Origin: Gammaproteobacteria bacterium DTU037 | GTDB taxonomy: Bacteria > Pseudomonadota > Gammaproteobacteria > Pseudomonadales > Pseudomonadaceae | DNA length: 64,000 nt | Reading direction: 5' to 3' | Assembly: GCA_001513025.1 (NCBI GenBank) | Contig: LFRZ01000082.1 | Span: forward strand, 38,145 to 102,144 | Shown: in pieces, positions 1 through 64,000 of the stretch | Layout: each line of letters starts with the position of its first letter | Numbering within the stretch: position 1 is the stretch's first letter | Program-made: the position numbers and the translations under genes | Notes under the pieces: generated by a model | Told to the model about the DNA's origin: nothing | Database searches by the model: none | The model's input: the letters and a program-made list of their open reading frames with translations, nothing else

Positions 1-1416
1 ACGTTGTTTAACCGCCTGACTAGATCCCGCGATGCGATTGTAGGCGACATTCCTGGACTGACGCGTGACCGCCAATACGGCGAAGCGAAGTGGCAGGAAC
101 GCAGTTATATTTTGATCGACACGGGTGGTATCACCGGTGACGAAGAAGGTATCGATGCAAAAATGGCCGAACAATCGCTGCTCGCGATTGAAGAAGCAGA
201 TGTGGTGTTATTTTTAGTTGATGCGCGTGATGGCCTGTGTCCTGCGGATCAAATGATTGGCGAACACCTGCGCAAGCGTAATAAAACCACGCTAGTGGTG
301 GTTAATAAAGTCGATCACATCGATGAGAATATCGCTTTAGCTGAGTTTAGCCCGCTGGGCTTAGGCAGCTATGTTGCGATTGCTGCAGCGCATGGTCGTG
401 GTATCACGCAGATGCTTGAATTAAGCCTTGGCGAGTTCCCTCGAGATGAAGTGCTGGATGAGATCGATCTGGACAGTATTGTTGAAGGCGTCGACCTTAA
501 ACGTATTCCAGGTCCTGATGCTAAAGATGGCATTAAGATTGCTATTATTGGCCGCCCGAATGTGGGTAAGTCGACGTTGGTCAACCGTATGCTCGGTGAA
601 CAGCGGGTGGTGGTGTTTGACCAGCCGGGCACGACGCGCGACAGTATCTATATTCCTTTTGAACGGGATGATGAAAAGTACACCTTAATTGATACAGCCG
701 GTGTGCGTCGGCGCGGTAAGATTCATGAGGAAGTTGAAAAGTTCTCGGTGGTGAAAACCCTGCAGGCGATTAAAGACGCCAACGTGGTGATTTTTGTCAT
801 GGATGCCCGTGAAGGCGTGGTGGATCACGATCTGAACTTGCTCGGTTTTGCTTTAGAGTCGGGTCGCGCCATTGTCATCGTGCTGAATAAGTGGGATGGC
901 ATGCAGCCGAGTGAACGCGACTACGCCAAAAAAGAGCTGGAACGCCGGCTCTATTTTGTTGATTTTGCTGACATTCACTTTATTTCTGCTTTGCACGGCA
1001 CCGGTGTCGGTCATCTGTATAAATCGGTCCAGGCCGCCTTTACTTCGGCGATTACCCGTTGGCCGACCAACCGTTTAACCCAAATTCTGGAAGATGCCGT
1101 GCGTGAGCACCAGCCGCCGATGGTGGCTGGGCATCGGATTAAGTTGCGTTATGCCCACTTAGGTGGCGCCAACCCACCGCTGATTATTATTCACGGTAAT
1201 CAGGTTGAAGCGGTCCCTAAAAGTTATGTGCGTTATTTGGAAAACACCTACCGTCGTGTATTGAAACTGGTTGGTACGCCGATTCGGATTCAGTTTAAAG
1301 GCGGTTCTAACCCCTTTGAAGGTAAGAAAAATAAGCTTAGTGACCGTCAGGTGAATAAAAAACGTCGTTTGATGTCCAATAAAAAAGAACGGGATGCACG
1401 TAAGAAGAAAAAGTGA
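1..1416 (+). CDS. der: GTPase Der (EngA), 3' part; start lies before the window
   Basis: Der is a double GTPase that binds the 50S subunit and is needed for ribosome assembly. The frame is open from base 1; the TTG at base 4 is an internal Leu just after the first P-loop, so roughly the first 20 residues are missing. Visible parts are the switch of G domain 1 (DTGG) and its NKVD, then a complete G domain 2 with [18 protein letters not shown] and NKWD, then the KH-like C-terminal domain ending in a Lys-rich tail. An aminotransferase gene follows after 67 bases. Identity is certain; only the 5' end is unknown. Confidence 0.97.
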
Positions 1417-1483
1417 GTGATTAACGCCAGGTGCTGCTGTCAGGACCTGGCGTTTGCCATTAAGGTTGTTAAGGAGTTGCGCA

Positions 1484-2635
1484 ATGCTGCTGCAGAGTAA
1501 GTTACCGCAGGTGGGATTAACGATTTTTACCCAGATGTCGCAATTGGCTAATGCGTATGGTGCGTTAAATTTATCCCAAGGATTTCCTGACTTTGATGCG
1601 CCAGAGGCGCTGAAAGAAGCTGTGCAGCGTCATGTACAAGCGGGGCATAATCAGTATGCGCCGATGACTGGAATTGCCGCCTTGCGAGAGCAGGTCGCCA
1701 GTAAAATTGCCCGTCTATATCGCAATCCGGTGTGTGCTGAGCAAGAGGTCACTATTACCCCCGGTGCAACTCAAGCCTTGTTTTGTGCGATTCAAACCTT
1801 GGTCCGTAGCGGTGATGAGGTGATTGTCTTTGATCCCTGCTACGACAGCTACGCGCCGGCAGTGACCTTGGCCGGTGGCCGTTGTGTGCATATTGCTTTA
1901 AATAGCCGTGATTTCTCGGTGGATTGGCAACAGTTTGCTGATGCAGTGACGGATAAAACGCGTTTAGTGATTATTAATAGTCCGCATAACCCCAGTGGCG
2001 CTTTACTCAGCCATGCTGATTTAAAGCAGCTGGCCGAGCTGATTCGTGAGCGTGAGATTTATTTGCTCAGTGATGAAGTCTATGAGCACTTGGTGTTTGA
2101 TGGTCAATTGCATTGCAGTTTTTTGGCACACCCAGAATTGTATCAGCGTGCCTGTGTGGTCAGCTCATTTGGTAAAACCTACCATGTCACCGGTTGGAAA
2201 ACTGGCTATATGGTAGCACCACCAGCTTTGACTGCTGAGCTGCGCAAAGTGCATCAATATGTCAGTTTTTGTGCCGTGAGCCCCATGCAATATGCGCTGG
2301 CAGATTTTATGCAGGCGCAACCTGAACATGTGGATCAGTTGCCCGCGTTTTATCAGCAAAAACGCGATCAATTATGTCAAGCCTTACAGGATTCGCGCTT
2401 CACTTTGGTGCCGAGTGCCAGCACTTATTTTCAGCTGCTTGATTATCGCAATATCCGTGATGATCTCAATGATGTGCAAATGGCGCATTGGTTGACCACC
2501 GAGCACGGTGTTGCCAGCATACCTTTATCGGTTTTTTACCAGCAAGCGCCGGAGCAGCAGTATTTACTGCGTATATGCTTTGCTAAGCGTGCGCAAACGC
2601 TAGCGTTAGCGGGAGAAAAGTTATGCGCGATTTAA
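1484..2635 (+). CDS. PLP-dependent aminotransferase, methionine aminotransferase (YbdL) type
   Basis: This is a class I/II fold-type I aminotransferase of 383 residues. It shows NLSQGFPDF near the N-terminus, the NSPHNPSG motif, SDEVYEHL, and the PLP lysine at about residue 231 in SSFGKTYHVTGWKTG. The start is ATG 1484 because AAGGAG (1471-1476) sits 7 bases upstream; an upstream in-frame start at 1454 has no such site. The family (YbdL/kynurenine aminotransferase-like) transaminates methionine, glutamine and aromatic amino acids. The stop overlaps the start of the omega-amidase gene by 13 bases, and that pairing suggests keto-acid salvage: the transaminase uses glutamine and the amidase pulls the reaction by hydrolysing the keto-amide. 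The exact substrate is inferred. Confidence 0.88.
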   Translation: MLLQSKLPQVGLTIFTQMSQLANAYGALNLSQGFPDFDAPEALKEAVQRHVQAGHNQYAPMTGIAALREQVASKIARLYRNPVCAEQEVTITPGATQALFCAIQTLVRSGDEVIVFDPCYDSYAPAVTLAGGRCVHIALNSRDFSVDWQQFADAVTDKTRLVIINSPHNPSGALLSHADLKQLAELIREREIYLLSDEVYEHLVFDGQLHCSFLAHPELYQRACVVSSFGKTYHVTGWKTGYMVAPPALTAELRKVHQYVSFCAVSPMQYALADFMQAQPEHVDQLPAFYQQKRDQLCQALQDSRFTLVPSASTYFQLLDYRNIRDDLNDVQMAHWLTTEHGVASIPLSVFYQQAPEQQYLLRICFAKRAQTLALAGEKLCAI

Positions 2636-3417
2636 CCTTATTGCCTGATTTGCGTTTAGCGCTGGTACAAAGCCCCTTAGTTTGGCATGACATTGACGCC
2701 AATCTACAGCACTTTAGTGCGCTGTTAAGCAGTCTGCAGGCGATTGATTTGGTTTTGCTGCCGGAAATGTTTAATACCGGTTTTACCATGGACTCTGCCA
2801 CGCAAGCGGAGCCTGAGATGGGGCCGACGACCCAGTGGCTGTTGCAGCAAGCACAACGCTTAAACGCTGTGGTCTGTGGCAGTTTAATTGTTCAACTGGC
2901 TGATAAGGATTATCGTAACCGTTTGATTTGGGCGCGACCTGACGGCAGCTTAGAGCATTATGATAAGCGTCATTTATTTCGTATGGCCGGTGAGCATAAG
3001 CATTTTACTGCCGGTGAGCAGCAGTTGCAGGTTGAGTTAAAAGGCTGGCGCATTCGTCCTTTGATTTGTTATGACTTGCGTTTCCCTGTGTGGAGTCGCG
3101 ACGCGCAAAATACTGACTTGCTATTTTATCTGGCCAGCTGGCCCGCGGCGCGCAGCACCGCCTGGAATCGCTTACTACCAGCTCGCGCGATTGAGAATCT
3201 ATGCTATGTTGCTGCGGTCAATCGTACCGGTATTGATCAGCAAGGCTATGCCTATCAAGGTGATAGCCAAGTATTAGATTTTAAGGGCGATACTGTGTTG
3301 CATGTCGCTGCTGAGCAAGGGGTGTTTTATGCCACCTTGCCCGCCCGCCCATTGGCTGAATTTAAGCAGCGTTTTCCTGCTTATTTAGATGCCGATCAAT
3401 TTGCGTGGAATCAGTAA
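2623..3417 (+). CDS. Omega-amidase, YafV-type carbon-nitrogen hydrolase
   Basis: This nitrilase-superfamily amidase has 264 residues, the usual length. The catalytic triad is visible: Glu48 in LLPEMFNTGF, Lys115 in YDKRHLFRMAGE and Cys149 in LICYDLRFP. The family hydrolyses omega-amides of keto acids such as 2-oxoglutaramate and 2-oxosuccinamate. ATG 2623 lies inside the end of the aminotransferase gene with GGGAGA (2611-2616) just upstream, so the two are probably translationally coupled. Together they resemble the glutamine transaminase/omega-amidase pair used in methionine salvage. Confidence 0.88.
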   Translation: MRDLTLLPDLRLALVQSPLVWHDIDANLQHFSALLSSLQAIDLVLLPEMFNTGFTMDSATQAEPEMGPTTQWLLQQAQRLNAVVCGSLIVQLADKDYRNRLIWARPDGSLEHYDKRHLFRMAGEHKHFTAGEQQLQVELKGWRIRPLICYDLRFPVWSRDAQNTDLLFYLASWPAARSTAWNRLLPARAIENLCYVAAVNRTGIDQQGYAYQGDSQVLDFKGDTVLHVAAEQGVFYATLPARPLAEFKQRFPAYLDADQFAWNQ

Positions 3418-3637
3418 GTTCAAGTCATTTTGCTGCGCTCTGTTAGCGGCTGTGAACGCTCTGTGCTCATGGTGCAGATGTAGGATTTGACTAAAGCTTT
3501 AAAGTAATGAGCGTATAGGGTAATTTGTGACTGACTTGAGTGGCTAAGCATATAAATTCTGCCATGATCTTTGTTAATATAGACACAGATCATGGAACAG
3601 TTTGCTGTTTTGATGCTCCAAAAGTTATGCATCAGTG

Positions 3638-3666
3638 TTGTTGATTGAGTACACTGAGCTTATATT
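3638..3666 (+). promoter_or_regulatory. Candidate sigma70 promoter of zipA
   Basis: TTGTTG (3638-3643) and TATATT (3661-3666) are separated by 17 bases. Transcription would start near 3673 and give a leader of about 97 bases before ATG 3770. Predicted by eye only. Confidence 0.5.
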
Positions 3667-3706
3667 TAAATTGTGTGGCGTGATCGAACGCAGGCGTCTC
3701 TGCCAA

Positions 3707-3742
3707 GGCATCACCCGTGTAGGGTTGTGAAGCCCTTTTATT
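3707..3742 (+). terminator. Terminator-like hairpin in the zipA leader
   Basis: GGC-A-TCAC-CC pairs with GGG-TT-GTGA-A-GCC around a short loop (3707-3734), with one A/A mismatch and a small bulge, and CTTTTATT follows at once. It lies between the predicted promoter and the ribosome site AGGAG (3753-3757), so it could attenuate zipA transcription or be left from an upstream gene. Confidence 0.45.
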
Positions 3743-3769
3743 AAATTATTTTAGGAGTGCATATATCTC

Positions 3770-4567
3770 ATGGATATAGGTTTGCGTGAATGGCTGTTTG
3801 TTATCGGTATTATCGTTATGACGGTCGTTTTATTTGACGGTTGGCGACGTATGACTGGCAATAAAAACACGCTGAAGTTTCGTCTCGATCGTAATTTGAC
3901 CGACCTGCCTGACGAGGACAATCCAGAGATTTTAGGTCCTGCGCGCACGGTAAAAAAACGTGAGCCTTCGGTTGATGTGATGGATGATCTCGACCTTGGA
4001 TTGCACGCTGATATTGAGCCGCGCGCTGCACGCGACATGAACAGTTTAGAGCCGTCAGCTGAGTTTGATGACTCTGATATATTCAACCCCTTTGATGATG
4101 AGCTGGAAGAAGAACCCAGCAATAATCTCGACGATTATGAAGAGATTCTAATTATTCATGTGGTGGCGCGTAACGAAGAAGGCTTTAAAGGCCCCGCATT
4201 ATTACAAAGCATTTTAGAAAGCGGCTTACGCTTTGGTGCCATGGATATTTTTCACCGGCATGAAAGCATGACCGGCAATGGAGATAAATTATTCTCTATG
4301 GCCAATGCATTAAATCCAGGCACCTTTGACTTAGATGATATGGATTTATTTAGCACTCGTGCGGTATGTTTTTTTATGGGTCTCCCCGGTCCGCGCAATA
4401 GTCGCCAAGCTTTTGATTTAATGATTGCTGCAGCACGTAAATTAGCTAAAGAGCTGGATGGTGATCTAAAAGACGATCACCGCAGTGTATTAACCGCGCA
4501 GACGATTGAGCATTATCGTCAACGTATTGCTGATTTTGAACGCCAGCAGTTGATGCAAAAAGTATAA
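3770..4567 (+). CDS. zipA: Cell division protein ZipA
   Basis: ZipA anchors FtsZ to the inner membrane at the division site. The 265-residue protein has an N-terminal membrane segment (about residues 8-24, [14 protein letters not shown]), then an acidic, charged linker (about 30-120) and the C-terminal FtsZ-binding domain (about 125-265) with [16 protein letters not shown] and [15 protein letters not shown]. The start is ATG 3770, with AGGAG 12 bases upstream, a rather long spacing. ligA follows, as in other pseudomonads, but smc is not upstream. A hairpin with a T-run sits on each side of the gene. Confidence 0.95.
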
Positions 4568-4593
4568 GCATTTTTATTTTGACAATTTAAAAA

Positions 4594-4620
4594 GGGCAGC
4601 TAAGGCTGCTCTTTTTGTTT
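4594..4620 (+). terminator. Intrinsic terminator between zipA and ligA
   Basis: GGGCAGC (4594-4600), loop TAAG, GCTGCTC (4605-4611), then TTTTTGTTT. The stem is 7 pairs with one G-T. It ends about 15 bases before the ligA start, leaving no room for a promoter downstream of it. Confidence 0.75.
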
Positions 4621-4629
4621 GGGTATTAG

Positions 4630-6999
<2,370 letters not shown>

Positions 7000-7119
7000 A
7001 GATGTTGGACTAAGGTTTAATGCTGCTGATTTTTTACCTGCTCAGACCAATACACTGATATCGGATGGGTGTATGCTCATGGCCTAGATAAACGTTACTG
7101 AGTCGCCTTGGAGGTGTAA

Positions 7120-7386
7120 ATGAATGAGTCAGTTCAGGTTGAACACAATCTGCAAAAACAGTGCTTTTCAGTGCTGATTGATGGTTATCAAGGGTTGTTG
7201 GAGTACCGCACAGTGGATGAGCAGACGCTCGATTTTCACCACACCTTTGTCCCCGATGAACTGCGTGGTAAAGGTATTGCTGCACTATTGGCTAAAGCAG
7301 CCTTTGCTTATGCTAAAGACCATCAGTTGAAGGTGATTCCAAGCTGCTCGTATATTGCAACCTATATGCAACGCCACCCTCAATAA
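7120..7386 (+). CDS. Small GNAT-fold N-acetyltransferase, YjdJ/NATD1 type
   Basis: This 88-residue protein is the minimal GNAT fold. The pattern FVPDELRGKGIAALLAKAAFAYAKD contains the acetyl-CoA pyrophosphate-binding R-G-K-G-I-A loop, followed by the family's VIPSCSYIATYMQRHP end. ATG 7120 has GGAGGT (7110-7115) at ideal spacing. The substrate is unknown for most of the family. It stands alone between ligA and a convergent aro gene and has its own terminator. Confidence 0.85.
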   Translation: MNESVQVEHNLQKQCFSVLIDGYQGLLEYRTVDEQTLDFHHTFVPDELRGKGIAALLAKAAFAYAKDHQLKVIPSCSYIATYMQRHPQ

Positions 7387-7400
7387 ATACGCGCCTTAAT

Positions 7401-7435
7401 ACAAAACGCCCAGTTCACTGAGCTGAGCGTTTTGT
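7401..7435. terminator. Bidirectional terminator between the GNAT and DAHP synthase genes
   Basis: ACAAAACGC (7401-7409) pairs perfectly with GCGTTTTGT (7427-7435). A-rich and T-rich arms flank the stem on both strands and it lies between two convergent genes. Confidence 0.8.
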
Positions 7436-7442
7436 ATAACCA

Positions 7443-8519
7443 TTAGCGGCGTTGGCGTTGAGGTAAAATGTCTTTCAGTTTTGCGTGCATGCTACGAATG
7501 CTTTTTTCCGTAGTATCCCAGTCAATGCAGGCATCGGTAACAGAGACGCCGTATTTAAGCTGGCTTAGATCGTCACAAATAGACTGATTACCCCAACCCA
7601 GGTGGCTTTCAACCATCAAGCTGCTAATGGATTGGTTACCATCGGCAATTTGGTTAGTTATATTGTCCATAACCAAAGGTTGGAGCGCTGGATCTTTATT
7701 GGAATTGGCGTGGCTGCAGTCGATCATAATATTGGCTTTGATCTTAGCTTTCTGCAGTTCTTGTTCGCAGAGAGCAACGCTGACTGAATCATAATTAGGC
7801 TTACCGTTGCCGCCACGTAACACTACATGGCCATAGCGATTGCCTTTGGTGGTAACAATAGAGACGCCACCTTGTTGGTTAATCCCTAAAAAGCGGTGCG
7901 GGCTGGAGACTGACTGCAAGGCATTAATAGCAACAGTTAGACCGCCATCCGTACCATTTTTAAAGCCTACGGCCGAGGATAAACCTGAGGCCATTTCACG
8001 GTGCGTTTGTGATTCAGTGGTGCGCGCACCAATCGCTGACCAGCTGATTAAATCTTGCAAATACTGGGGTGAGATCGGATCAAGTGCTTCAGTGGCAGTT
8101 GGCAAGCCTTTTTCTGCTAAATCCAGTAGCAGTTTACGACCAATATGCAGACCATCTTCAATTTTAAACGAGTCATCTAAGTAAGGATCGTTGATTAAAC
8201 CTTTCCAACCGACGGTGGTGCGTGGCTTTTCAAAATACACGCGCATAATTAAAAACAGGCTGTCAGAGACTTCGTCAGCTAAGGCTTTGAGTCGATCTGC
8301 GTATTCATGCGCCGCTTTTAAATCATGGATAGAGCAGGGGCCAATAACAATAAATAGACGGTGATCTTTGCCATCCAAAATATCGCGAACCACTTGGCGA
8401 CCATGGGATACGGTGCGCTGTGCTTGCTCACTGAGGGGTATTTTGTTTTTCAATCGCTCCGGCGTGATCAGGGTCACGTTAGAGGCAATATTTAAATCAT
8501 CAATTGGTAAGTCAGCCAT
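7443..8519 (-). CDS. 3-deoxy-7-phosphoheptulonate synthase (class I DAHP synthase)
   Basis: This enzyme condenses phosphoenolpyruvate and erythrose-4-phosphate, the first step of the shikimate pathway. The 358-residue protein is the usual class I size and shows VIGPCSIHD, RVYFEKPRTTVGWKGL, the metal and substrate residues around GARTTESQTHRE, and MIDCSHANSNKDP. It is an AroF/AroG/AroH homologue. Which aromatic amino acid inhibits it cannot be told reliably here, so no symbol is given. It stands alone with a convergent terminator downstream. Confidence 0.95.
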   Translation of the reverse strand: MADLPIDDLNIASNVTLITPERLKNKIPLSEQAQRTVSHGRQVVRDILDGKDHRLFIVIGPCSIHDLKAAHEYADRLKALADEVSDSLFLIMRVYFEKPRTTVGWKGLINDPYLDDSFKIEDGLHIGRKLLLDLAEKGLPTATEALDPISPQYLQDLISWSAIGARTTESQTHREMASGLSSAVGFKNGTDGGLTVAINALQSVSSPHRFLGINQQGGVSIVTTKGNRYGHVVLRGGNGKPNYDSVSVALCEQELQKAKIKANIMIDCSHANSNKDPALQPLVMDNITNQIADGNQSISSLMVESHLGWGNQSICDDLSQLKYGVSVTDACIDWDTTEKSIRSMHAKLKDILPQRQRR

Positions 8520-8683
8520 CTTGGTCTTTATCTCACGGGCAGGTCATAAAAATAAATACGCTGAACGAGCCTGTCCAGCGCCATAGATCGGTCATAAATG
8601 CCTTAAACCATACCGCTTTATCAGCAGTAACGAAAGTCTCTCATTCGCCTTAGTATACGCTACAGGCAGTATCAATAGGCTAT

Positions 8684-10336
8684 TTAGGGTGGATAAAGCG
8701 GCGGCAGTTGGTTTTCGCTAACGTTGCTCAGCTGCTCGCCAAAGGATAACTGTTGAATGGCTTGCCAGAGTGCTTGGCCTTGCCAGTCACTGTCGCTCTC
8801 ACTGTAGAGCGCGCTATTTAACGCATCCAGCGCGTTACTGAGCGTGCTATCACGTGCGGCCATATCCACCAAGGACTCAGGGTGTTGGCGTGCCCAAGCA
8901 TCCAAGGCCTGGCGGGTGCTGTTTGGGTCATTGGATAAGCAGGCGCGCTTTAAATCATCTTGCAGGTTACGCGGACTGGGCCCATTGCTGGACGCTACGA
9001 CCACCGCCGGCTGATGACGCGCACGCCACCATAAAGTAAAGGCAAGCAGATTTAGGATGATAAAAAATACACTCAGAGCGTGCCAGAACCTAAGCTGATG
9101 GATATCCAATAGCGATGGGGTTAAGTCAGTATCGCTGGGTCTTGGCTCATTTGACGGCGGTTTGAGTGGCTGAGCAGTGACCAATACGGGTTGCTCGGCG
9201 AGCTTGGCATATTCCAGTTGGTCGGTGCTGGTGTTCCACCATGGCAGTTGCACAGCGTCTAGATTATGTTGGCCGGCGACTTCAAAGACAAAGGCTTGTC
9301 GCTCTTCACTGCTGCTGAGTAAGCCTTGCTCAGTGTATTGATGGCTGAATGAGGGCTTATCCACATACACTTTATACGCGCTAGAGTTGTGCGGGACTAG
9401 TGTCGGCAATTGTGAGCTGGGCAGGCCTTCCGCACGCAAGGTTAATAAGCGTGTTGCGGCGCTGCCGGTGCTAATTGGTGCGTCTAAATTAGCGGTCCAG
9501 CGTTGCTCAAGGCTGATGTGTTTGGCTGGCAGCCATAGCGCATCGGCAGGATAACTGCTAGGGATGGCTTTTACCTGTAGCGGGATACGTGCTGATTTGA
9601 CCTCAATACGTTGGCCTGGGCGCGCCTGAAAAGGCGTCAGTGAATGCGGGTCATGACCGGCTAAGGTGGCTGAGAATGTTTGCTCTGGAATTTCAATCAG
9701 GCCGCTTTGCTGTGGAAAAATGGCATAGCTGACTTCAATCACGCCGTGACGTACGCCATTGATATGTTGCTCAAAGGTGCGCGGTTTGCCCAGTGGCTCA
9801 ACCCTGGCATTGTCTAGCAGTAACGGGGTCAGGTTGCTGTCCGCGAATAAGGGGATGGCGTGGTAAATGCGTAAGGTGAGTACTGCTTGTGCTTGTACGT
9901 AGACCCACTCTTGGTCAAGTTGCGTATCGATATAGACGGGCTCAAGTTTGGCCGTGGGCTGTTGTTTAAACTCTTTTATATAGAGGTTAATCGGTGCACT
10001 TTGTAACTCACCCAAGGCCAGTGGTGGAATAATAACAAAACCTGTTTGTTTCGGCAGTAAGGTCAGTCGCCACTGTGTGATGGGGCGCTGCTCGCCAGCT
10101 ATGCTGCTAAATCGATTGATTTGCTGGCTGGCTAATAGCTCAAAAAAAGGCGTTAAAGGCGTAAGATCCGGTGCTAAAAACTGCGTGGTGTCATCAGACT
10201 CTAAAATCAATTCGATACTTTCACCGGCATTCAGTTGGCTACGATCCACTGTGGCGGTAAAAGTTGCCGCTTGTACAGAGCTGAGGCATAGCAGTAGTAA
10301 GCAGCTGATATAAAAAGTTATTTTTGCCCTATTCAA
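8684..10336 (-). CDS. BatD-family membrane protein
   Basis: BatD-like proteins close many MoxR/VWA operons. The 550-residue product has a signal peptide (about 1-23, ending SSVQA), a long beta-rich periplasmic region with DUF11-like repeats (about 25-380), one membrane segment (about 415-437, FWHALSVFFIILNLLAFTLWW) and a cytoplasmic tail. The start is a TTG at 10336 that overlaps the stop of the upstream gene as TTGA, which implies translational coupling. The role is probably envelope stress tolerance or maturation of an envelope complex, by family inference only. Confidence 0.82.
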   Translation of the reverse strand: MNRAKITFYISCLLLLCLSSVQAATFTATVDRSQLNAGESIELILESDDTTQFLAPDLTPLTPFFELLASQQINRFSSIAGEQRPITQWRLTLLPKQTGFVIIPPLALGELQSAPINLYIKEFKQQPTAKLEPVYIDTQLDQEWVYVQAQAVLTLRIYHAIPLFADSNLTPLLLDNARVEPLGKPRTFEQHINGVRHGVIEVSYAIFPQQSGLIEIPEQTFSATLAGHDPHSLTPFQARPGQRIEVKSARIPLQVKAIPSSYPADALWLPAKHISLEQRWTANLDAPISTGSAATRLLTLRAEGLPSSQLPTLVPHNSSAYKVYVDKPSFSHQYTEQGLLSSSEERQAFVFEVAGQHNLDAVQLPWWNTSTDQLEYAKLAEQPVLVTAQPLKPPSNEPRPSDTDLTPSLLDIHQLRFWHALSVFFIILNLLAFTLWWRARHQPAVVVASSNGPSPRNLQDDLKRACLSNDPNSTRQALDAWARQHPESLVDMAARDSTLSNALDALNSALYSESDSDWQGQALWQAIQQLSFGEQLSNVSENQLPPLYPP

Positions 10337-12072
10337 GGTGCAGACTCCTGCTGGCTTTGCTCATACCAAAATTTACGTCTTAACAGTTCGCTGGGGTTGT
10401 CAGGGATTTGCTCCAGCCAGCTTTCTAAGTGTAGTGGTGGCTCAGTCTGTAGGGCGTCAGGCCGCTGTGTTGGTAAAGCGTTCTGCTCTGAGAGCTGAGC
10501 TGAGGGCGCTGGGTTGTTGAGCATCTGCGCTGGGGTTGTTTGCGCTGCGGCTGACGCAGCAGTATTTTGTTGTGTGGATTCAGCCGTTGTCGCTGCTGTT
10601 GCGCTGGATGATGGCAGTGCTGCACTTGAGGACTGGGTGGCGCCAGAGGCTGGCTCGACTTGCGGCGCAGCGCTCTCTTTGTGTTCTGTCTCGGCCTGTT
10701 CGACGAGTTTGAGCTGCTCTTCAATCAGCTCTAGATTATAGTGCGCTGCGAGCATATCCGGTGCTTGACTGAGCGCGAGTTGATAGGCTTGCAGCGATTC
10801 GTTGAGTAAGCCGGCTAAGGCTAAGGCATTGCCACGGTTATAGTGCGCTTCGGGCGTATCAAATTCGGCAAAGAGTTCGGCTGCCGCCTGGTAGTCCTCG
10901 GCTAAATATAAGGCGCTCGCGCGCCATAGTGGATCAGTGAAATATTCTGCTGCGAGCTCAGGTTGTTGCTCTAGAATTTTTGCCCCTTGCTGATCGGGGC
11001 GCAGCCAGAGATGATCAAGCTCAAAGGCAAATGAGGACATTGGCATCAAGCAAATCAGGATCAGCAGCAGACTGCCGCGCCGGGCAAACATCGCGGCGAG
11101 CAAGAGAATCGGTAAAATAAACCAATAGCCTTGATCGTGCTGCGTGGACGTTTGCCCAGCTATACCGGTGCTAAAGCGCCCTAGTGTTGGCTTAAAAATA
11201 TCCAGCGCTGCAAGGTCGCTGTCATCTAAACTGAGTTGTACGTAAGGGCTGTTGGTGTATTTGCCAAGCAGTTGCAAGGAGGTTTGATTGAGTCGGCTGA
11301 TGACAATAGCGCCTGTAACATCGGTGAGAAAGTGACCGTTCTTCGCGTCTGCTAACGGCGCGCCACTGGTGGTGCCCACCCCCATAATATTCAGCTGTAT
11401 CGGCTGCTGCTTAAGTAAGTCTTGGATTTTGCTTTGTTCGTGCACTGAGACGCCCGTGCTGATCAGTAAAATCTGTCCTTGGCCTTGTGCACCTTGTTGC
11501 AATAAATGGATGGCGCGCTCTATGCCTAAATCTGCACGCAGCCCAGGTGACGGCATCAGATCCGGTTGCAGTGCCTGTAGAAGGTTTTGGCTGGTGAGCA
11601 AATCATTGCTCAGCGGTACCAGTGTATGCGCGCTACCTGAGTACACCACTAAGGCAGTAAAGGCAGCATCACGCTTTTCTAGCACTTTAAGTATTTTTTC
11701 TCGCATGTGGTGCAAACGGCTGGGCGGCAAATCGTTGGCTAAGACATCATGGGTCAGTTGGATCACAATCACTAAGGGTGGTAAGCGCTGTGCCTGACTG
11801 GCTGGTTCAGCAGACTTTTCCCAGCTGGGACCCAACAGTGCCACAATTGCGCAGAGCCAAGCGCCGCCTAGTAGCAGGTAACGCGTATGACGTTGATACG
11901 GCGCCCCCTTATTTAATAACGCGGCGTGGAAGGCCTGCGGTAACCAAACGCGCCAATCCTGTTGTGACTGATGTGCGCGATACAGCGCCCAGAGTAATAG
12001 CGCGGCAAGAGGTATGCAGAGCAGCCAATAAGGGCGCGTCCATTCTGGCCAGCTGGTGAGCAGCAATGACAT
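10333..12072 (-). CDS. VWA and TPR membrane protein (BatB/BatC fusion type)
   Basis: The 579-residue protein has two N-terminal membrane segments (about 14-30 and 64-80), a von Willebrand A domain (about 90-270), two more hydrophobic segments (about 316-345), TPR repeats (about 385-445, with AEYFTDPLWRASALYLAEDY and AHYNRGNALALAGLLNES) and a Ser/Ala/Thr/Gln-rich low-complexity stretch (about 450-540). The metal-site motif DxSxS is not conserved: the position reads VIQLTHD, so metal-dependent ligand binding is doubtful. Start and stop overlap both neighbours (TGATG upstream, TTGA downstream). Confidence 0.85.
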   Translation of the reverse strand: MSLLLTSWPEWTRPYWLLCIPLAALLLWALYRAHQSQQDWRVWLPQAFHAALLNKGAPYQRHTRYLLLGGAWLCAIVALLGPSWEKSAEPASQAQRLPPLVIVIQLTHDVLANDLPPSRLHHMREKILKVLEKRDAAFTALVVYSGSAHTLVPLSNDLLTSQNLLQALQPDLMPSPGLRADLGIERAIHLLQQGAQGQGQILLISTGVSVHEQSKIQDLLKQQPIQLNIMGVGTTSGAPLADAKNGHFLTDVTGAIVISRLNQTSLQLLGKYTNSPYVQLSLDDSDLAALDIFKPTLGRFSTGIAGQTSTQHDQGYWFILPILLLAAMFARRGSLLLILICLMPMSSFAFELDHLWLRPDQQGAKILEQQPELAAEYFTDPLWRASALYLAEDYQAAAELFAEFDTPEAHYNRGNALALAGLLNESLQAYQLALSQAPDMLAAHYNLELIEEQLKLVEQAETEHKESAAPQVEPASGATQSSSAALPSSSATAATTAESTQQNTAASAAAQTTPAQMLNNPAPSAQLSEQNALPTQRPDALQTEPPLHLESWLEQIPDNPSELLRRKFWYEQSQQESAP

Positions 12073-13079
12073 CAGTTGGACTCCTGAGCGGGTGATGTAT
12101 GGCGCTGCGCGTTATACGCATGAAGGGCAACCAATAGCATACTTAATAACAGTGCTGCAGCTAAAGGCCAGCTGTACAGTTCTTGAATATGTCGCTTAGG
12201 GATGGCATAGACCGCGCTCGGCTCCAGTTGATTGAGCGTGCGATAAATATCCGTTAAGTCGCTGCTATCGCTGATATAAAAGTACTGGCCTGCGGTGACT
12301 TGGGCGATATCTTTTAACGCTTGCTCGTCCAATTCGAGACTGGCAGTCTCAATCAGCGTTTGCAGCTGATCGGTTTGATTGCTACCAATGCCGATGGTGT
12401 AAATTTTAATCTGATAGCGCGCGGCCAATTGTGCCGCGGCTAAGGGTGACATCACGCCGCTGGTATTGGCACCGTCAGTGACTAAAATAAGCACGCGGTG
12501 ATTGGCTGGGCGCATGCGTAAACGTTTGATGGCTAAGCCGATGGCGTCACCCATTGAGGTGCTATTGCCGGCAATACCCGGTTGCGCTTCTTGAATCCAG
12601 CTGCGCACGCTCTGGTGATCATAGGTTAAGGGGGCTTGCAAGTAAGCTTGGCTGCCAAATAAGATCAAGCCGAGGCGATCACCATGGCGTTGGACAATAA
12701 AGTTATCCAGCCAGTGTTTGACGAACTCCATGCGCGATATGTTTTGCTCCGCGAATCGCATATCGCTATATAACATGGAACTCGACACATCCAAGGCGAT
12801 TAATAAATCACGCCCAGTCGTGGGTTGTTCTGTCAGGCTGCCGTGGATCTGCGGGCGAGCGCTGGCGCAGAGTAAGAGTAGCCAAAGGACGGCATACAGC
12901 GCCGCCTGACTGCGCCAAAGCGGTACCGTGCGGCGATGGGCACGCTGCAAGTCGTCCAGTTCATTATAAAAAGGCGTACTGAGCGCTACATCCTGCTGCT
13001 GCAGGGCAGGGCTGAAGCGACGTATCAGCCACGGTAGCGGTACTAAAATAAACAGCCATGGCCAGGCAAATTCAAACAT
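12072..13079 (-). CDS. VWA-domain membrane protein (BatA type)
   Basis: This 335-residue protein has an N-terminal hydrophobic stretch (FEFAWPWLFILVPLPWLI), a second segment near residues 48-65, a von Willebrand A domain with an intact metal site (LDVSSSM and the TDGANTSG loop) and a C-terminal membrane segment (PLAAALLLSMLLVAL). I chose ATG 13079, giving MFEFAWPW, over the longer frame start at 13121, because BatA proteins begin at this point and the site couples to the upstream stop by an 8-base overlap. It probably pairs with the VWA-TPR partner, whose metal site is degenerate. Confidence 0.85.
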   Translation of the reverse strand: MFEFAWPWLFILVPLPWLIRRFSPALQQQDVALSTPFYNELDDLQRAHRRTVPLWRSQAALYAVLWLLLLCASARPQIHGSLTEQPTTGRDLLIALDVSSSMLYSDMRFAEQNISRMEFVKHWLDNFIVQRHGDRLGLILFGSQAYLQAPLTYDHQSVRSWIQEAQPGIAGNSTSMGDAIGLAIKRLRMRPANHRVLILVTDGANTSGVMSPLAAAQLAARYQIKIYTIGIGSNQTDQLQTLIETASLELDEQALKDIAQVTAGQYFYISDSSDLTDIYRTLNQLEPSAVYAIPKRHIQELYSWPLAAALLLSMLLVALHAYNAQRHTSPAQESN

Positions 13080-13554
13080 GTTTACGAATCCAAGTGTCGA
13101 TGGCCTGTTGCAGCTGCGCAATCGATTTATCGTCTAGGCGGCAGTCTGGTTGATAGGCGCCTTGCACTAAAATCATCCAGCGGGTTAATCCTGCAGCAGG
13201 GCAGCGGCTGTCTAAAAATGCTAACCACTCACGTCCGCTCAAGGTATGGCTGGCATACTCGGGGTAACGCGTAGCGCAGATACGCTTGAGCAGTTGATTC
13301 AGCTGTTGCAGCCAGGGCCCCGCTTGTTCGCCACCTTGTGGTTTGTGCAGAGCGTGTAATTGTTGTAAGGCGCTGTCGCGCAGCGGGTCATGCTTAGATG
13401 CCGGCTCAGGTTGTGTGGTTGCGCGTCTCAGGTATAACCCGCCATAGACCGCTAGACTCACTAAAATAAGGAGTAACCACCAGCCCGGCGCTGGCGGCCA
13501 CCAGCTGATTGGTGGCGGAAAGATAATGGGCTGCAGCTGCTCAGGACTGATCAT
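13072..13554 (-). CDS. DUF4381 membrane protein of the MoxR/VWA operon
   Basis: A 160-residue protein with one N-terminal membrane segment (about 24-42, PGWWLLLILVSLAVYGGLYL) followed by a cytoplasmic helical domain with NQLLKRICATRYP and SGREWLAFLDS, typical of DUF4381. It sits between the DUF58 and VWA genes, overlapping one by 4 bases (ATGA) and the other by 8. Its function is unknown beyond association with these operons. Confidence 0.85.
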   Translation of the reverse strand: MISPEQLQPIIFPPPISWWPPAPGWWLLLILVSLAVYGGLYLRRATTQPEPASKHDPLRDSALQQLHALHKPQGGEQAGPWLQQLNQLLKRICATRYPEYASHTLSGREWLAFLDSRCPAAGLTRWMILVQGAYQPDCRLDDKSIAQLQQAIDTWIRKHV

Positions 13555-14492
13555 GGGCGAGCATTCGCGCTATGCGACTGTTGTAAGCTGATGGCCTGCA
13601 ATTGTTGCAGTACCGGCTGCTGGGTGCTGAGGGGTAACAGTGGAGCACTCAGCTGCTGGGCTAGTTTTTGCCAGGCTAATGTGTAGGCCGCACCTTGCTC
13701 CTGCCAGTGCTGGCGCACTTTGCTGTCGTTGGTATTAATAGAGACACTGTCACCCCCCAGATTGAAGCGTGCTTGGCCGATTTTGGGTAAGCAATGCTCT
13801 AGCGGATCCGATAGAGGTAGTAAAATCAGTTCAGAGTGCTGAGCTAAGCGGCGTAATAGTTGGCTGCTCTCCTCATTTAAGTGGCGCTCGTTACAAATTA
13901 AAATAATCAGACTGCCTGGACGCATCAGACGACGGGCTTGTTGTAATGCCTCGGGTAAGGGGTTGCTTGCCGGGTGCGTCATGGGCTGCTGCAGGCGCTG
14001 ATTGGCATCAGCAATGGTATGTAAAAAATGTAGGACACTGTGTTTGTTACGGTGTGCTGGCGTATGCGTTACATGACTATCGCCGAAGACTAAACCGCCG
14101 ACTCGATCGTTGTGCTGCAAGCTGGCCCAAGCAAATAAGCTGGCTGCTTGAGCGGCCAGTACCGATTTAAAGCAGCCTGTTGTGGCAAAAAATAAATGCA
14201 AGCTTTGCTCAACCAAAATAAAGGTGGGGCGCTCGCGTTCTTCATGAAAGACCTTAGTGTGAACTTCACCGGTACGCGCGGTGACACGCCAGTCAATACT
14301 GCGCGCATCATCCCCAGCTTGGTAAGCTCGCACCTGATCAAAGTCCATGCCGCGACCGCGCAAGCGCGAACGGTGTAAACCGAGTAAGGCGCTGTGCTGT
14401 AGGGGCGAGCTAAATAATTCAATTTTATCCAAGTAGTGGCGCAGATCTAGCAAATCATGCAGCTCAATGTGCGTGCGCCCTCGCATATCCAT
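13551..14492 (-). CDS. DUF58 domain protein
   Basis: DUF58 proteins are von Willebrand-like partners of MoxR ATPases. The 313 residues include the family signature GRGMDFDQVRAYQAGDDARS followed by DWRVTARTG, near residues 45-75, and a VWA-like second half. No membrane segment is evident. It starts within the stop of moxR (TAATG) and ends in an ATGA overlap with DUF4381, so it is the second gene of a tightly coupled operon. Confidence 0.88.
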   Translation of the reverse strand: MDMRGRTHIELHDLLDLRHYLDKIELFSSPLQHSALLGLHRSRLRGRGMDFDQVRAYQAGDDARSIDWRVTARTGEVHTKVFHEERERPTFILVEQSLHLFFATTGCFKSVLAAQAASLFAWASLQHNDRVGGLVFGDSHVTHTPAHRNKHSVLHFLHTIADANQRLQQPMTHPASNPLPEALQQARRLMRPGSLIILICNERHLNEESSQLLRRLAQHSELILLPLSDPLEHCLPKIGQARFNLGGDSVSINTNDSKVRQHWQEQGAAYTLAWQKLAQQLSAPLLPLSTQQPVLQQLQAISLQQSHSANARP

Positions 14493-15451
14493 TAGGCGAC
14501 CGCTACCACATCGAGCAAGTGCTGTAATACCTGGTCTTGATCAATCCCTGCTGCTTCAGCTTCAAAGGATAAAATAATACGGTGGCGTAAGGTATCAAAC
14601 AAAACTGCCTGAATATCTTCGGGACTGACAAAATCACGCCCCGCCAGCCATGCATGGGCACGAGCGCAGCGGTCTATAGCGATAGAGCCGCGTGGACTGG
14701 CACCAAAGCGGATCCATTTAGCCAACTGTGCATCGTATTTCGCTGGGGTACGGGTGGCGATAACCAATTGGATTAAGTATTCCTCCATCGCATCGGCCAT
14801 ATACAAATTCAGGATTTCTTCACGGGCGGCGAAAATAGTCTCTTGGCGTAATTGCTGCAATGGCTTTTTCTCGCCATGCAAGGCAATGCCACGCGCCTGT
14901 TGAAGAATTTTTCGCTCAATCTGTGCATCAGGAAAGCCAATTTTGACATGCATTAAAAAACGATCGAGCTGCGCCTCTGGTAATGGATAGGTGCCTTCTT
15001 GCTCAATCGGGTTTTGTGTTGCCATAACCAAGAATAAATGCGGCAAGGCATAGGTGTTGTTACCGATACTGACCTGATGCTCGGCCATAGCTTCGAGTAG
15101 CGCTGACTGCACTTTAGCCGGCGCACGGTTGATTTCATCGGCTAAGATTAAATTATGAAAAATCGGGCCATGTTGGAACTCAAATAGGGTGCTTTCTGGG
15201 CGATAAATATCGGTACCCGTGATATCTGACGGCAGTAGGTCAGGGGTGAATTGGATACGTTGAAAGCTGGCTTCTAGGCCCTCAGCAAGGTATTTAATTG
15301 CTTTAGTTTTAGCCAGGCCCGGTGCGCCCTCGACCAGCAAGTGCCCATCCGCCAATAAGGCAATCAATAAACGGTCAATCAGCCGTTCTTGGCCGAGGAT
15401 TTGGTTGGTTAAATACTGGCGTAAAGCAAGTAAGGCTTCATGGGGTGACAT
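14492..15451 (-). CDS. MoxR-family AAA+ ATPase
   Basis: The 319-residue ATPase has Walker A GAPGLAKTKA (about residue 40), Walker B LILADEINRAP, sensor motif VMATQNPIEQEGTYPLPEAQ and the C-terminal lid (GASPRGSIAIDR). MoxR ATPases act as chaperones that remodel or insert cofactors into partners, often together with VWA proteins. It is the first gene of the six-gene operon moxR, DUF58, DUF4381, batA-like, VWA-TPR and batD-like, in which every junction overlaps. The client is unknown. Confidence 0.92.
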   Translation of the reverse strand: MSPHEALLALRQYLTNQILGQERLIDRLLIALLADGHLLVEGAPGLAKTKAIKYLAEGLEASFQRIQFTPDLLPSDITGTDIYRPESTLFEFQHGPIFHNLILADEINRAPAKVQSALLEAMAEHQVSIGNNTYALPHLFLVMATQNPIEQEGTYPLPEAQLDRFLMHVKIGFPDAQIERKILQQARGIALHGEKKPLQQLRQETIFAAREEILNLYMADAMEEYLIQLVIATRTPAKYDAQLAKWIRFGASPRGSIAIDRCARAHAWLAGRDFVSPEDIQAVLFDTLRHRIILSFEAEAAGIDQDQVLQHLLDVVAVA

Positions 15452-15534
15452 ACTGTGCCTTTTCTAAGACTGAGATCTATGTTGCAGTGTAATGCATGTG
15501 CTTGGCTTGTGGATATGCGGGGCTAACGATCCCT

Positions 15535-16170
15535 TTAAAAGGGCGCCGGACAGCTAAAGTCTAAGCGCTGTTTAGACTGTGGATGGGTAAAGCTTAGGGC
15601 GCTGGCATGCAGACATAAGCGGGGCGCTGCTTGCAATGCTTGCGGGTGCGCGTAAAGGCCGTCGCCGAGTAAGGGGTGGCCGATGGAGAGCATATGCACT
15701 CTTAATTGATGCGAACGTCCCGTGTAGGGAATCAGTTCTACGCGGCTCTGCTCGGCGGTACGCTGCAGCACTTTCCAAAAGGTGAGAGCGTGCTTGCCTT
15801 GCTCATGATCGACTACATGACGTGGTTTAGTCGGTGGGTCATAGCGCAGAGGTAATTCGATTTTGCCTTCATCTTGGAGCACATCGCCCCAGCATAAGGC
15901 GGTGTAGCATTTATCCACTTCGCGGTCATGAAATTGGCGTGATAGCTCGCGGTGGCTGTCGGCATCTCGAGCAAGAATAATCAAACCGGAGGTTTCCCAG
16001 TCTAAGCGGTGCACGATACGCGCATCAGGATAACCATTGTCTTGCAGACGCGTGACTAAGCAATCTTTATTGTCATCCGCACGTCCAGGTACAGACAACA
16101 ATAAAGTGGGTTTATTGACCACTAAGATGTAGGCGTCTGCATAGATGATTTCAATACTGGACAACGGCAT
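15535..16170 (-). CDS. rluA: RluA-type pseudouridine synthase
   Basis: This enzyme isomerises uridine in 23S rRNA and some tRNAs. The 211-residue protein has the catalytic RIVHRLDWETSGL motif (Asp) and no S4 domain, which fits RluA rather than RluC or RluD. Start ATG 16170 (MPLSSIEIIY) is preferred over the longer frame because AGGG sits about 7 bases upstream. The location next to minE matches the P. aeruginosa order. Confidence 0.9.
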   Translation of the reverse strand: MPLSSIEIIYADAYILVVNKPTLLLSVPGRADDNKDCLVTRLQDNGYPDARIVHRLDWETSGLIILARDADSHRELSRQFHDREVDKCYTALCWGDVLQDEGKIELPLRYDPPTKPRHVVDHEQGKHALTFWKVLQRTAEQSRVELIPYTGRSHQLRVHMLSIGHPLLGDGLYAHPQALQAAPRLCLHASALSFTHPQSKQRLDFSCPAPF

Positions 16171-16192
16171 AAGGTACCCTATAAATAGATTT

Positions 16193-16210
16193 GGCGGCCT
16201 GAGGGCCGCC
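16193..16210. repeat. GC-rich hairpin between minE and rluA
   Basis: GGCGGCC (16193-16199), loop TGAG, GGCCGCC (16204-16210). No T-run follows on either strand, so it may be a processing or stability element rather than an intrinsic terminator. Confidence 0.5.
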
Positions 16211-16238
16211 AACTATTGATTGTGTGGATGATCCAGGC

Positions 16239-16493
16239 TTAACGGTCTGGTAGCGTAATATTTAACTCAAGAATAGAGCAGCTGCCTTGGTTTTCTAAGG
16301 CGACTTGTACCTGTTCGTGGTCAATATTGACGTACTTACGAATCACTTCGACCAGTTCTTTTTGCAGGGCTGGTAGATAGTCAGGTTCGTCACGTTGGCC
16401 ACGTTCGTGGGCAACGATAATTTGCAGTCGCTCTTTGGCAATGGATGCCGTGGGGGCTTTTTTACGGGCTCTAAGAAAATCTAAAATGCTCAC
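16239..16493 (-). CDS. minE: Cell division topological specificity factor MinE
   Basis: MinE drives pole-to-pole oscillation of MinCD by stimulating MinD ATPase. The 84 residues show the N-terminal amphipathic and anti-MinCD region ([26 protein letters not shown]) and the dimerisation domain ending in [11 protein letters not shown]. It overlaps the minD stop by 4 bases (ATGA). Confidence 0.97.
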
Positions 16494-17305
16494 TCTTTAC
16501 CTCCGAACATGCGTTGGAGGAAGCCTTTTTTCTGCACTTCCAGAAAACGGTGCGGCACTTCTTTGCCCAGTAAGCGGTCAACTGCATCACTGTAGGCTTG
16601 GCCGGCATCACTGGCTTCATCAAGAATCACCGGTACACCTTGGTTGGAGGCTTTAAGTACCGCTTGTGACTCAGGAATAACACCAATCATTTGAATGGAT
16701 AAGATTTCTTCAACATCCTGCACACTCAGCATTTCGCCGCGTTCAACGCGCTCAGGGCTGTAGCGCGTCAGGAGTAGGTGTTCGCTAATGGGGTCACGGC
16801 CTTCTTCAGCACGCTTAGATTTGCTGGAGAGTAGGCCGAGCATGCGGTCTGAGTCACGCACTGAAGAAACTTCAGGGTTGGTGACTACAATTGCCGCATC
16901 GGCTAAATACATGGCTAAGTGCGCGCCTTTTTCGATACCAGCAGGTGAGTCGCAAATCACATATTCAAATTGCTCAGCCAGTTCCGTAAGAACTTTTTCC
17001 ACGCCCTCTAGGGTTAAAGCGTCTTTATCACGGGTTTGGCTGGCGGCTAAAATGTAGAGGTTTTCCAAGCGTTTGTCTTTGATCAACGCTTGGTTGAGTG
17101 TGGCCTCGCCATTGATAACATTGACAAAGTCGTACACCACGCGGCGTTCGCAACCCATGATTAAATCAAGGTTACGTAAACCTACATCAAAATCGACAAT
17201 AACAGTCCTGTGGCCGCGTAATGCGAGGCCTGTACCAATTGCTGCGCTGGTGGTGGTTTTACCAACGCCGCCTTTACCTGATGTTACAACGAGAATCTTA
17301 GACAA
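16490..17305 (-). CDS. minD: Septum site-determining ATPase MinD
   Basis: MinD is the membrane-cycling ATPase that recruits MinC and is displaced by MinE. It has the deviant Walker [11 protein letters not shown] near the N-terminus, [11 protein letters not shown], and an amphipathic C-terminal helix ([10 protein letters not shown]). I place the start at TTG 17305, giving 271 residues beginning [10 protein letters not shown], rather than GTG 17314: AAGGTGA lies 5 bases before the TTG, the GTG itself falls inside this site, and family members begin exactly here. Confidence 0.95.
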
Positions 17306-17381
17306 GCGGATCACCTTATGAATAGAGTAAAGGGTGGTTGATGGATTGATTATAAAGTGTTCATAGACACAAAGGTATAGA

Positions 17382-18104
17382 TCACAGTGCAGAGATCTCT
17401 AACTGTTCTTTATTTAAATAGGTTTGCGAGGCTTTCCCCCATAATGGGTCACGACGCAGTACTTCGGCAACTTTATATTGCCCCGCAATGGACAGCATTT
17501 CAGCGGCCATATACTGACAAAATATCCGAGCTTGAAAATTACCATTAATACCTGCCAGTGCGCGACCACGTAAGGGGCCGTACACATGGATATTGCCGTC
17601 AGCTAATAGTTCGGCGCCGGCACTGACTGCAGTCATAACAATTAAGTCAGTATTTTTAGCATAAATTTGTTGGCCGCTGCGTACCGGTTGGGTAATGATT
17701 CGTGCAGGAGTGAAGCTGGGCTCAGCGACGACTTCGTTGCTCGCCGCGATGGCCAGTGGTCGCTCACGTGCACCATTGGGTGGAATGACAGGCAGGTCTA
17801 AACGTTGTGCCGCAGCTAAGTGCTCAGGATGCTCTGTGCGTAGCGCTAGGGTATGTAAACCGTGCTTACGACACAGGCTTAATAAACGCACCAAGTCCAA
17901 TGGTTGTGTGCTAGCTGTACATTTATCCAAGGCTAAAATAATCGGCGCATCTTGAAAAAACTGTGGTGCTTGCTCAACTTTCTCAGCCAATTGCATATCT
18001 AGGCGGTCAAGCTCATTGGCCGACAACTCTAAAATCGTTAAGGCTAGCATGCTGCCTTTAAGTTGAAAGACAGGGGCTTTCTCAAGAAGATCTACTTGAT
18101 TCAT
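17382..18104 (-). CDS. minC: Septum formation inhibitor MinC
   Basis: MinC inhibits FtsZ polymerisation. The 240-residue protein has an N-terminal FtsZ-interacting domain (about 1-105, [15 protein letters not shown]) and a C-terminal beta-helix dimerisation domain (about 130-230) with [16 protein letters not shown] and [16 protein letters not shown], the MinD-binding surface. It is the first gene of minCDE, followed by minD after a 76-base spacer, and is divergent from lpxL across 105 bases. Confidence 0.96.
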
Positions 18105-18209
18105 CAGTGGCTCTATGAGTTGTAAAGGTTAAAAGTCAGTTATAGCGTTAAGCATGGCAGGCTGCAAACCAAGAAGCCATGTAGAATACGAACTTTTACG
18201 CTGTTTGGT

Positions 18210-19139
18210 ATGTTAAGTATGAAGCATTCTGGATTTGATATCGCCTTTTTGCATCCTCGCTATTGGTTGCTTTGGCTCGGATTGGCCATCTTATGGTTAC
18301 TCACACAGTTACCCTACCGAGTGTTATTGCGCTTAGGTCGTGGCTTAGGCGTAGTGATGCGCTATGCTGCGGCCAGTCGTCGCCATATAGTGACACGTAA
18401 TCTTGAATTATGTTTCCCAGGGTTAAGTAAAACTCAGCGCCAGGATTTAATGCGGGAAAACTTTGCCTCGATGGGCATTGCTTTTTTTGAGATGGCGATG
18501 AGCTGGTGGTGGCCGAAAAAACGCTTAAGTGGTTTAGTACAAGTGCACGGTTTGCATCATCTGCAAGAGGCGCAAGCGCACGGCCAAGGTGTGATTTTAA
18601 TGGCCATTCACTTTACCACTTTGGAGATTGGTGCGGCTTTATTGGGGCAGCGCCACACCATTGATGGCATGTACCGCGCGCATAAAAACCCAGTATTTGA
18701 TTATGTACAACGGCGCGGACGCGAGCGACATAATGCTGATGCACAGGCGATTGAGCGTGAAGATGTGCGCGGGATGCTCAAAGTGCTGCGCCAAGGGCGT
18801 GCGATTTGGTATGCGCCAGACCAAGACTATGGTGCAAAGCAGAGTATTTTTGTACCCCTTTTCGGCGTGCCTGCTGCTACAGTGACGGCTACCAGTAAGT
18901 TTGCAAAACTGGGGCGCGCCCAGGTGATACCAATGAAGCAAACACGTCTACCCAAAGGGCAAGGCTATTTGATACAGGTGGAAGCGCCACTGCAAGATTT
19001 CCCTAGCAACTCAGATGAACAGGATTGTGTGCGGATCAATCAATGGGTTGAGCGGGCTATTTTAACGCAGCCAGAGCAGTATCTATGGGCGCATCGACGT
19101 TTTAAAACTCGACCTGAAGGCGAGGCAAAGCTGTATTGA
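18210..19139 (+). CDS. Lipid A biosynthesis lauroyl acyltransferase (LpxL/HtrB family)
   Basis: This inner-membrane acyltransferase adds a secondary acyl chain to lipid A. The 309-residue protein has the N-terminal membrane helix (YWLLWLGLAILWLLTQ) and the catalytic H-X4-E motif at His134 (AIHFTTLE), then the acceptor motif region PDQDYGAKQSIFVPLFG. ATG 18210 is used; ATG 18219 is equally possible and neither has a strong ribosome site. Position next to minC matches one of the two htrB-like genes of P. aeruginosa. The stop overlaps the next start. Confidence 0.92.
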   Translation: MLSMKHSGFDIAFLHPRYWLLWLGLAILWLLTQLPYRVLLRLGRGLGVVMRYAAASRRHIVTRNLELCFPGLSKTQRQDLMRENFASMGIAFFEMAMSWWWPKKRLSGLVQVHGLHHLQEAQAHGQGVILMAIHFTTLEIGAALLGQRHTIDGMYRAHKNPVFDYVQRRGRERHNADAQAIEREDVRGMLKVLRQGRAIWYAPDQDYGAKQSIFVPLFGVPAATVTATSKFAKLGRAQVIPMKQTRLPKGQGYLIQVEAPLQDFPSNSDEQDCVRINQWVERAILTQPEQYLWAHRRFKTRPEGEAKLY

Positions 19140-20326
19140 AGACAGAGGAGCAAGCAGCTGCGCTGAAAGTGGCGCTGGCGGCTAAAAAAAAGGCAACAAC
19201 GGCTTTGATTTTGTCCGGTGGTGGTGCGCGAGCGGCTTATCAAGTGGGTGTGCTCGCGGCGATTGCGGACTTATTACCTGAATCGGCTGATAATCCATTT
19301 GAGGTGATTGTTGGAACATCGGCTGGCGCGATTAATGCGGTTAGCTTGGCCTGTGGTGCCTTAGATTTTCAGCAGGCGATTCGTAAACTAACTGCGGTAT
19401 GGCAAGGTTTTCGGACGGATTTAGTGTATCGCACCGACTGGTGGGGTGTGCTACGTCAAGCTGGGCGCTTTGTGGGGCAACATCTCCTAGGTTTCGGGCG
19501 CGGCTTAGAACCGGTAGCTTTATTGGATAATTCGCCGCTGCGTGAATTGTTACTTAAAGAGTTGGATTTTTCTGGTATTAATCTTGCTGTAGCACGGCGT
19601 AAATTACGTGCGGTAGCGATTACTGCGTTTGCCTATCAGTCGGGGCAGGCGGTAACCTTTTATCAAGGGCGCGGCACTATTGAGCCTTGGGTGCGACATC
19701 GGCGCAATGGTTCGCCCGCACGACTGCATATCGAACATTTAATGGCCAGTTCAGCGATTCCTTTGCTGTTTCCGCCGGTGCGTTTAAATAATGAATACTT
19801 TGGTGATGGTGCGGTACGTCAGGCTGCACCGATTAGCCCGGCATTACATTTAGGGGCCAATCGTATCTTAGTGATTGGCGTGCGCAGTCAGGTTCAAGAA
19901 GAACAAAGCATTCCGATGACAGCGCGCCCACCTAGTCTCGCGCAAATGGGTGGGCACCTGTTGAACAGTACCTTTATTGATAATTTAGAGTCGGATCTTG
20001 AGTTGCTTGGGCGTTTAAATATGCTGGGCGCACTGCTGCCTGAAACGGAGCATAAAAAGCACTTAGGCCTGTCCCCGGTCGAGGTGCTGGTTGTTTCTCC
20101 GAGTAAGAAAATTGATGAAATTGCCGCTCGGCACCGCCATCAATTACCGGCCTCATTGCGTTTGTTTTTACGCGGCTCTGGCGCGATGCGTGCCAGTGGT
20201 GGTGGGGTGCTGAGTTATTTATTGTTTGAGCGCAGCTATTGTAATGAACTGATCGAGTTGGGCTACCAAGATGCTATGAGCAAAAAAGATGAGCTGTTAG
20301 CTTTTTTAGCTATCAGCCCAACTTAA
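19136..20326 (+). CDS. Patatin-like phospholipase
   Basis: A 396-residue serine acyl hydrolase of the patatin family. The glycine-rich oxyanion loop LSGGGARAAYQVGVL is followed by GTSAGA with nucleophile Ser62, and the dyad Asp224 is in FGDGAV. No signal peptide is seen, so it is probably cytoplasmic or membrane-associated. The start is TTG 19136, overlapping the upstream stop as ATTGA, with a GAAGGCGAGG-like site upstream; a later GTG cannot be excluded. The pairing with an acyltransferase gene suggests lipid turnover. Confidence 0.88.
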   Translation: MKTEEQAAALKVALAAKKKATTALILSGGGARAAYQVGVLAAIADLLPESADNPFEVIVGTSAGAINAVSLACGALDFQQAIRKLTAVWQGFRTDLVYRTDWWGVLRQAGRFVGQHLLGFGRGLEPVALLDNSPLRELLLKELDFSGINLAVARRKLRAVAITAFAYQSGQAVTFYQGRGTIEPWVRHRRNGSPARLHIEHLMASSAIPLLFPPVRLNNEYFGDGAVRQAAPISPALHLGANRILVIGVRSQVQEEQSIPMTARPPSLAQMGGHLLNSTFIDNLESDLELLGRLNMLGALLPETEHKKHLGLSPVEVLVVSPSKKIDEIAARHRHQLPASLRLFLRGSGAMRASGGGVLSYLLFERSYCNELIELGYQDAMSKKDELLAFLAISPT

Positions 20327-20343
20327 GTCTCGGATTTTGCTAT

Positions 20344-21066
20344 TTAGCTGTCATCAGCATTGTTTTTACTGGTGCGGCTGGCAAGCTGTCCGGTACGGCA
20401 ATTGAGGTAAATAGAGCTTTGCAGCCATTGCTGGTCGGGGTACCAAGAAAACATAAACTGACCACCTTTGAGTTTGTCAATCACTGTACGGGCAATTTCT
20501 GGACGCACAGCAGGGCAGCCTTGACTGCGACCAATCCGACCTTGGCTTTTAATCCAGGCTGGATTGACATAATCAGCAGGGTGGATAACGATGGCGCGCT
20601 CACGTGCACGGTCATTAAAGCCCGGTTCTAAGCCATCCATACGCAATGAATAGCCATGCTTGCCCTGATAACTTTCGGCGGTACGAAATAAACCAATACT
20701 CGATTGATGACTACCGTTGATATTAGAAAAACGAGTGGCAAAGTTATCGCCAGAGCGATTGCCATGCGCCACAAAGTCATGCAAAACCAATTGTTTGCTT
20801 TGTAAATCAAAAATCCACAGGCGTTTATCACTGGAGGGTAAAGAGAAATCAATGACCGCTAAACGTTGCGCCGGTTCTGCGCCGTGGCTTAATGCACACT
20901 GCATAGCGCTCAATGCGGTTGACAGTACTTTATTATTGAGTGATGGGGCGGCGTGCTTAAGCGCGCTCGTCAGTTGCTGTGGAAGTGATGCGGCTGTGGC
21001 TGAAGAAAAAGCACAAAGACTGGATATGGCAATAAAAAAAGATTGAATTAAAAAAGGACGACGCAT
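20344..21066 (-). CDS. Secreted murein L,D-transpeptidase catalytic domain protein (YkuD_2 type)
   Basis: The 240-residue protein begins with a signal peptide (MRRPFLIQSFFIAISSLCAF ... TA) and carries a compact L,D-transpeptidase-like domain with the nucleophile motif GRSQGCPAV and the HP-containing strand VIHPADYV. The family acts on peptidoglycan stem peptides; no substrate is proven for this subgroup. ATG 21066 is preferred over 21090 because it starts at the basic end of the signal peptide. It is convergent with the patatin gene (17 bases apart) and divergent from another L,D-transpeptidase. Confidence 0.85.
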   Translation of the reverse strand: MRRPFLIQSFFIAISSLCAFSSATAASLPQQLTSALKHAAPSLNNKVLSTALSAMQCALSHGAEPAQRLAVIDFSLPSSDKRLWIFDLQSKQLVLHDFVAHGNRSGDNFATRFSNINGSHQSSIGLFRTAESYQGKHGYSLRMDGLEPGFNDRARERAIVIHPADYVNPAWIKSQGRIGRSQGCPAVRPEIARTVIDKLKGGQFMFSWYPDQQWLQSSIYLNCRTGQLASRTSKNNADDS

Positions 21067-21245
21067 ATGAATACTCTCGTTACGGCACAATAGGTGCTCT
21101 ATAAAAACTACGGGCTGACACGCATGCTTATTGATGTATCTGTGTTGTTTTTATAATTGTGATACAACTGACTCTGCAAGCGTCTTCTAATGTGCTGCGA
21201 ATCTAAGCAGAACATCTTAACAGCTCACTGAATGGATCCAAACCC

Positions 21246-22904
21246 TTGCTTAAAAAATACACTTGGCTGGCTTTAATTATCAGCATGACTCACAGTGCCT
21301 CAGGTTGGGCCGAGCCCAGTAGCAGTGCGCAAATACTGGTTGAAACACTCAATACACTGCCGCAAAGCTGCGCTGTCTCAGCAACAGACCGTTTGTCGGA
21401 AGAGTCTGTGCAACGATTACAATCATTCTATCAGGCGCTGAGTTATATGCCGCTGTGGCAGGATGCCGCTCTGCGTCAACAGTTAGCAGATCAGCTGTTG
21501 GATACGCGTTATGACGGCTTAGAACCAACTATGTATCAATTGCATCGTGTTGCCGCGTTGAAGCAGCCTGCGTCAGAACAACAGCAAGTGTGCGATGAGC
21601 TATTACTCAGTCATGGTTATCTGCACGCACTCCAGCATTTGCGCGATGGTGTACTGGATGCTAATAGCGTTGAACCCTATTGGTATGAAGCGGCAGTGCA
21701 GTCGCCTACACAGACGTCGATTATCGATATTGCAGTGGCTGCGGCGGGTGATTTGCCGCAGGCGTTTGCTGCTGTGCGGCCGCAAAACAGTACATATCAA
21801 AAACTACGCGAAACATTAAAAAATAGTTATTTTTTAACTCAAAAAGACTGGGGGCACGTGCCGCTAGAAGGTAAATCCTTGCGCGCGGGCACCTTGGATG
21901 TACGCATCCCGAGTTTACGCCAGCGTTTAGAGTTGGCAGGATATCTTGATCCAAGTAGCGACAAGATGTCTGCGCTCATGGAATCCTTGGTTGATCAGGT
22001 CGATACACCCACTACACCTGCGGACACTTTGCTCTATAGCGATGAGTTGGTTGTGGCGGTGAAAGCTTTCCAGCAGGATCATTATTTAGAAGACGATGGT
22101 GTGGTTGGGCCGGCAACTTTACGTGAGCTAAATATCACTCCTGCACAGCGTTTGCTGCAAGTTCGGGTTAATCTAGAACGGTTGCGCTGGCTTGATAAGC
22201 AGCTTGAACCCACTATGTTGGTGGTTGATATTGCTGGCGCGCGCTTACTGTATTTTCGTGATGGTAATATTGTCTGGCGTACACGCACCCAAGTGGGCAC
22301 AGTCAAACGGCAAACACCTTTATTAAAGTCGCGTATTACGCATTTAACGATTAATCCGACTTGGACGGTACCGCCGACTATTTTACGTGAAGATAAGCTG
22401 CCTGCGATTCGCCGTGATCTAGGCTATTTAGCGCGCAGTAATATGAGTGTGCTCGATTATCAAGGTAATGTGTTGAATCCAGCCAGCATCAATTGGCAGG
22501 CGCCTTCAGGCATTATGCTGCGTCAAGGCCCAGGCCCACAGAATGCGCTGGGTTTAGTCGCGATTCGTTTTGCCAATCCTTTTTCAGTGTATTTGCACGA
22601 TACGCCCAGTCAACATCTGTTTGGCCGCGCGACACGTACTGTCAGTTCTGGCTGTGTACGGGTTGAGGATGCACAAAAATTGGTCGATCATTTGTTATTT
22701 GATGCAAGCGATGACGAGCGTCAGCGCATTGAGCAAATCAAGGCCAGTGGCAGAACACGTAATGTGAATTTGCCGCATCCGATTCCAGTACTCTTGGCTT
22801 ACTGGACGGTAGAAGTTGATATGGACAATCGTTTGCGTTTTCGTAATGACAGCTATGGTCACGATGCGAAAATTGCTGCTGCATTACAAGCCGCGCAGCG
22901 CTAG
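21246..22904 (+). CDS. L,D-transpeptidase, YcbB/LdtD type
   Basis: This 552-residue periplasmic enzyme forms 3-3 crosslinks in peptidoglycan. It has a signal peptide (KKYTWLALIISMTHSASGWA), a helical scaffold, a peptidoglycan-binding domain (VVAVKAFQQDHYLEDDGVVG, about 260-300) and the YkuD catalytic domain with VSSGCVRVED (nucleophile Cys). The start is TTG 21246; the next in-frame ATG (21283) would remove the basic part of the signal peptide. The ribosome site is weak, so the start is uncertain. Confidence 0.92.
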   Translation: MLKKYTWLALIISMTHSASGWAEPSSSAQILVETLNTLPQSCAVSATDRLSEESVQRLQSFYQALSYMPLWQDAALRQQLADQLLDTRYDGLEPTMYQLHRVAALKQPASEQQQVCDELLLSHGYLHALQHLRDGVLDANSVEPYWYEAAVQSPTQTSIIDIAVAAAGDLPQAFAAVRPQNSTYQKLRETLKNSYFLTQKDWGHVPLEGKSLRAGTLDVRIPSLRQRLELAGYLDPSSDKMSALMESLVDQVDTPTTPADTLLYSDELVVAVKAFQQDHYLEDDGVVGPATLRELNITPAQRLLQVRVNLERLRWLDKQLEPTMLVVDIAGARLLYFRDGNIVWRTRTQVGTVKRQTPLLKSRITHLTINPTWTVPPTILREDKLPAIRRDLGYLARSNMSVLDYQGNVLNPASINWQAPSGIMLRQGPGPQNALGLVAIRFANPFSVYLHDTPSQHLFGRATRTVSSGCVRVEDAQKLVDHLLFDASDDERQRIEQIKASGRTRNVNLPHPIPVLLAYWTVEVDMDNRLRFRNDSYGHDAKIAAALQAAQR

Positions 22905-22930
22905 AACGTGAGTCCGTGTTGCTGAAACAA

Positions 22931-22961
22931 ACAAGCCGCACCCTGTAACGGTGCGGCTTGT
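22931..22961. terminator. Terminator between the L,D-transpeptidase gene and cydX
   Basis: A perfect 12-base-pair stem (22931-22942 with 22950-22961) has a 7-base loop. On the minus strand TTTGTTT follows, so it ends the cyd operon; it lies only 10 bases beyond the cydX stop. Confidence 0.85.
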
Positions 22962-22971
22962 GAGTAACATC

Positions 22972-23091
22972 TTAGTGCGCTTTTGAATCAGGTTTAGCAT
23001 CCAGATCAAATGACCGTTCTAGCCATAACGCATTAATGATGGCCATACTGCAGGCTAAGAGTACGCCTAGAATCCAAGTGAAATACCACAT
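22972..23091 (-). CDS. cydX: Cytochrome bd oxidase small subunit CydX
   Basis: CydX is a single-helix subunit that stabilises the heme b558/b595/d site of cytochrome bd. The 39-residue frame reads MWYFTWILGVLLACSMAIIN followed by ALWLERSFD, the classic CydX pattern with conserved W-Y-x-x-W-I-L-G and the E. The tail is charged (DAKPDSKAH). The ribosome site AAGGGG precedes ATG 23091. It lies 122 bases downstream of cydB, separated by a strong hairpin and a palindrome. Confidence 0.95.
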   Translation of the reverse strand: MWYFTWILGVLLACSMAIINALWLERSFDLDAKPDSKAH

Positions 23092-23102
23092 AAAAACCCC
23101 TT

Positions 23103-23119
23103 AGTTCATAGTATGAACT
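23103..23119. promoter_or_regulatory. Palindrome just before cydX
   Basis: AGTTCATA, one base, TATGAACT forms a perfect 8-base inverted repeat adjacent to the cydX ribosome site. It could be an operator or an RNA element sequestering translation; no function is established. Confidence 0.4.
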
Positions 23120-23159
23120 GTGTATTGAGTGTCTCAAACAAGCTGTCGTACTTTTCAGT

Positions 23160-23200
23160 GACAGTGCTGGCACTTACTTAAAGTACTTGCCAGCACTGTC
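23160..23200 (-). repeat. Strong hairpin between cydB and cydX
   Basis: A perfect 13-base-pair stem (23160-23172 with 23188-23200) with a 15-base loop that can pair further. No T-run follows on the minus strand, so it looks like an mRNA-stabilising or partial-termination element 14 bases after the cydB stop. Confidence 0.55.
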
Positions 23201-23213
23201 TCATCCGCCTCCC

Positions 23214-24353
23214 TTAGTAGAGACCGTGCGGATTGTCTTCAAAGTCTGACACTTTAATGGTGCCCCACATTTTAATGTAGCTCCATAAGGTGTACACCAA
23301 GATAATGGGCACAAAGATCATTGCACAAATAAACATAATGCCTAAGGTTTTATGGCTCGAGACGGCATCCCACATGGTCAAACTTGACGCTGAGTCAATG
23401 CTTGATGGCATGAGGAATGGGAACAGTGCAAATCCTGCGGTGCACAGCGCTCCAGTAATGGCCAAAGACGAGCCTAAAAAAGCTAAGGCCGAACGATTGC
23501 TGCTCGCTGCTAAAAGTGCCAAGACACCGCCGGCAATACCTACTATCGGCGCTATGCGGGTAAGTGGGTATTGTGCATAGTTGGCCATCCAGCCAGGGTT
23601 GTTTTGCTCAACAGTTTTACTCAGTGGATCAATCGCACCATTAAAATCAATCACTGAAGTCACGCTGTAGCCGTCAATACCCAGCCATAACCACAGACCC
23701 GCACCAATAAAGGTGATCAAGAAAGCAATCGCAGAGACTTGTGTTGCCGTGCGTGAACGTTCAAACAAATGTTGATCCGTGCGCATCATTAACCACGTCG
23801 CACCATGGGTGGTGAGCATCGCCACACTGACCAAGCCAGCCAAGATACCGAATGGGTTTAATAGGCCCCAGAAATTACCGGTATAGCTCATACGCATGGT
23901 GTCATCCATCATAAACGGCACACCTAAGAACAGGTTGCCGAATGCGACACCAAACACCAATGAAGGTACGAAGCTACCCAAGCACAAGGTCCAGTCCCAG
24001 CGTGCACGCCAATTGGGGTTATCCAGCTTGCTGCGGTAATCAAAGCCCACAGGGCGAGTGAATAAGGCAAACAGGACTAACAGCATCGCCCAGTAAAAGC
24101 CGGAGAAAGATGCCGCGTACACCACTGGCCAAGCAGCGAATAATGCGCCTGCTGCGGTAACTAACCAAACTTGGTTACCATCCCAGTGCGGTGCAATGGT
24201 GTTAATGACTACGCGACGTTCACTGTCCGTGCGCCCAATGAAAGGCAGTAGAATCACTGCCCCCAAGTCAAAACCATCGGTTAAGGCAAAACCAATTAGC
24301 AAGACGCCAACCAGTACCCACCAAATGATTTTTAGAGTTTCGTAATCAAACAT
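23214..24353 (-). CDS. cydB: Cytochrome bd ubiquinol oxidase subunit II
   Basis: CydB pairs with CydA in the quinol oxidase. The 379-residue protein has about eight or nine membrane helices, beginning with IIWWVLVGVLLIGFALTDGF and the conserved DGFDLG, then APHWDGNQVWLV. It follows cydA by 11 bases and matches the E. coli length. It is inner-membrane and binds no heme itself in the E. coli type. Confidence 0.97.
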   Translation of the reverse strand: MFDYETLKIIWWVLVGVLLIGFALTDGFDLGAVILLPFIGRTDSERRVVINTIAPHWDGNQVWLVTAAGALFAAWPVVYAASFSGFYWAMLLVLFALFTRPVGFDYRSKLDNPNWRARWDWTLCLGSFVPSLVFGVAFGNLFLGVPFMMDDTMRMSYTGNFWGLLNPFGILAGLVSVAMLTTHGATWLMMRTDQHLFERSRTATQVSAIAFLITFIGAGLWLWLGIDGYSVTSVIDFNGAIDPLSKTVEQNNPGWMANYAQYPLTRIAPIVGIAGGVLALLAASSNRSALAFLGSSLAITGALCTAGFALFPFLMPSSIDSASSLTMWDAVSSHKTLGIMFICAMIFVPIILVYTLWSYIKMWGTIKVSDFEDNPHGLY

Positions 24354-24364
24354 TTCGTCACTCC

Positions 24365-25930
24365 TTATAGGTTCTTAGTGTTGTTTTGTTCAAAATGGTA
24401 ACGGCCAGTATGTAAGCAACTTGGGCCTTTACGTGCAAAACGAATCATTAAGAACATTTCAATCACAATTAGAATGGTGTAGATCACCGCAATGGTAATA
24501 ATCGATCCCAGTACATCAGCCGTGGTGAGTGATGAGGTAGAGAGGAAGGTGGGCAATACTTCACCTATCGACCAAGGCTGGCGACCCATTTCTGCAACAT
24601 ACCAGCCTGTTTGCACACCAATCCAAGGCAGTGGCAAGCTCAATAGGGCGAACTTTAACAACCAAGGTTTGTGCTCTTGAGTGTGCTTAGTCGACGCCCA
24701 GAAGGCTAAAGCAAAGAGCAAGAACATTAAAACACCAGCACCGACCATGATGCGGAACGCCCAGAATAGGCTTGGCACATGAGGAATGGTGTCTTGAGCG
24801 GCTTGCTTGATTTGCTCTTCAGTGGCTTCAGCAATGTTTGCTGTATATTTTTTCAACAGTAAACCATAGCCTAAGTCTTGTTTAACTTCGTCAAACAAAG
24901 CGATATTTTCTGCAGAGCGATCACCGGCGCGCAGTACATCTAAACGTTGACTGGCGATGATGCCATTACGGATACGCACTTCATGCTGATCAATTAAGTC
25001 TTTGATCCCTGTCACTTCGGTATCCAGCGAGCGGGTCGCAATAATACCCATGGCATAAGGAATTTTAATGGCGTAATCGGTGGTGTGCGTCTCCATATTA
25101 GGCAAACCAATCAGAGTGAAAGCGGCTGGTGCATCTTCAGTGTGCCACTCTGCTTCAATCGCAGCCAGCTTGGTTTTCTGTACATCACCAATTTCGTAGC
25201 CTGATTCGTCACCAAGGATGATAACGGAAAGAATTGAGGCTAAACCAAAAGCCGAAGCAATCGCAAACGAACGACGAGCAAAGCCCAAGTCGCGTTTTTT
25301 CAGCAAGTACCAGCTCGAGATAGCTAAGACAAAGATTGAACCTGTTACGTAGCCTGCAGCTACAGTGTGTACGAACTTAACTTGTGCCACTGGGTTAAAG
25401 ATTAAGGCTGCGAAGTCAGTGACTTCCATACGCATGGTTTCATAATTGAATTCTGCGCCCACTGGGTTTTGCATCCAGCCGTTTGCCACTAGAATCCATA
25501 GCGCCGACAGGTTAGAACCAATAGCCACTAACCAGGTTACGGCCAAGTGTTGGCGTTTACTGAGGCGGTCCCAGCCAAAAAAGAACAAACCGATAAAGGT
25601 TGACTCTAAGAAGAACGCCATTAAGCCTTCAATGGCTAAAGGAGCACCAAACACATCACCTACATAGTGACTGTAGTAGGACCAGTTGGTACCGAATTGG
25701 AATTCCATGGTCAGACCGGTAGCCACCCCAATGGCAAAGTTGATACCAAATAGTTTACCCCAAAATAGAACCATGTCTTTGTACACTTCTTTGCCGGTTA
25801 AGACATAGACCGACTCCATAATGGCCAGCAAAAATGCCAGACCTAGAGTTAAGGGTACAAAAATAAAGTGATACATTGCCGTCATCGCAAATTGAAAGCG
25901 TGACAGGTCAACTAGAGTTTCCGAGATCAT
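24365..25930 (-). CDS. cydA: Cytochrome bd ubiquinol oxidase subunit I, long Q-loop type
   Basis: CydA carries the three hemes and the quinol site and reduces O2 with high affinity. The 521-residue protein matches E. coli CydA length. Visible features are the heme ligands His21 (MYHFIFVP), the His in [10 protein letters not shown] and the Met in RIMVGAG, the GRQPW signature, and an extended periplasmic Q-loop (about 250-380). The long loop and the adjacent cydX mark it as CydAB rather than the cyanide-insensitive CioAB usual in pseudomonads. An Anr-like site lies about 155 bases upstream. Confidence 0.96.
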
Positions 25931-26076
25931 TGCGCATACTCCCCGGGATTAAGTGATATTGCACTAATTAGATATGTAGTGGAGTCTCCATTAATATCTT
26001 GAAAAGTGCTTGAGTTATAAGTGAAACGAAGCATGTTGAGCACTCTTTTATATTTACGACATTTGTATTATGACAC

Positions 26077-26104
26077 TTATTCCTTGATCAAAGACAAGGA
26101 ATAA
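26077..26104 (-). promoter_or_regulatory. Inverted repeat with Anr-like box upstream of cydA
   Basis: TTATTCCTTG and CAAGGAATAA are perfect 10-base arms around an 8-base spacer. Inside, TTGAT-CAAA-GACAA (26084-26097) matches the Anr/FNR consensus TTGAT-N4-(A/G)TCAA at 9 of 10 positions. Expected role: low-oxygen activation of cydABX. Confidence 0.55.
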
Positions 26105-26198
26105 TAGTGACGGGTTGTCGCACTGAGGGTTATGGCACGCTATTGGCTTAATAAACTGAACTAGATTAATAACAGTAAGACGGGGGAGTTATGGCTGT

Positions 26199-26229
26199 AA
26201 CCTGCTCAATTGTTGAGGTTGAGCAGGTT
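26199..26229. terminator. Hairpin after apt
   Basis: Perfect 11-base-pair stem (26199-26209 with 26219-26229), 9-base loop, starting 8 bases after the apt stop. The T-run on the minus strand is missing, so termination strength is uncertain. Confidence 0.5.
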
Positions 26230-26237
26230 AAGAAAGA

Positions 26238-26786
26238 TTAGTGTTCGTTGAGACTAAAGGCCGTTAGAGTGAAAGTGGGTACGCCTATATCTTGCATCAG
26301 TTGCGAGCCTTGCAGCTCAGGTAGGTCAATAATTGCCGCAACTTCATAGACGCTTGCGCCCATTCTGCGGATTAACCGTGCTGCTGCGACAAAGGTGCCG
26401 CCACTGGCAATGATGTCGTCAATCAGCAGTACTTTATCGCCGGCATGCAGGCTATCGGCATGCACCTCTAAAGTGGATTGTTCGTACTCAGTGTCGTAAG
26501 GCTCGCTCAAGACATCGGCAGGTAGCTTGCCTTGCTTACGAAATAAAACCAAAGGCTTGTTGAGTTCATAGGCGATGGTTGAACCCAATAGAAAACCACG
26601 TGACTCAATCGCACCAATATGGGTGAAATCGCTTTCAACATAACGCTGTACTAAGCCGTCAATGACCATGCGCATGGCTTTTGGTGATTGAAAAAGTGGA
26701 GTAATATCGCGAAAAATGGTGCCTTTTCTGGGGAAGTCTGGGATAGGACGGATTAAAGATTTAATTGCAAATTCATCGAAAATCAT
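26238..26786 (-). CDS. apt: Adenine phosphoribosyltransferase
   Basis: Apt salvages adenine to AMP using PRPP. The 182-residue protein shows the PRPP-binding motif [13 protein letters not shown] and the family N-terminus with [17 protein letters not shown] place the start at ATG 26786 (MIFDEF) because GGAGG sits 8 bases upstream; the earlier ATG 26801 has no ribosome site and would place GGAGG inside the gene. It follows anr by 23 bases and is probably cotranscribed with it. Confidence 0.96.
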
Positions 26787-26809
26787 AGGTTGAGCCTCCA
26801 TTAAGCAGG

Positions 26810-27544
26810 TCAGTTATCTAAGTTACCACCGGCTAGTGCGCAGATTTCAATCAGGTTAATCAGATTGATTTCTTTTCCTTCTGCTTCCAGCAATTCATTT
26901 TGCTGGAAGCGAGTAAACACCCTTGACACTGTTTCTACAGCTAGACCTAAGTAGTTACCAATTTCGTTACGTGACATGGCTAAACGAAATTGATTAGGGG
27001 AGTATCCGCGCGCACGAAAGCGCGCAGACAAGTTTACTAAAAATGTTGCAATACGTTCATCAGCGGTTTTTTTCGATAACAACATCATCATTTGCTGATC
27101 ATCACGGATTTCGCGACTCATGATACGCATCATCTGACGGCGTAATTGCGGCAGGATGGCGCTGAGTTCATCGAGCCTGTCGAAGGGGATTTCACAAATG
27201 GAGGTGGTTTCTAAGGCCATTGCCGACACAGGATACAGCTCGGTATCCATGCCAGATAAACCAACAAACTCACTGGGTAAATGAAAACCAGTGATTTGCT
27301 CTGCACCAGAGTCGGTGACACTAAAGGTCTTCAGGCTGCCTGAGCGTACGGCATAGACGGAAGCAAAGGTGTCACCTTGACGAAAAAGGAACTCGCCTTT
27401 TTTTAGTGGACGATTGCGTTTTACAATGCTATCAAGCGCATCAAGGTCTTTTAACTCCATGGATAGAGGCAAGCAAAGTGTGGCTAAGCTGCAGTCTTTG
27501 CAGTGAGCCTGATGAGGGTTACGCAGGCTGGTTATTTCGGCCAT
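26810..27544 (-). CDS. anr: Anr, FNR-type oxygen-sensing transcription regulator
   Basis: Anr binds a 4Fe-4S cluster and as a dimer activates anaerobic and microaerobic genes at TTGAT-N4-ATCAA. The 244-residue protein has the N-terminal Cys cluster ([11 protein letters not shown]) plus a further Cys in the [11 protein letters not shown] segment, a cyclic-nucleotide-binding fold, a dimer helix and the helix-turn-helix with [11 protein letters not shown]; the E, S and R contact the box. Local candidate targets are the hemN-like gene, ccoN2 and cydA. Confidence 0.96.
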
Positions 27545-27669
27545 ACCATGATTCCTAGGCGATAAGCGATCAAATATTATGCTCTAAGACTACATTAGCC
27601 GGCAAAAAGCTTCCACTAAGATTATTCTGCGGGGTTGTCTTGGGTCTATTTAAGTGCTCTGTTAATGTG

Positions 27670-29058
27670 CTATATAGCGTGTGTTATAGCGTACTCGGCA
27701 GCCTTATCGTGTGCACAATACTGATCAAATAGCTGGCAAACGGCTAAGGTAAATAAACGGCCTGAGGGCGTCATTTGCAACGAATGTTCAGTAAGGGTCA
27801 GCAGCCCGTCATGTTGCATGTGTTCTAACAGAGGCCATTGCTCACGTAAGTACTCTTTTAGGTTGATCTTATGGCGTTGCTCAATCCTGGCAAAATCAAC
27901 TCTAAACTGACAGGTTAAAGCTTGAATAATGCTGCGTCTAATATGATCGTCACTCTTGCAGAATAGTCCTTGTGCCGCGGGCAGCTGTTGATTGTTGCAG
28001 GCCATTTTGTAAGCGTTGACATCATGGGTGTTTTGATAATACAGATGTCCTAAATGACTGATGGCCGATAGACCAAAACCTATAATGTCGCAATTGGGGA
28101 AGGCACCATGGTCTTGCAGGTTATACTGTAAAACATCCTGTTCTTGGACAAAGGCAAACTCATCATCGGCTAAAGCAAAGTGTCCCATGCCAATATAGTG
28201 GTAGCCGGCATCGCTGAGTTGTTGTTGGGCGTTATGCAACATCTGCTCTATATCTGCCGAGCACGGTAAGTCCTGCGCATTAATACGTTTTTGAATAGGA
28301 TGCTTATTGGGCTGATGCTGAAAGCCTTGTACGATAATTCGATCAGCGCCTAGATTTAATATGTCTGCGAGTGTTTGTGCAAAGGCTTGCGGGGTTTGCT
28401 TGGGTAAACCATACATCAGACTGATATTAACAGTGCGAAATTGTAAGGTGCGCGCCGCCTCTACCAGTGTTTGTGTTTGTTCAATACTTTGTAATCGATT
28501 AATGGCGCGCTGGACTGTTGGATCAAGCCCCACCGCTTCAATATTAACGCGGTTAAAACCAATATCACGTAACATGCCCATGGTTGACCAGTCGGTTTCA
28601 CGCGGGTCAATATCAATACTGTATTGGCTAAAGTTGTCGCTGACTATATTGAAGTTATCTTTGAGGCAGTCCATCAATTGCCGCAGTTCGGCAGGGTTTA
28701 GAAAGGTTGGTGTGCCACCACCAAAATGCAGCTGTTTAATTTGCTGATGAGTATTGATCTGTTGCGCAACTAAGCGAATTTCTTGCTCTAAACTCTGCAA
28801 GTAAGCGCTGCTACGACTGCGATCCTTGGTTACTATATTTTTTGCGGTACAGTAGTAACATGCATTAGCACAAAAAGGAATATTAACGCTAAGCGCTAAA
28901 GATCGTTGTGCTTTGTCACTGTCGCGCAGGGCGCTAAAGCGTTCAAATGCACTGATTGGCTGCTGAAAATGATCAGATGAAGGGTATGAGCTGTCTTGTT
29001 TATCAAGGCGATGGTAGGTGTTAAATAATTGTGAGCTCCACCCTGGGCTGTTGGTCAT
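27670..29058 (-). CDS. HemN-like radical SAM protein with altered active site
   Basis: Length (462 residues) and overall sequence match oxygen-independent coproporphyrinogen III oxidase HemN, and the place beside anr is that of hemN in P. aeruginosa. The radical-SAM CX3CX2C is intact (Cys63, Cys67, Cys70), as are GGGTPT and INRLQ. Compared with E. coli HemN as I remember it, many functional residues differ: the fourth Cys is Ala72, the SAM-binding Tyr is Ser57 and His is Asn59, GVQD reads EAVG, DLIYG reads SLMYG, FNYAH reads QGFQH and MDHFA reads MGHFA. The frame is intact and a perfect Anr promoter precedes it. It may be a repurposed paralogue or a degenerate copy; I would not call it HemN. 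Confidence 0.8.
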   Translation of the reverse strand: MTNSPGWSSQLFNTYHRLDKQDSSYPSSDHFQQPISAFERFSALRDSDKAQRSLALSVNIPFCANACYYCTAKNIVTKDRSRSSAYLQSLEQEIRLVAQQINTHQQIKQLHFGGGTPTFLNPAELRQLMDCLKDNFNIVSDNFSQYSIDIDPRETDWSTMGMLRDIGFNRVNIEAVGLDPTVQRAINRLQSIEQTQTLVEAARTLQFRTVNISLMYGLPKQTPQAFAQTLADILNLGADRIIVQGFQHQPNKHPIQKRINAQDLPCSADIEQMLHNAQQQLSDAGYHYIGMGHFALADDEFAFVQEQDVLQYNLQDHGAFPNCDIIGFGLSAISHLGHLYYQNTHDVNAYKMACNNQQLPAAQGLFCKSDDHIRRSIIQALTCQFRVDFARIEQRHKINLKEYLREQWPLLEHMQHDGLLTLTEHSLQMTPSGRLFTLAVCQLFDQYCAHDKAAEYAITHAI

Positions 29059-29094
29059 GTCACCTAAACTCCTTGAACGCTAGCATTGTGAGCG

Positions 29095-29136
29095 AGTATA
29101 GGGGGCCTTTAGGTGAAGACTCTTGATCTGTATCAA
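29095..29136 (-). promoter_or_regulatory. Anr-dependent class II promoter of the hemN-like gene
   Basis: TTGAT-CTGT-ATCAA (29123-29136) is a perfect palindromic Anr/FNR box. On the minus strand TATACT (29100-29095) starts 22 bases beyond its edge, exactly where the -10 lies when the box is centred at -41.5. Predicted start is near 29088, giving a leader of about 30 bases before ATG 29058. Confidence 0.85.
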
Positions 29137-29161
29137 GCCTATTTATGTGAACTAGGTTTTA

Positions 29162-29845
29162 TTAATGACCCATTAACCAATGTTGATGGGGGCCCGGTAG
29201 GGTCCATAGGCCATAAAGAATCACCAGTGCGCCTGCGGCATAGCGAACATTTTGTTTGCGTAAAAATGCAGTCACGCGCTCTGCAGCTAAACCTGAAGCC
29301 AGTAACACCGGCCAGGTGCCTAGGCCAAAAGTGAACATAAGCAGTGCGCTGGTGGCTGCATCACCTTGGCTGGCAGTCCAAAAAAGCGTGCTATAGACCA
29401 AACCACAAGGTAACCAGCCCCAGAGTGCGCCAAGCAATAGTGCATGTGGAGTACTTTTAACTGGCAGTAAGCGTCCAGCCACGGGCTGAATATATTTCCA
29501 GAGGTGGCGACCTAGACTTTCAATGCGGGTTAAACCATGCCACCAGCCCGCTAGATATAAGCCGAGGCTGATTAAGAGTAGCGCCGCTATAACCCGTAGC
29601 GCGGCGGCGGCTGGCGTTTGCTCAACGGCCCACCCCAACAGCCCGAATAAGAAGCCTGCCACGGCATAGCTACTGACACGGCCTAAGTTGTAGGCGATGA
29701 TCATCCGCAAGCGATGCTGTTGCTGTTGCGCTGGAATACTTAAGGTCAGGGCGCCCATTAGTCCGCCACACATACCGAGGCAGTGGCCGGCGCCGAGTAA
29801 ACCCAAAATAAAAGCCGAGGCTAGCAGTGGAAATAAATCAGCCAT
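29162..29845 (-). CDS. SafE/TauE-like (DsbD_2) membrane protein of the cco cluster
   Basis: This 227-residue protein has about six membrane helices and the conserved GLLGAGHCLGMCGGLMGAL segment near the N-terminus, and GWLPCGLVYSTL in the middle; both carry cysteines suited to metal or thiol chemistry. Homologues lie next to ccoS in many proteobacteria and are suspected of a role in copper supply to cbb3 oxidase. It follows ccoS with a 1-base gap. Function is inferred from location. Confidence 0.8.
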   Translation of the reverse strand: MADLFPLLASAFILGLLGAGHCLGMCGGLMGALTLSIPAQQQQHRLRMIIAYNLGRVSSYAVAGFLFGLLGWAVEQTPAAAALRVIAALLLISLGLYLAGWWHGLTRIESLGRHLWKYIQPVAGRLLPVKSTPHALLLGALWGWLPCGLVYSTLFWTASQGDAATSALLMFTFGLGTWPVLLASGLAAERVTAFLRKQNVRYAAGALVILYGLWTLPGPHQHWLMGH

Positions 29846-29846
29846 G

Positions 29847-30050
29847 CTATTGCTCTTCTGTTGTGCTGTTCTGTGTACTGCGGTGTTTCATGCCCGCCGT
29901 ATGCATGGGGTCTTCATCATCAAATAAAATGCTATGTGCTGGGCCGTCTAAATCCTCGTATTGACCATTATCAACGGCCCAGAAAAATAACCAAATCGCT
30001 AGCGCAACAATAATCATTGCTACAGGGATCATTACATATAAAGCTGCCAT
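29847..30050 (-). CDS. ccoS: cbb3 oxidase maturation protein CcoS
   Basis: CcoS is a small membrane protein required for cofactor insertion into cbb3 oxidase. The 67 residues have one N-terminal helix (ALYVMIPVAMIIVALAIWLF) followed by FFWAVDNGQYEDLDGPAHSI, which is diagnostic. It is between ccoI and the SafE-like gene, as usual. Confidence 0.95.
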   Translation of the reverse strand: MAALYVMIPVAMIIVALAIWLFFWAVDNGQYEDLDGPAHSILFDDEDPMHTAGMKHRSTQNSTTEEQ

Positions 30051-30078
30051 GTTATGCCTCGCTAAAACAGGTTTAAAT

Positions 30079-32484
30079 TCAATTACTTAAGCGGGTTAGG
30101 CGTAGTGCGTTTAAGACGACTAACAGGGAACTGAGTGACATGCCCAATGCTGCCCAGCCTGGGGTTACCCAGCCCACTGCGGCAAAGGGGATGACCAAGC
30201 CATTGTACAGGGTTGCCCAGCTCAGGTTTTCTATAATCACTCGACGGGTTTTTTTAGCTACGGCTAAGGCGCTGACTAAACTGCTCAGACTGTTGGATAG
30301 TAAAATCGCGTCAGCGGTGGTTTTCGCTAAGTCAGTTGCGCTGCCCATGGCGATGCTGATATCAGCAGCGGCCAGCACTGGGACATCATTGACGCCATCA
30401 CCGAGCATCAGCACGTGGCGGCCTTGAGCATGTAGCTCTTTAAGTACCTGCAACTTGTCATCGGGGGTGAGGCCGCCGCGGGCATCCTCGATCTGTAATT
30501 GCTCGGCAATCTGTTGCACCATCGGCGAGCTGTCGCCGGAGAGTAACAGTACCTTCCAGCCGCGGGCACGGCAGGTCTCGAGCAGGGCAGGTGCGTCAGC
30601 ACGTAACTGATCGTCTAATGCAAACCATGCTAAAGGTTGCTGGGTATCACCAAGCAGTAGCCACTGACCTTGCTCGCTAGGCATTGCAGGTGTTGGGTAC
30701 GCGCCCAGAGCGCTGACATAGTCAGGGCGGCCAATGCGTAGCCGTCTGTTGTTGACTGAGCCTTCTAAGCCTAAGCCTGGCGCGCTGCTGACATCTTGCG
30801 CAGCTGTTATGCTGCGGCCAAAAGCGCGTGCAATAGGGTGTTCTGAGTGGCTTTCTAAAGCGGCAGCCAACGCTAGGCACTGGGTTTCACTGAGCTGTGC
30901 TAGAGGTAAGATGTGTTTGAGCGTGAGTTTACCTTCAGTCAGCGTACCCGTTTTATCAAAAATAACCGTGTCGACCTTTTGAAAGCTTTCCAGTACATGG
31001 CCTTTAGTAATCAGTAGGCCAAGCTTGTGCAAGGAGCCGGTTGCAGCAGTAAGGGCGGTTGGCGTGGCCAGCGACAATGCGCAAGGGCAGGTGGCGACGA
31101 GCAGTGATAAAACAATCCAAAATGCTCTGGACGAGTCAACTTGCCACCAGATCAGGCCCACCACGGCGGCAATCAGGAGCACGCTAATTAAGAACCATTG
31201 GGCAACCGTATCTGCCAGTTCAGCAAGGCGCGGTTTGAGTGATTGTGCGCGTTCTAGCAGGCGCACTATGGCGGATAATTGAGTCTCTTCACCTAGAGCT
31301 AATACGGCTATGCTGAGTGGGCCTTCAATATTTAATGTGCCTGCGACCACTGTGTCCCCGGGGTTTTTCGCTAAAGGTAGATATTCACCGGTCAGCAGCG
31401 ATTCATCAATGCTCGAACTGCCGGTGAGAATACGACCGTCGGCTGGAATCAGATGCCCGGGAGGCACGAGTAGTGAGTCACCTTGTTGCAGTTCGCTGAG
31501 TAAAATACGCTCACTGCTGCCGTCTGCATTTAAGCGCAAGCAAGAGGCGGGTAATAAGTTGACCAGCTGTGTCGTGGCTGCCGAGGTGCGCTCACGGGCG
31601 CGGCGTTCAAGATAACGTCCGGACAGTAAAAACAGAGCAAACATACCGGCGGCATCAAAATATAAATCACCTTGGCCGGTGAGTGTTGACCAAATGCCAG
31701 CGCCGTAGGCCCCAGCGATGGCTAAAGAAACAGAGACGTCCATGGTTAAGTGGCGTGTGCGTAAATCACGCAGAGCACCACGGAAAAACTCACTGCTGCA
31801 ATAAAATACAATCGGCGTGGTTAAGATTAAACTTGTCCAGCGCAGTAAGCGATCCATTGCTTCGGATAAATCTAGATTAAATTCCGGCCAAGTGGCCATC
31901 GAAGCCATCATCACTTGCATCCATAAAATACCTGCCACGCCAAGTTTGCGTAGGGCGCGGCGGTTATCGGACTGCATTTGTTCGCTGACTGTGTCGGGTT
32001 GCCAAGGGTGTGCCGCGTAACCGATATGACGAATGGTCTTGAGCAATTCAGATAGCACAATCTGCTCTGCATCCCAGCGGATACTTAAACGATGGTTGCT
32101 CAGATTGAGTGATGTTTCCAATACGCCAGGTAATTGTCTAAGATGTTTTTCAATTAACCAGCCGCATGCTGCACAGGTGATACCTTCGATCAGTAGTTTG
32201 GTTTCGCTGATAGTGCCTGAGGTGCTGACAAAAGGTTTTTGAATGTCTTTGCGATCAAGTAATAGGAGTTCATCTGGCAATACGCCAGGTAGCGCTTCGG
32301 GATTGGCCGAGGGTTCGCTGCGGTGTTGGTAATAACTTTCTAGGCCGCCGGCGATAATGGTTTGTGCAACAGCTTGGCAGCCAGGACAGCAAAAGACGCG
32401 AGCTTCCTGCAGGACAACGGCAGTAAAAGCATCCCCTGTTAAAACAGGTAAACCGCAGTGAAAACAGGATAAAGGCGCAGCCAT
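30079..32484 (-). CDS. ccoI: Copper-translocating P-type ATPase CcoI
   Basis: CcoI exports copper for assembly of the CuB centre of cbb3 oxidase. The 801-residue protein has an N-terminal Cys motif (CFHCGLP ... CCPGC), a heavy-metal-associated domain with GITCAACGWLIEK (about residue 95), eight membrane helices, the intramembrane CPC motif (ATCPCALSLATP, about 465), the phosphorylation site FDKTGTLTEG (about 510) and the hinge GDGVNDVPVLA. It is the third gene of ccoGHIS. Confidence 0.95.
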   Translation of the reverse strand: MAAPLSCFHCGLPVLTGDAFTAVVLQEARVFCCPGCQAVAQTIIAGGLESYYQHRSEPSANPEALPGVLPDELLLLDRKDIQKPFVSTSGTISETKLLIEGITCAACGWLIEKHLRQLPGVLETSLNLSNHRLSIRWDAEQIVLSELLKTIRHIGYAAHPWQPDTVSEQMQSDNRRALRKLGVAGILWMQVMMASMATWPEFNLDLSEAMDRLLRWTSLILTTPIVFYCSSEFFRGALRDLRTRHLTMDVSVSLAIAGAYGAGIWSTLTGQGDLYFDAAGMFALFLLSGRYLERRARERTSAATTQLVNLLPASCLRLNADGSSERILLSELQQGDSLLVPPGHLIPADGRILTGSSSIDESLLTGEYLPLAKNPGDTVVAGTLNIEGPLSIAVLALGEETQLSAIVRLLERAQSLKPRLAELADTVAQWFLISVLLIAAVVGLIWWQVDSSRAFWIVLSLLVATCPCALSLATPTALTAATGSLHKLGLLITKGHVLESFQKVDTVIFDKTGTLTEGKLTLKHILPLAQLSETQCLALAAALESHSEHPIARAFGRSITAAQDVSSAPGLGLEGSVNNRRLRIGRPDYVSALGAYPTPAMPSEQGQWLLLGDTQQPLAWFALDDQLRADAPALLETCRARGWKVLLLSGDSSPMVQQIAEQLQIEDARGGLTPDDKLQVLKELHAQGRHVLMLGDGVNDVPVLAAADISIAMGSATDLAKTTADAILLSNSLSSLVSALAVAKKTRRVIIENLSWATLYNGLVIPFAAVGWVTPGWAALGMSLSSLLVVLNALRLTRLSN

Positions 32485-32515
32485 AATAGTCAGCTATCTA
32501 TAAGTAAAACAGGGT

Positions 32516-32545
32516 CCACTGAGGCCTGTTTTAACAGGCCCGTGG
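32516..32545 (-). repeat. Hairpin in the ccoH-ccoI spacer
   Basis: GGCCTGTT, TT, AACAGGCC (32523-32540) is perfect, extended by CCAC/GTGG across a small bulge. No T-run follows, so it is more likely to tune stability or relative expression than to stop transcription. Confidence 0.45.
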
Positions 32546-32553
32546 AGTTAGGC

Positions 32554-33054
32554 TCAATCGCCTAATGTGATCGGTTGGCCGCTTACCAAGGTTTGCTCTT
32601 CAAATAAACGCCACTGGGCATCATTCTCTAAGCCTAAAATCTCAACAAAGCGGCGTCCCTGAATATCTTCTTGCAGTAGACCGCGGTACACATCAGTGTC
32701 TACGGGCTGCAGTACGATACGGCGATCACGCTCTGGTTGTGTGGGTGAAATTAAGTTGAGCACTAGGTGCTGTGGTCTGCTTTGACCGGTTAGAACGAAC
32801 TCAGCGTGGCCAAGGTCGCTATCTAAACGCAAGGTGCCGCCTATGTTTAATTGCTCGGCCAGTCTTTCACGCTCAAGCGAGGTATTAATTCCTTTGCCGG
32901 CATCGTAGTAGTTATCAACCACTAGGCTGTCGGCGTTACGGATCGATATTGTCAGTAAAGACAGCCCGAGCACCACAGAGAAACTGAGCATTCCAATGAT
33001 AAACCAAGGCCAAAACTCTTTATACCAGGGTAAAACATTGTTATCGGGCTGCAT
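32554..33054 (-). CDS. ccoH: FixH/CcoH family cbb3 oxidase assembly protein
   Basis: A 166-residue membrane protein with an N-terminal WY-rich segment and one helix ([23 protein letters not shown]), then a periplasmic domain starting [18 protein letters not shown]. This is the CcoH/FixH pattern; the protein is needed for stable cbb3 oxidase assembly. It is 14 bases after ccoG. Confidence 0.92.
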
Positions 33055-33068
33055 ACAATATCCTTTAA

Positions 33069-34472
33069 TTAACGAAAGGTGGGGCCGAGGAAACGGCTTT
33101 CAGCTGTTCTGTGGATGCTAGGATCATCTTCAGAATGGATTTTAAACTCGATGCTGTTGGTACTTGACGGAATATCTTCAGGATCAATCGAGATGGATAC
33201 TGGGATCGATAAAATTTCACCGGCCGCAGCAGGGATTTTATTTTTACCTTCAAGGATTAAGCCGTTAAGGCCGCTGGCTTCAATCACAAATATATGATCT
33301 GTTTGATCTTTGTTCATGATTTTTAGCGTGTACACGTTTTCGATACGACCTTCTTGGTTTTCACGGTAAGGCGTACGGTCTTTTAGGACATTAAGCTCAA
33401 CCAAGGTGCGGTTGAATACAGTGTAAGCAAACAGGCTACTCATAATCATCAAAGCAACAGCATAGCCAATCAGGCGAGGGCGGACCAGTTTGGTTTTCTG
33501 CCCAGATAAGTTGTGCTCGGTAGTGTAGCTGATTAAGCCTTTTGGATAGCCAACTTTGAGCATGACATCATCGCAAGCATCAATACAGGCCGCGCAGCCG
33601 ATACAGGCAATCTGTAGGCCATCACGAATATCAATACCGGTCGGGCAGACATGTACACAGAGTTTACAGTCAATACAGTCGCCTAAACCTTGTGCCTTAT
33701 AGTCACTGCCTTTTTTACGCGGACCACGGTTTTCTCCGCGTTCTGGATCGTAAGAAACAATCAGCGTGTCTTTGTCGAACATCACACTTTGAAAGCGTGA
33801 GTAGGGGCACATATGGATGCAGACTTGCTCGCGTAACCAGCCTGCGTTGAGGTAGGTCAGTAAGGTGAAAAAGCCCACCCAGAAATACGCCCAACCATCA
33901 GCATTGCCAGTGATGAGGTCCATGGCGAGTTCGCGAACCGGAGAAAAATAACCGACAAAAGTAAAGCCAGTTGCAAAACCAATGCTGATCCAAAGGATAT
34001 GTTTAGCGGTTTTACGTAAGAATTTGTTTGCCGACATTGGCGCTTTGTCGAGCTTCATGCGTGCATTACGGTCACCTTCAGTGACTTTTTCGCACCACAT
34101 AAATACCCAGGTCCATACGCTTTGTGGGCAGGTATAGCCACACCAAACGCGTCCAGCAAATACGGTAATAAAGAATAAACCGAAGGCGCAGATAATCAGT
34201 AACCACGATAGCAACATAAAGTCTTGTGGCCAGAAGGTGGCACCAAATACATAAAATTTTCGCTCAGGCAGGTTCCACCAAACAGCTTGGCGATCCCCCC
34301 ATTGCAGCCAGACAGTACCTAGAAATAGAGTAAATAAGAACAGCCCTGAAACGATACGAATATTGCGGAAGATGCCGGTAAACGCACGTGTATAGATCGC
34401 CTCGCGTTTAGCGTAGAGGTCAACATTGGGGGCTTTAGGTGTAACGTTTTTTACAGGAATTTGCTCAGTCAT
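33069..34472 (-). CDS. ccoG: CcoG, polyferredoxin-like cupric reductase for cbb3 assembly
   Basis: CcoG (RdxA/FixG) carries two 4Fe-4S clusters and reduces Cu(II) for CcoI. The 467-residue protein has about five membrane helices, [10 protein letters not shown], the ferredoxin motifs [14 protein letters not shown] and [13 protein letters not shown], and a C-terminal periplasmic immunoglobulin-like domain (about 350-467). It begins only 29 bases after a terminator-like hairpin behind ccoP1, so it is either a partial read-through product of the oxidase operon or has a promoter inside ccoP1. Confidence 0.96.
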
Positions 34473-34493
34473 CAGGTTGCACCACTGCGGTTT

Positions 34494-34526
34494 TTAAAAT
34501 ATCCGGCCAGTCAAAGACTGGCCGGA
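34494..34526 (-). terminator. Terminator-like hairpin between ccoP1 and ccoG
   Basis: TCCGGCCAGTC pairs with GACTGGCCGGA (34502-34526), an 11-base-pair stem with a 3-base loop; on the minus strand TATTTTAAAAA follows. It separates the first ccoNOQP operon from ccoGHIS. Confidence 0.75.
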
Positions 34527-34601
34527 ATAAACTTATAACTGCTGTGTATGATACGCCTTCAGACGTTCCGGCGCAGGGTGGCAGCATGTCGCAGGCATCA
34601 G

Positions 34602-35516
34602 TTATTGATCCTTGGTACCTTGCGATAGGCTATACACATAAGCAGCTAATAAGTGAACTTTGTCATTACCCAAGAAGTTTTCTTGAGCCGGCATTTGCCC
34701 GTTACGGCCATGACGAATGGTTTGTTGAACCTGGCTAAAACTTGATCCATACAACCATGTTTTATCCGTCAAGTTAGGTGCACCCAGTAGGTGATTACCT
34801 GTGCCTTCAGGGCCATGACAGGCTACGCACATTGTGTTGTACGACTGTTGACCTGCCTCAAGGTTAATGCCTTCAGGGTTTTTTAATCCTGATAAACTGC
34901 GCACATAACCGGCCACGTTTTTCACGCCTTCATTGCCTAGCGCTGCTTCCCAACCTGGCATAGCAGCATTACGGCCTTTCAGGATCGTAACTTTAATGGT
35001 TTCAGCATCGCCGCCCCAGATCCAATCATTGTCGGTCAGATTAGGGAAACCGTGTGCGCCTTTGGCGTCAGAGCCGTGGCATACCGAACAGTTGGACGCA
35101 AATAGACGGCCACCCATTTTTAATGCAGCGTCATCTTTAGCAACTTCTGCAATAGGCATGGCTGCGTACTTGGCAAAAATAGGGCCATATTTCCCATCAG
35201 CCTTAGCTATTTCGCGGTCATACTGTTTGGTGGATGTCCAGCCGCCATCATAGCCCGGCAAGATACCTTTCCAGTTACCCATGCCTGGGTAAAGCACAAG
35301 ATAGCCAACAGCAAAGATTAGGGTGCCGACAAACAGCATAAACCACCAGCGTGGCAGTGGGTTGTCATACTCTTCAATGCCGTCGTATATATGGCCTAAG
35401 GTTTGGTCAGTAGTATCACTGCGCTGACCTTTACGTGTGGCAAAAATCAGCCACGTCAGTGCCAATAAAGTACCTGTCGTAAGAATTACGATGTACCAAC
35501 TCCAGAAAGAAGTCAT
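34602..35516 (-). CDS. ccoP: cbb3 oxidase diheme subunit CcoP (copy 1)
   Basis: CcoP feeds electrons into the oxidase. The 304-residue protein has two N-terminal membrane helices ([39 protein letters not shown]) and two cytochrome c domains with CSVCH and CVACH plus distal Met residues ([16 protein letters not shown]). It overlaps ccoQ by 4 bases. Copy 2 at 38134-39054 is close in sequence. Confidence 0.96.
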
Positions 35517-35701
35517 TGGTTATTGCTCCTGGATATGTCTTTATTCAGTACGCTAGAAGGCGGCTCTTCGTCAGCGAAGGGTAAGTTTGCCGCTTCATCA
35601 AAGCTGGATTTACGCTTGCTGTTGTAGGCCCAAAATACTAGGCCTACAAAGGCTACGAAAATGAGTGCTGTACCTAAGCCGCGAAGAGTTCCGATATCCA
35701 T
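35513..35701 (-). CDS. ccoQ: cbb3 oxidase small subunit CcoQ (copy 1)
   Basis: A 62-residue single-helix protein ([20 protein letters not shown], then [14 protein letters not shown]). CcoQ stabilises the core complex and its link to CcoP. It lies between ccoO (5-base gap) and ccoP (4-base overlap). Confidence 0.95.
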
Positions 35702-35706
35702 GAACG

Positions 35707-36318
35707 TTACCGTTTATTCTTAATGTATGTGCCAAGAACTTGCAGGTAGGCCACTACAGCCTCCATTTCAGTCTTGCCCTTAACCGCAGCTACTGCACCG
35801 CTGATGTCTTCGTCGGTGTAAGGCACGCCTAACCAGCGCATGGCTTCAATTTTAGCCACAGTATCTTTGCCATCTAAGGTGTTTTCTACTAACCAAGGGT
35901 AAGCAGGCATCTTAGACTCGGGTACAACGTTGCGTGGGTTGTACAGGTGCGCACGGTGCCAGTCATCTGAGTAACGGCCGCCAACGCGAGCCAAGTCAGG
36001 ACCGGTACGCTTAGAGCCCCACAAGAAGGGGTGCTCGTACACGCTTTCACCCGCGACAGAGTAGTGGCCGTAGCGCTCGGTTTCAGCACGGAACGGGCGG
36101 ATCATCTGTGAGTGGCATTGCACGCAGCCTTCACGAATATAGATGTCACGACCTTCCAGTTGCAATGCAGTGTAAGGCTTGAGGCCATCGACAGGCTCGT
36201 TCACCATGTCTTGGAAAAACAAGGGAACGATTTGTACAAGACCACCAATGCTTACTGCAATCACCATAAAAAGCGCGAGTAAACCAACGTTTTTTTCAAC
36301 GCGTTCATGCTGTTTCAT
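35707..36318 (-). CDS. ccoO: cbb3 oxidase monoheme subunit CcoO (copy 1)
   Basis: CcoO is the membrane-anchored cytochrome c of the core complex. The 203-residue protein has one N-terminal helix ([20 protein letters not shown]) and one heme c site [12 protein letters not shown]. The start overlaps the ccoN stop by one base. It differs from copy 2 at the heme motif (CVQCH here, CVGCH there). Confidence 0.96.
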
Positions 36319-37760
36319 TAGTGAGCTTCTCCAACAGTAAAGCGAGCGTGTGCATTCGCTTTTTCAGTGTCTGACGCGCGTACTGTACGCCATGTGTTGT
36401 ATGCCATAAACAGCATACCGGTTAAGAAGAAGATGCCGCCGATCATACGTACTAAGTAACCGTAGTGACCTGCTTCTAACGCTTCAACGAAGGAGTACGT
36501 CAGAGTGCCGTCTTGGTTAATTGCACGCCACATCAGGCCTTGCATAATACCGTTGACCCACATAGAGGCGATGTACAACACCGTACCGACTGTAGCCAGC
36601 CAGAAGTGTGTGTTAATCAGCGCAACACTGTGCATTTGCTCACGGCCAAAGAGGCGCGGAATTAAGTGGTAGAGCGAACCAATGGTCACCATTGCGACCC
36701 AGCCCAAAGCACCGGCGTGTACGTGGCCGACAGTCCAGTCAGTGTAGTGGGATAAGGCGTTAACAGTTTTAATCGCCATCATCGGACCTTCAAAGGTCGA
36801 CATACCGTAGAAGGCAAGCGATACAACCAAGAAGCGCAAGATTGGGTCGGTACGTAATTTGTGCCAAGCACCTGATAAGGTCATCATACCGTTGATCATG
36901 CCACCCCATGAAGGCGCCAATAAAATCAAGGACATTGCCATACCCAGTGATTGTGCCCAGTCAGGCAGTGCTGTGTAATGCAAGTGGTGCGGACCCGCCC
37001 AGATGTACACAGTGATCAGAGCCCAGAAGTGCACAATCGACAAGCGGTAGGAATAAATCGGACGGCCTGCTTGCTTAGGTACGAAGTAGTACATCATACC
37101 CAAGAAACCTGTGGTCAAGAAGAAACCTACAGCGTTATGTCCGTACCACCATTGCACCATAGCGTCTGTCGCGCCTGAGTACAGCGAGTAGGATTTAAAC
37201 CAAGTCACTGGAATCGACATATGGTTAACGATATGCAGCATCGCTGTCACTAGGATAAACGCACCGAAGAACCAGTTACCCACATAAATGTGAGAGGTTT
37301 TGCGTTTAGCGATAGTGCCAAAAAAGACCACTGCATAAGCCACCCAAACGATAGCCAGAAGAATAGCGATTGGCCACTCTAGCTCAGCGTATTCTTTAGT
37401 GGTGGTATAGCCTAGTGGTAATGTGATGGCAGCCATCACAATCACTAACTGCCAACCCCAGAAGGTAAATGCAGCTAAACCGTCAGAAAACAAACGTGTT
37501 TGTGAGGTACGTTGCACCACATAGTAGGATGTGGCAAACAATGCACTACCACCAAATGCAAAGATTACTGCGTTGGTGTGTAAGGGACGGAGCCTGCCGA
37601 AGCTGGTCCAGGGAAGGTTAAAGTTCATTTCGGGCCAGACTAATTGCGCTGCAATTAGGACACCGATACTCATACCTACGATACCCCAGACCACCGTCAT
37701 GATGGCGAACTGGCGTACAACCTTGTAGTTATAAGCATTCTCTTGGATTGCTGTGCTCAT
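36318..37760 (-). CDS. ccoN: cbb3 oxidase catalytic subunit CcoN (copy 1)
   Basis: CcoN reduces O2 and pumps protons. The 480-residue protein has 12 predicted helices and the CuB/heme ligands in [26 protein letters not shown] and [11 protein letters not shown], with the catalytic Tyr in [14 protein letters not shown] use ATG 37760 ([14 protein letters not shown]) with GGAAG about 8 bases upstream instead of the longer start at 37856. In pseudomonads copy 1 is usually the constitutive oxidase; no strong Anr site is seen close to it. Confidence 0.96.
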
Positions 37761-37930
37761 GCTAAGACTTCCACGGGTAATGGATTGTTCGGAATTAAAT
37801 CGCCGACAAGTATGGGCAAAGCACAAAGCCATTGCAATCAGTACGTCTTTTAACACGACCGAGCAATGGGTTTATAACTACAAATTAACGTCTAACGATG
37901 TTTCTTTTATAGGCTAAGCAACGTAAAACA

Positions 37931-37958
37931 GTGTTATGTGATTGTAGTTTGCTATCAA
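37931..37958 (-). promoter_or_regulatory. Candidate sigma70 promoter of ccoN1
   Basis: On the minus strand TTGATA (37958-37953) and TAACAC (37936-37931) are 16 bases apart. A TCAAC-TT-GTTGA inverted repeat (37955-37966) overlaps the -35. Weak prediction by eye. Confidence 0.3.
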
Positions 37959-38082
37959 CTTGTTGACGTAGCTCCTATCTTAGCGCATTTGCCCTATGAA
38001 TTAACACTAGGGCTTGGTAATACGGTTGTATATAGTCTTTGCTTGAGCGCGAAAGCGCCTTGATTAAGGTCAGTATTTGACT

Positions 38083-38121
38083 TAAAAACACTGGCAATAT
38101 GTATCAGTATATTGCCAGTGT
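38083..38121 (-). terminator. Terminator of the second ccoNOQP operon
   Basis: A perfect 13-base-pair stem (38088-38100 with 38109-38121) around an 8-base loop, followed on the minus strand by TTTTTAAG; it starts 12 bases past the ccoP2 stop. Confidence 0.88.
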
Positions 38122-38133
38122 GACGCTGAGTAA

Positions 38134-39054
38134 TTACTCCTTTTCGTTCGATAAGCTGTACACATATGCTGCCAGGATATGTACTTTATCTTGTCCTAAG
38201 TACTGCTCCTGTGCGGGCATGACACCGTTGCGGCCATTACGAATAGTTTGTTGCAGTTGCGTCAGGCTAGAGCCATAAATCCAGCCGGCACTGGCGGTTA
38301 AGTTTGGCGAGCCGAGCATAGCCATACCTTCACCATCGGCACCGTGGCAAGCGACACAGGTGGTCGCGTAGATTTCTTTACCCGCGTTGGTATCTGCTTG
38401 GTTACCTTCGGGTAATTTCAAGCCGGCCAGATCTTTACGCACATAAGCGGCAACGTTTTTTACCCCTTCCTCACCAATAATGGCGCCCCATGCGGGCATA
38501 ACACCGTTACGGCCTTGCAAAATACTGGTTTGAATAGAGGCGGTGTCACCGCCCCAGCGCCAATGTTGGTCTGCTAGGTTAGGGAAGCCAACGGCACCTT
38601 TAGCATCTGAGCCGTGACAAATTGAGCAGTAGTTGGCAAATAGACGTGAGCCCATTTTTAACGCCTGCGGGTCTTGTGCGACGTCTTCAATACTCATAGC
38701 GGCGTATTTAGCAAAGATGGGGCCGTAGGTTGCCTCGGCTTTATCCATTTCTCGCTCCCACTGTTTGGTGGATGTCCAGCCATCGTCGTAGCCTGGCAGT
38801 ACACCTTTCCAGTTACCCATGCCTGGGTAGAGGATTAAATACATCACAGCAAAGAGCAAGGTGCCGACAAACAGCATAAACCACCAGCGTGGCAGCGGGT
38901 TGTCGTACTCCTGAATACCATCAAAGGCATGGCCCATGGTTTGATCGGTGGTGTCGGGGCGTTGCCCTTTACGTGTTGCAAAAACCAGCCACGCCAGCGC
39001 TAGCAAGGTGCCAGAGGTGAGTAGCGTAATATACCAACTCCAGAATGAGGTCAT
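38134..39054 (-). CDS. ccoP: cbb3 oxidase diheme subunit CcoP (copy 2)
   Basis: The 306-residue product has the same layout as copy 1: two membrane helices, then two cytochrome c domains with CSICH and CVACH and the distal Met motifs ([16 protein letters not shown]). The sequence has diverged most between and after the heme sites. It overlaps ccoQ2 by 4 bases and ends the second operon. Confidence 0.96.
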
Positions 39055-39239
39055 TGGTGAGTACTCCTAGAATGATTTTGTACCAGAGCAGTATCGTCAT
39101 TTGGCTCGTCGCTGAAGGGCAGCATGGCTGCTTCAGTAAAGCTGTCGTTACGTTTGCTGCTGTACGCCCAAAATACGAGGCCAATAAAAGCCACTAAAAT
39201 CAAGGCTGTGCCTAAGCCACGCAGTGTTCCAATGTCCAT
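39051..39239 (-). CDS. ccoQ: cbb3 oxidase small subunit CcoQ (copy 2)
   Basis: A 62-residue single-helix protein nearly identical to copy 1 in its first 20 residues ([20 protein letters not shown]). ATG 39239 is chosen by alignment with copy 1; the longer open frame to 39299 only runs into ccoO2. It lies 4 bases after ccoO2. Confidence 0.94.
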
Positions 39240-39243
39240 ACAA

Positions 39244-39855
39244 TCACCGCTTATTCTTGATCGATGTGCCGAGTACTTGTAAGTACGCGACCAAGGCATC
39301 CATTTCAGTTTTGCCTTGAACCGCAGTCACTGCACCGCTGATATCAGTCGGCGTGTACGGCACGCCTAGCCAACTTAGAGCTTCCATTTTTGCCACAGTA
39401 TTTTTACCGCTTAGCGTGTTCTCTACGAGCCAAGGATAAGATGGCATTTTTGATTCAGGCACTACGTTGCGCGGGTTAAAAAGGTGAGCGCGATGCCAGT
39501 CATCTGAATAACGGCCACCAACGCGGGCCAAGTCTGGTCCGGTACGCTTAGAGCCCCATAAGAATGGATGGTCGTAGACACTTTCACCGGCGACAGAGTA
39601 GTGCCCGTAGCGTTCGGTTTCAGCGCGGAATGGCCGAATCATTTGTGAGTGGCAACCCACGCAACCTTCACGAATGTAGATATCACGGCCTTCCAGTTGC
39701 AGGGCGGTGTAGGGCTTTAAGCCCTCGACTGGCTCATTGACAATATCTTGGAAAAATAGCGGTACGATCTGTACCAGACCACCAATGCTCACTGCCAAGA
39801 CCATAAAGAGCGCCAATAGGCCAACGTTCTTTTCAAGTTTCTCGTGGTTTCTCAT
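39244..39855 (-). CDS. ccoO: cbb3 oxidase monoheme subunit CcoO (copy 2)
   Basis: A 203-residue cytochrome c subunit with one N-terminal helix and one heme site [12 protein letters not shown]. Its sequence is very close to copy 1 over the whole length, which suggests gene conversion or strong constraint. The start overlaps the ccoN2 stop by one base. Confidence 0.96.
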
Positions 39856-41294
39856 TAGTGTGCCCCCTCTACGGAAAAGCGTGCAGCTGCAGCTGCTTCA
39901 GCAGGCTTAGCGCTCTTGATAGTTTTCCAGACGTTCCAAGCCATCAATAACATGCCGGTAAAGAAGATTGAACCACCGATCAGACGTACCACAAAGCCTG
40001 GGTGACTGACGTTAATCGCTTCGGCAAATGAGTAGGTTAAGGTCCCGTCGTCATTAATGGCGCGCCACATTAGACCTTGTGCAATACCGTTGACCCACAA
40101 TGAGGCGATATAGAGCACGGTACCGATGGTGGATAACCAGAAGTGAGTGTTAATCAGGCTAACACTGTACATTTGTTTGAGACCAAATAAGCGTGGAATC
40201 ATATGGTAGAGTGAGCCAATTGAGACCATGGCAACCCAACCTAAAGCGCCTGCGTGTACGTGACCAATGGTCCAGTCAGTGTAGTGAGACAGGGCGTTCA
40301 CGGTTTTAATCGACATCATTGGGCCTTCAAAAGTCGACATGCCGTAGAAAGCGAGTGATACCACTAAGAAGCGTAAAATCGGGTCGCTACGTAATTTGTG
40401 CCAAGCACCTGACAAAGTCATCATACCGTTGATCATGCCGCCCCATGATGGTGCGAGTAAAATCAGCGACATCACCATACCCAGTGATTGCGCCCAGTCT
40501 GGCAAGGCTGTGTAGTGCAGGTGGTGTGGGCCCGCCCAGATATATACAGCGATCAGTGCCCAGAAATGCACAATGGATAGGCGGTATGAGTACACTGGTC
40601 GTTCTGCTTGCTTAGGCACGAAGTAGTACATCATGCCTAAGAAACCTGCGGTTAAGAAAAAACCAACCGCGTTATGACCGTACCACCATTGCACCATGGC
40701 ATCGGTTGCACCGGCATACATGGAGTATGATTTGGTCATAGTGACAGGAACTTCCATATTATTGACAATATGCAGCATGGCCACTGTCAAAATAAACGCA
40801 CCAAAGAACCAGTTACCGACGTAGATATGTTTGACCCTGCGCTTGACCAGTGTGCCAAAGAAGACAATGGCATAACTGACCCAAACCACGGCAATTAGAA
40901 TATCAATTGGCCATTCAAGCTCTGCGTATTCCTTCGAGGATGTAAATCCAAGAGGCAGGCTGGTCGCCGCCAATAAGATAACCAGTTGCCAGCCCCAGAA
41001 AGTGAAAGCTGCTAGTTTTGGCGCAAAGAGCTGGGTTTGGCAGGTACGTTGCACCGCGTAGTAAGAGGTGGCAAAGAGCGCGCAGCCACCGAAAGCGAAA
41101 ATCACCGCATTGGTATGCAGTGGGCGTAGACGACCATAAGAGGTCCAAGGGAGGTCAAAGTTTAGTACAGGCCAGACCAGTTGAGCTGCAATCAAGATGC
41201 CAACCGCCATCCCGACAATACCCCATACCACCGTCATGATGGCAAACTGGCGAACCACCTTGTAGTTGTAGGCGGAACTCGTTGTCGTGTTCAT
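39855..41294 (-). CDS. ccoN: cbb3 oxidase catalytic subunit CcoN (copy 2)
   Basis: The 479-residue catalytic subunit has the same histidine motifs as copy 1 ([37 protein letters not shown]). Differences cluster at the N-terminus, around residues 110-160 and at the C-terminus. A perfect Anr box lies 107 bases upstream, so this is probably the low-oxygen-induced oxidase, as cco2 is in P. aeruginosa. Confidence 0.96.
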
Positions 41295-41400
41295 ATTTGA
41301 AGGTTTCCATTCATATTTTTGGGCAGATAATCAGCCGCCTTATGGACATTAAAGAGGCTGTTGTCGAACAAAAGGATGGCTAAAGGCTCATCAGACGGTA

Positions 41401-41414
41401 TTGATAAGGGTCAA
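41401..41414 (-). promoter_or_regulatory. Anr box upstream of ccoN2
   Basis: TTGAT-AAGG-GTCAA matches the Anr consensus fully. A start site 41 bases from its centre would be near 41366, giving a leader of about 70 bases. The -10 at that spacing (CATCCT) is weak. Confidence 0.75.
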
Positions 41415-41452
41415 CAGTCCAATATTTTACTTTTTCATATAGTGATGAAATT

Positions 41453-42079
41453 ATGTCGATTTTATATACTCGCGCGCCTAATTCTTGCTGCACTTTAATC
41501 CTTGCGCACGGGGCTGGAGCGCCAATGGATAGTCCTGTTATGGAGTCGATAACCCAGCACTTAGTGGCCTTGGGGGTCAGTGTGGTACGCTTTGAGTTTC
41601 CCTATATGGCCCAGCGTAGGCTGGACGGAGTGCGTAGACCTCCGAATAAAATGGAGGTCCTGCAAGAGGCTTGGCGTGCGGTCTATAAAGAGGTGCGGGC
41701 ACAGACTGATCAGCCCATTGTATTAGCGGGCAAGTCGATGGGCGGACGGGTGGCGAGTATGCTGGCTGATGAATTACAGATAAGTGCGTTAGTGTGCGCT
41801 GGTTATCCTTTTTATCCCGCTCGAAAACTGGATAAACCGCGCATAGAGCATTTGCTCCGTTTGCGCACGCCAACCTTAATTGTGCAGGGTGAGCGTGATG
41901 CTTTAGGCTGTCGCGATGTGGTGCAGTCTTATACTTTATCTGCGGCTATAGCCTTTGAGTGGATGGCCTTTGCAGATCATGACCTTAAGCCTTTAAAACG
42001 TTCAGGTTTTAACCATGAGCAGTATTTGCAGCGTGCTGCGCTTAGTATTGTTGATTTTATAAAAGTGCATGTCGGCTAA
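41453..42079 (+). CDS. Alpha/beta hydrolase, Tex30/KANL3-like
   Basis: A 208-residue cytosolic alpha/beta hydrolase. It shows the strand-loop ILAHGAGAPMDSP, the nucleophile elbow GKSMGGRVA, an acid in VQGERDALG and the His in FADHDLKP, so the triad is complete. The family's substrates are not known. It is divergent from ccoN2. A hairpin covers its stop codon. Confidence 0.85.
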   Translation: MSILYTRAPNSCCTLILAHGAGAPMDSPVMESITQHLVALGVSVVRFEFPYMAQRRLDGVRRPPNKMEVLQEAWRAVYKEVRAQTDQPIVLAGKSMGGRVASMLADELQISALVCAGYPFYPARKLDKPRIEHLLRLRTPTLIVQGERDALGCRDVVQSYTLSAAIAFEWMAFADHDLKPLKRSGFNHEQYLQRAALSIVDFIKVHVG

Positions 42080-42101
42080 GCGGGCGGAGCTGGCCGACAT
42101 G
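42068..42101. terminator. Hairpin spanning the hydrolase stop codon
   Basis: CATGTCGGC (42068-42076) pairs perfectly with GCCGACATG (42093-42101); the TAA stop is in the loop, and TTTGGCTGTTT follows. It probably terminates the plus-strand gene before convergent ppnP. Confidence 0.5.
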
Positions 42102-42118
42102 TTTGGCTGTTTACGCGC

Positions 42119-42400
42119 TTAGCAGTATTCGCATAAATAGGCTGTATCAGTTGTTATTTTAATTAAGAAGCTGCTGTTGGCTGCGACGGTAAAATGTGTG
42201 CCTGCCGCAACGCTGCTCCAGTGTCCTGTAGTGGCCAGTTTCACCTCGGCACTGCCGCTGATAATATGCATCACTTCTGCGCTGGACGTGGTAAAAGTGT
42301 ATTCGCCTGGCGCCATTACGCCAATACTGGCGGGGGTTGTGTTGTGCGTGAAGCTGATTGATTTTATTGCGCCATTAAAGTATTGATTGACCTTAAGCAT
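42119..42400 (-). CDS. ppnP: Pyrimidine/purine nucleoside phosphorylase PpnP
   Basis: PpnP (YaiE, DUF1255) is a small cupin-fold phosphorylase that splits many nucleosides with phosphate. The 93 residues show the family pattern NQYFNGAIKSI, GVMAPGEYTFTTSSAEVMHI and the C-terminal DTAYLCEY. A monocistronic gene convergent with the hydrolase. Confidence 0.92.
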   Translation of the reverse strand: MLKVNQYFNGAIKSISFTHNTTPASIGVMAPGEYTFTTSSAEVMHIISGSAEVKLATTGHWSSVAAGTHFTVAANSSFLIKITTDTAYLCEYC

Positions 42401-42515
42401 GCTTAGAACTCGAGATAGGAAAGGCGTATAGCATAACCGTGCGTCGATTTGGCGTCACTATTTTGTCGATAAAGCGCGATGCGGTTAAACACATTATAAA
42501 ACAAGGTGGTGAGCT

Positions 42516-43388
42516 ATGGCGCGTATTGCGTTTATTGGTTTGGGTGCTATGGGCTATCCCATGGCAGGGCATTTAGCCGACAAAGGGCATACGGTGACGG
42601 TCTATAACCGTACTGCGGCTAGGGCTGAGCAATGGTTAACAGATTACCCAGGGCATATGGCTGTAACGCCGGCAAAAGCGGCGTTAAATGCAGAATTTAT
42701 TATGTGTTGTGTGGGTAATGATGATGATTTGCGAACTGTGACGCTTGGTGTTGATGGCGCTTTTAGCTCGATGGCCGAGGGCAGTGTGTTTATTGACCAT
42801 ACCACTGCATCAGCGCAAGTTGCTAAGCAGTTGGCCTGCGAAGCCACTCAGCGTGGTTTTGCGTTTTTAGATGCGCCGGTGTCCGGTGGTCAGGCCGGTG
42901 CACAAAATGGTGTTTTAACCATTATGGTGGGGGGTGAGCAGGCGGTGTATGAGCGTGTCGCCCCGATTTTGCAGTGCTATGCACGTATGCAGCGCTTGAT
43001 GGGTGAAGTCGGCAGTGGGCAATTGACTAAAATGGTCAATCAGATTTGCATTGGTGGCTTGCTGCAAGGTTTGGCCGAAGCGTTGCACTTTGCGCAGCAG
43101 GCTGGTTTGGACGCAGAGGCGGCGATGCAGGTGATTAGTCAAGGGGCGGCACAGTCTTGGCAGCTTGAAAATCGCTACCAGACGATGCTGGCTGGTGAGT
43201 TTGATTTTGGTTTTGCGGTTGAATGGATGCGTAAAGATTTTGCTATTGTCTTTGATGAGGCACGCCGTAATGGAGCCTCTTTGCCGGTGACTGCGCTGGT
43301 TGATCAGTTTTATGCTGATGTTGAAGCGCTGGGCGGTGAGCGTTGGGATACCTCCAGTCTGATTGCACGATTAAACACAAACCGCTAA
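42516..43388 (+). CDS. NAD(P)-dependent beta-hydroxyacid dehydrogenase
   Basis: A member of the 3-hydroxyisobutyrate dehydrogenase / tartronate semialdehyde reductase family (290 residues). The Rossmann motif is FIGLGAMGYPMAGHLA, the substrate motif FLDAPVSGGQAGAQNGVLTI, and the catalytic Lys lies in GQLTKMVNQICIGG. ATG 42516 follows GGTGG. The exact substrate cannot be assigned. Confidence 0.88.
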   Translation: MARIAFIGLGAMGYPMAGHLADKGHTVTVYNRTAARAEQWLTDYPGHMAVTPAKAALNAEFIMCCVGNDDDLRTVTLGVDGAFSSMAEGSVFIDHTTASAQVAKQLACEATQRGFAFLDAPVSGGQAGAQNGVLTIMVGGEQAVYERVAPILQCYARMQRLMGEVGSGQLTKMVNQICIGGLLQGLAEALHFAQQAGLDAEAAMQVISQGAAQSWQLENRYQTMLAGEFDFGFAVEWMRKDFAIVFDEARRNGASLPVTALVDQFYADVEALGGERWDTSSLIARLNTNR

Positions 43389-43402
43389 GTTAAGGTGATG
43401 CT

Positions 43403-43444
43403 ATGCGTGTAACGGCTCTGATAATGACATGGGTAGTGTGCTAA
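43403..43444 (+). CDS. Possible 13-codon leader peptide coupled to the YkgJ-type gene
   Basis: ATG 43403 follows AAGGTGATGCT and the frame MRVTALIMTWVVC ends in TAA at 43442-43444, whose last A is the first base of ATG 43444 (TAATG). The arrangement suggests translational coupling of the downstream gene; it may also be chance. No homologue is known to me. Confidence 0.3.
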   Translation: MRVTALIMTWVVC

Positions 43445-43704
43445 TGGAGTGCCGAATGGGCTGCGGTGCCTGCTGTATTGCGCCGTCGATACATACGCCG
43501 ATGCCTAATATGCCGCAGGGTAAAAAAGCAGGTGAGCGCTGCTTAAATTTAACCAGTGATAATTTATGTCAGCTGTTTGGCCTGCCAGAGCGTCCTGCGT
43601 TTTGTGGGGTATTTCAAGCAGAAATCAGTGTGTGCGGTGCGAGTCAGGCAGAGGCTATTCGTTTAATCGGATGGCTGGAAGACATGACGGGGCAGGCAAG
43701 CTAA
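43444..43704 (+). CDS. YkgJ-family cysteine cluster protein
   Basis: A small protein of 86 residues with MECRMGCGACCIAPSIHTPM followed by C at LNLTSDNLCQLF and PAFCGVF; the Cys pattern suggests an Fe-S or zinc site. ATG 43444 is preferred to 43429 because homologues begin MECR-x-GCGACC and because of the TAATG junction with a preceding short frame. Function is unknown. Confidence 0.8.
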   Translation: MECRMGCGACCIAPSIHTPMPNMPQGKKAGERCLNLTSDNLCQLFGLPERPAFCGVFQAEISVCGASQAEAIRLIGWLEDMTGQAS

Positions 43705-43742
43705 TGGATTGGGCGCTGGGCGCTCAATAGCGCCAATGACAT

Positions 43743-43778
43743 AAAAAAGGGCTGCTCATTATTGGGCAGCCCTTTTTT
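43743..43778. terminator. Bidirectional terminator between the YkgJ-type gene and gltA
   Basis: AAAAAAGGGCTGC (43743-43755) pairs with GCAGCCCTTTTTT (43766-43778): a 13-base-pair stem whose arms supply T-runs on both strands. Confidence 0.92.
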
Positions 43779-43795
43779 GTGCAGCTAAGACAGTA

Positions 43796-45079
43796 TTAAC
43801 GCTTGTCTACAGGTGTATAGTCGCGCTTGTCGTAGCCGGTGTACAGTTGACGCGGACGGCTGATTTTGTATGGACTTGAGAGCATCTCAGTCCAGTGTGA
43901 AATCCAGCCAACAGTACGTGACATAGCAAAAATCACTGTGAACATACTGGTTGGAATGCCGATCGCTTTCAGAATGATGCCTGAGTAGAAGTCAACGTTC
44001 GGGTACAGGTTGCGCTCTTTGAAGTACGGATCGTTCAATGCGTATTCTTCGAGTTTCATTGCCAAGTCAAGCTTAGGATCGATAACGCCCAGCTCTGCCA
44101 GGACTTCGTCGCAGGTTTGTTTCATTACTTGTGCGCGTGGATCGAAGTTTTTGTAAACACGGTGACCAAAGCCCATCAGTTTGAAGGGGTCGTTTTTGTC
44201 TTTGGCTTTGGCAATAAACTTCTCAATGTTTGACGCATCGCCAATTTCATCGAGCATGGTCAGAACGGCTTCGTTAGCACCGCCGTGCGCAGGTCCCCAG
44301 AGGGCTGCGATACCTGAGGCAATACAAGCGAATGGGTTGGCACCAGTAGAGCCCGCCAGGCGTACGGTTGAGGTTGAAGCGTTTTGCTCGTGGTCAGCAT
44401 GCAGAATAAAGATGCGATCCATTGCTTTAATAAGAGCAGGACTGAAACGCTTAATTTCTGCAGGGGTGTTAAACATCATGTGCAAGAAATTCTCTGAGTA
44501 GCAGAGATCGTTGCGTGGATACATGATGGGCTGGCCGATGGAGTATTTGTATGCCATGGCCGCAATGGTTGGCATCTTAGCGATCAAGCGGTGCGCAGAA
44601 ATTTCACGGTGCTTTGGATTGTTGTTGTCCAGAGAGTCGTGATAAAAAGCAGATAAAGCACCAACAATACCGCACATAATTGCCATAGGGTGAGCGTCGC
44701 GACGGAAACCATTGAGGAATGATTTCAGCTGCTCGTTAACCATGGTGTGTTTGCTGATGGTATCAACGAATTCTTTCTTTTGCTCTGCGTTGGGCAGTTC
44801 GCCATGCAGCAGTAAGTAGCACGTCTCTAGATAATCAGACTTGGCCGCAAGCTGCTCAATCGGATAGCCGCGGTGTAATAAAATACCTTTATCACCATCA
44901 ATATAAGTGATTTTAGACTCGCATGCTGCAGTCGACATAAAGCCTGGGTCATACGTAAAATAACCGCTAGCAATCAGATTGCGTACATCAATTACATCAG
45001 GGCCAATAGTACCGGTTAGAACTTGCAGTTCTACGGGGGCTGTGCCCTCGATGATCAACTGCGCTTTTTTGTCAGCCAT
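43796..45079 (-). CDS. gltA: Citrate synthase (type II)
   Basis: GltA condenses acetyl-CoA and oxaloacetate. The 427-residue length is that of the hexameric NADH-sensitive type. Catalytic residues are in the His-containing [14 protein letters not shown] and [13 protein letters not shown] motifs and the Asp of [15 protein letters not shown] precedes the ATG, and a good sigma70 promoter lies about 57-85 bases upstream. It is divergent from sdhCDAB. Confidence 0.97.
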
Positions 45080-45135
45080 TGTGGCCTCCTAGTTATGCTT
45101 GGAATCATCACGGCCCCCCACGCAGGGCCCGCGAC

Positions 45136-45163
45136 ATAATAATGAGATAACTGCCAATGTCAA
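45136..45163 (-). promoter_or_regulatory. Sigma70 promoter of gltA
   Basis: On the minus strand TTGACA (45163-45158) and TATTAT (45141-45136) are 16 bases apart; the start would be near 45129, 50 bases before ATG 45079. Confidence 0.7.
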
Positions 45164-45286
45164 TTTGTACTGCATGCATAGTGTAACTGCTTAAAAGAAC
45201 AATTATCTCTGTCTAAAATTTCACGTACAGATATTTACGCTAAATGTCAAAGACGAGCAATGCGCATTTAGGCGAATGTTTTTGCG

Positions 45287-45316
45287 TTGTCATTCTAGTG
45301 TTTTTTGCACTATACT
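45287..45316 (+). promoter_or_regulatory. Sigma70 promoter of sdhC
   Basis: TTGTCA (45287-45292) and TATACT (45311-45316) are 18 bases apart. The start would be near 45323, giving a 5' leader of about 120 bases. Confidence 0.65.
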
Positions 45317-45324
45317 CGGTTGCT

Positions 45325-45374
45325 GACCGCCAGAGGCTTTGCCTATGCTGACGGTCGTCACTCCGATGGTGACG
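45325..45374 (+). promoter_or_regulatory. Two hairpins in the sdhC leader
   Basis: Hairpin 1: GACCG (45325-45329) with CGGTC (45352-45356), enclosing AGGC-TTT-GCCT (45334-45344). Hairpin 2: CGTCAC (45356-45361) with GTGACG (45369-45374), followed a few bases later by CTTTTTAC. Together they could form a leader control element; no known riboswitch class is recognised. Confidence 0.4.
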
Positions 45375-45444
45375 GGTACTTTTTACTAAGTGCCTTCCCG
45401 ACAACTCGCCCTGCAGTTTAGGGCTCTCTAAGTGTGAATACGCC

Positions 45445-45819
45445 GTGAATAGCCAACGACCTGTAAACCTAGATATTAGGACTATAAAACTTCCAAATAC
45501 CGCAATCTCTTCCATTTTGCACAGAATTACAGGTGTTATCCTGTTTGTAGGTATCGCTGTGCTGCTCTATGGACTCGACAAATCACTTGCCTCAGAGCAG
45601 GGATTTGCTGAAGTAAAAGAGTGCTTGACCAGTCCGCTGGCCAAATTCGTTGTTTGGGGTCTTCTCTCTGGACTGATGTACCACTTAACTGCCGGTATTC
45701 GCCATTTAATTATGGATTTGGATATTGGTGTCACGCTGGAAGGCGGAAAATTAGGTGCTAATTTAGTCTTTATTATTTCAGCCATACTGATTGTATTGAT
45801 GGGAGTCTGGATATGGTAA
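45445..45819 (+). CDS. sdhC: Succinate dehydrogenase cytochrome b556 subunit
   Basis: SdhC anchors succinate dehydrogenase and ligates heme b. The 124-residue protein begins NSQRPVNLDIRTIKLPNTAI, the standard pseudomonad N-terminus, and has three helices with the heme His in SGLMYHLTAGIRHL. The start is GTG 45445; no better ATG exists in frame. The stop overlaps sdhD. Confidence 0.96.
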   Translation: MNSQRPVNLDIRTIKLPNTAISSILHRITGVILFVGIAVLLYGLDKSLASEQGFAEVKECLTSPLAKFVVWGLLSGLMYHLTAGIRHLIMDLDIGVTLEGGKLGANLVFIISAILIVLMGVWIW

Positions 45820-46181
45820 CTAACGTAACAAACTTCTCTCGGTCTGGTCTGTATGACTGGATGGCTCAGCGAGTCACAGCTGTGGTATTGGCTGTCTACG
45901 TATTATTTCTATTGGGTTATATCTTAGCTAATCCAAATATGAGCTATGCCGAGTGGCAAGGGCTGTTTGCAAACAGCTGGATGCGTATCTTTAGTTTAAT
46001 GAGCCTTATCGCACTAAGCGCACATGCTTGGATCGGTCTATGGGCTGTTACTACTGACTATCTAACGCCCATGACACTCGGCAAATGGGCAACAGGTGTT
46101 CGATTTTTAGTCCAAGCGCTGTGCGGCATAATTATGTTCGTACTGTTCGTCTGGGGCATACAGATTCTGTGGGGAATTTGA
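45813..46181 (+). CDS. sdhD: Succinate dehydrogenase membrane anchor subunit
   Basis: The 122-residue anchor has three helices and a conserved His in ALSAHAWIGLWAVTTDY next to the quinone site. It overlaps sdhC by 7 bases and is 3 bases before sdhA, so the four genes are one transcript. Confidence 0.96.
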   Translation: MVTNVTNFSRSGLYDWMAQRVTAVVLAVYVLFLLGYILANPNMSYAEWQGLFANSWMRIFSLMSLIALSAHAWIGLWAVTTDYLTPMTLGKWATGVRFLVQALCGIIMFVLFVWGIQILWGI

Positions 46182-46184
46182 TTC

Positions 46185-47972
46185 ATGGCCAGTATTCGTA
46201 CCATTTCTTATGATGCCATTATTATTGGTGGCGGCGGCGCAGGTATGCGTGCGTCACTGCAGCTCGCACAAGGTGGGCATAAAACAGCCGTAGTAACTAA
46301 AGTGTTTCCTACGCGCTCGCACACTGTATCTGCACAAGGTGGTATCACCTGCGCAATCGCATCAGATGATCCCAATGATGATTGGCGCTGGCATATGTAC
46401 GATACCGTTAAAGGTTCCGACTATATCGGTGACCAAGACGCTATCGAATATATGTGTTCAGTCGGCCCAGAAGCTGTGTATGAGCTTGAGCATATGGGGC
46501 TGCCGTTTTCACGTACTGAAAAAGGTCGCATTTATCAGCGTCCCTTTGGTGGCCAGTCAAAAGACTACGGTCGTGGCGGCCAAGCGGCACGTACTTGCGC
46601 TGCTGCTGACCGTACCGGTCACGCGCTGTTGCACACCTTGTACCAAGCAAACTTAAAGCACGGCACAACATTCCTAAACGAGTGGTATGCCGTTGACTTA
46701 GTTAAAAACGAAGACGGTGCAGTGGTCGGTGTTGTGGCTATCTGCATTGAAACGGGTGAAGTGGTTCATATCCGTGCTAAAGCAGTCGTACTGGCAACTG
46801 GTGGTGCTGGTCGTATTTATGCGTCAACCACTAACGCTTTGATTAATACCGGTGACGGTGTGGGTATGGCGTTACGTGCTGGTATACCAGTACAAGATAT
46901 GGAAATGTGGCAGTTCCACCCAACCGGTATTGCCGGTGCGGGTACCTTGGTGACTGAAGGTTGCCGTGGTGAAGGTGGCTACTTAATCAATAAGCACGGC
47001 GAGCGTTTCATGGAGCGCTATGCGCCTAACGCTAAAGACCTTGCTGGACGTGACGTTGTTGCGCGTTCCATGGTTAAAGAGATCTTAGCCGGTAACGGGT
47101 GTGGCCCTAATGGCGACCACGTTATGTTGAAACTTGATCACCTTGGTGAAGAAGTTCTGCACAGTCGTCTGCCAGGTATTTGTGAGCTGTCGATTACTTT
47201 CGCTCACGTTGACCCTGTAGTTGCGCCGATTCCTGTGGTACCGACCTGTCACTATATGATGGGTGGTATTGCGACTAACGTGAATGGTCAAGCCATTGCT
47301 CAAGATGCAGAGGGTAATGATTACATCATTGATGGCTTGTTCGCTGTTGGTGAAGTGAGTTCTGTATCTGTGCACGGTGCTAACCGTCTGGGTGGTAACT
47401 CACTGCTTGACTTGGTGGTATTCGGTCGCGCAGCAGGTATCTACCTTGAGAAGAGCTTGCGTGATGGCGTTGAAGCGCGCAGTGCCAGTGAGAGCGATGT
47501 TGAGCGCTCAATGGCACGCTTATCAGCATTGAATGAGCGTACTACGGGTGAAGATGTTGCACCGCTGCGTAAAGAGCTGCAAAACTGCATGCAGAACTAC
47601 TTTGGTGTATTCCGTACTGGCGAATACATGAAAAAAGGTATTGCTGAGTTAGCGCAACTACGTAAGCGTATTGAAAATGTTAAAATCAACGACAAGAGCA
47701 ATGCATTCAACACTGCACGTATTGAAGCACTTGAGTTGCAAAACCTTTTCGAAGTCGCAGAAGCAACTGCAATTGCTGCTGAAGCACGCACTGAGTCACG
47801 CGGAGCTCACGCACGTGAAGACTACGAAAGCCGTGATGATGAAAACTGGTTATGCCACAGCATGTATTTCCCTGGGGAAAAACGTGTTGGCAAACGCGCA
47901 GTGAACTTCACGCTTTCCTCAGCAGTTGAGCAAGATGCTGAGCACTTTAAACCCCAAGAACGTAAATATTAA
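46185..47972 (+). CDS. sdhA: Succinate dehydrogenase flavoprotein subunit
   Basis: SdhA oxidises succinate to fumarate with covalent FAD. The 595-residue protein has the dinucleotide fold [19 protein letters not shown], the FAD-linked His in [12 protein letters not shown], the HPTG substrate motif (MWQFHPTGI), the catalytic Arg in the GRDVVARSM segment, and [20 protein letters not shown]. Confidence 0.98.
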
Positions 47973-47983
47973 GGGTTATCACG

Positions 47984-48703
47984 ATGACGTTGCCTAAAAT
48001 ATTGCAAGTTAGCGTTTACCGCTACAATCCTGATGTCAACTCTGCGCCTTTTATGCAGGACTTCAATGTAGACATTGATGGCAAAGACATGATGGTATTG
48101 GATGTTCTAGCTCTGATTAAAGAGCAAGATGAGAGTTTGTCTTACCGTCGCTCATGCCGTGAAGGCGTGTGTGGTTCTGACGGTATGAACATTGCAGGTA
48201 AAAACGGTTTAGCTTGTATTACACCGATATCGACTGTAGTTAAAAATGGCAAATTGGTGATCCGACCATTGCCTGGTTTGCCAATTATTCGTGACTTAGC
48301 TGTAGACATGAGCATCTTCTACAAGCAGTACGAAAAAGTTCAGCCGTACTTGCAAAACGATACGCCTGCACCGGGTATTGAGCGTTTGCAGTCACCAGAA
48401 GAACGTGCAAAATTAGATGGGTTGTATGAGTGCATCTTATGCGCATGCTGCTCAACCGGTTGCCCATCATTCTGGTGGAATCCTGATAAGTTCTTAGGCC
48501 CCGCAGCATTACTGCAAGCCTACCGTTTCTTAGCAGATTCGCGTGATACGCAAACAGAAGAACGTTTGTCGCGTCTTGATGACCCGTTCAGTGTGTTCCG
48601 TTGCCATAACATTATGAACTGCGTCAACGTCTGTCCGAAAGGCCTCAACCCCACTCGGGCGATTGGTCATATCCGTGACATGCTGTTGCAAAGTGGTACT
48701 TAA
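47984..48703 (+). CDS. sdhB: Succinate dehydrogenase iron-sulfur subunit
   Basis: SdhB carries electrons from FAD to quinone through three clusters. The 239-residue protein has the 2Fe-2S motif SCREGVCGSDGM with its fourth Cys in NGLAC, then CILCACCSTGCPS and CHNIMNCVNVCPKGLNP for the 4Fe-4S and 3Fe-4S clusters. It is 11 bases after sdhA. Confidence 0.98.
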   Translation: MTLPKILQVSVYRYNPDVNSAPFMQDFNVDIDGKDMMVLDVLALIKEQDESLSYRRSCREGVCGSDGMNIAGKNGLACITPISTVVKNGKLVIRPLPGLPIIRDLAVDMSIFYKQYEKVQPYLQNDTPAPGIERLQSPEERAKLDGLYECILCACCSTGCPSFWWNPDKFLGPAALLQAYRFLADSRDTQTEERLSRLDDPFSVFRCHNIMNCVNVCPKGLNPTRAIGHIRDMLLQSGT

Positions 48704-48732
48704 TTTACAGCATTTAATGTTGTAAACACTTT

Positions 48733-48767
48733 AGCCACTTATTATGAGTACCTTCATATAAGTGGCT
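48733..48767 (+). repeat. Hairpin in the sdhB-sucA spacer
   Basis: AGCCACTTAT (48733-48742) pairs with ATAAGTGGCT (48758-48767); the inner bases ATGA/TCAT pair further. TTAAACG follows, so it is at best a weak terminator. Two smaller hairpins (48829-48844 and 48877-48893) lie between it and sucA. Confidence 0.5.
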
Positions 48768-48946
48768 TTAAACGAAGAATCGCTTACAAAGCTTTTCTCC
48801 AAACGCAATTGAAGACCAGCAGGGGCATCCGAGCTTGTACTCGGACTATCTGCGTGAATCGTAGTGGCTTTACCCAAGTCGCTTTGTGACTTAAGGCCAT
48901 TAAGTTTCCATGCCGGTAGCGTCCCCCTTATCAAGGGTGACCTAGC

Positions 48947-51778
48947 ATGCAAGAAAGCGTAATGCAGCGCATGTGGAGCAGCGCCCACCTTTCCGGTGGA
49001 AATGCTGCCTATGTGGAAGAGCTATATGAACTCTACCTGCACGATCCGAACTCCGTATCGGAAGAGTGGCGTACTTATTTTCAAAAACTGCCTGCTGACG
49101 GCGGTTCAAGTACTGATGTGTCGCACTCTACAGTTCGTGATCAATTTGTCTTATTGGCGAAAAACCAGAGACGAGCTCAACCAGTGTCTGCTGGTAGCAT
49201 CAGCACTGAACATGAGAAAAAACAAGTTGAGGTGCTTCGTCTAATTCAAGCCTACCGTATGCGTGGCCATCAAGCGTCGCAGCTTGATCCACTCGGTTTA
49301 TGGGTACGTCCCATGCAGGCTGACCTCACCGTACACCATTACGGTTTGACTGATTCCGATCTTGATAGCGTATTCCGTACTGGCGATTTAAATATCGGCA
49401 AAGAAGAAGCAACCTTACGTGAGATTCAGCAAGCACTGCAAGATACCTATTGCCGTACTATTGGTGCTGAATTTACCCATATTGTTGATTCAGAGCAGCG
49501 TCGCTGGTTCCAGCAACGTCTGGAAAGTGTACGCAGCTGTCCAGGTTTCTCACCCGAAGTGCGCACGCATATTCTTGAGCGTTTAACTGCCGGTGAAGGT
49601 CTGGAAAAATATTTGGGCACTAAATACCCAGGTACTAAGCGCTTTGGTCTTGAAGGGGGTGAAAGTCTGATTCCGTTAATGGATGAGATTATTCAGCGTT
49701 CAGGCTCTTACGGTGCTAAGGAAATTGTTGTCGGTATGGCACACCGTGGACGTCTCAACGTTCTAGTGAATACCTATGGCAAAAATCCACGTGATTTATT
49801 TGATGAGTTTGATGGTAAGCGCGTTGAAGGCTTAGCCTCAGGTGACGTGAAGTACCACCAAGGTTTCTCATCCAACGTGATGACGCCTGGCGGCGAAGTG
49901 CACTTGGCGCTGAGCTTTAACCCATCGCACCTTGAGATTGTTTCTCCTGTTGTGGAAGGTTCAGTACGCGCCCGTCAAGACCGTCGTAATGATCCAGATG
50001 GCGATAAAGTTGTTCCAGTGACGATTCACGGTGACTCTGCGTTTGCAGGGCAGGGTGTGGTACTGGAAACCTTCCAGATGTCACAAACCCGTGGTTTTAA
50101 AACCGGTGGTACCATTCGTGTGGTGATTAACAACCAAGTTGGTTTTACCACCAGTAAGCCTGAAGATACGCGCTCAACTGAATACGCAACCGATGTTGCT
50201 AAAATGATTCAGGCGCCTATTTTGCACGTCAATGGTGATGATCCAGAGGCGGTGTTGTTTGTCACTCAGCTGGCTATTGACTACCGTATGCAATTCAAGC
50301 GTGACGTGGTGATTGACCTTGTTTGCTACCGTCGTCGTGGTCATAACGAAGCCGATGAGCCAAGTGGTACACAGCCACTGATGTACAAATTGATCAGCAA
50401 GCAACGTACTACACGCGAGCTGTATGCTGATTCATTGGTTAAAGATGGCGTGCAGACTGCTGAGCAAGTGCAAGCCTTAAGCGATGAATACCGTACTGCT
50501 CTAGATAACGGTCTACACGTTGTGCAAAGTTTGGTTAAAGAGCCTAACAAAGAGCTGTTTGTTGATTGGCGTCCGTACTTGGGTCATAAATGGACGCCAC
50601 GTTTTGACACGCGCTTTGATCTGAAAACCTTACAAGAACTTGCGCTTAAGTTACAAGAAACGCCGGATGGCTTTGTTGTACAGCGTCAAGTGGCTAAGAT
50701 TCTTGAAGATCGCCAAAAAATGGCTGCCGGTGGCTTGCCCATCAACTGGGGCTTTGCAGAAAATACTGCCTATGCAACCTTGTTGTTTGAGGGTTACCCC
50801 ATCCGTATTACTGGTCAAGACGTGGGTCGCGGTACTTTCTCGCACCGTCATGCGGTATTACACAACCAGAATGATGGCGAAACCTTTATTGGTCTGCAGA
50901 ACCTGTACAAAGATCAACCACGTTTCGATATGTATGACTCATTCCTGTCTGAGGAAGCGGTTTTAGCATTCGAATACGGTTATGCCAGCACCATGCCCAA
51001 TGCATTAGTGATTTGGGAAGCACAGTTTGGTGACTTCGCTAACGGTGCTCAGGTGGTGATTGATCAGTTTATTACCAGTGGTGAAACCAAGTGGGGCCGT
51101 TTATCCGGTCTAACCATGTTGTTGCCGCACGGTTATGAAGGTCAAGGCCCAGAGCACTCATCAGCGCGTCTAGAACGCTACTTGCAATTGTGTGCTGAGC
51201 ACAACATTCAAGTCTGTGTGCCGACTACACCAGCGCAGGTTTACCACATGCTGCGTCGTCAAGCGGTTCGCCCGCTGCGTAAGCCTTTAATTGCGTTAAC
51301 ACCGAAGTCTTTACTGCGTCACAAGTTGGCTATTTCAACCTTAGAAGACTTGGCTGAAGGTACCTTCCAGAACGTTATCGGTGAAGTTGATAGCTTGGAT
51401 GCCGATAAAGTGGATCGCGTGGTGATGTGTAGCGGTAAGGTGTACTACGACTTGTTAGAAAAACGTCGTAATGAAGGCCTGGATAACATCGCGGTTGTGC
51501 GGATTGAGCAACTGTATCCATTCCCTGAAGATGATTTAGGCGAAGAACTGGCTAAATATGCAAACCTTAAGCACATTGTTTGGTGTCAAGAAGAGCCAAT
51601 GAACCAAGGGGCTTGGTATTGCAGTCAGCACCATATGCGTCGTGTCGCTCAGACTAGCAAACCAGGGGTTGAGTTGCAGTACGCCGGTCGTATTGCTTCT
51701 GCATCACCGGCGTGTGGTTATGCATCTATGCATGCTGAGCAGCAAGAGCAATTGTTGCAAGAAGCCTTTAGCGTTTAA
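48947..51778 (+). CDS. sucA: 2-oxoglutarate dehydrogenase E1 component
   Basis: SucA is the thiamine diphosphate-dependent E1 that decarboxylates 2-oxoglutarate. The 943-residue protein has the E2-binding N-terminal motif (AAYVEELYELYLHDP), TARGET-like IVVGMAHRGRLNVL, the ThDP motif GDSAFAGQGVV ... NNQVGFTT, and the GFAENTAYATLLFEG and HGYEGQGPEHSSAR motifs. ATG 48947 is preceded by AAGGGTGA. It begins the suc genes after a 243-base spacer. Confidence 0.98.
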   Translation: MQESVMQRMWSSAHLSGGNAAYVEELYELYLHDPNSVSEEWRTYFQKLPADGGSSTDVSHSTVRDQFVLLAKNQRRAQPVSAGSISTEHEKKQVEVLRLIQAYRMRGHQASQLDPLGLWVRPMQADLTVHHYGLTDSDLDSVFRTGDLNIGKEEATLREIQQALQDTYCRTIGAEFTHIVDSEQRRWFQQRLESVRSCPGFSPEVRTHILERLTAGEGLEKYLGTKYPGTKRFGLEGGESLIPLMDEIIQRSGSYGAKEIVVGMAHRGRLNVLVNTYGKNPRDLFDEFDGKRVEGLASGDVKYHQGFSSNVMTPGGEVHLALSFNPSHLEIVSPVVEGSVRARQDRRNDPDGDKVVPVTIHGDSAFAGQGVVLETFQMSQTRGFKTGGTIRVVINNQVGFTTSKPEDTRSTEYATDVAKMIQAPILHVNGDDPEAVLFVTQLAIDYRMQFKRDVVIDLVCYRRRGHNEADEPSGTQPLMYKLISKQRTTRELYADSLVKDGVQTAEQVQALSDEYRTALDNGLHVVQSLVKEPNKELFVDWRPYLGHKWTPRFDTRFDLKTLQELALKLQETPDGFVVQRQVAKILEDRQKMAAGGLPINWGFAENTAYATLLFEGYPIRITGQDVGRGTFSHRHAVLHNQNDGETFIGLQNLYKDQPRFDMYDSFLSEEAVLAFEYGYASTMPNALVIWEAQFGDFANGAQVVIDQFITSGETKWGRLSGLTMLLPHGYEGQGPEHSSARLERYLQLCAEHNIQVCVPTTPAQVYHMLRRQAVRPLRKPLIALTPKSLLRHKLAISTLEDLAEGTFQNVIGEVDSLDADKVDRVVMCSGKVYYDLLEKRRNEGLDNIAVVRIEQLYPFPEDDLGEELAKYANLKHIVWCQEEPMNQGAWYCSQHHMRRVAQTSKPGVELQYAGRIASASPACGYASMHAEQQEQLLQEAFSV

Positions 51779-51787
51779 CTCAGCGAG

Positions 51788-51817
51788 AAAGCCGCTCTGT
51801 TGATCAGTGCGGCTTTT
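51788..51817 (+). terminator. Terminator-like hairpin between sucA and sucB
   Basis: AAAGCCGC (51788-51795) pairs with GCGGCTTT (51809-51816) and one more T follows. It ends 33 bases before sucB, so it may lower the sucB to sucA ratio rather than end the operon. Confidence 0.55.
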
Positions 51818-51850
51818 ACGTAACAACCGAATTTATAGGAACACATTATT

Positions 51851-53047
51851 ATGGCTATTGAAATTAAAGCCCCGGCATTTCCCGAGTCGATCGCTGATGG
51901 CACCGTTGCAACCTGGCACAAACAAGTTGGCGACGCAGTTAAGCGTGATGAGCTGATTGTTGATATTGAAACTGACAAAGTGGTAATGGAAGTTCTAGCA
52001 GAGGCCGATGGCGTACTGACTGAAATCGTTGCTAACGAAGGCGACACCGTATTAAGTGCACAGTTACTTGGTCGTTTAGACACTGACGCTGTCGCTGCTG
52101 CTCCAGCGCCACAAGCAAGCGCTGCGACGCCTGCTCCAGCGGCTGTTGGCGAGGCTATTTTGTCACCTGCTGCACGTAAAATTGCTGCAGAAAACGCACT
52201 GAACCCAGCTGATATTTCAGGCACGGGTAAAGCCGGTCGTGTGACTAAAGAAGACGCCGTTGCTGCCGTGGCAAACAAACCAGCCGCCGCTGCACCTAAA
52301 GCTGCTGCACCTGCAGCAGAAGCACCACTGTTCGCCGCCGGTGATCGCGTCGAAAAACGTGTACCAATGACGCGTTTACGTACCAAAGTTGCTGAGCGTT
52401 TGGTTGAAGCTCAGTCTTCAATGGCAATGTTGACGACCTTTAACGAAGTCAACATGAAGCCGATTATGGAGTTGCGCAGCAAGTATAAAGACTTGTTTGA
52501 GAAGACCCATAATGGTGTACGTTTAGGCTTTATGTCGTTCTTTATTAAAGCTGCGGTTGAAGCGCTAAAACGCCAACCCGGTGTGAATGCTTCAATTGAT
52601 GGTAAAGATATCGTTTATCACGGTTACCAAGATATTGGGGTAGCAGTATCCAGCGACCGTGGTTTGGTTGTACCTGTTTTGCGTAACGCTGAGTTTATGA
52701 GCCTTGCTGAAATTGAAGGTGGCATTGCTAACTTTGGCCGTAAAGCTAAAGAAGGTAAGCTGACATTAGAAGATATGACTGGCGGTACTTTCACTATTTC
52801 TAACGGTGGTGTATTCGGTTCTTTACTGTCAACGCCAATCGTTAACCCACCACAAACAGCCATCTTGGGTATGCATAAAATCCAAGAGCGTCCAATGGCT
52901 GTGGACGGTGAAGTGGTTATTTTACCGATGATGTATTTGGCATTGTCGTATGACCACCGTTTAATTGATGGCAAAGAAGCTGTGACTTTCCTTGTCACCA
53001 TGAAAAACTTGTTAGAAGACCCAGCACGTTTGTTGCTGGATATCTGA
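51851..53047 (+). CDS. sucB: Dihydrolipoamide succinyltransferase (E2 of 2-oxoglutarate dehydrogenase)
   Basis: The 398-residue E2 has a lipoyl domain (about 2-77, lipoyl-Lys in [11 protein letters not shown]), an Ala/Pro-rich linker, the peripheral subunit-binding domain ([20 protein letters not shown]), a second Ala-rich linker and the catalytic domain (about 165-398) ending with [13 protein letters not shown], which carries the active His and Asp. Confidence 0.98.
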
Positions 53048-53052
53048 TTATT

Positions 53053-53085
53053 CTGCTGCCGCTTATATCGTTTAAGCGGCAGCAG
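53053..53085 (+). repeat. Hairpin between sucB and lpd
   Basis: Perfect 13-base-pair stem (53053-53065 with 53073-53085), 7-base loop, starting 5 bases past the sucB stop. No T-run follows, so it probably protects the upstream mRNA end rather than terminating. Confidence 0.55.
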
Positions 53086-53105
53086 TGTGGCGTGATGCCA
53101 CTTAA

Positions 53106-54554
<1,449 letters not shown>

Positions 54555-54559
54555 TCAAC

Positions 54560-54586
54560 AAACCGCCCCTTTTTAGGGGCGGTTTT
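54560..54586 (+). terminator. Terminator after lpd
   Basis: AAACCGCCCC pairs with GGGGCGGTTT around TTTTTA, followed by TGATT. Strong and GC-rich; it starts 5 bases after the lpd stop, so sucCD likely has its own promoter in the 123 bases that follow. Confidence 0.85.
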
Positions 54587-54709
54587 GATTCTAGCGTATG
54601 AAAATTAATCTGTATTTATTACGGGTTTCAGGCTGATTAAACGCTGCAATAGCCGCTACACTCTGTGCTAGGTAGATCTTTCATTATCTAAACTCAATAG
54701 TAGGGCCTT

Positions 54710-55882
54710 ATGAATCTTCATGAATATCAAGCGAAGCAGCTATTTTCTGAATACGGTTTACCCGTGTCTACTGGGTTTGCCGTTGAAACACCTGAAGCGG
54801 CAGCACAAGCCTGTCACGATATCGGTGGTGAGCGTTGGGTGGTTAAAGCCCAAGTGCATGCTGGCGGACGTGGTAAAGCCGGTGGTGTAAAATTAGTCAC
54901 CAGCGCTGCAGATGCGCAAGACTTTGCTGCTCACTGGTTAGGTAAGCGTTTAGTGACCTATCAGACTGATGCCAACGGTCAGCCGGTCAGTCGTATTCTG
55001 GTTGAAGCCTGCACTGACTTTTCCAAAGAGCTGTATTTAGGCGCTGTGGTTGATCGCGCCACTCGCCGCGTTGTCTTTATGGCGTCCACCGAAGGCGGTG
55101 TGGATATTGAAAAAGTTGCCCATGAGACGCCAGAGAAAATCTTGCAAGTCACGCTTGATCCGACGATTGGCGCACAGCCTTTCCAAGGCCGTTACTTAGC
55201 CTATCAGTTGGGCTTGCAAGACGAGCAAGTTAAGCAATTTACAAAAATCTTCCTCAGCCTCGCCCTGCTCTTTGTTGAGCATGACGTGGCCTTGCTTGAA
55301 GTGAACCCCTTAGTGATTACAACCGATGGTCACCTGCATTGCCTCGATGCTAAATTGACCATTGATAGCAATGCTTTATATCGCCAGCCGAAACTGCGCG
55401 CGATGCAAGATCTAGGGCAGGATGACCCTCGCGAAGCGCATGCGGCACAGTTTGAACTCAACTATGTAGCGCTCGATGGTGATATTGGCTGCATGGTCAA
55501 TGGTGCTGGTTTAGCTATGGGCACTATGGATATCGTCAATCACCATGGTGGCAAGCCGGCTAACTTTTTAGATGTGGGTGGTGGCGCCACTAAAGAACGC
55601 GTGTCTGAAGCCTTTAAAATCATTCTGTCAGATAACAATGTTAAAGCGGTATTGATTAATATCTTTGGCGGTATTGTGCGTTGCGACATGATTGCTGAAG
55701 GTGTGATTGGCGCTGTCAAAGAAGTCGGGGTAAAAGTCCCGGTGGTGGTGCGTTTAGAAGGGAATAACGCTGCCCTTGGTAGTAAGGTTTTGGCTGAAAG
55801 TGGACTGAATATTATTGCTGCTAGCAGCTTAAGTGATGCAGCCATACGCGTGGTTGCGGCTGCGCGGGGAGAACAGGCATGA
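54710..55882 (+). CDS. sucC: Succinyl-CoA synthetase beta subunit
   Basis: SucC with SucD converts succinyl-CoA to succinate and makes ATP or GTP. The 390-residue protein has the ATP-grasp domain ([37 protein letters not shown]) and the C-terminal CoA-ligase domain with [12 protein letters not shown] and [16 protein letters not shown]. It ends with a 4-base overlap into sucD. Confidence 0.98.
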
Positions 55883-56760
55883 GTATTCTAATTAATAAAG
55901 ATACCAAAGTGATTTGCCAGGGCTTTACCGGCGCGCAAGGCACCTTTCACTCTGAGCAAGCGATTGCTTATGGCACGAAAATGGTGGGTGGGGTGACCCC
56001 AGGTAAAGGTGGCACTCAGCACCTTGGTTTGCCCGTGTTTAATACTGTTTTAGACGCGGTGGCCGCTACCGGTGCCGAGGCCTCAGTGATTTATGTGCCT
56101 GCACCGTTTTGTAAAGACTCGATCTTAGAAGCAGCCTTTGCCGGTATTAAATTGATTGTGTGTATCACTGAAGGCATCCCAACCTTAGATATGCTGGATG
56201 TCAAAGTAAAATGCGATGAGCTGGGCGTGCGCTTAATTGGTCCAAACTGCCCAGGTGTGATTACCCCTGGTGAATGCAAAATTGGTATTCAACCGGGCTT
56301 TATCCATATGCCAGGTAAAGTTGGGATTGTCTCGCGTTCAGGTACCCTCACCTACGAAGCCGTCAAACAAACCACTGATGCAGGTTTTGGTCAGTCAACC
56401 TGTGTTGGTATTGGTGGCGATCCTATTCCAGGTTCAAGCTTTATTGATATTTTAAAGATGTTCCAAGCTGACCCGCAAACTGAAGCCATTGTGATGATTG
56501 GCGAGATTGGTGGCAGTGCTGAAGAAGAGGCGGCGTCCTTTATTAAAGCGCATGTGACTAAACCTGTGGTGTCCTATATTGCAGGGGTGACGGCACCACC
56601 GGGTAAACGTATGGGACATGCGGGGGCGATTATCTCTGGCGGCAAAGGCAGCGCTGATGAAAAATATGCTGCACTGAAAGACGCTGGGGTAAGAACTGTG
56701 CGCTCATTAGCAGATATTGGCACTGCATTAGCTGAAGTGACAGGTTGGACGCATAAGTAA
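55879..56760 (+). CDS. sucD: Succinyl-CoA synthetase alpha subunit
   Basis: The 293-residue alpha subunit has the CoA-binding Rossmann domain ([17 protein letters not shown]) and the phosphorylated active-site His in [13 protein letters not shown]. It closes the TCA block; a strong terminator follows. Confidence 0.98.
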
Positions 56761-56775
56761 CTGAGCTTGCGTGTA

Positions 56776-56823
56776 AAAAAGCCACCCATTGTGCAGTGAT
56801 CTGCTTTAGTGCGGTGGCTTTTT
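56776..56823. terminator. Terminator after sucD
   Basis: AAAAAGCCACC (56776-56786) pairs with GGTGGCTTTTT (56813-56823) across a 26-base loop that contains a smaller GCAG-TGAT-CTGC stem. T-rich on both strands. Confidence 0.85.
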
Positions 56824-56862
56824 ATTTAGAGTTCAGACCTATGCGAACAGTGAGACATATAT

Positions 56863-57201
56863 ATGAGCCGATCGAGCAGCAATCTCTTTGAGTGTATCCC
56901 TGATGAGATCAGTCACGAGTTATTTGAAAATATTGTATCTGCGGATACTGTAAAAATAGAGCGAATCGTCTCTCAGGGGCACTGCTCGCCAGCGTCAGGT
57001 TGGTATGACCAAGATGCGCATGAGTGGGTTATTGTCGTACAAGGTTCGGCTACAATTGAGCTGGAGCATCAAGCGCCTATTCATTTAGTGGCGGGCAGCT
57101 ATCTGAATATTCCTGCGCATACTCGGCACAAAGTCGCTTGGACAGATCCAGATATGCAAACCATCTGGTTAGCGATTCATTACACCGCTCAGCACGATTA
57201 A
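56863..57201 (+). CDS. Cupin-domain protein
   Basis: A 112-residue single-cupin protein. The cupin motifs are visible as SGWYDQDAHEWVIVVQGSAT and YLNIPAHTRHKV, with His and Glu residues that could hold a metal. The family is of the small stand-alone cupin type with no assigned role. Ends at a bidirectional terminator. Confidence 0.82.
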   Translation: MSRSSSNLFECIPDEISHELFENIVSADTVKIERIVSQGHCSPASGWYDQDAHEWVIVVQGSATIELEHQAPIHLVAGSYLNIPAHTRHKVAWTDPDMQTIWLAIHYTAQHD

Positions 57202-57249
57202 CACGCGGCGTTTTGAGGGGCGCCTGAGGTCAGGCTTGGCCGATAGACA

Positions 57250-57277
57250 AAAAAAGGCGCATGGATGCGCCTTTTTT
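57250..57277. terminator. Bidirectional terminator between cupin and Yip1-like genes
   Basis: AAAAAAGGCGCA (57250-57261) pairs with TGCGCCTTTTTT (57266-57277) around a TGGA tetraloop; it lies between convergent genes. Confidence 0.92.
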
Positions 57278-57291
57278 AATCGATCGGATCA

Positions 57292-57852
57292 TCAGTAAGC
57301 TAAGACAATCACCAGCAATAAAACCCAAGCCATAAAAGATGCTGCAATAATGGTGTAAGTCGCCGACATGCTGAGCACATCCTCTCCTGCGCGGTGAGTT
57401 AAAGCCTTGCATCCCTGATACACCAAGGCAATCGACAAGACTAGCGCCACTGCAACCACCACCACATTAAACAGTAGCACCGGCACCAATAAGGCTAAGG
57501 AGGACAGCCATAAAGGCAAGGGTGCAATAGCCGCGACAAGGTAGGCGTCATGATAACTGACCTCTAACTGATGCCCCTCGAGCACTGAGTGAATCAGCCA
57601 GCCCATCACAAAGAAGGTCAGCAGCTCCGCTAAGAAGAGGGTGGTCGTTATAAAGTGCCAATCCTTATCCGCAAATCCAGGCAAAAAACTGTCGCCATAG
57701 TGGGTGCCGGCATAATACATCAGCAGCGGCGGTACAAAGGATAGAGGCACGACCAGTAACCACGCCAGTAGTGGAATGGATAGGTTTTTTTGCTGTAAGT
57801 CAGACCAGCCTTTGCTAGAAAATGGCAGTCCAAGTATTAATGAGATATTCAT
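57292..57852 (-). CDS. Yip1-family inner-membrane protein
   Basis: A 186-residue protein with about five membrane helices (for example IPLLAWLLVVPLSFVPPLLM and LLFNVVVVAVALVLSIALVY) and a Yip1-like YHDAYLVAAIAPLPLWL core. ATG 57852 is chosen since GGAGG sits 5 bases before it; the upstream ATG has no site. Function is unknown. A palindrome overlaps its leader and a MarR gene is divergent, so it may be the regulated target. Confidence 0.78.
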   Translation of the reverse strand: MNISLILGLPFSSKGWSDLQQKNLSIPLLAWLLVVPLSFVPPLLMYYAGTHYGDSFLPGFADKDWHFITTTLFLAELLTFFVMGWLIHSVLEGHQLEVSYHDAYLVAAIAPLPLWLSSLALLVPVLLFNVVVVAVALVLSIALVYQGCKALTHRAGEDVLSMSATYTIIAASFMAWVLLLVIVLAY

Positions 57853-57863
57853 GCTTGCCTCCA

Positions 57864-57886
57864 TATATATCACGGTGTGATGTATA
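57864..57886. promoter_or_regulatory. Candidate MarR operator in the yip1-like/marR intergenic region
   Basis: TATATATCAC, 3 bases, GTGATGTATA is a palindrome matching at 9 of 10 arm positions. It lies just upstream of the Yip1-like gene's ribosome site and next to a TATAGT (57890-57895) that could serve the marR promoter. Size and symmetry suit a MarR dimer. Confidence 0.6.
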
Positions 57887-57947
57887 TGTTATAGTCCATT
57901 CCATTGATGCTGACAAGCAGATTTGTGAAAAATGAAAGGACCGTAAA

Positions 57948-58340
57948 ATGACTCAGCTCAGCAAGCAAGACTTTCAAAACTTGTCCGATTTTCGTTTTCG
58001 GCTAAGAGCTTTTCAACGACAAAGTGAAGATATTTGCAAAAGCCACGGCTTAACCTCATTGCAATATTTACTGCTGTTGCACCTTAAAGGCTTCACGGGT
58101 CGAGAGTGGGCGACAATCAGTGAGCTATCAACACGGCTGCAGTCCAAACACCATGCAACGGTGATGCTGATTGATCGTTGCTGTGAGCTGGGGTTAGTTG
58201 AGCGACGTGAGTCGACTACAGATAAGCGATGCATGGAAATACATTTGTTGCCTAAAGGGGACGCGCTGGTTGACGCCATTGCTTGGCAACATCGCCCTGA
58301 ACTCAATCACCTACAGCAGGATTTTCCTTTAGCGCAATAA
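57948..58340 (+). CDS. MarR-family transcription regulator
   Basis: A 130-residue winged-helix regulator. It has an N-terminal dimer helix (DFRFRLRAFQRQSEDICKSH), the recognition region ISELSTRLQSKHHATVMLID and the wing ERRESTTDKRCMEI with the conserved Asp-Lys-Arg. AAAGGACC precedes ATG 57948. It probably controls itself and the divergent membrane protein through the palindrome between them; the ligand is unknown. Confidence 0.88.
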   Translation: MTQLSKQDFQNLSDFRFRLRAFQRQSEDICKSHGLTSLQYLLLLHLKGFTGREWATISELSTRLQSKHHATVMLIDRCCELGLVERRESTTDKRCMEIHLLPKGDALVDAIAWQHRPELNHLQQDFPLAQ

Positions 58341-58513
58341 CACTATGTGTCAACGATGGGTATTGAACCGAGTTTTATTTATAGATGGGGCAAATCACTA
58401 TTGGTTACTTATGGCCGCAAGCACAAGATAACATATGCCATGTCTTTCGCTAGGGATCTTATCCGTGCTAGTTTACGAGGTTCGTTTAATATGTTTCTGG
58501 AGCTAAAATAATA

Positions 58514-58918
58514 ATGTCTAATTACGCAGTCGATCCGGATGGGTTATTCAAGTTTGACGGTTTTCACCAAGTGATGGTTAGCACGGGCACTAAAACCATT
58601 TATATTGCAGGGCAAGTGGCGTTTGACAAAGATATGAACTTTGTTGGCAAGGGGGATTATAAAGCTCAAGCAGTGCAGGCCTTTCAGAATATTGCTATTG
58701 CTGTGCAGGCGGCCGAGGCAACGCCTCATGATGTGGTCAGCAGTACGATCTACATTAAGGGGCTCAATGCGGACGCAGTGCAGCAGGTGATGATGGGTAT
58801 GGCCACAGCCCTAGAGGGTCAGCCGTTTCCTGCTCATGCCTACAACATTGTAGGTGTTGCAGCCTTATCTGATCCTGACGTACTGATTGAAGTCTCGGCT
58901 ATTGCAGTGACTAATTAA
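58514..58918 (+). CDS. RidA/YjgF-family protein
   Basis: A 134-residue trimeric-type Rid protein with YIAGQVAFDKDMNFVGKGDY, QAFQNIAIAVQAAEATP and VVSSTIYIKG, and IEVSAIAV at the end. The catalytic Arg of archetypal RidA (in PARS) is replaced: this one reads PAHAYNIVGVAAL. It therefore belongs to a Rid subgroup that may not be an enamine deaminase. GGAG precedes ATG 58514. Confidence 0.87.
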   Translation: MSNYAVDPDGLFKFDGFHQVMVSTGTKTIYIAGQVAFDKDMNFVGKGDYKAQAVQAFQNIAIAVQAAEATPHDVVSSTIYIKGLNADAVQQVMMGMATALEGQPFPAHAYNIVGVAALSDPDVLIEVSAIAVTN

Positions 58919-58958
58919 GCAGTAGCGGTTAGTTTCTTTTAGTGGGTTTAAGTGCATT

Positions 58959-58991
58959 TGTCATTCGAGGTGTAGAGCGCCTTGAATGACA
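58959..58991. terminator. Hairpin between ridA-like and methyltransferase genes
   Basis: TGTCATTCGAGG (58959-58970) pairs with CCTTGAATGACA (58980-58991) with one G-T pair. It lies between convergent genes and probably acts on both, although T-runs are poor. Confidence 0.55.
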
Positions 58992-59002
58992 GACACCAAC
59001 TG

Positions 59003-59746
59003 TTAAATCTTTACGCAGACAAAAATGGCATTTCCAGAGAGCTTATCCCACGGGATGATTTTCTCGTAGTCATGCTCAAAGATATGGATGTCGAAGTGGC
59101 ACTGTAAAGTCTCGATCAGCTGAGCAAAGCTCAAGGCAAGCATTGCATGTTCGTCATGCCAGATCTGCGTGTCTGCGGCGCTGGCTTTTTCAATGCTGAG
59201 TTTGAGTGACTTTTTTTCACCTTCACCACAGTAATTCCAACCTGAACTGAAGGTGAACACAGCCTCTGCTTGCTTGGCGCTATGTCTTACAAATAAATCG
59301 TTGTCGATCTTGTTTTTATCAACCACGTTAAAGCAGAACACTCCGCCTGCTTTTAATGCACTGTGTACGCGAGCTAGGCAGTCTTGCAGTTTTTCCAGGC
59401 CATCGCTGTAATGGATGGAATACAAAAAGCAGGTGATTAAGTCCACAGGCTCAGCAACACTGAAGTCACTCATATTTTGCAAGGAAAACTGCGCTTCAGG
59501 ACAACGGGTTTTTGCGATATCCAGCATCGGCTGATTAATGTCGAGTCCGCTGCTGTGATAGCCGAAATCAAGAAAATGTCGTACATGCGGGCCAGTGCCA
59601 CAGGCTAAATCAAGATGTTTTTTTCCGTCATTACCGAAAATCTGATGCAGTCTGTGCACACAGTTACTTTGGGCTTGATAGTCGATATCAGCGCACATTA
59701 AATCGTAGTAGCCTGAAAGGTCGGTATACAGTGCATTGGCGGACAT
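59003..59746 (-). CDS. Class I SAM-dependent methyltransferase
   Basis: A 247-residue methyltransferase with motif I LDLACGTGPHVRHFLDFG, the acidic SGLDINQPML and post-I region MSDFSVAEPVDLITCFLYSI. It begins LYTDLSGYYDLMCADIDYQA, a pattern common to small-molecule methyltransferases. Substrate unknown. Confidence 0.85.
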   Translation of the reverse strand: MSANALYTDLSGYYDLMCADIDYQAQSNCVHRLHQIFGNDGKKHLDLACGTGPHVRHFLDFGYHSSGLDINQPMLDIAKTRCPEAQFSLQNMSDFSVAEPVDLITCFLYSIHYSDGLEKLQDCLARVHSALKAGGVFCFNVVDKNKIDNDLFVRHSAKQAEAVFTFSSGWNYCGEGEKKSLKLSIEKASAADTQIWHDEHAMLALSFAQLIETLQCHFDIHIFEHDYEKIIPWDKLSGNAIFVCVKI

Positions 59747-59973
59747 ATGGGCCTAGTTCTTAGCTGCAATAGTTGTGGTGGCGCATAGTAAGCTAATCAG
59801 TTGAGTTTGCGAAGTGGATATGGCTCTGAGCTGGAGTGATAAATAGATTACGCGGATTAAGCTGCTTGCGGCTGTCCTATTGGTCTGCCTCACGGCGGCC
59901 TTAATTGCTTTGTACATTATGCTCAGTGCTTTAGACTTGTGCGCTTAACTCGATACTTAAGCTAAGGGCTCCC

Positions 59974-61302
59974 ATGAATACCACAACGGCGACATCACCC
60001 CAATTTGGAAGGCGTGATGTATTTGCACTGGGCTTTATGACGTTTGCACTATTTTTGGGCGCAGGGAATATTATTTTTCCGGCAGAGTCAGGTTTACAAG
60101 CCGGTACCGCGGTGTGGCGTGCAGCCATTGGGTTTTTGCTGACCGGTGTCGGCTTACCCTTGCTAACTGTAGTGGCCTTAGCCCGTGTTGGTGGTGGTTT
60201 AACTGCCCTGACTAAGCCGCTGGGACAGGTTGCCGGCACCGTGCTGGCAGTGGCAGTGTATTTGGCGATTGGACCGTTTTTTGCCACGCCACGTACCGCC
60301 GTGGTGTCCTATGAAATTGGCGTAGTGCCTTTCTTTGGCAATAGCAGCGGGGGATTGTTGCTTTATTCCACTGTCTACTTTGCTTTGGTGCTCTATTTAG
60401 CCATTACCCCGAATAAGATGATGGAGCGCATTGGTACGCTGATTACCCCAGTGCTGTTAGTGGCTCTGGCTATTCTAGGCGGGGCTGCGTTTTTTAAGCC
60501 GGCAGGTGCTGTTGGTGACGCTTTGGCCTTGTATAATCAGGAAGCCTTTTTACAAGGTTTTTTGCATGGTTATTTAACCATGGATGCGCTGGGTGCGCTG
60601 GCCTTTGGTGTGGTGATTGCCACCGCGCTGCGCAGTAAAGGTGTGCAAGCTGAGCGCTTAATCACGCGTTACTCCATCTATGCAGGGCTGATTGCTGCGG
60701 CAGGTTTATCGGCGGTCTATCTGTCTTTGTTTTATTTAGGTGCGACCAGTCAGGGCATTGCCGGTGAGGCGCAAAATGGCGGTCAAGTCTTGGCCATCTA
60801 TGTGCAGCATGTCTTTGGCCCGGTTGGCAATCTGCTCTTGGCTTTAGTCATTGGCCTCGCCTGTTTAACCACTGCGGTGGGTTTGTTGGTGGCGTGTGGC
60901 GAGTTTTTTAGTGAACGACTGAATATCGCCTATAAGTATGTAGTGATATTTTTTGTCTTGTTCAGCTGGGCGGTGTCGAATCAAGGCTTAGAGCAGCTGA
61001 TTAAAGTTTCAATTCCGGTGCTTACGGGGCTGTATCCCTTGGCCATTGTGTTAGTGGTTTTGAGCTTGCTGGATCGTTGCTGGCGCTGCACTGCTTTGGT
61101 GTTTCGCGGCACGATGCTGGTGACCTTGGTTTTTGGTGTGGTGGATGGCTTAGCCGCAGCAGGCCTCGCGAATTGGGTGCCAGAGCTGTTTAGCCGCCTG
61201 CCATTAGCCCAGCAACAAATGGGTTGGTTGATGCCAGCGATACTGGTGATCTTGGCTCTGACACTGGTCGATCGCTATTGGGCAAAAAAAACAGTGAAAT
61301 AA
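59974..61302 (+). CDS. brnQ: Branched-chain amino acid transport system II carrier (BrnQ/LIVCS)
   Basis: BrnQ imports Leu, Ile and Val with Na+ or H+. The 442-residue protein has 12 helices, with the family start DVFALGFMTFALFLGAGNII followed by FPAESG, and PRTAVVSYEIG. The 227-base spacer before it shows no gene or clear motif. Confidence 0.94.
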   Translation: MNTTTATSPQFGRRDVFALGFMTFALFLGAGNIIFPAESGLQAGTAVWRAAIGFLLTGVGLPLLTVVALARVGGGLTALTKPLGQVAGTVLAVAVYLAIGPFFATPRTAVVSYEIGVVPFFGNSSGGLLLYSTVYFALVLYLAITPNKMMERIGTLITPVLLVALAILGGAAFFKPAGAVGDALALYNQEAFLQGFLHGYLTMDALGALAFGVVIATALRSKGVQAERLITRYSIYAGLIAAAGLSAVYLSLFYLGATSQGIAGEAQNGGQVLAIYVQHVFGPVGNLLLALVIGLACLTTAVGLLVACGEFFSERLNIAYKYVVIFFVLFSWAVSNQGLEQLIKVSIPVLTGLYPLAIVLVVLSLLDRCWRCTALVFRGTMLVTLVFGVVDGLAAAGLANWVPELFSRLPLAQQQMGWLMPAILVILALTLVDRYWAKKTVK

Positions 61303-61338
61303 GGTTATGCGAGGGCATTATTGCGTCCTCTAGCGCGT

Positions 61339-61376
61339 ACTTGGCCTGCTTGCGCTGAACCGGCAGCAGGCCAAGT
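61339..61376. terminator. Hairpin between brnQ and the photolyase gene
   Basis: ACTTGGCCTGCT (61339-61350) pairs perfectly with AGCAGGCCAAGT (61365-61376), 14-base loop. No long T-run; it ends just 7 bases before the photolyase stop on the other strand. Confidence 0.55.
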
Positions 61377-61383
61377 TGAGCCG

Positions 61384-62811
61384 TTAGCGGATCGACGGCA
61401 GGTTTTTAAAGGCACTTAAGGCACGTGCACGGCTGGCGGCTAAATCCACAATCGGCTTGGGATAGTCGGCGCTGGCAAAGAGCCCGCTGAGTAATGTTGG
61501 CTGATGAATGTCTTTAGCGCTCAGATGTTTGAGCTCTGGGACCCAGCGCCGAATAAAGTCGCCATTGGGATCAAAGCGTTTGGATTGGCTGATGGGATTA
61601 AAAATACGAAAATAAGGCACAGCGTCGGTGCCGGTGGAAGCGCTCCACTGCCAGCCACCATTATTCGCCGCTAAGCTGCCATCGATCAGATGCTGCATAA
61701 AAAAGCGTTCGCCCTCGCGCCAGTCAATCAATAGGTTTTTGGTTAAAAACATGGCCACAAGCATACGCAAGCGGTTGTGCATCCAGCCGGTGGCCAAGAG
61801 TTGACGCATCGCGGCATCAATGATGGGAAAGCCTGTGCGGCCTTGCTGCCAGGCCAGTAAATCTTGCGCCGATGTGCGCCAAGGCAGGGCTTCGGTTTCG
61901 GCCTTAAAAGCACGGTGGCGCGAGACCTTGGGATAGCCGACCAAGATATGCGTATAAAACTCACGCCACAGTAACTCGTTAATCCAAGTGATGACACCGG
62001 GCTGGCCTGAATCAAACTCACCTTGGTTGGCAGCGAGTGCTGCATGCAAGGCGTGCCGTATGGATATCACGCCAGCGACTAAGTAAGGTGAAAGTTGGCT
62101 GGTACCGGCTTGAGCAGGAAAATCACGCTGCTCTAAATAGTCCCCGATGGCGTCACTGCTAAAGGTGCTTAAGCGCTGCTGGGCAGCCTGTTCGCCGGCC
62201 GGCCACAAGGCCTGCAGTGATGCTTCTACAGCAGCAAAACCGGGCAGGCTGCAAGGCATGGCATCACTGCTAATGTTCAGCGGGCTTTGCGCCTGTGGCG
62301 TAGCAAGACAAGGGGGTAAATACTCGTACAGGTTGCGGTAGCAGACTTTTTTAAATTGGCTGAACACTTTAAAGTAAGTGCCGTTTTGGGTGAGAATGCT
62401 GCCGGGTTTAAACAGCAGTTGATCCAGATGGCTGTGAAACAAAATGCCTTGATCTACGAGAAGGGCGCCGACAGCGAGATCACGCTGACTTTCATGTATG
62501 CCGTATTCGCTGTTGACCTGTACCGCAGCGATATTTAATTGCTGACAGAGTTCGGCCAGTACCTCGGGCGTTTGCTGCCAATCATCAGTGCTGCGGATTA
62601 GCAAAGGTACGTTGAGTGTGGCTAGACTTTTTTCTAACTCCTTAAGGTTGCGCAGCAAAAAATCCACTTTGCAAGGCGCATCATTATGAGCTTGCCATTG
62701 GGCTGGGCTGATTATAAACACGGCAACGCTAGGGCCGGCGTGTAGCGCGGCTTGCAGGGCGGTGTTATCAGCGATACGCAGGTCATTTCGAAACCAAATG
62801 AGTTGCTGCAT
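61384..62811 (-). CDS. phrB: Deoxyribodipyrimidine photolyase (CPD photolyase)
   Basis: Photolyase repairs cyclobutane pyrimidine dimers with light. The 475-residue protein has the antenna-binding domain (LIWFRNDLRIADNTAL) and the FAD domain with WINELLWREFYTHIL, GRTGFPIIDAAMRQL, WMHNRLRM and NNGGWQWSASTGTDAVPYFR. ATG 62811 with AAGGA upstream is preferred to the longer frame. It follows the merR gene by 10 bases. Confidence 0.95.
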   Translation of the reverse strand: MQQLIWFRNDLRIADNTALQAALHAGPSVAVFIISPAQWQAHNDAPCKVDFLLRNLKELEKSLATLNVPLLIRSTDDWQQTPEVLAELCQQLNIAAVQVNSEYGIHESQRDLAVGALLVDQGILFHSHLDQLLFKPGSILTQNGTYFKVFSQFKKVCYRNLYEYLPPCLATPQAQSPLNISSDAMPCSLPGFAAVEASLQALWPAGEQAAQQRLSTFSSDAIGDYLEQRDFPAQAGTSQLSPYLVAGVISIRHALHAALAANQGEFDSGQPGVITWINELLWREFYTHILVGYPKVSRHRAFKAETEALPWRTSAQDLLAWQQGRTGFPIIDAAMRQLLATGWMHNRLRMLVAMFLTKNLLIDWREGERFFMQHLIDGSLAANNGGWQWSASTGTDAVPYFRIFNPISQSKRFDPNGDFIRRWVPELKHLSAKDIHQPTLLSGLFASADYPKPIVDLAASRARALSAFKNLPSIR

Positions 62812-62821
62812 GCAGGTGTCC

Positions 62822-63736
62822 TTAATGAGGATATAAAAGATTGAGACGTAACAGGCTTTGCAAGGCCTGCACTGGATCAGCGGCACAGGTCAGCTTGGGG
62901 AACTCATTTAACTCCTCTTGGTGAATGCTTACCGCTTGTCCAAACAATAGGGTCGGGCAGAGTAGGTTGCACAGTAGCTTGCGTAGGTATTCAAAGTTGA
63001 GGCTTTGGCTGCCGTGGAGCAGTACCGCACGTGCTTGCATATGTTTAACGGCTAAGGCCAGATCTGGCGCAGGAATGGGCCATTCAAGTACCCGTATAGG
63101 GGAATCAAAAGAGCTGAGTAGCCAGCCTGCTAGCCATAGGTCAGGCTGCATTGCTTGCTCAGACAGGCTGACAATAAGCAGCGGTGCCTTGTTTTGCAGG
63201 CGATTACTTTGCGCAATCCGACTGCCCAGTTGGGTGCGTAGCCAAGTCATAAAGAAAACCTGTTCGACTCTAGCCTCGTTGGTGGTTGTCCAGTGTTGTT
63301 GCAGTCTGGCGATTAGCGGTAGTAATAAATACTGGCATAAGGTTTCAGGTGGGTATAAGGCCGAGGCTTGCTTAAAGCCTTCATCAAGCTTGCGCTCAGA
63401 TAATTGCTTGATCCATACCAGCCACTGATCCTGTTGTGCGCGCCAAGGCGAGTCCGCTGTGCTTGGTTGTTCCGACTGTTCTTCGAGCAGTCGCTTGACT
63501 TGACTGACTGCTACGCCGCGCTCAAGCCAGTCGAGCACTTTACGAATTGTATCAATATGCTCAAGAGTATAGAGACGGTGGCCTTTGGCACTGCGCAACG
63601 GCTGGATCAGACCGTAACGGCGCTCCCAGGCGCGCAGGGTGACAGGATTAATTCCTGTTTGCCGGGCCACTTCACGAATCGGTAACAGTGGCGGAGGAGT
63701 TTGTGCTGCGATGGAGAAATTGTTGGCGTCATTCAT
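62822..63736 (-). CDS. MerR-family regulator with cobalamin-domain-like C-terminus
   Basis: A 304-residue regulator. The N-terminal MerR domain reads PIREVARQTGINPVTLRAWE and YGLIQPLRSAKGHRLY. The C-terminal part resembles the helical cap and Rossmann domain of LitR/CarH light regulators, but the cap motif reads RVEQVF in place of E-H-F and the usual Dx-H-xxG region reads SEQAMQPDL, so the cobalt-ligand His is missing. The neighbour phrB suggests control of light-linked repair. Overlaps the ybgA-like gene by 4 bases. Confidence 0.85.
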   Translation of the reverse strand: MNDANNFSIAAQTPPPLLPIREVARQTGINPVTLRAWERRYGLIQPLRSAKGHRLYTLEHIDTIRKVLDWLERGVAVSQVKRLLEEQSEQPSTADSPWRAQQDQWLVWIKQLSERKLDEGFKQASALYPPETLCQYLLLPLIARLQQHWTTTNEARVEQVFFMTWLRTQLGSRIAQSNRLQNKAPLLIVSLSEQAMQPDLWLAGWLLSSFDSPIRVLEWPIPAPDLALAVKHMQARAVLLHGSQSLNFEYLRKLLCNLLCPTLLFGQAVSIHQEELNEFPKLTCAADPVQALQSLLRLNLLYPH

Positions 63737-64000
63737 AAGGCATTACGCAGGCTGAGGTTTTCAGGGTGCGGCTGCAAGTAGACTTGTTCAGCAATATAGC
63801 GATCAGGGTGTCGTTTGAAATGATGCTTAAGCAGGGTTAATGGCACAATTAGCGGCACTATACCACTGCGGTATTGGCTGATAAGTATTTGCAGTTCGCG
63901 TTTTTCATCGGCATCCAGCGAGCGTTTAATATAGCCACTGATATGCTGCAGAACATTGGTATGTGAGCCGCGATTGGCTATTTTTTTCAGTGCCGACATA
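63733..64000 (-). CDS. YbgA-like DUF1722 protein, 3' part
   Basis: Only the last 89 codons or so are in the window; the gene continues beyond base 64000 and the Met at 63999 is internal. The visible part, with HTNVLQHISGYIKRSLDADE and PLTLLKHHFKRHPDRYIAEQ, is the DUF1722 domain, found in YbgA or fused behind DUF523. The stop overlaps the merR start by 4 bases, so ybgA, merR and phrB form one unit as in other pseudomonads. Function unknown. Confidence 0.88.
   Translation of the reverse strand, partial: MSALKKIANRGSHTNVLQHISGYIKRSLDADEKRELQILISQYRSGIVPLIVPLTLLKHHFKRHPDRYIAEQVYLQPHPENLSLRNAL

Follow-up and report, generated by a model that had tools for sequence, protein, structure and literature searches.

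The gene beside anr in the genus Denitrificimonas encodes a HemN-like protein with an altered active site (hereafter hemN-D). This gene represents the ancestral anr-side hemN of the family Pseudomonadaceae and not a derived extra copy. The protein encoded in the window, i.e., the 64,000-nt stretch of a 2.83 Mb Denitrificimonas genome that we analysed, is very probably not a coproporphyrinogen dehydrogenase. The explanation that we favour, with moderate confidence, is that the anr-side gene ceded catalysis once the genome had a second HemN of the canonical kind (type A), and that it has been kept as an Anr-induced, non-catalytic protein with the HemN fold.

The window gene (27670-29058, minus strand) has an intact frame of 462 codons. 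E. coli HemN (1olt) could be aligned over the entire protein (E 5.7e-89), and an AlphaFold model built with 12 sequences (mean pLDDT 78) matched 1olt with a Z of 45.3 and an rmsd of 1.9 over 431 residues. On TIGR00538, the HemN equivalog, the protein scored 396.5 bits, above the curated cut-off of 324.95, and this was the only threshold exceeded when it was compared to HemN, HemW, and HemZ. Identities as HemW (TIGR00539; 98.5 bits, cut-off 205.4), HemZ (TIGR03994; 117 bits, cut-off 321), ChuW/HutW (TIGR04107; 145 bits, cut-off 400), and the PsgB pseudo-SAM family (TIGR04419; 28.3 bits, cut-off 300) were ruled out by the curated cut-offs. Taken at face value, the TIGR00538 score suggests a working HemN whose substitutions are tolerated, as do the anr-side position and Anr control, both reported to be typical of Pseudomonas hemN (PMC6588701). 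However, the score is no proof of HemN activity, since orthologues that have lost cluster cysteines exceed the same cut-off; four sister orthologues of hemN-D scored 356-414 bits. Because all tested hemN-D orthologues lie above the HemN cut-off, automatic annotation will name them coproporphyrinogen oxidases.

The active-site residues make a working HemN very improbable. The three radical-SAM cluster ligands are kept in the window protein as Cys63 (28870-28872), Cys67 (28858-28860), and Cys70 (28849-28851), giving the CX3CX2C motif of the superfamily across 28849-28872. The fourth conserved cysteine of HemN (C71; E. coli numbering here and below) is replaced by Ala72 (28843-28845), and the CX3CX2CXC motif of the family is therefore lacking. 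Ser57 and Asn59 (28882-28890) stand in place of Y56 and H58, Asp149 (28612-28614) and Val176 (28531-28533) in place of E145 and Q172, Ser213 (28420-28422) in place of D209, Gln247 (28318-28320) in place of A243, and Leu314 (28117-28119) in place of F310, all on the minus strand. Compared to 85 canonical HemN proteins, these changes correspond to C71A, Y56S, H58N, E145D, Q172V, D209S, A243Q, and F310L, and both C71 and Y56 belong to the residues that are identical in all 85. The two-SAM site is altered at Y56, D209, and F310 (Ser, Ser, and Leu); Tyr56 of E. coli HemN stacks on the second SAM and has been reported to be crucial for catalysis (PMC13266988). The original prediction had read these residues, and the motifs NIPFC, EAVG, SLMYG, QGFQH, and MGHFA, correctly, and its statement that normally invariant positions had changed is borne out by the window protein, which differs at 35 of the 121 positions where the canonical proteins show an invariance of 98% or more. 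Its further claim that most HemN active-site residues were lost slightly overstates the case for the window protein alone, in which 8 of 18 cofactor or catalytic sites are changed and 10 are kept; when the genus is taken as a whole, 15 of these sites have been lost in one species or more. The exact membership of this 18-site list, part of which we take to follow the annotation of E. coli HemN, is a lead rather than a test. Losses were modestly enriched at cofactor sites (P = 0.01 with an extended list, P = 0.087 with a narrower one).

A canonical HemN in the same genome also weighs against hemN-D as a working enzyme. A second TIGR00538 protein (G000:C15:29003-30373; 589.7 bits) is 36-37% identical to the window protein, carries 16 of 16 key residues, and has the full CX3CX2CXC motif (CYYCACNK). 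Consequently, the window gene is not the sole oxygen-independent enzyme for the coproporphyrinogen step, and the possibility that it serves as the only coproporphyrinogen oxidase for anaerobic growth, which the original prediction had held against itself, does not apply. HemW (C149; 406.8 bits) and HemF (C107) are encoded in the genome as well.

The altered form was present in all ten Denitrificimonas species from which the anr-side gene was recovered, and changes common to ten species, some with single-contig assemblies, rule out chance, assembly, or sequencing error. In our tree, the ten proteins formed one clade (SH-aLRT 100) nested within the anr-side HemN of other Pseudomonadaceae, which places the window protein inside HemN by descent, while the canonical copy fell in the separate type A clade that is present in many of these genera. 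Considering this nesting together with the conserved gene order, the window gene is the altered original anr-side hemN and no late extra copy. The earlier reading as a paralogue is upheld, and a canonical copy exists in the same genome; the refinement is that hemN-D is not the derived copy. The literature that we searched held no description of a Denitrificimonas HemN. All three cluster cysteines are kept in six of the ten species. In the other four (G003, G005, G006, and G008), which represent three distinct lineages, the motif reads S-X3-C-X2-G/S (C62S, C69G/S), so that two of the three [4Fe-4S] ligands are lost and the CX3CX2C of the superfamily is absent. The protein tree weakly grouped these loss lineages (80), whereas neither the codon tree nor a species tree from four genes did so; support in both was poor. 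Promoter, frame, neighbours, and constraint are all preserved in the cysteine-lost orthologues, making a shared role in radical chemistry unlikely; on these sequences, the genus-wide role likely needs no [4Fe-4S] cluster.

The locus itself is conserved. In the window, the next gene downstream is anr, encoding the Fnr-type oxygen regulator (26810-27544), followed by apt, encoding adenine phosphoribosyltransferase (26238-26801), and a TauE/SafE-like membrane protein gene lies upstream (29162-29845), all on the minus strand. This order (safE, hemN-D, anr, apt) was retained across Denitrificimonas wherever the contig was long enough. Upstream of hemN-D is an Anr box, TTGATACAGATCAA (29123-29136), centred ~71 nt before the ATG, then a -10 element, TATACT (29095-29100), 22 nt after the box, and a ribosome-binding site, AAGGAG (29069-29074), each on the minus strand. 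The box is perfect in eight of ten species and has one mismatch in the other two, and TATACT follows it at a nearly fixed distance in all ten, a spacing typical of class II promoters under Fnr or Anr. In Pseudomonas, the reported core Anr regulon includes hemN with an Anr box before it (PMC6588701). Upstream of the type A hemN, no Anr box was found within one mismatch. The claim that hemN-D sits next to anr with an intact promoter is therefore upheld. A second perfect palindrome, TTGATNNNNATCAA, occurs at 7178-7191 of the window, between an NAD-dependent DNA ligase-like gene (ending at 6999) and a DAHP synthase-like gene.

Selection on the gene bears on whether hemN-D could be functionless and in slow decay. 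Since saturated dS prevented most pairwise estimates, codon-based maximum likelihood was used; the unsaturated hemN-D pairs gave dN/dS values of 0.055 and 0.105. Omega was 0.136 for the ten hemN-D genes, 0.116 for the four cysteine-lost genes, and 0.137 for the cysteine-keeping orthologues; the values for type A (0.049) and anr (0.037) were lower. Fixing omega at 1 worsened the fit by 751 and 250 log-likelihood units. The elevation over type A, together with the many positions invariant in canonical HemN that vary in hemN-D, is what slow decay would predict. However, dN/dS is far below 1, no copy recovered from the ten species has an interrupted frame (that of L007 runs off its contig end), and the Anr box and -10 element are conserved at nearly fixed spacing, so that decay is scarcely credible and was rejected. 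In short, hemN-D evolves faster than its canonical partner yet is strongly maintained. The original prediction had preferred a new role to decay, and the codon models (0.12-0.14 among relatives), the conserved Anr promoter, and the lack of frameshifts among the recovered sister copies agree with it on this point.

In the window species, hemN-D might still be a radical-SAM enzyme that acts on a new substrate with one SAM and the cluster that it has kept, with the cysteine-less sisters being later pseudoenzymes. The window protein keeps C62, C66, and C69, the GGGTPT motif, G112-T114, and R184, making SAM-I binding and cluster chemistry possible there, a counterpoint to the pseudoenzyme reading; the changed Y56, D209, and F310 are SAM-II residues, and loss of cluster cysteines is confined to four of the ten species. 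However, the cofactor-site residues E145 and Q172 are changed as well, and the orthologues with lost cysteines match the rest in promoter, gene order, and strength of selection (omega 0.116 vs. 0.137), which argues for one cluster-independent role and leaves a new-substrate enzyme an unlikely reading. As a genus-wide role, the "another radical-SAM substrate" of the original prediction is contradicted by the four orthologues that lack Cys62 and Cys69 and are still constrained. In the cell, hemN-D is probably a pseudoenzyme.

Under the reading that we favour, a non-catalytic protein kept under Anr, the presence of type A would have freed the anr-side protein from coproporphyrinogen III dehydrogenation. 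Its persistence under Anr control points to another job, one that would be independent of the two-SAM radical chemistry of HemN. The TIM barrel, N-terminal arm, and HemN_C domain, all of which the protein retains, may at low oxygen serve to bind or carry haem or porphyrin(ogen), to regulate these compounds, or to regulate the enzymes that act on them. Our first guess, a tentative one by analogy, is a role in handling porphyrin or haem, because the HemN relatives HemW and CgdH2 of Campylobacter jejuni bind haem without making it. Direct sequence support for haem binding is lacking, since the haem motif of HemW, HNxxYW, is absent from all ten hemN-D proteins; it is present in the genome's own HemW. 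The main alternative to a porphyrin carrier is a regulatory role, in which hemN-D would partner type A HemN, HemF, a further haem enzyme, or Anr itself. Its constant adjacency to anr and the retention of the fold while catalytic residues were lost are consistent with such a partner. On the other hand, the crystallised form of E. coli HemN is a monomer, and we hold this alternative to be improbable.

Among known systems, HemN/CgdH (TIGR00538; 1olt) shares with the window protein its whole-length homology, fold, CX3CX2C, GGGTPT, HemN_C domain, anr-side locus, and Anr promoter; it differs at C71, Y56, H58, E145, Q172, D209, and F310, and the window protein has a canonical copy elsewhere in its genome and sisters without cluster cysteines. 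The haem chaperone HemW, which has the HemN fold without coproporphyrinogen dehydrogenase activity, offers a functional analogy, although its score and haem motif set it apart from the window protein. CgdH2 is a HemN-like protein that binds haem and has no enzyme activity; it reportedly groups with MenK-type proteins and keeps its Fe-S motif, whereas the window protein branches inside HemN (PMC10320005). PsgB, a HemN-related non-iron pseudo-SAM, is a precedent for a HemN relative without an iron-sulfur cluster, but the window protein scores far below its cut-off and retains its cysteines. Multiple HemN copies with divided roles have been described in Pseudomonas donghuensis, and Bradyrhizobium HemN1 is cited there as nonfunctional; in the available part of that source, loss of the active site is not part of the description of these paralogues (PMC11200716).

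A similar pattern was observed across the Pseudomonadaceae. In a survey of 198 genomes, with close reading of the anr-type copies of about 100, the anr-side copy had lost at least one of 16 key residues in 37 of 50 genomes with type A and in 0 of 50 genomes without a second canonical HemN, the lowest-scoring intact copies included; the genomes in these counts are not independent, and some cases in genus g5 that were counted on F310 or R22 alone are weak. Two genomes (G090 and G105) were left out because their single-copy hemN had disturbed frames or N-terminal ends; in G105, this sole hemN (G105:C1:6448484-6449847; L186) appears frame-disrupted, either by sequencing error or by real loss. By parsimony, C71 was lost at least six times, often to Arg, although in Stutzerimonas and g5 the C71R and F310 changes by themselves are no proof of inactivity. 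In Stutzerimonas, omega was higher in the clade with losses (0.133) than among intact copies (0.056); type A had 0.032. Some Pseudomonadaceae genera showed a single HemN match (G017, G033, G046, and G021; L157, L158, and L161). Of these, G017, G033, and G021 carry a type A copy, which suggests complete loss of their anr-side copy.

Other HemN-like proteins with reduced motifs were also encountered. In genus g5, the anr-adjacent gene (L140:1029-2204, minus strand; L141:1960-3123; L142:2357-3526) encodes a short protein of ~350-390 aa that lacks the C-terminal part and has its fourth cysteine displaced by a single residue (CxRC); a full-length HemN occurs elsewhere in two of the three genomes (L140 and L142), and none was found in G185 (L141). 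Some Stutzerimonas have a third HemN-like protein (L137:2426-3805, minus strand; L136:2450-3814) of ~455 aa that scores 200-220 bits on TIGR00538 and has its cysteine motif wholly deleted, the L137 copy lying near a cytochrome c-551-like gene. A Pseudomonas family (L138:1014-2357, L040:3563-5014, L139, and L143) likewise lacks the cluster cysteines, and its members in L138 and L040 lie directly upstream of a canonical type A hemN; omega was 0.145 for the Cys-less Pseudomonas paralogues. The Cys-less proteins of both genera (L136, L137, L138b, L040b, L139, and L143) joined the anr-side clade on long branches, making their placement unsure.

These findings mean that the standard HemN model labels proteins without cluster cysteines as coproporphyrinogen oxidases. 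A wider idea, which we put forward as a speculative and rather doubtful one, is that in Pseudomonadaceae the anr-side HemN had two functions from the start, combining catalysis with a non-catalytic low-oxygen role in haem or porphyrin carriage or in regulation. In each lineage with a second HemN, the catalytic part would then erode while the hidden function is kept, yielding convergent, Anr-driven pseudoenzymes that are annotated as active. If true, well-known denitrifier genera would hold a natural, repeated experiment that splits HemN catalysis from another function, and would provide a cluster-free protein with the HemN fold for testing haem and porphyrin trafficking at low oxygen.
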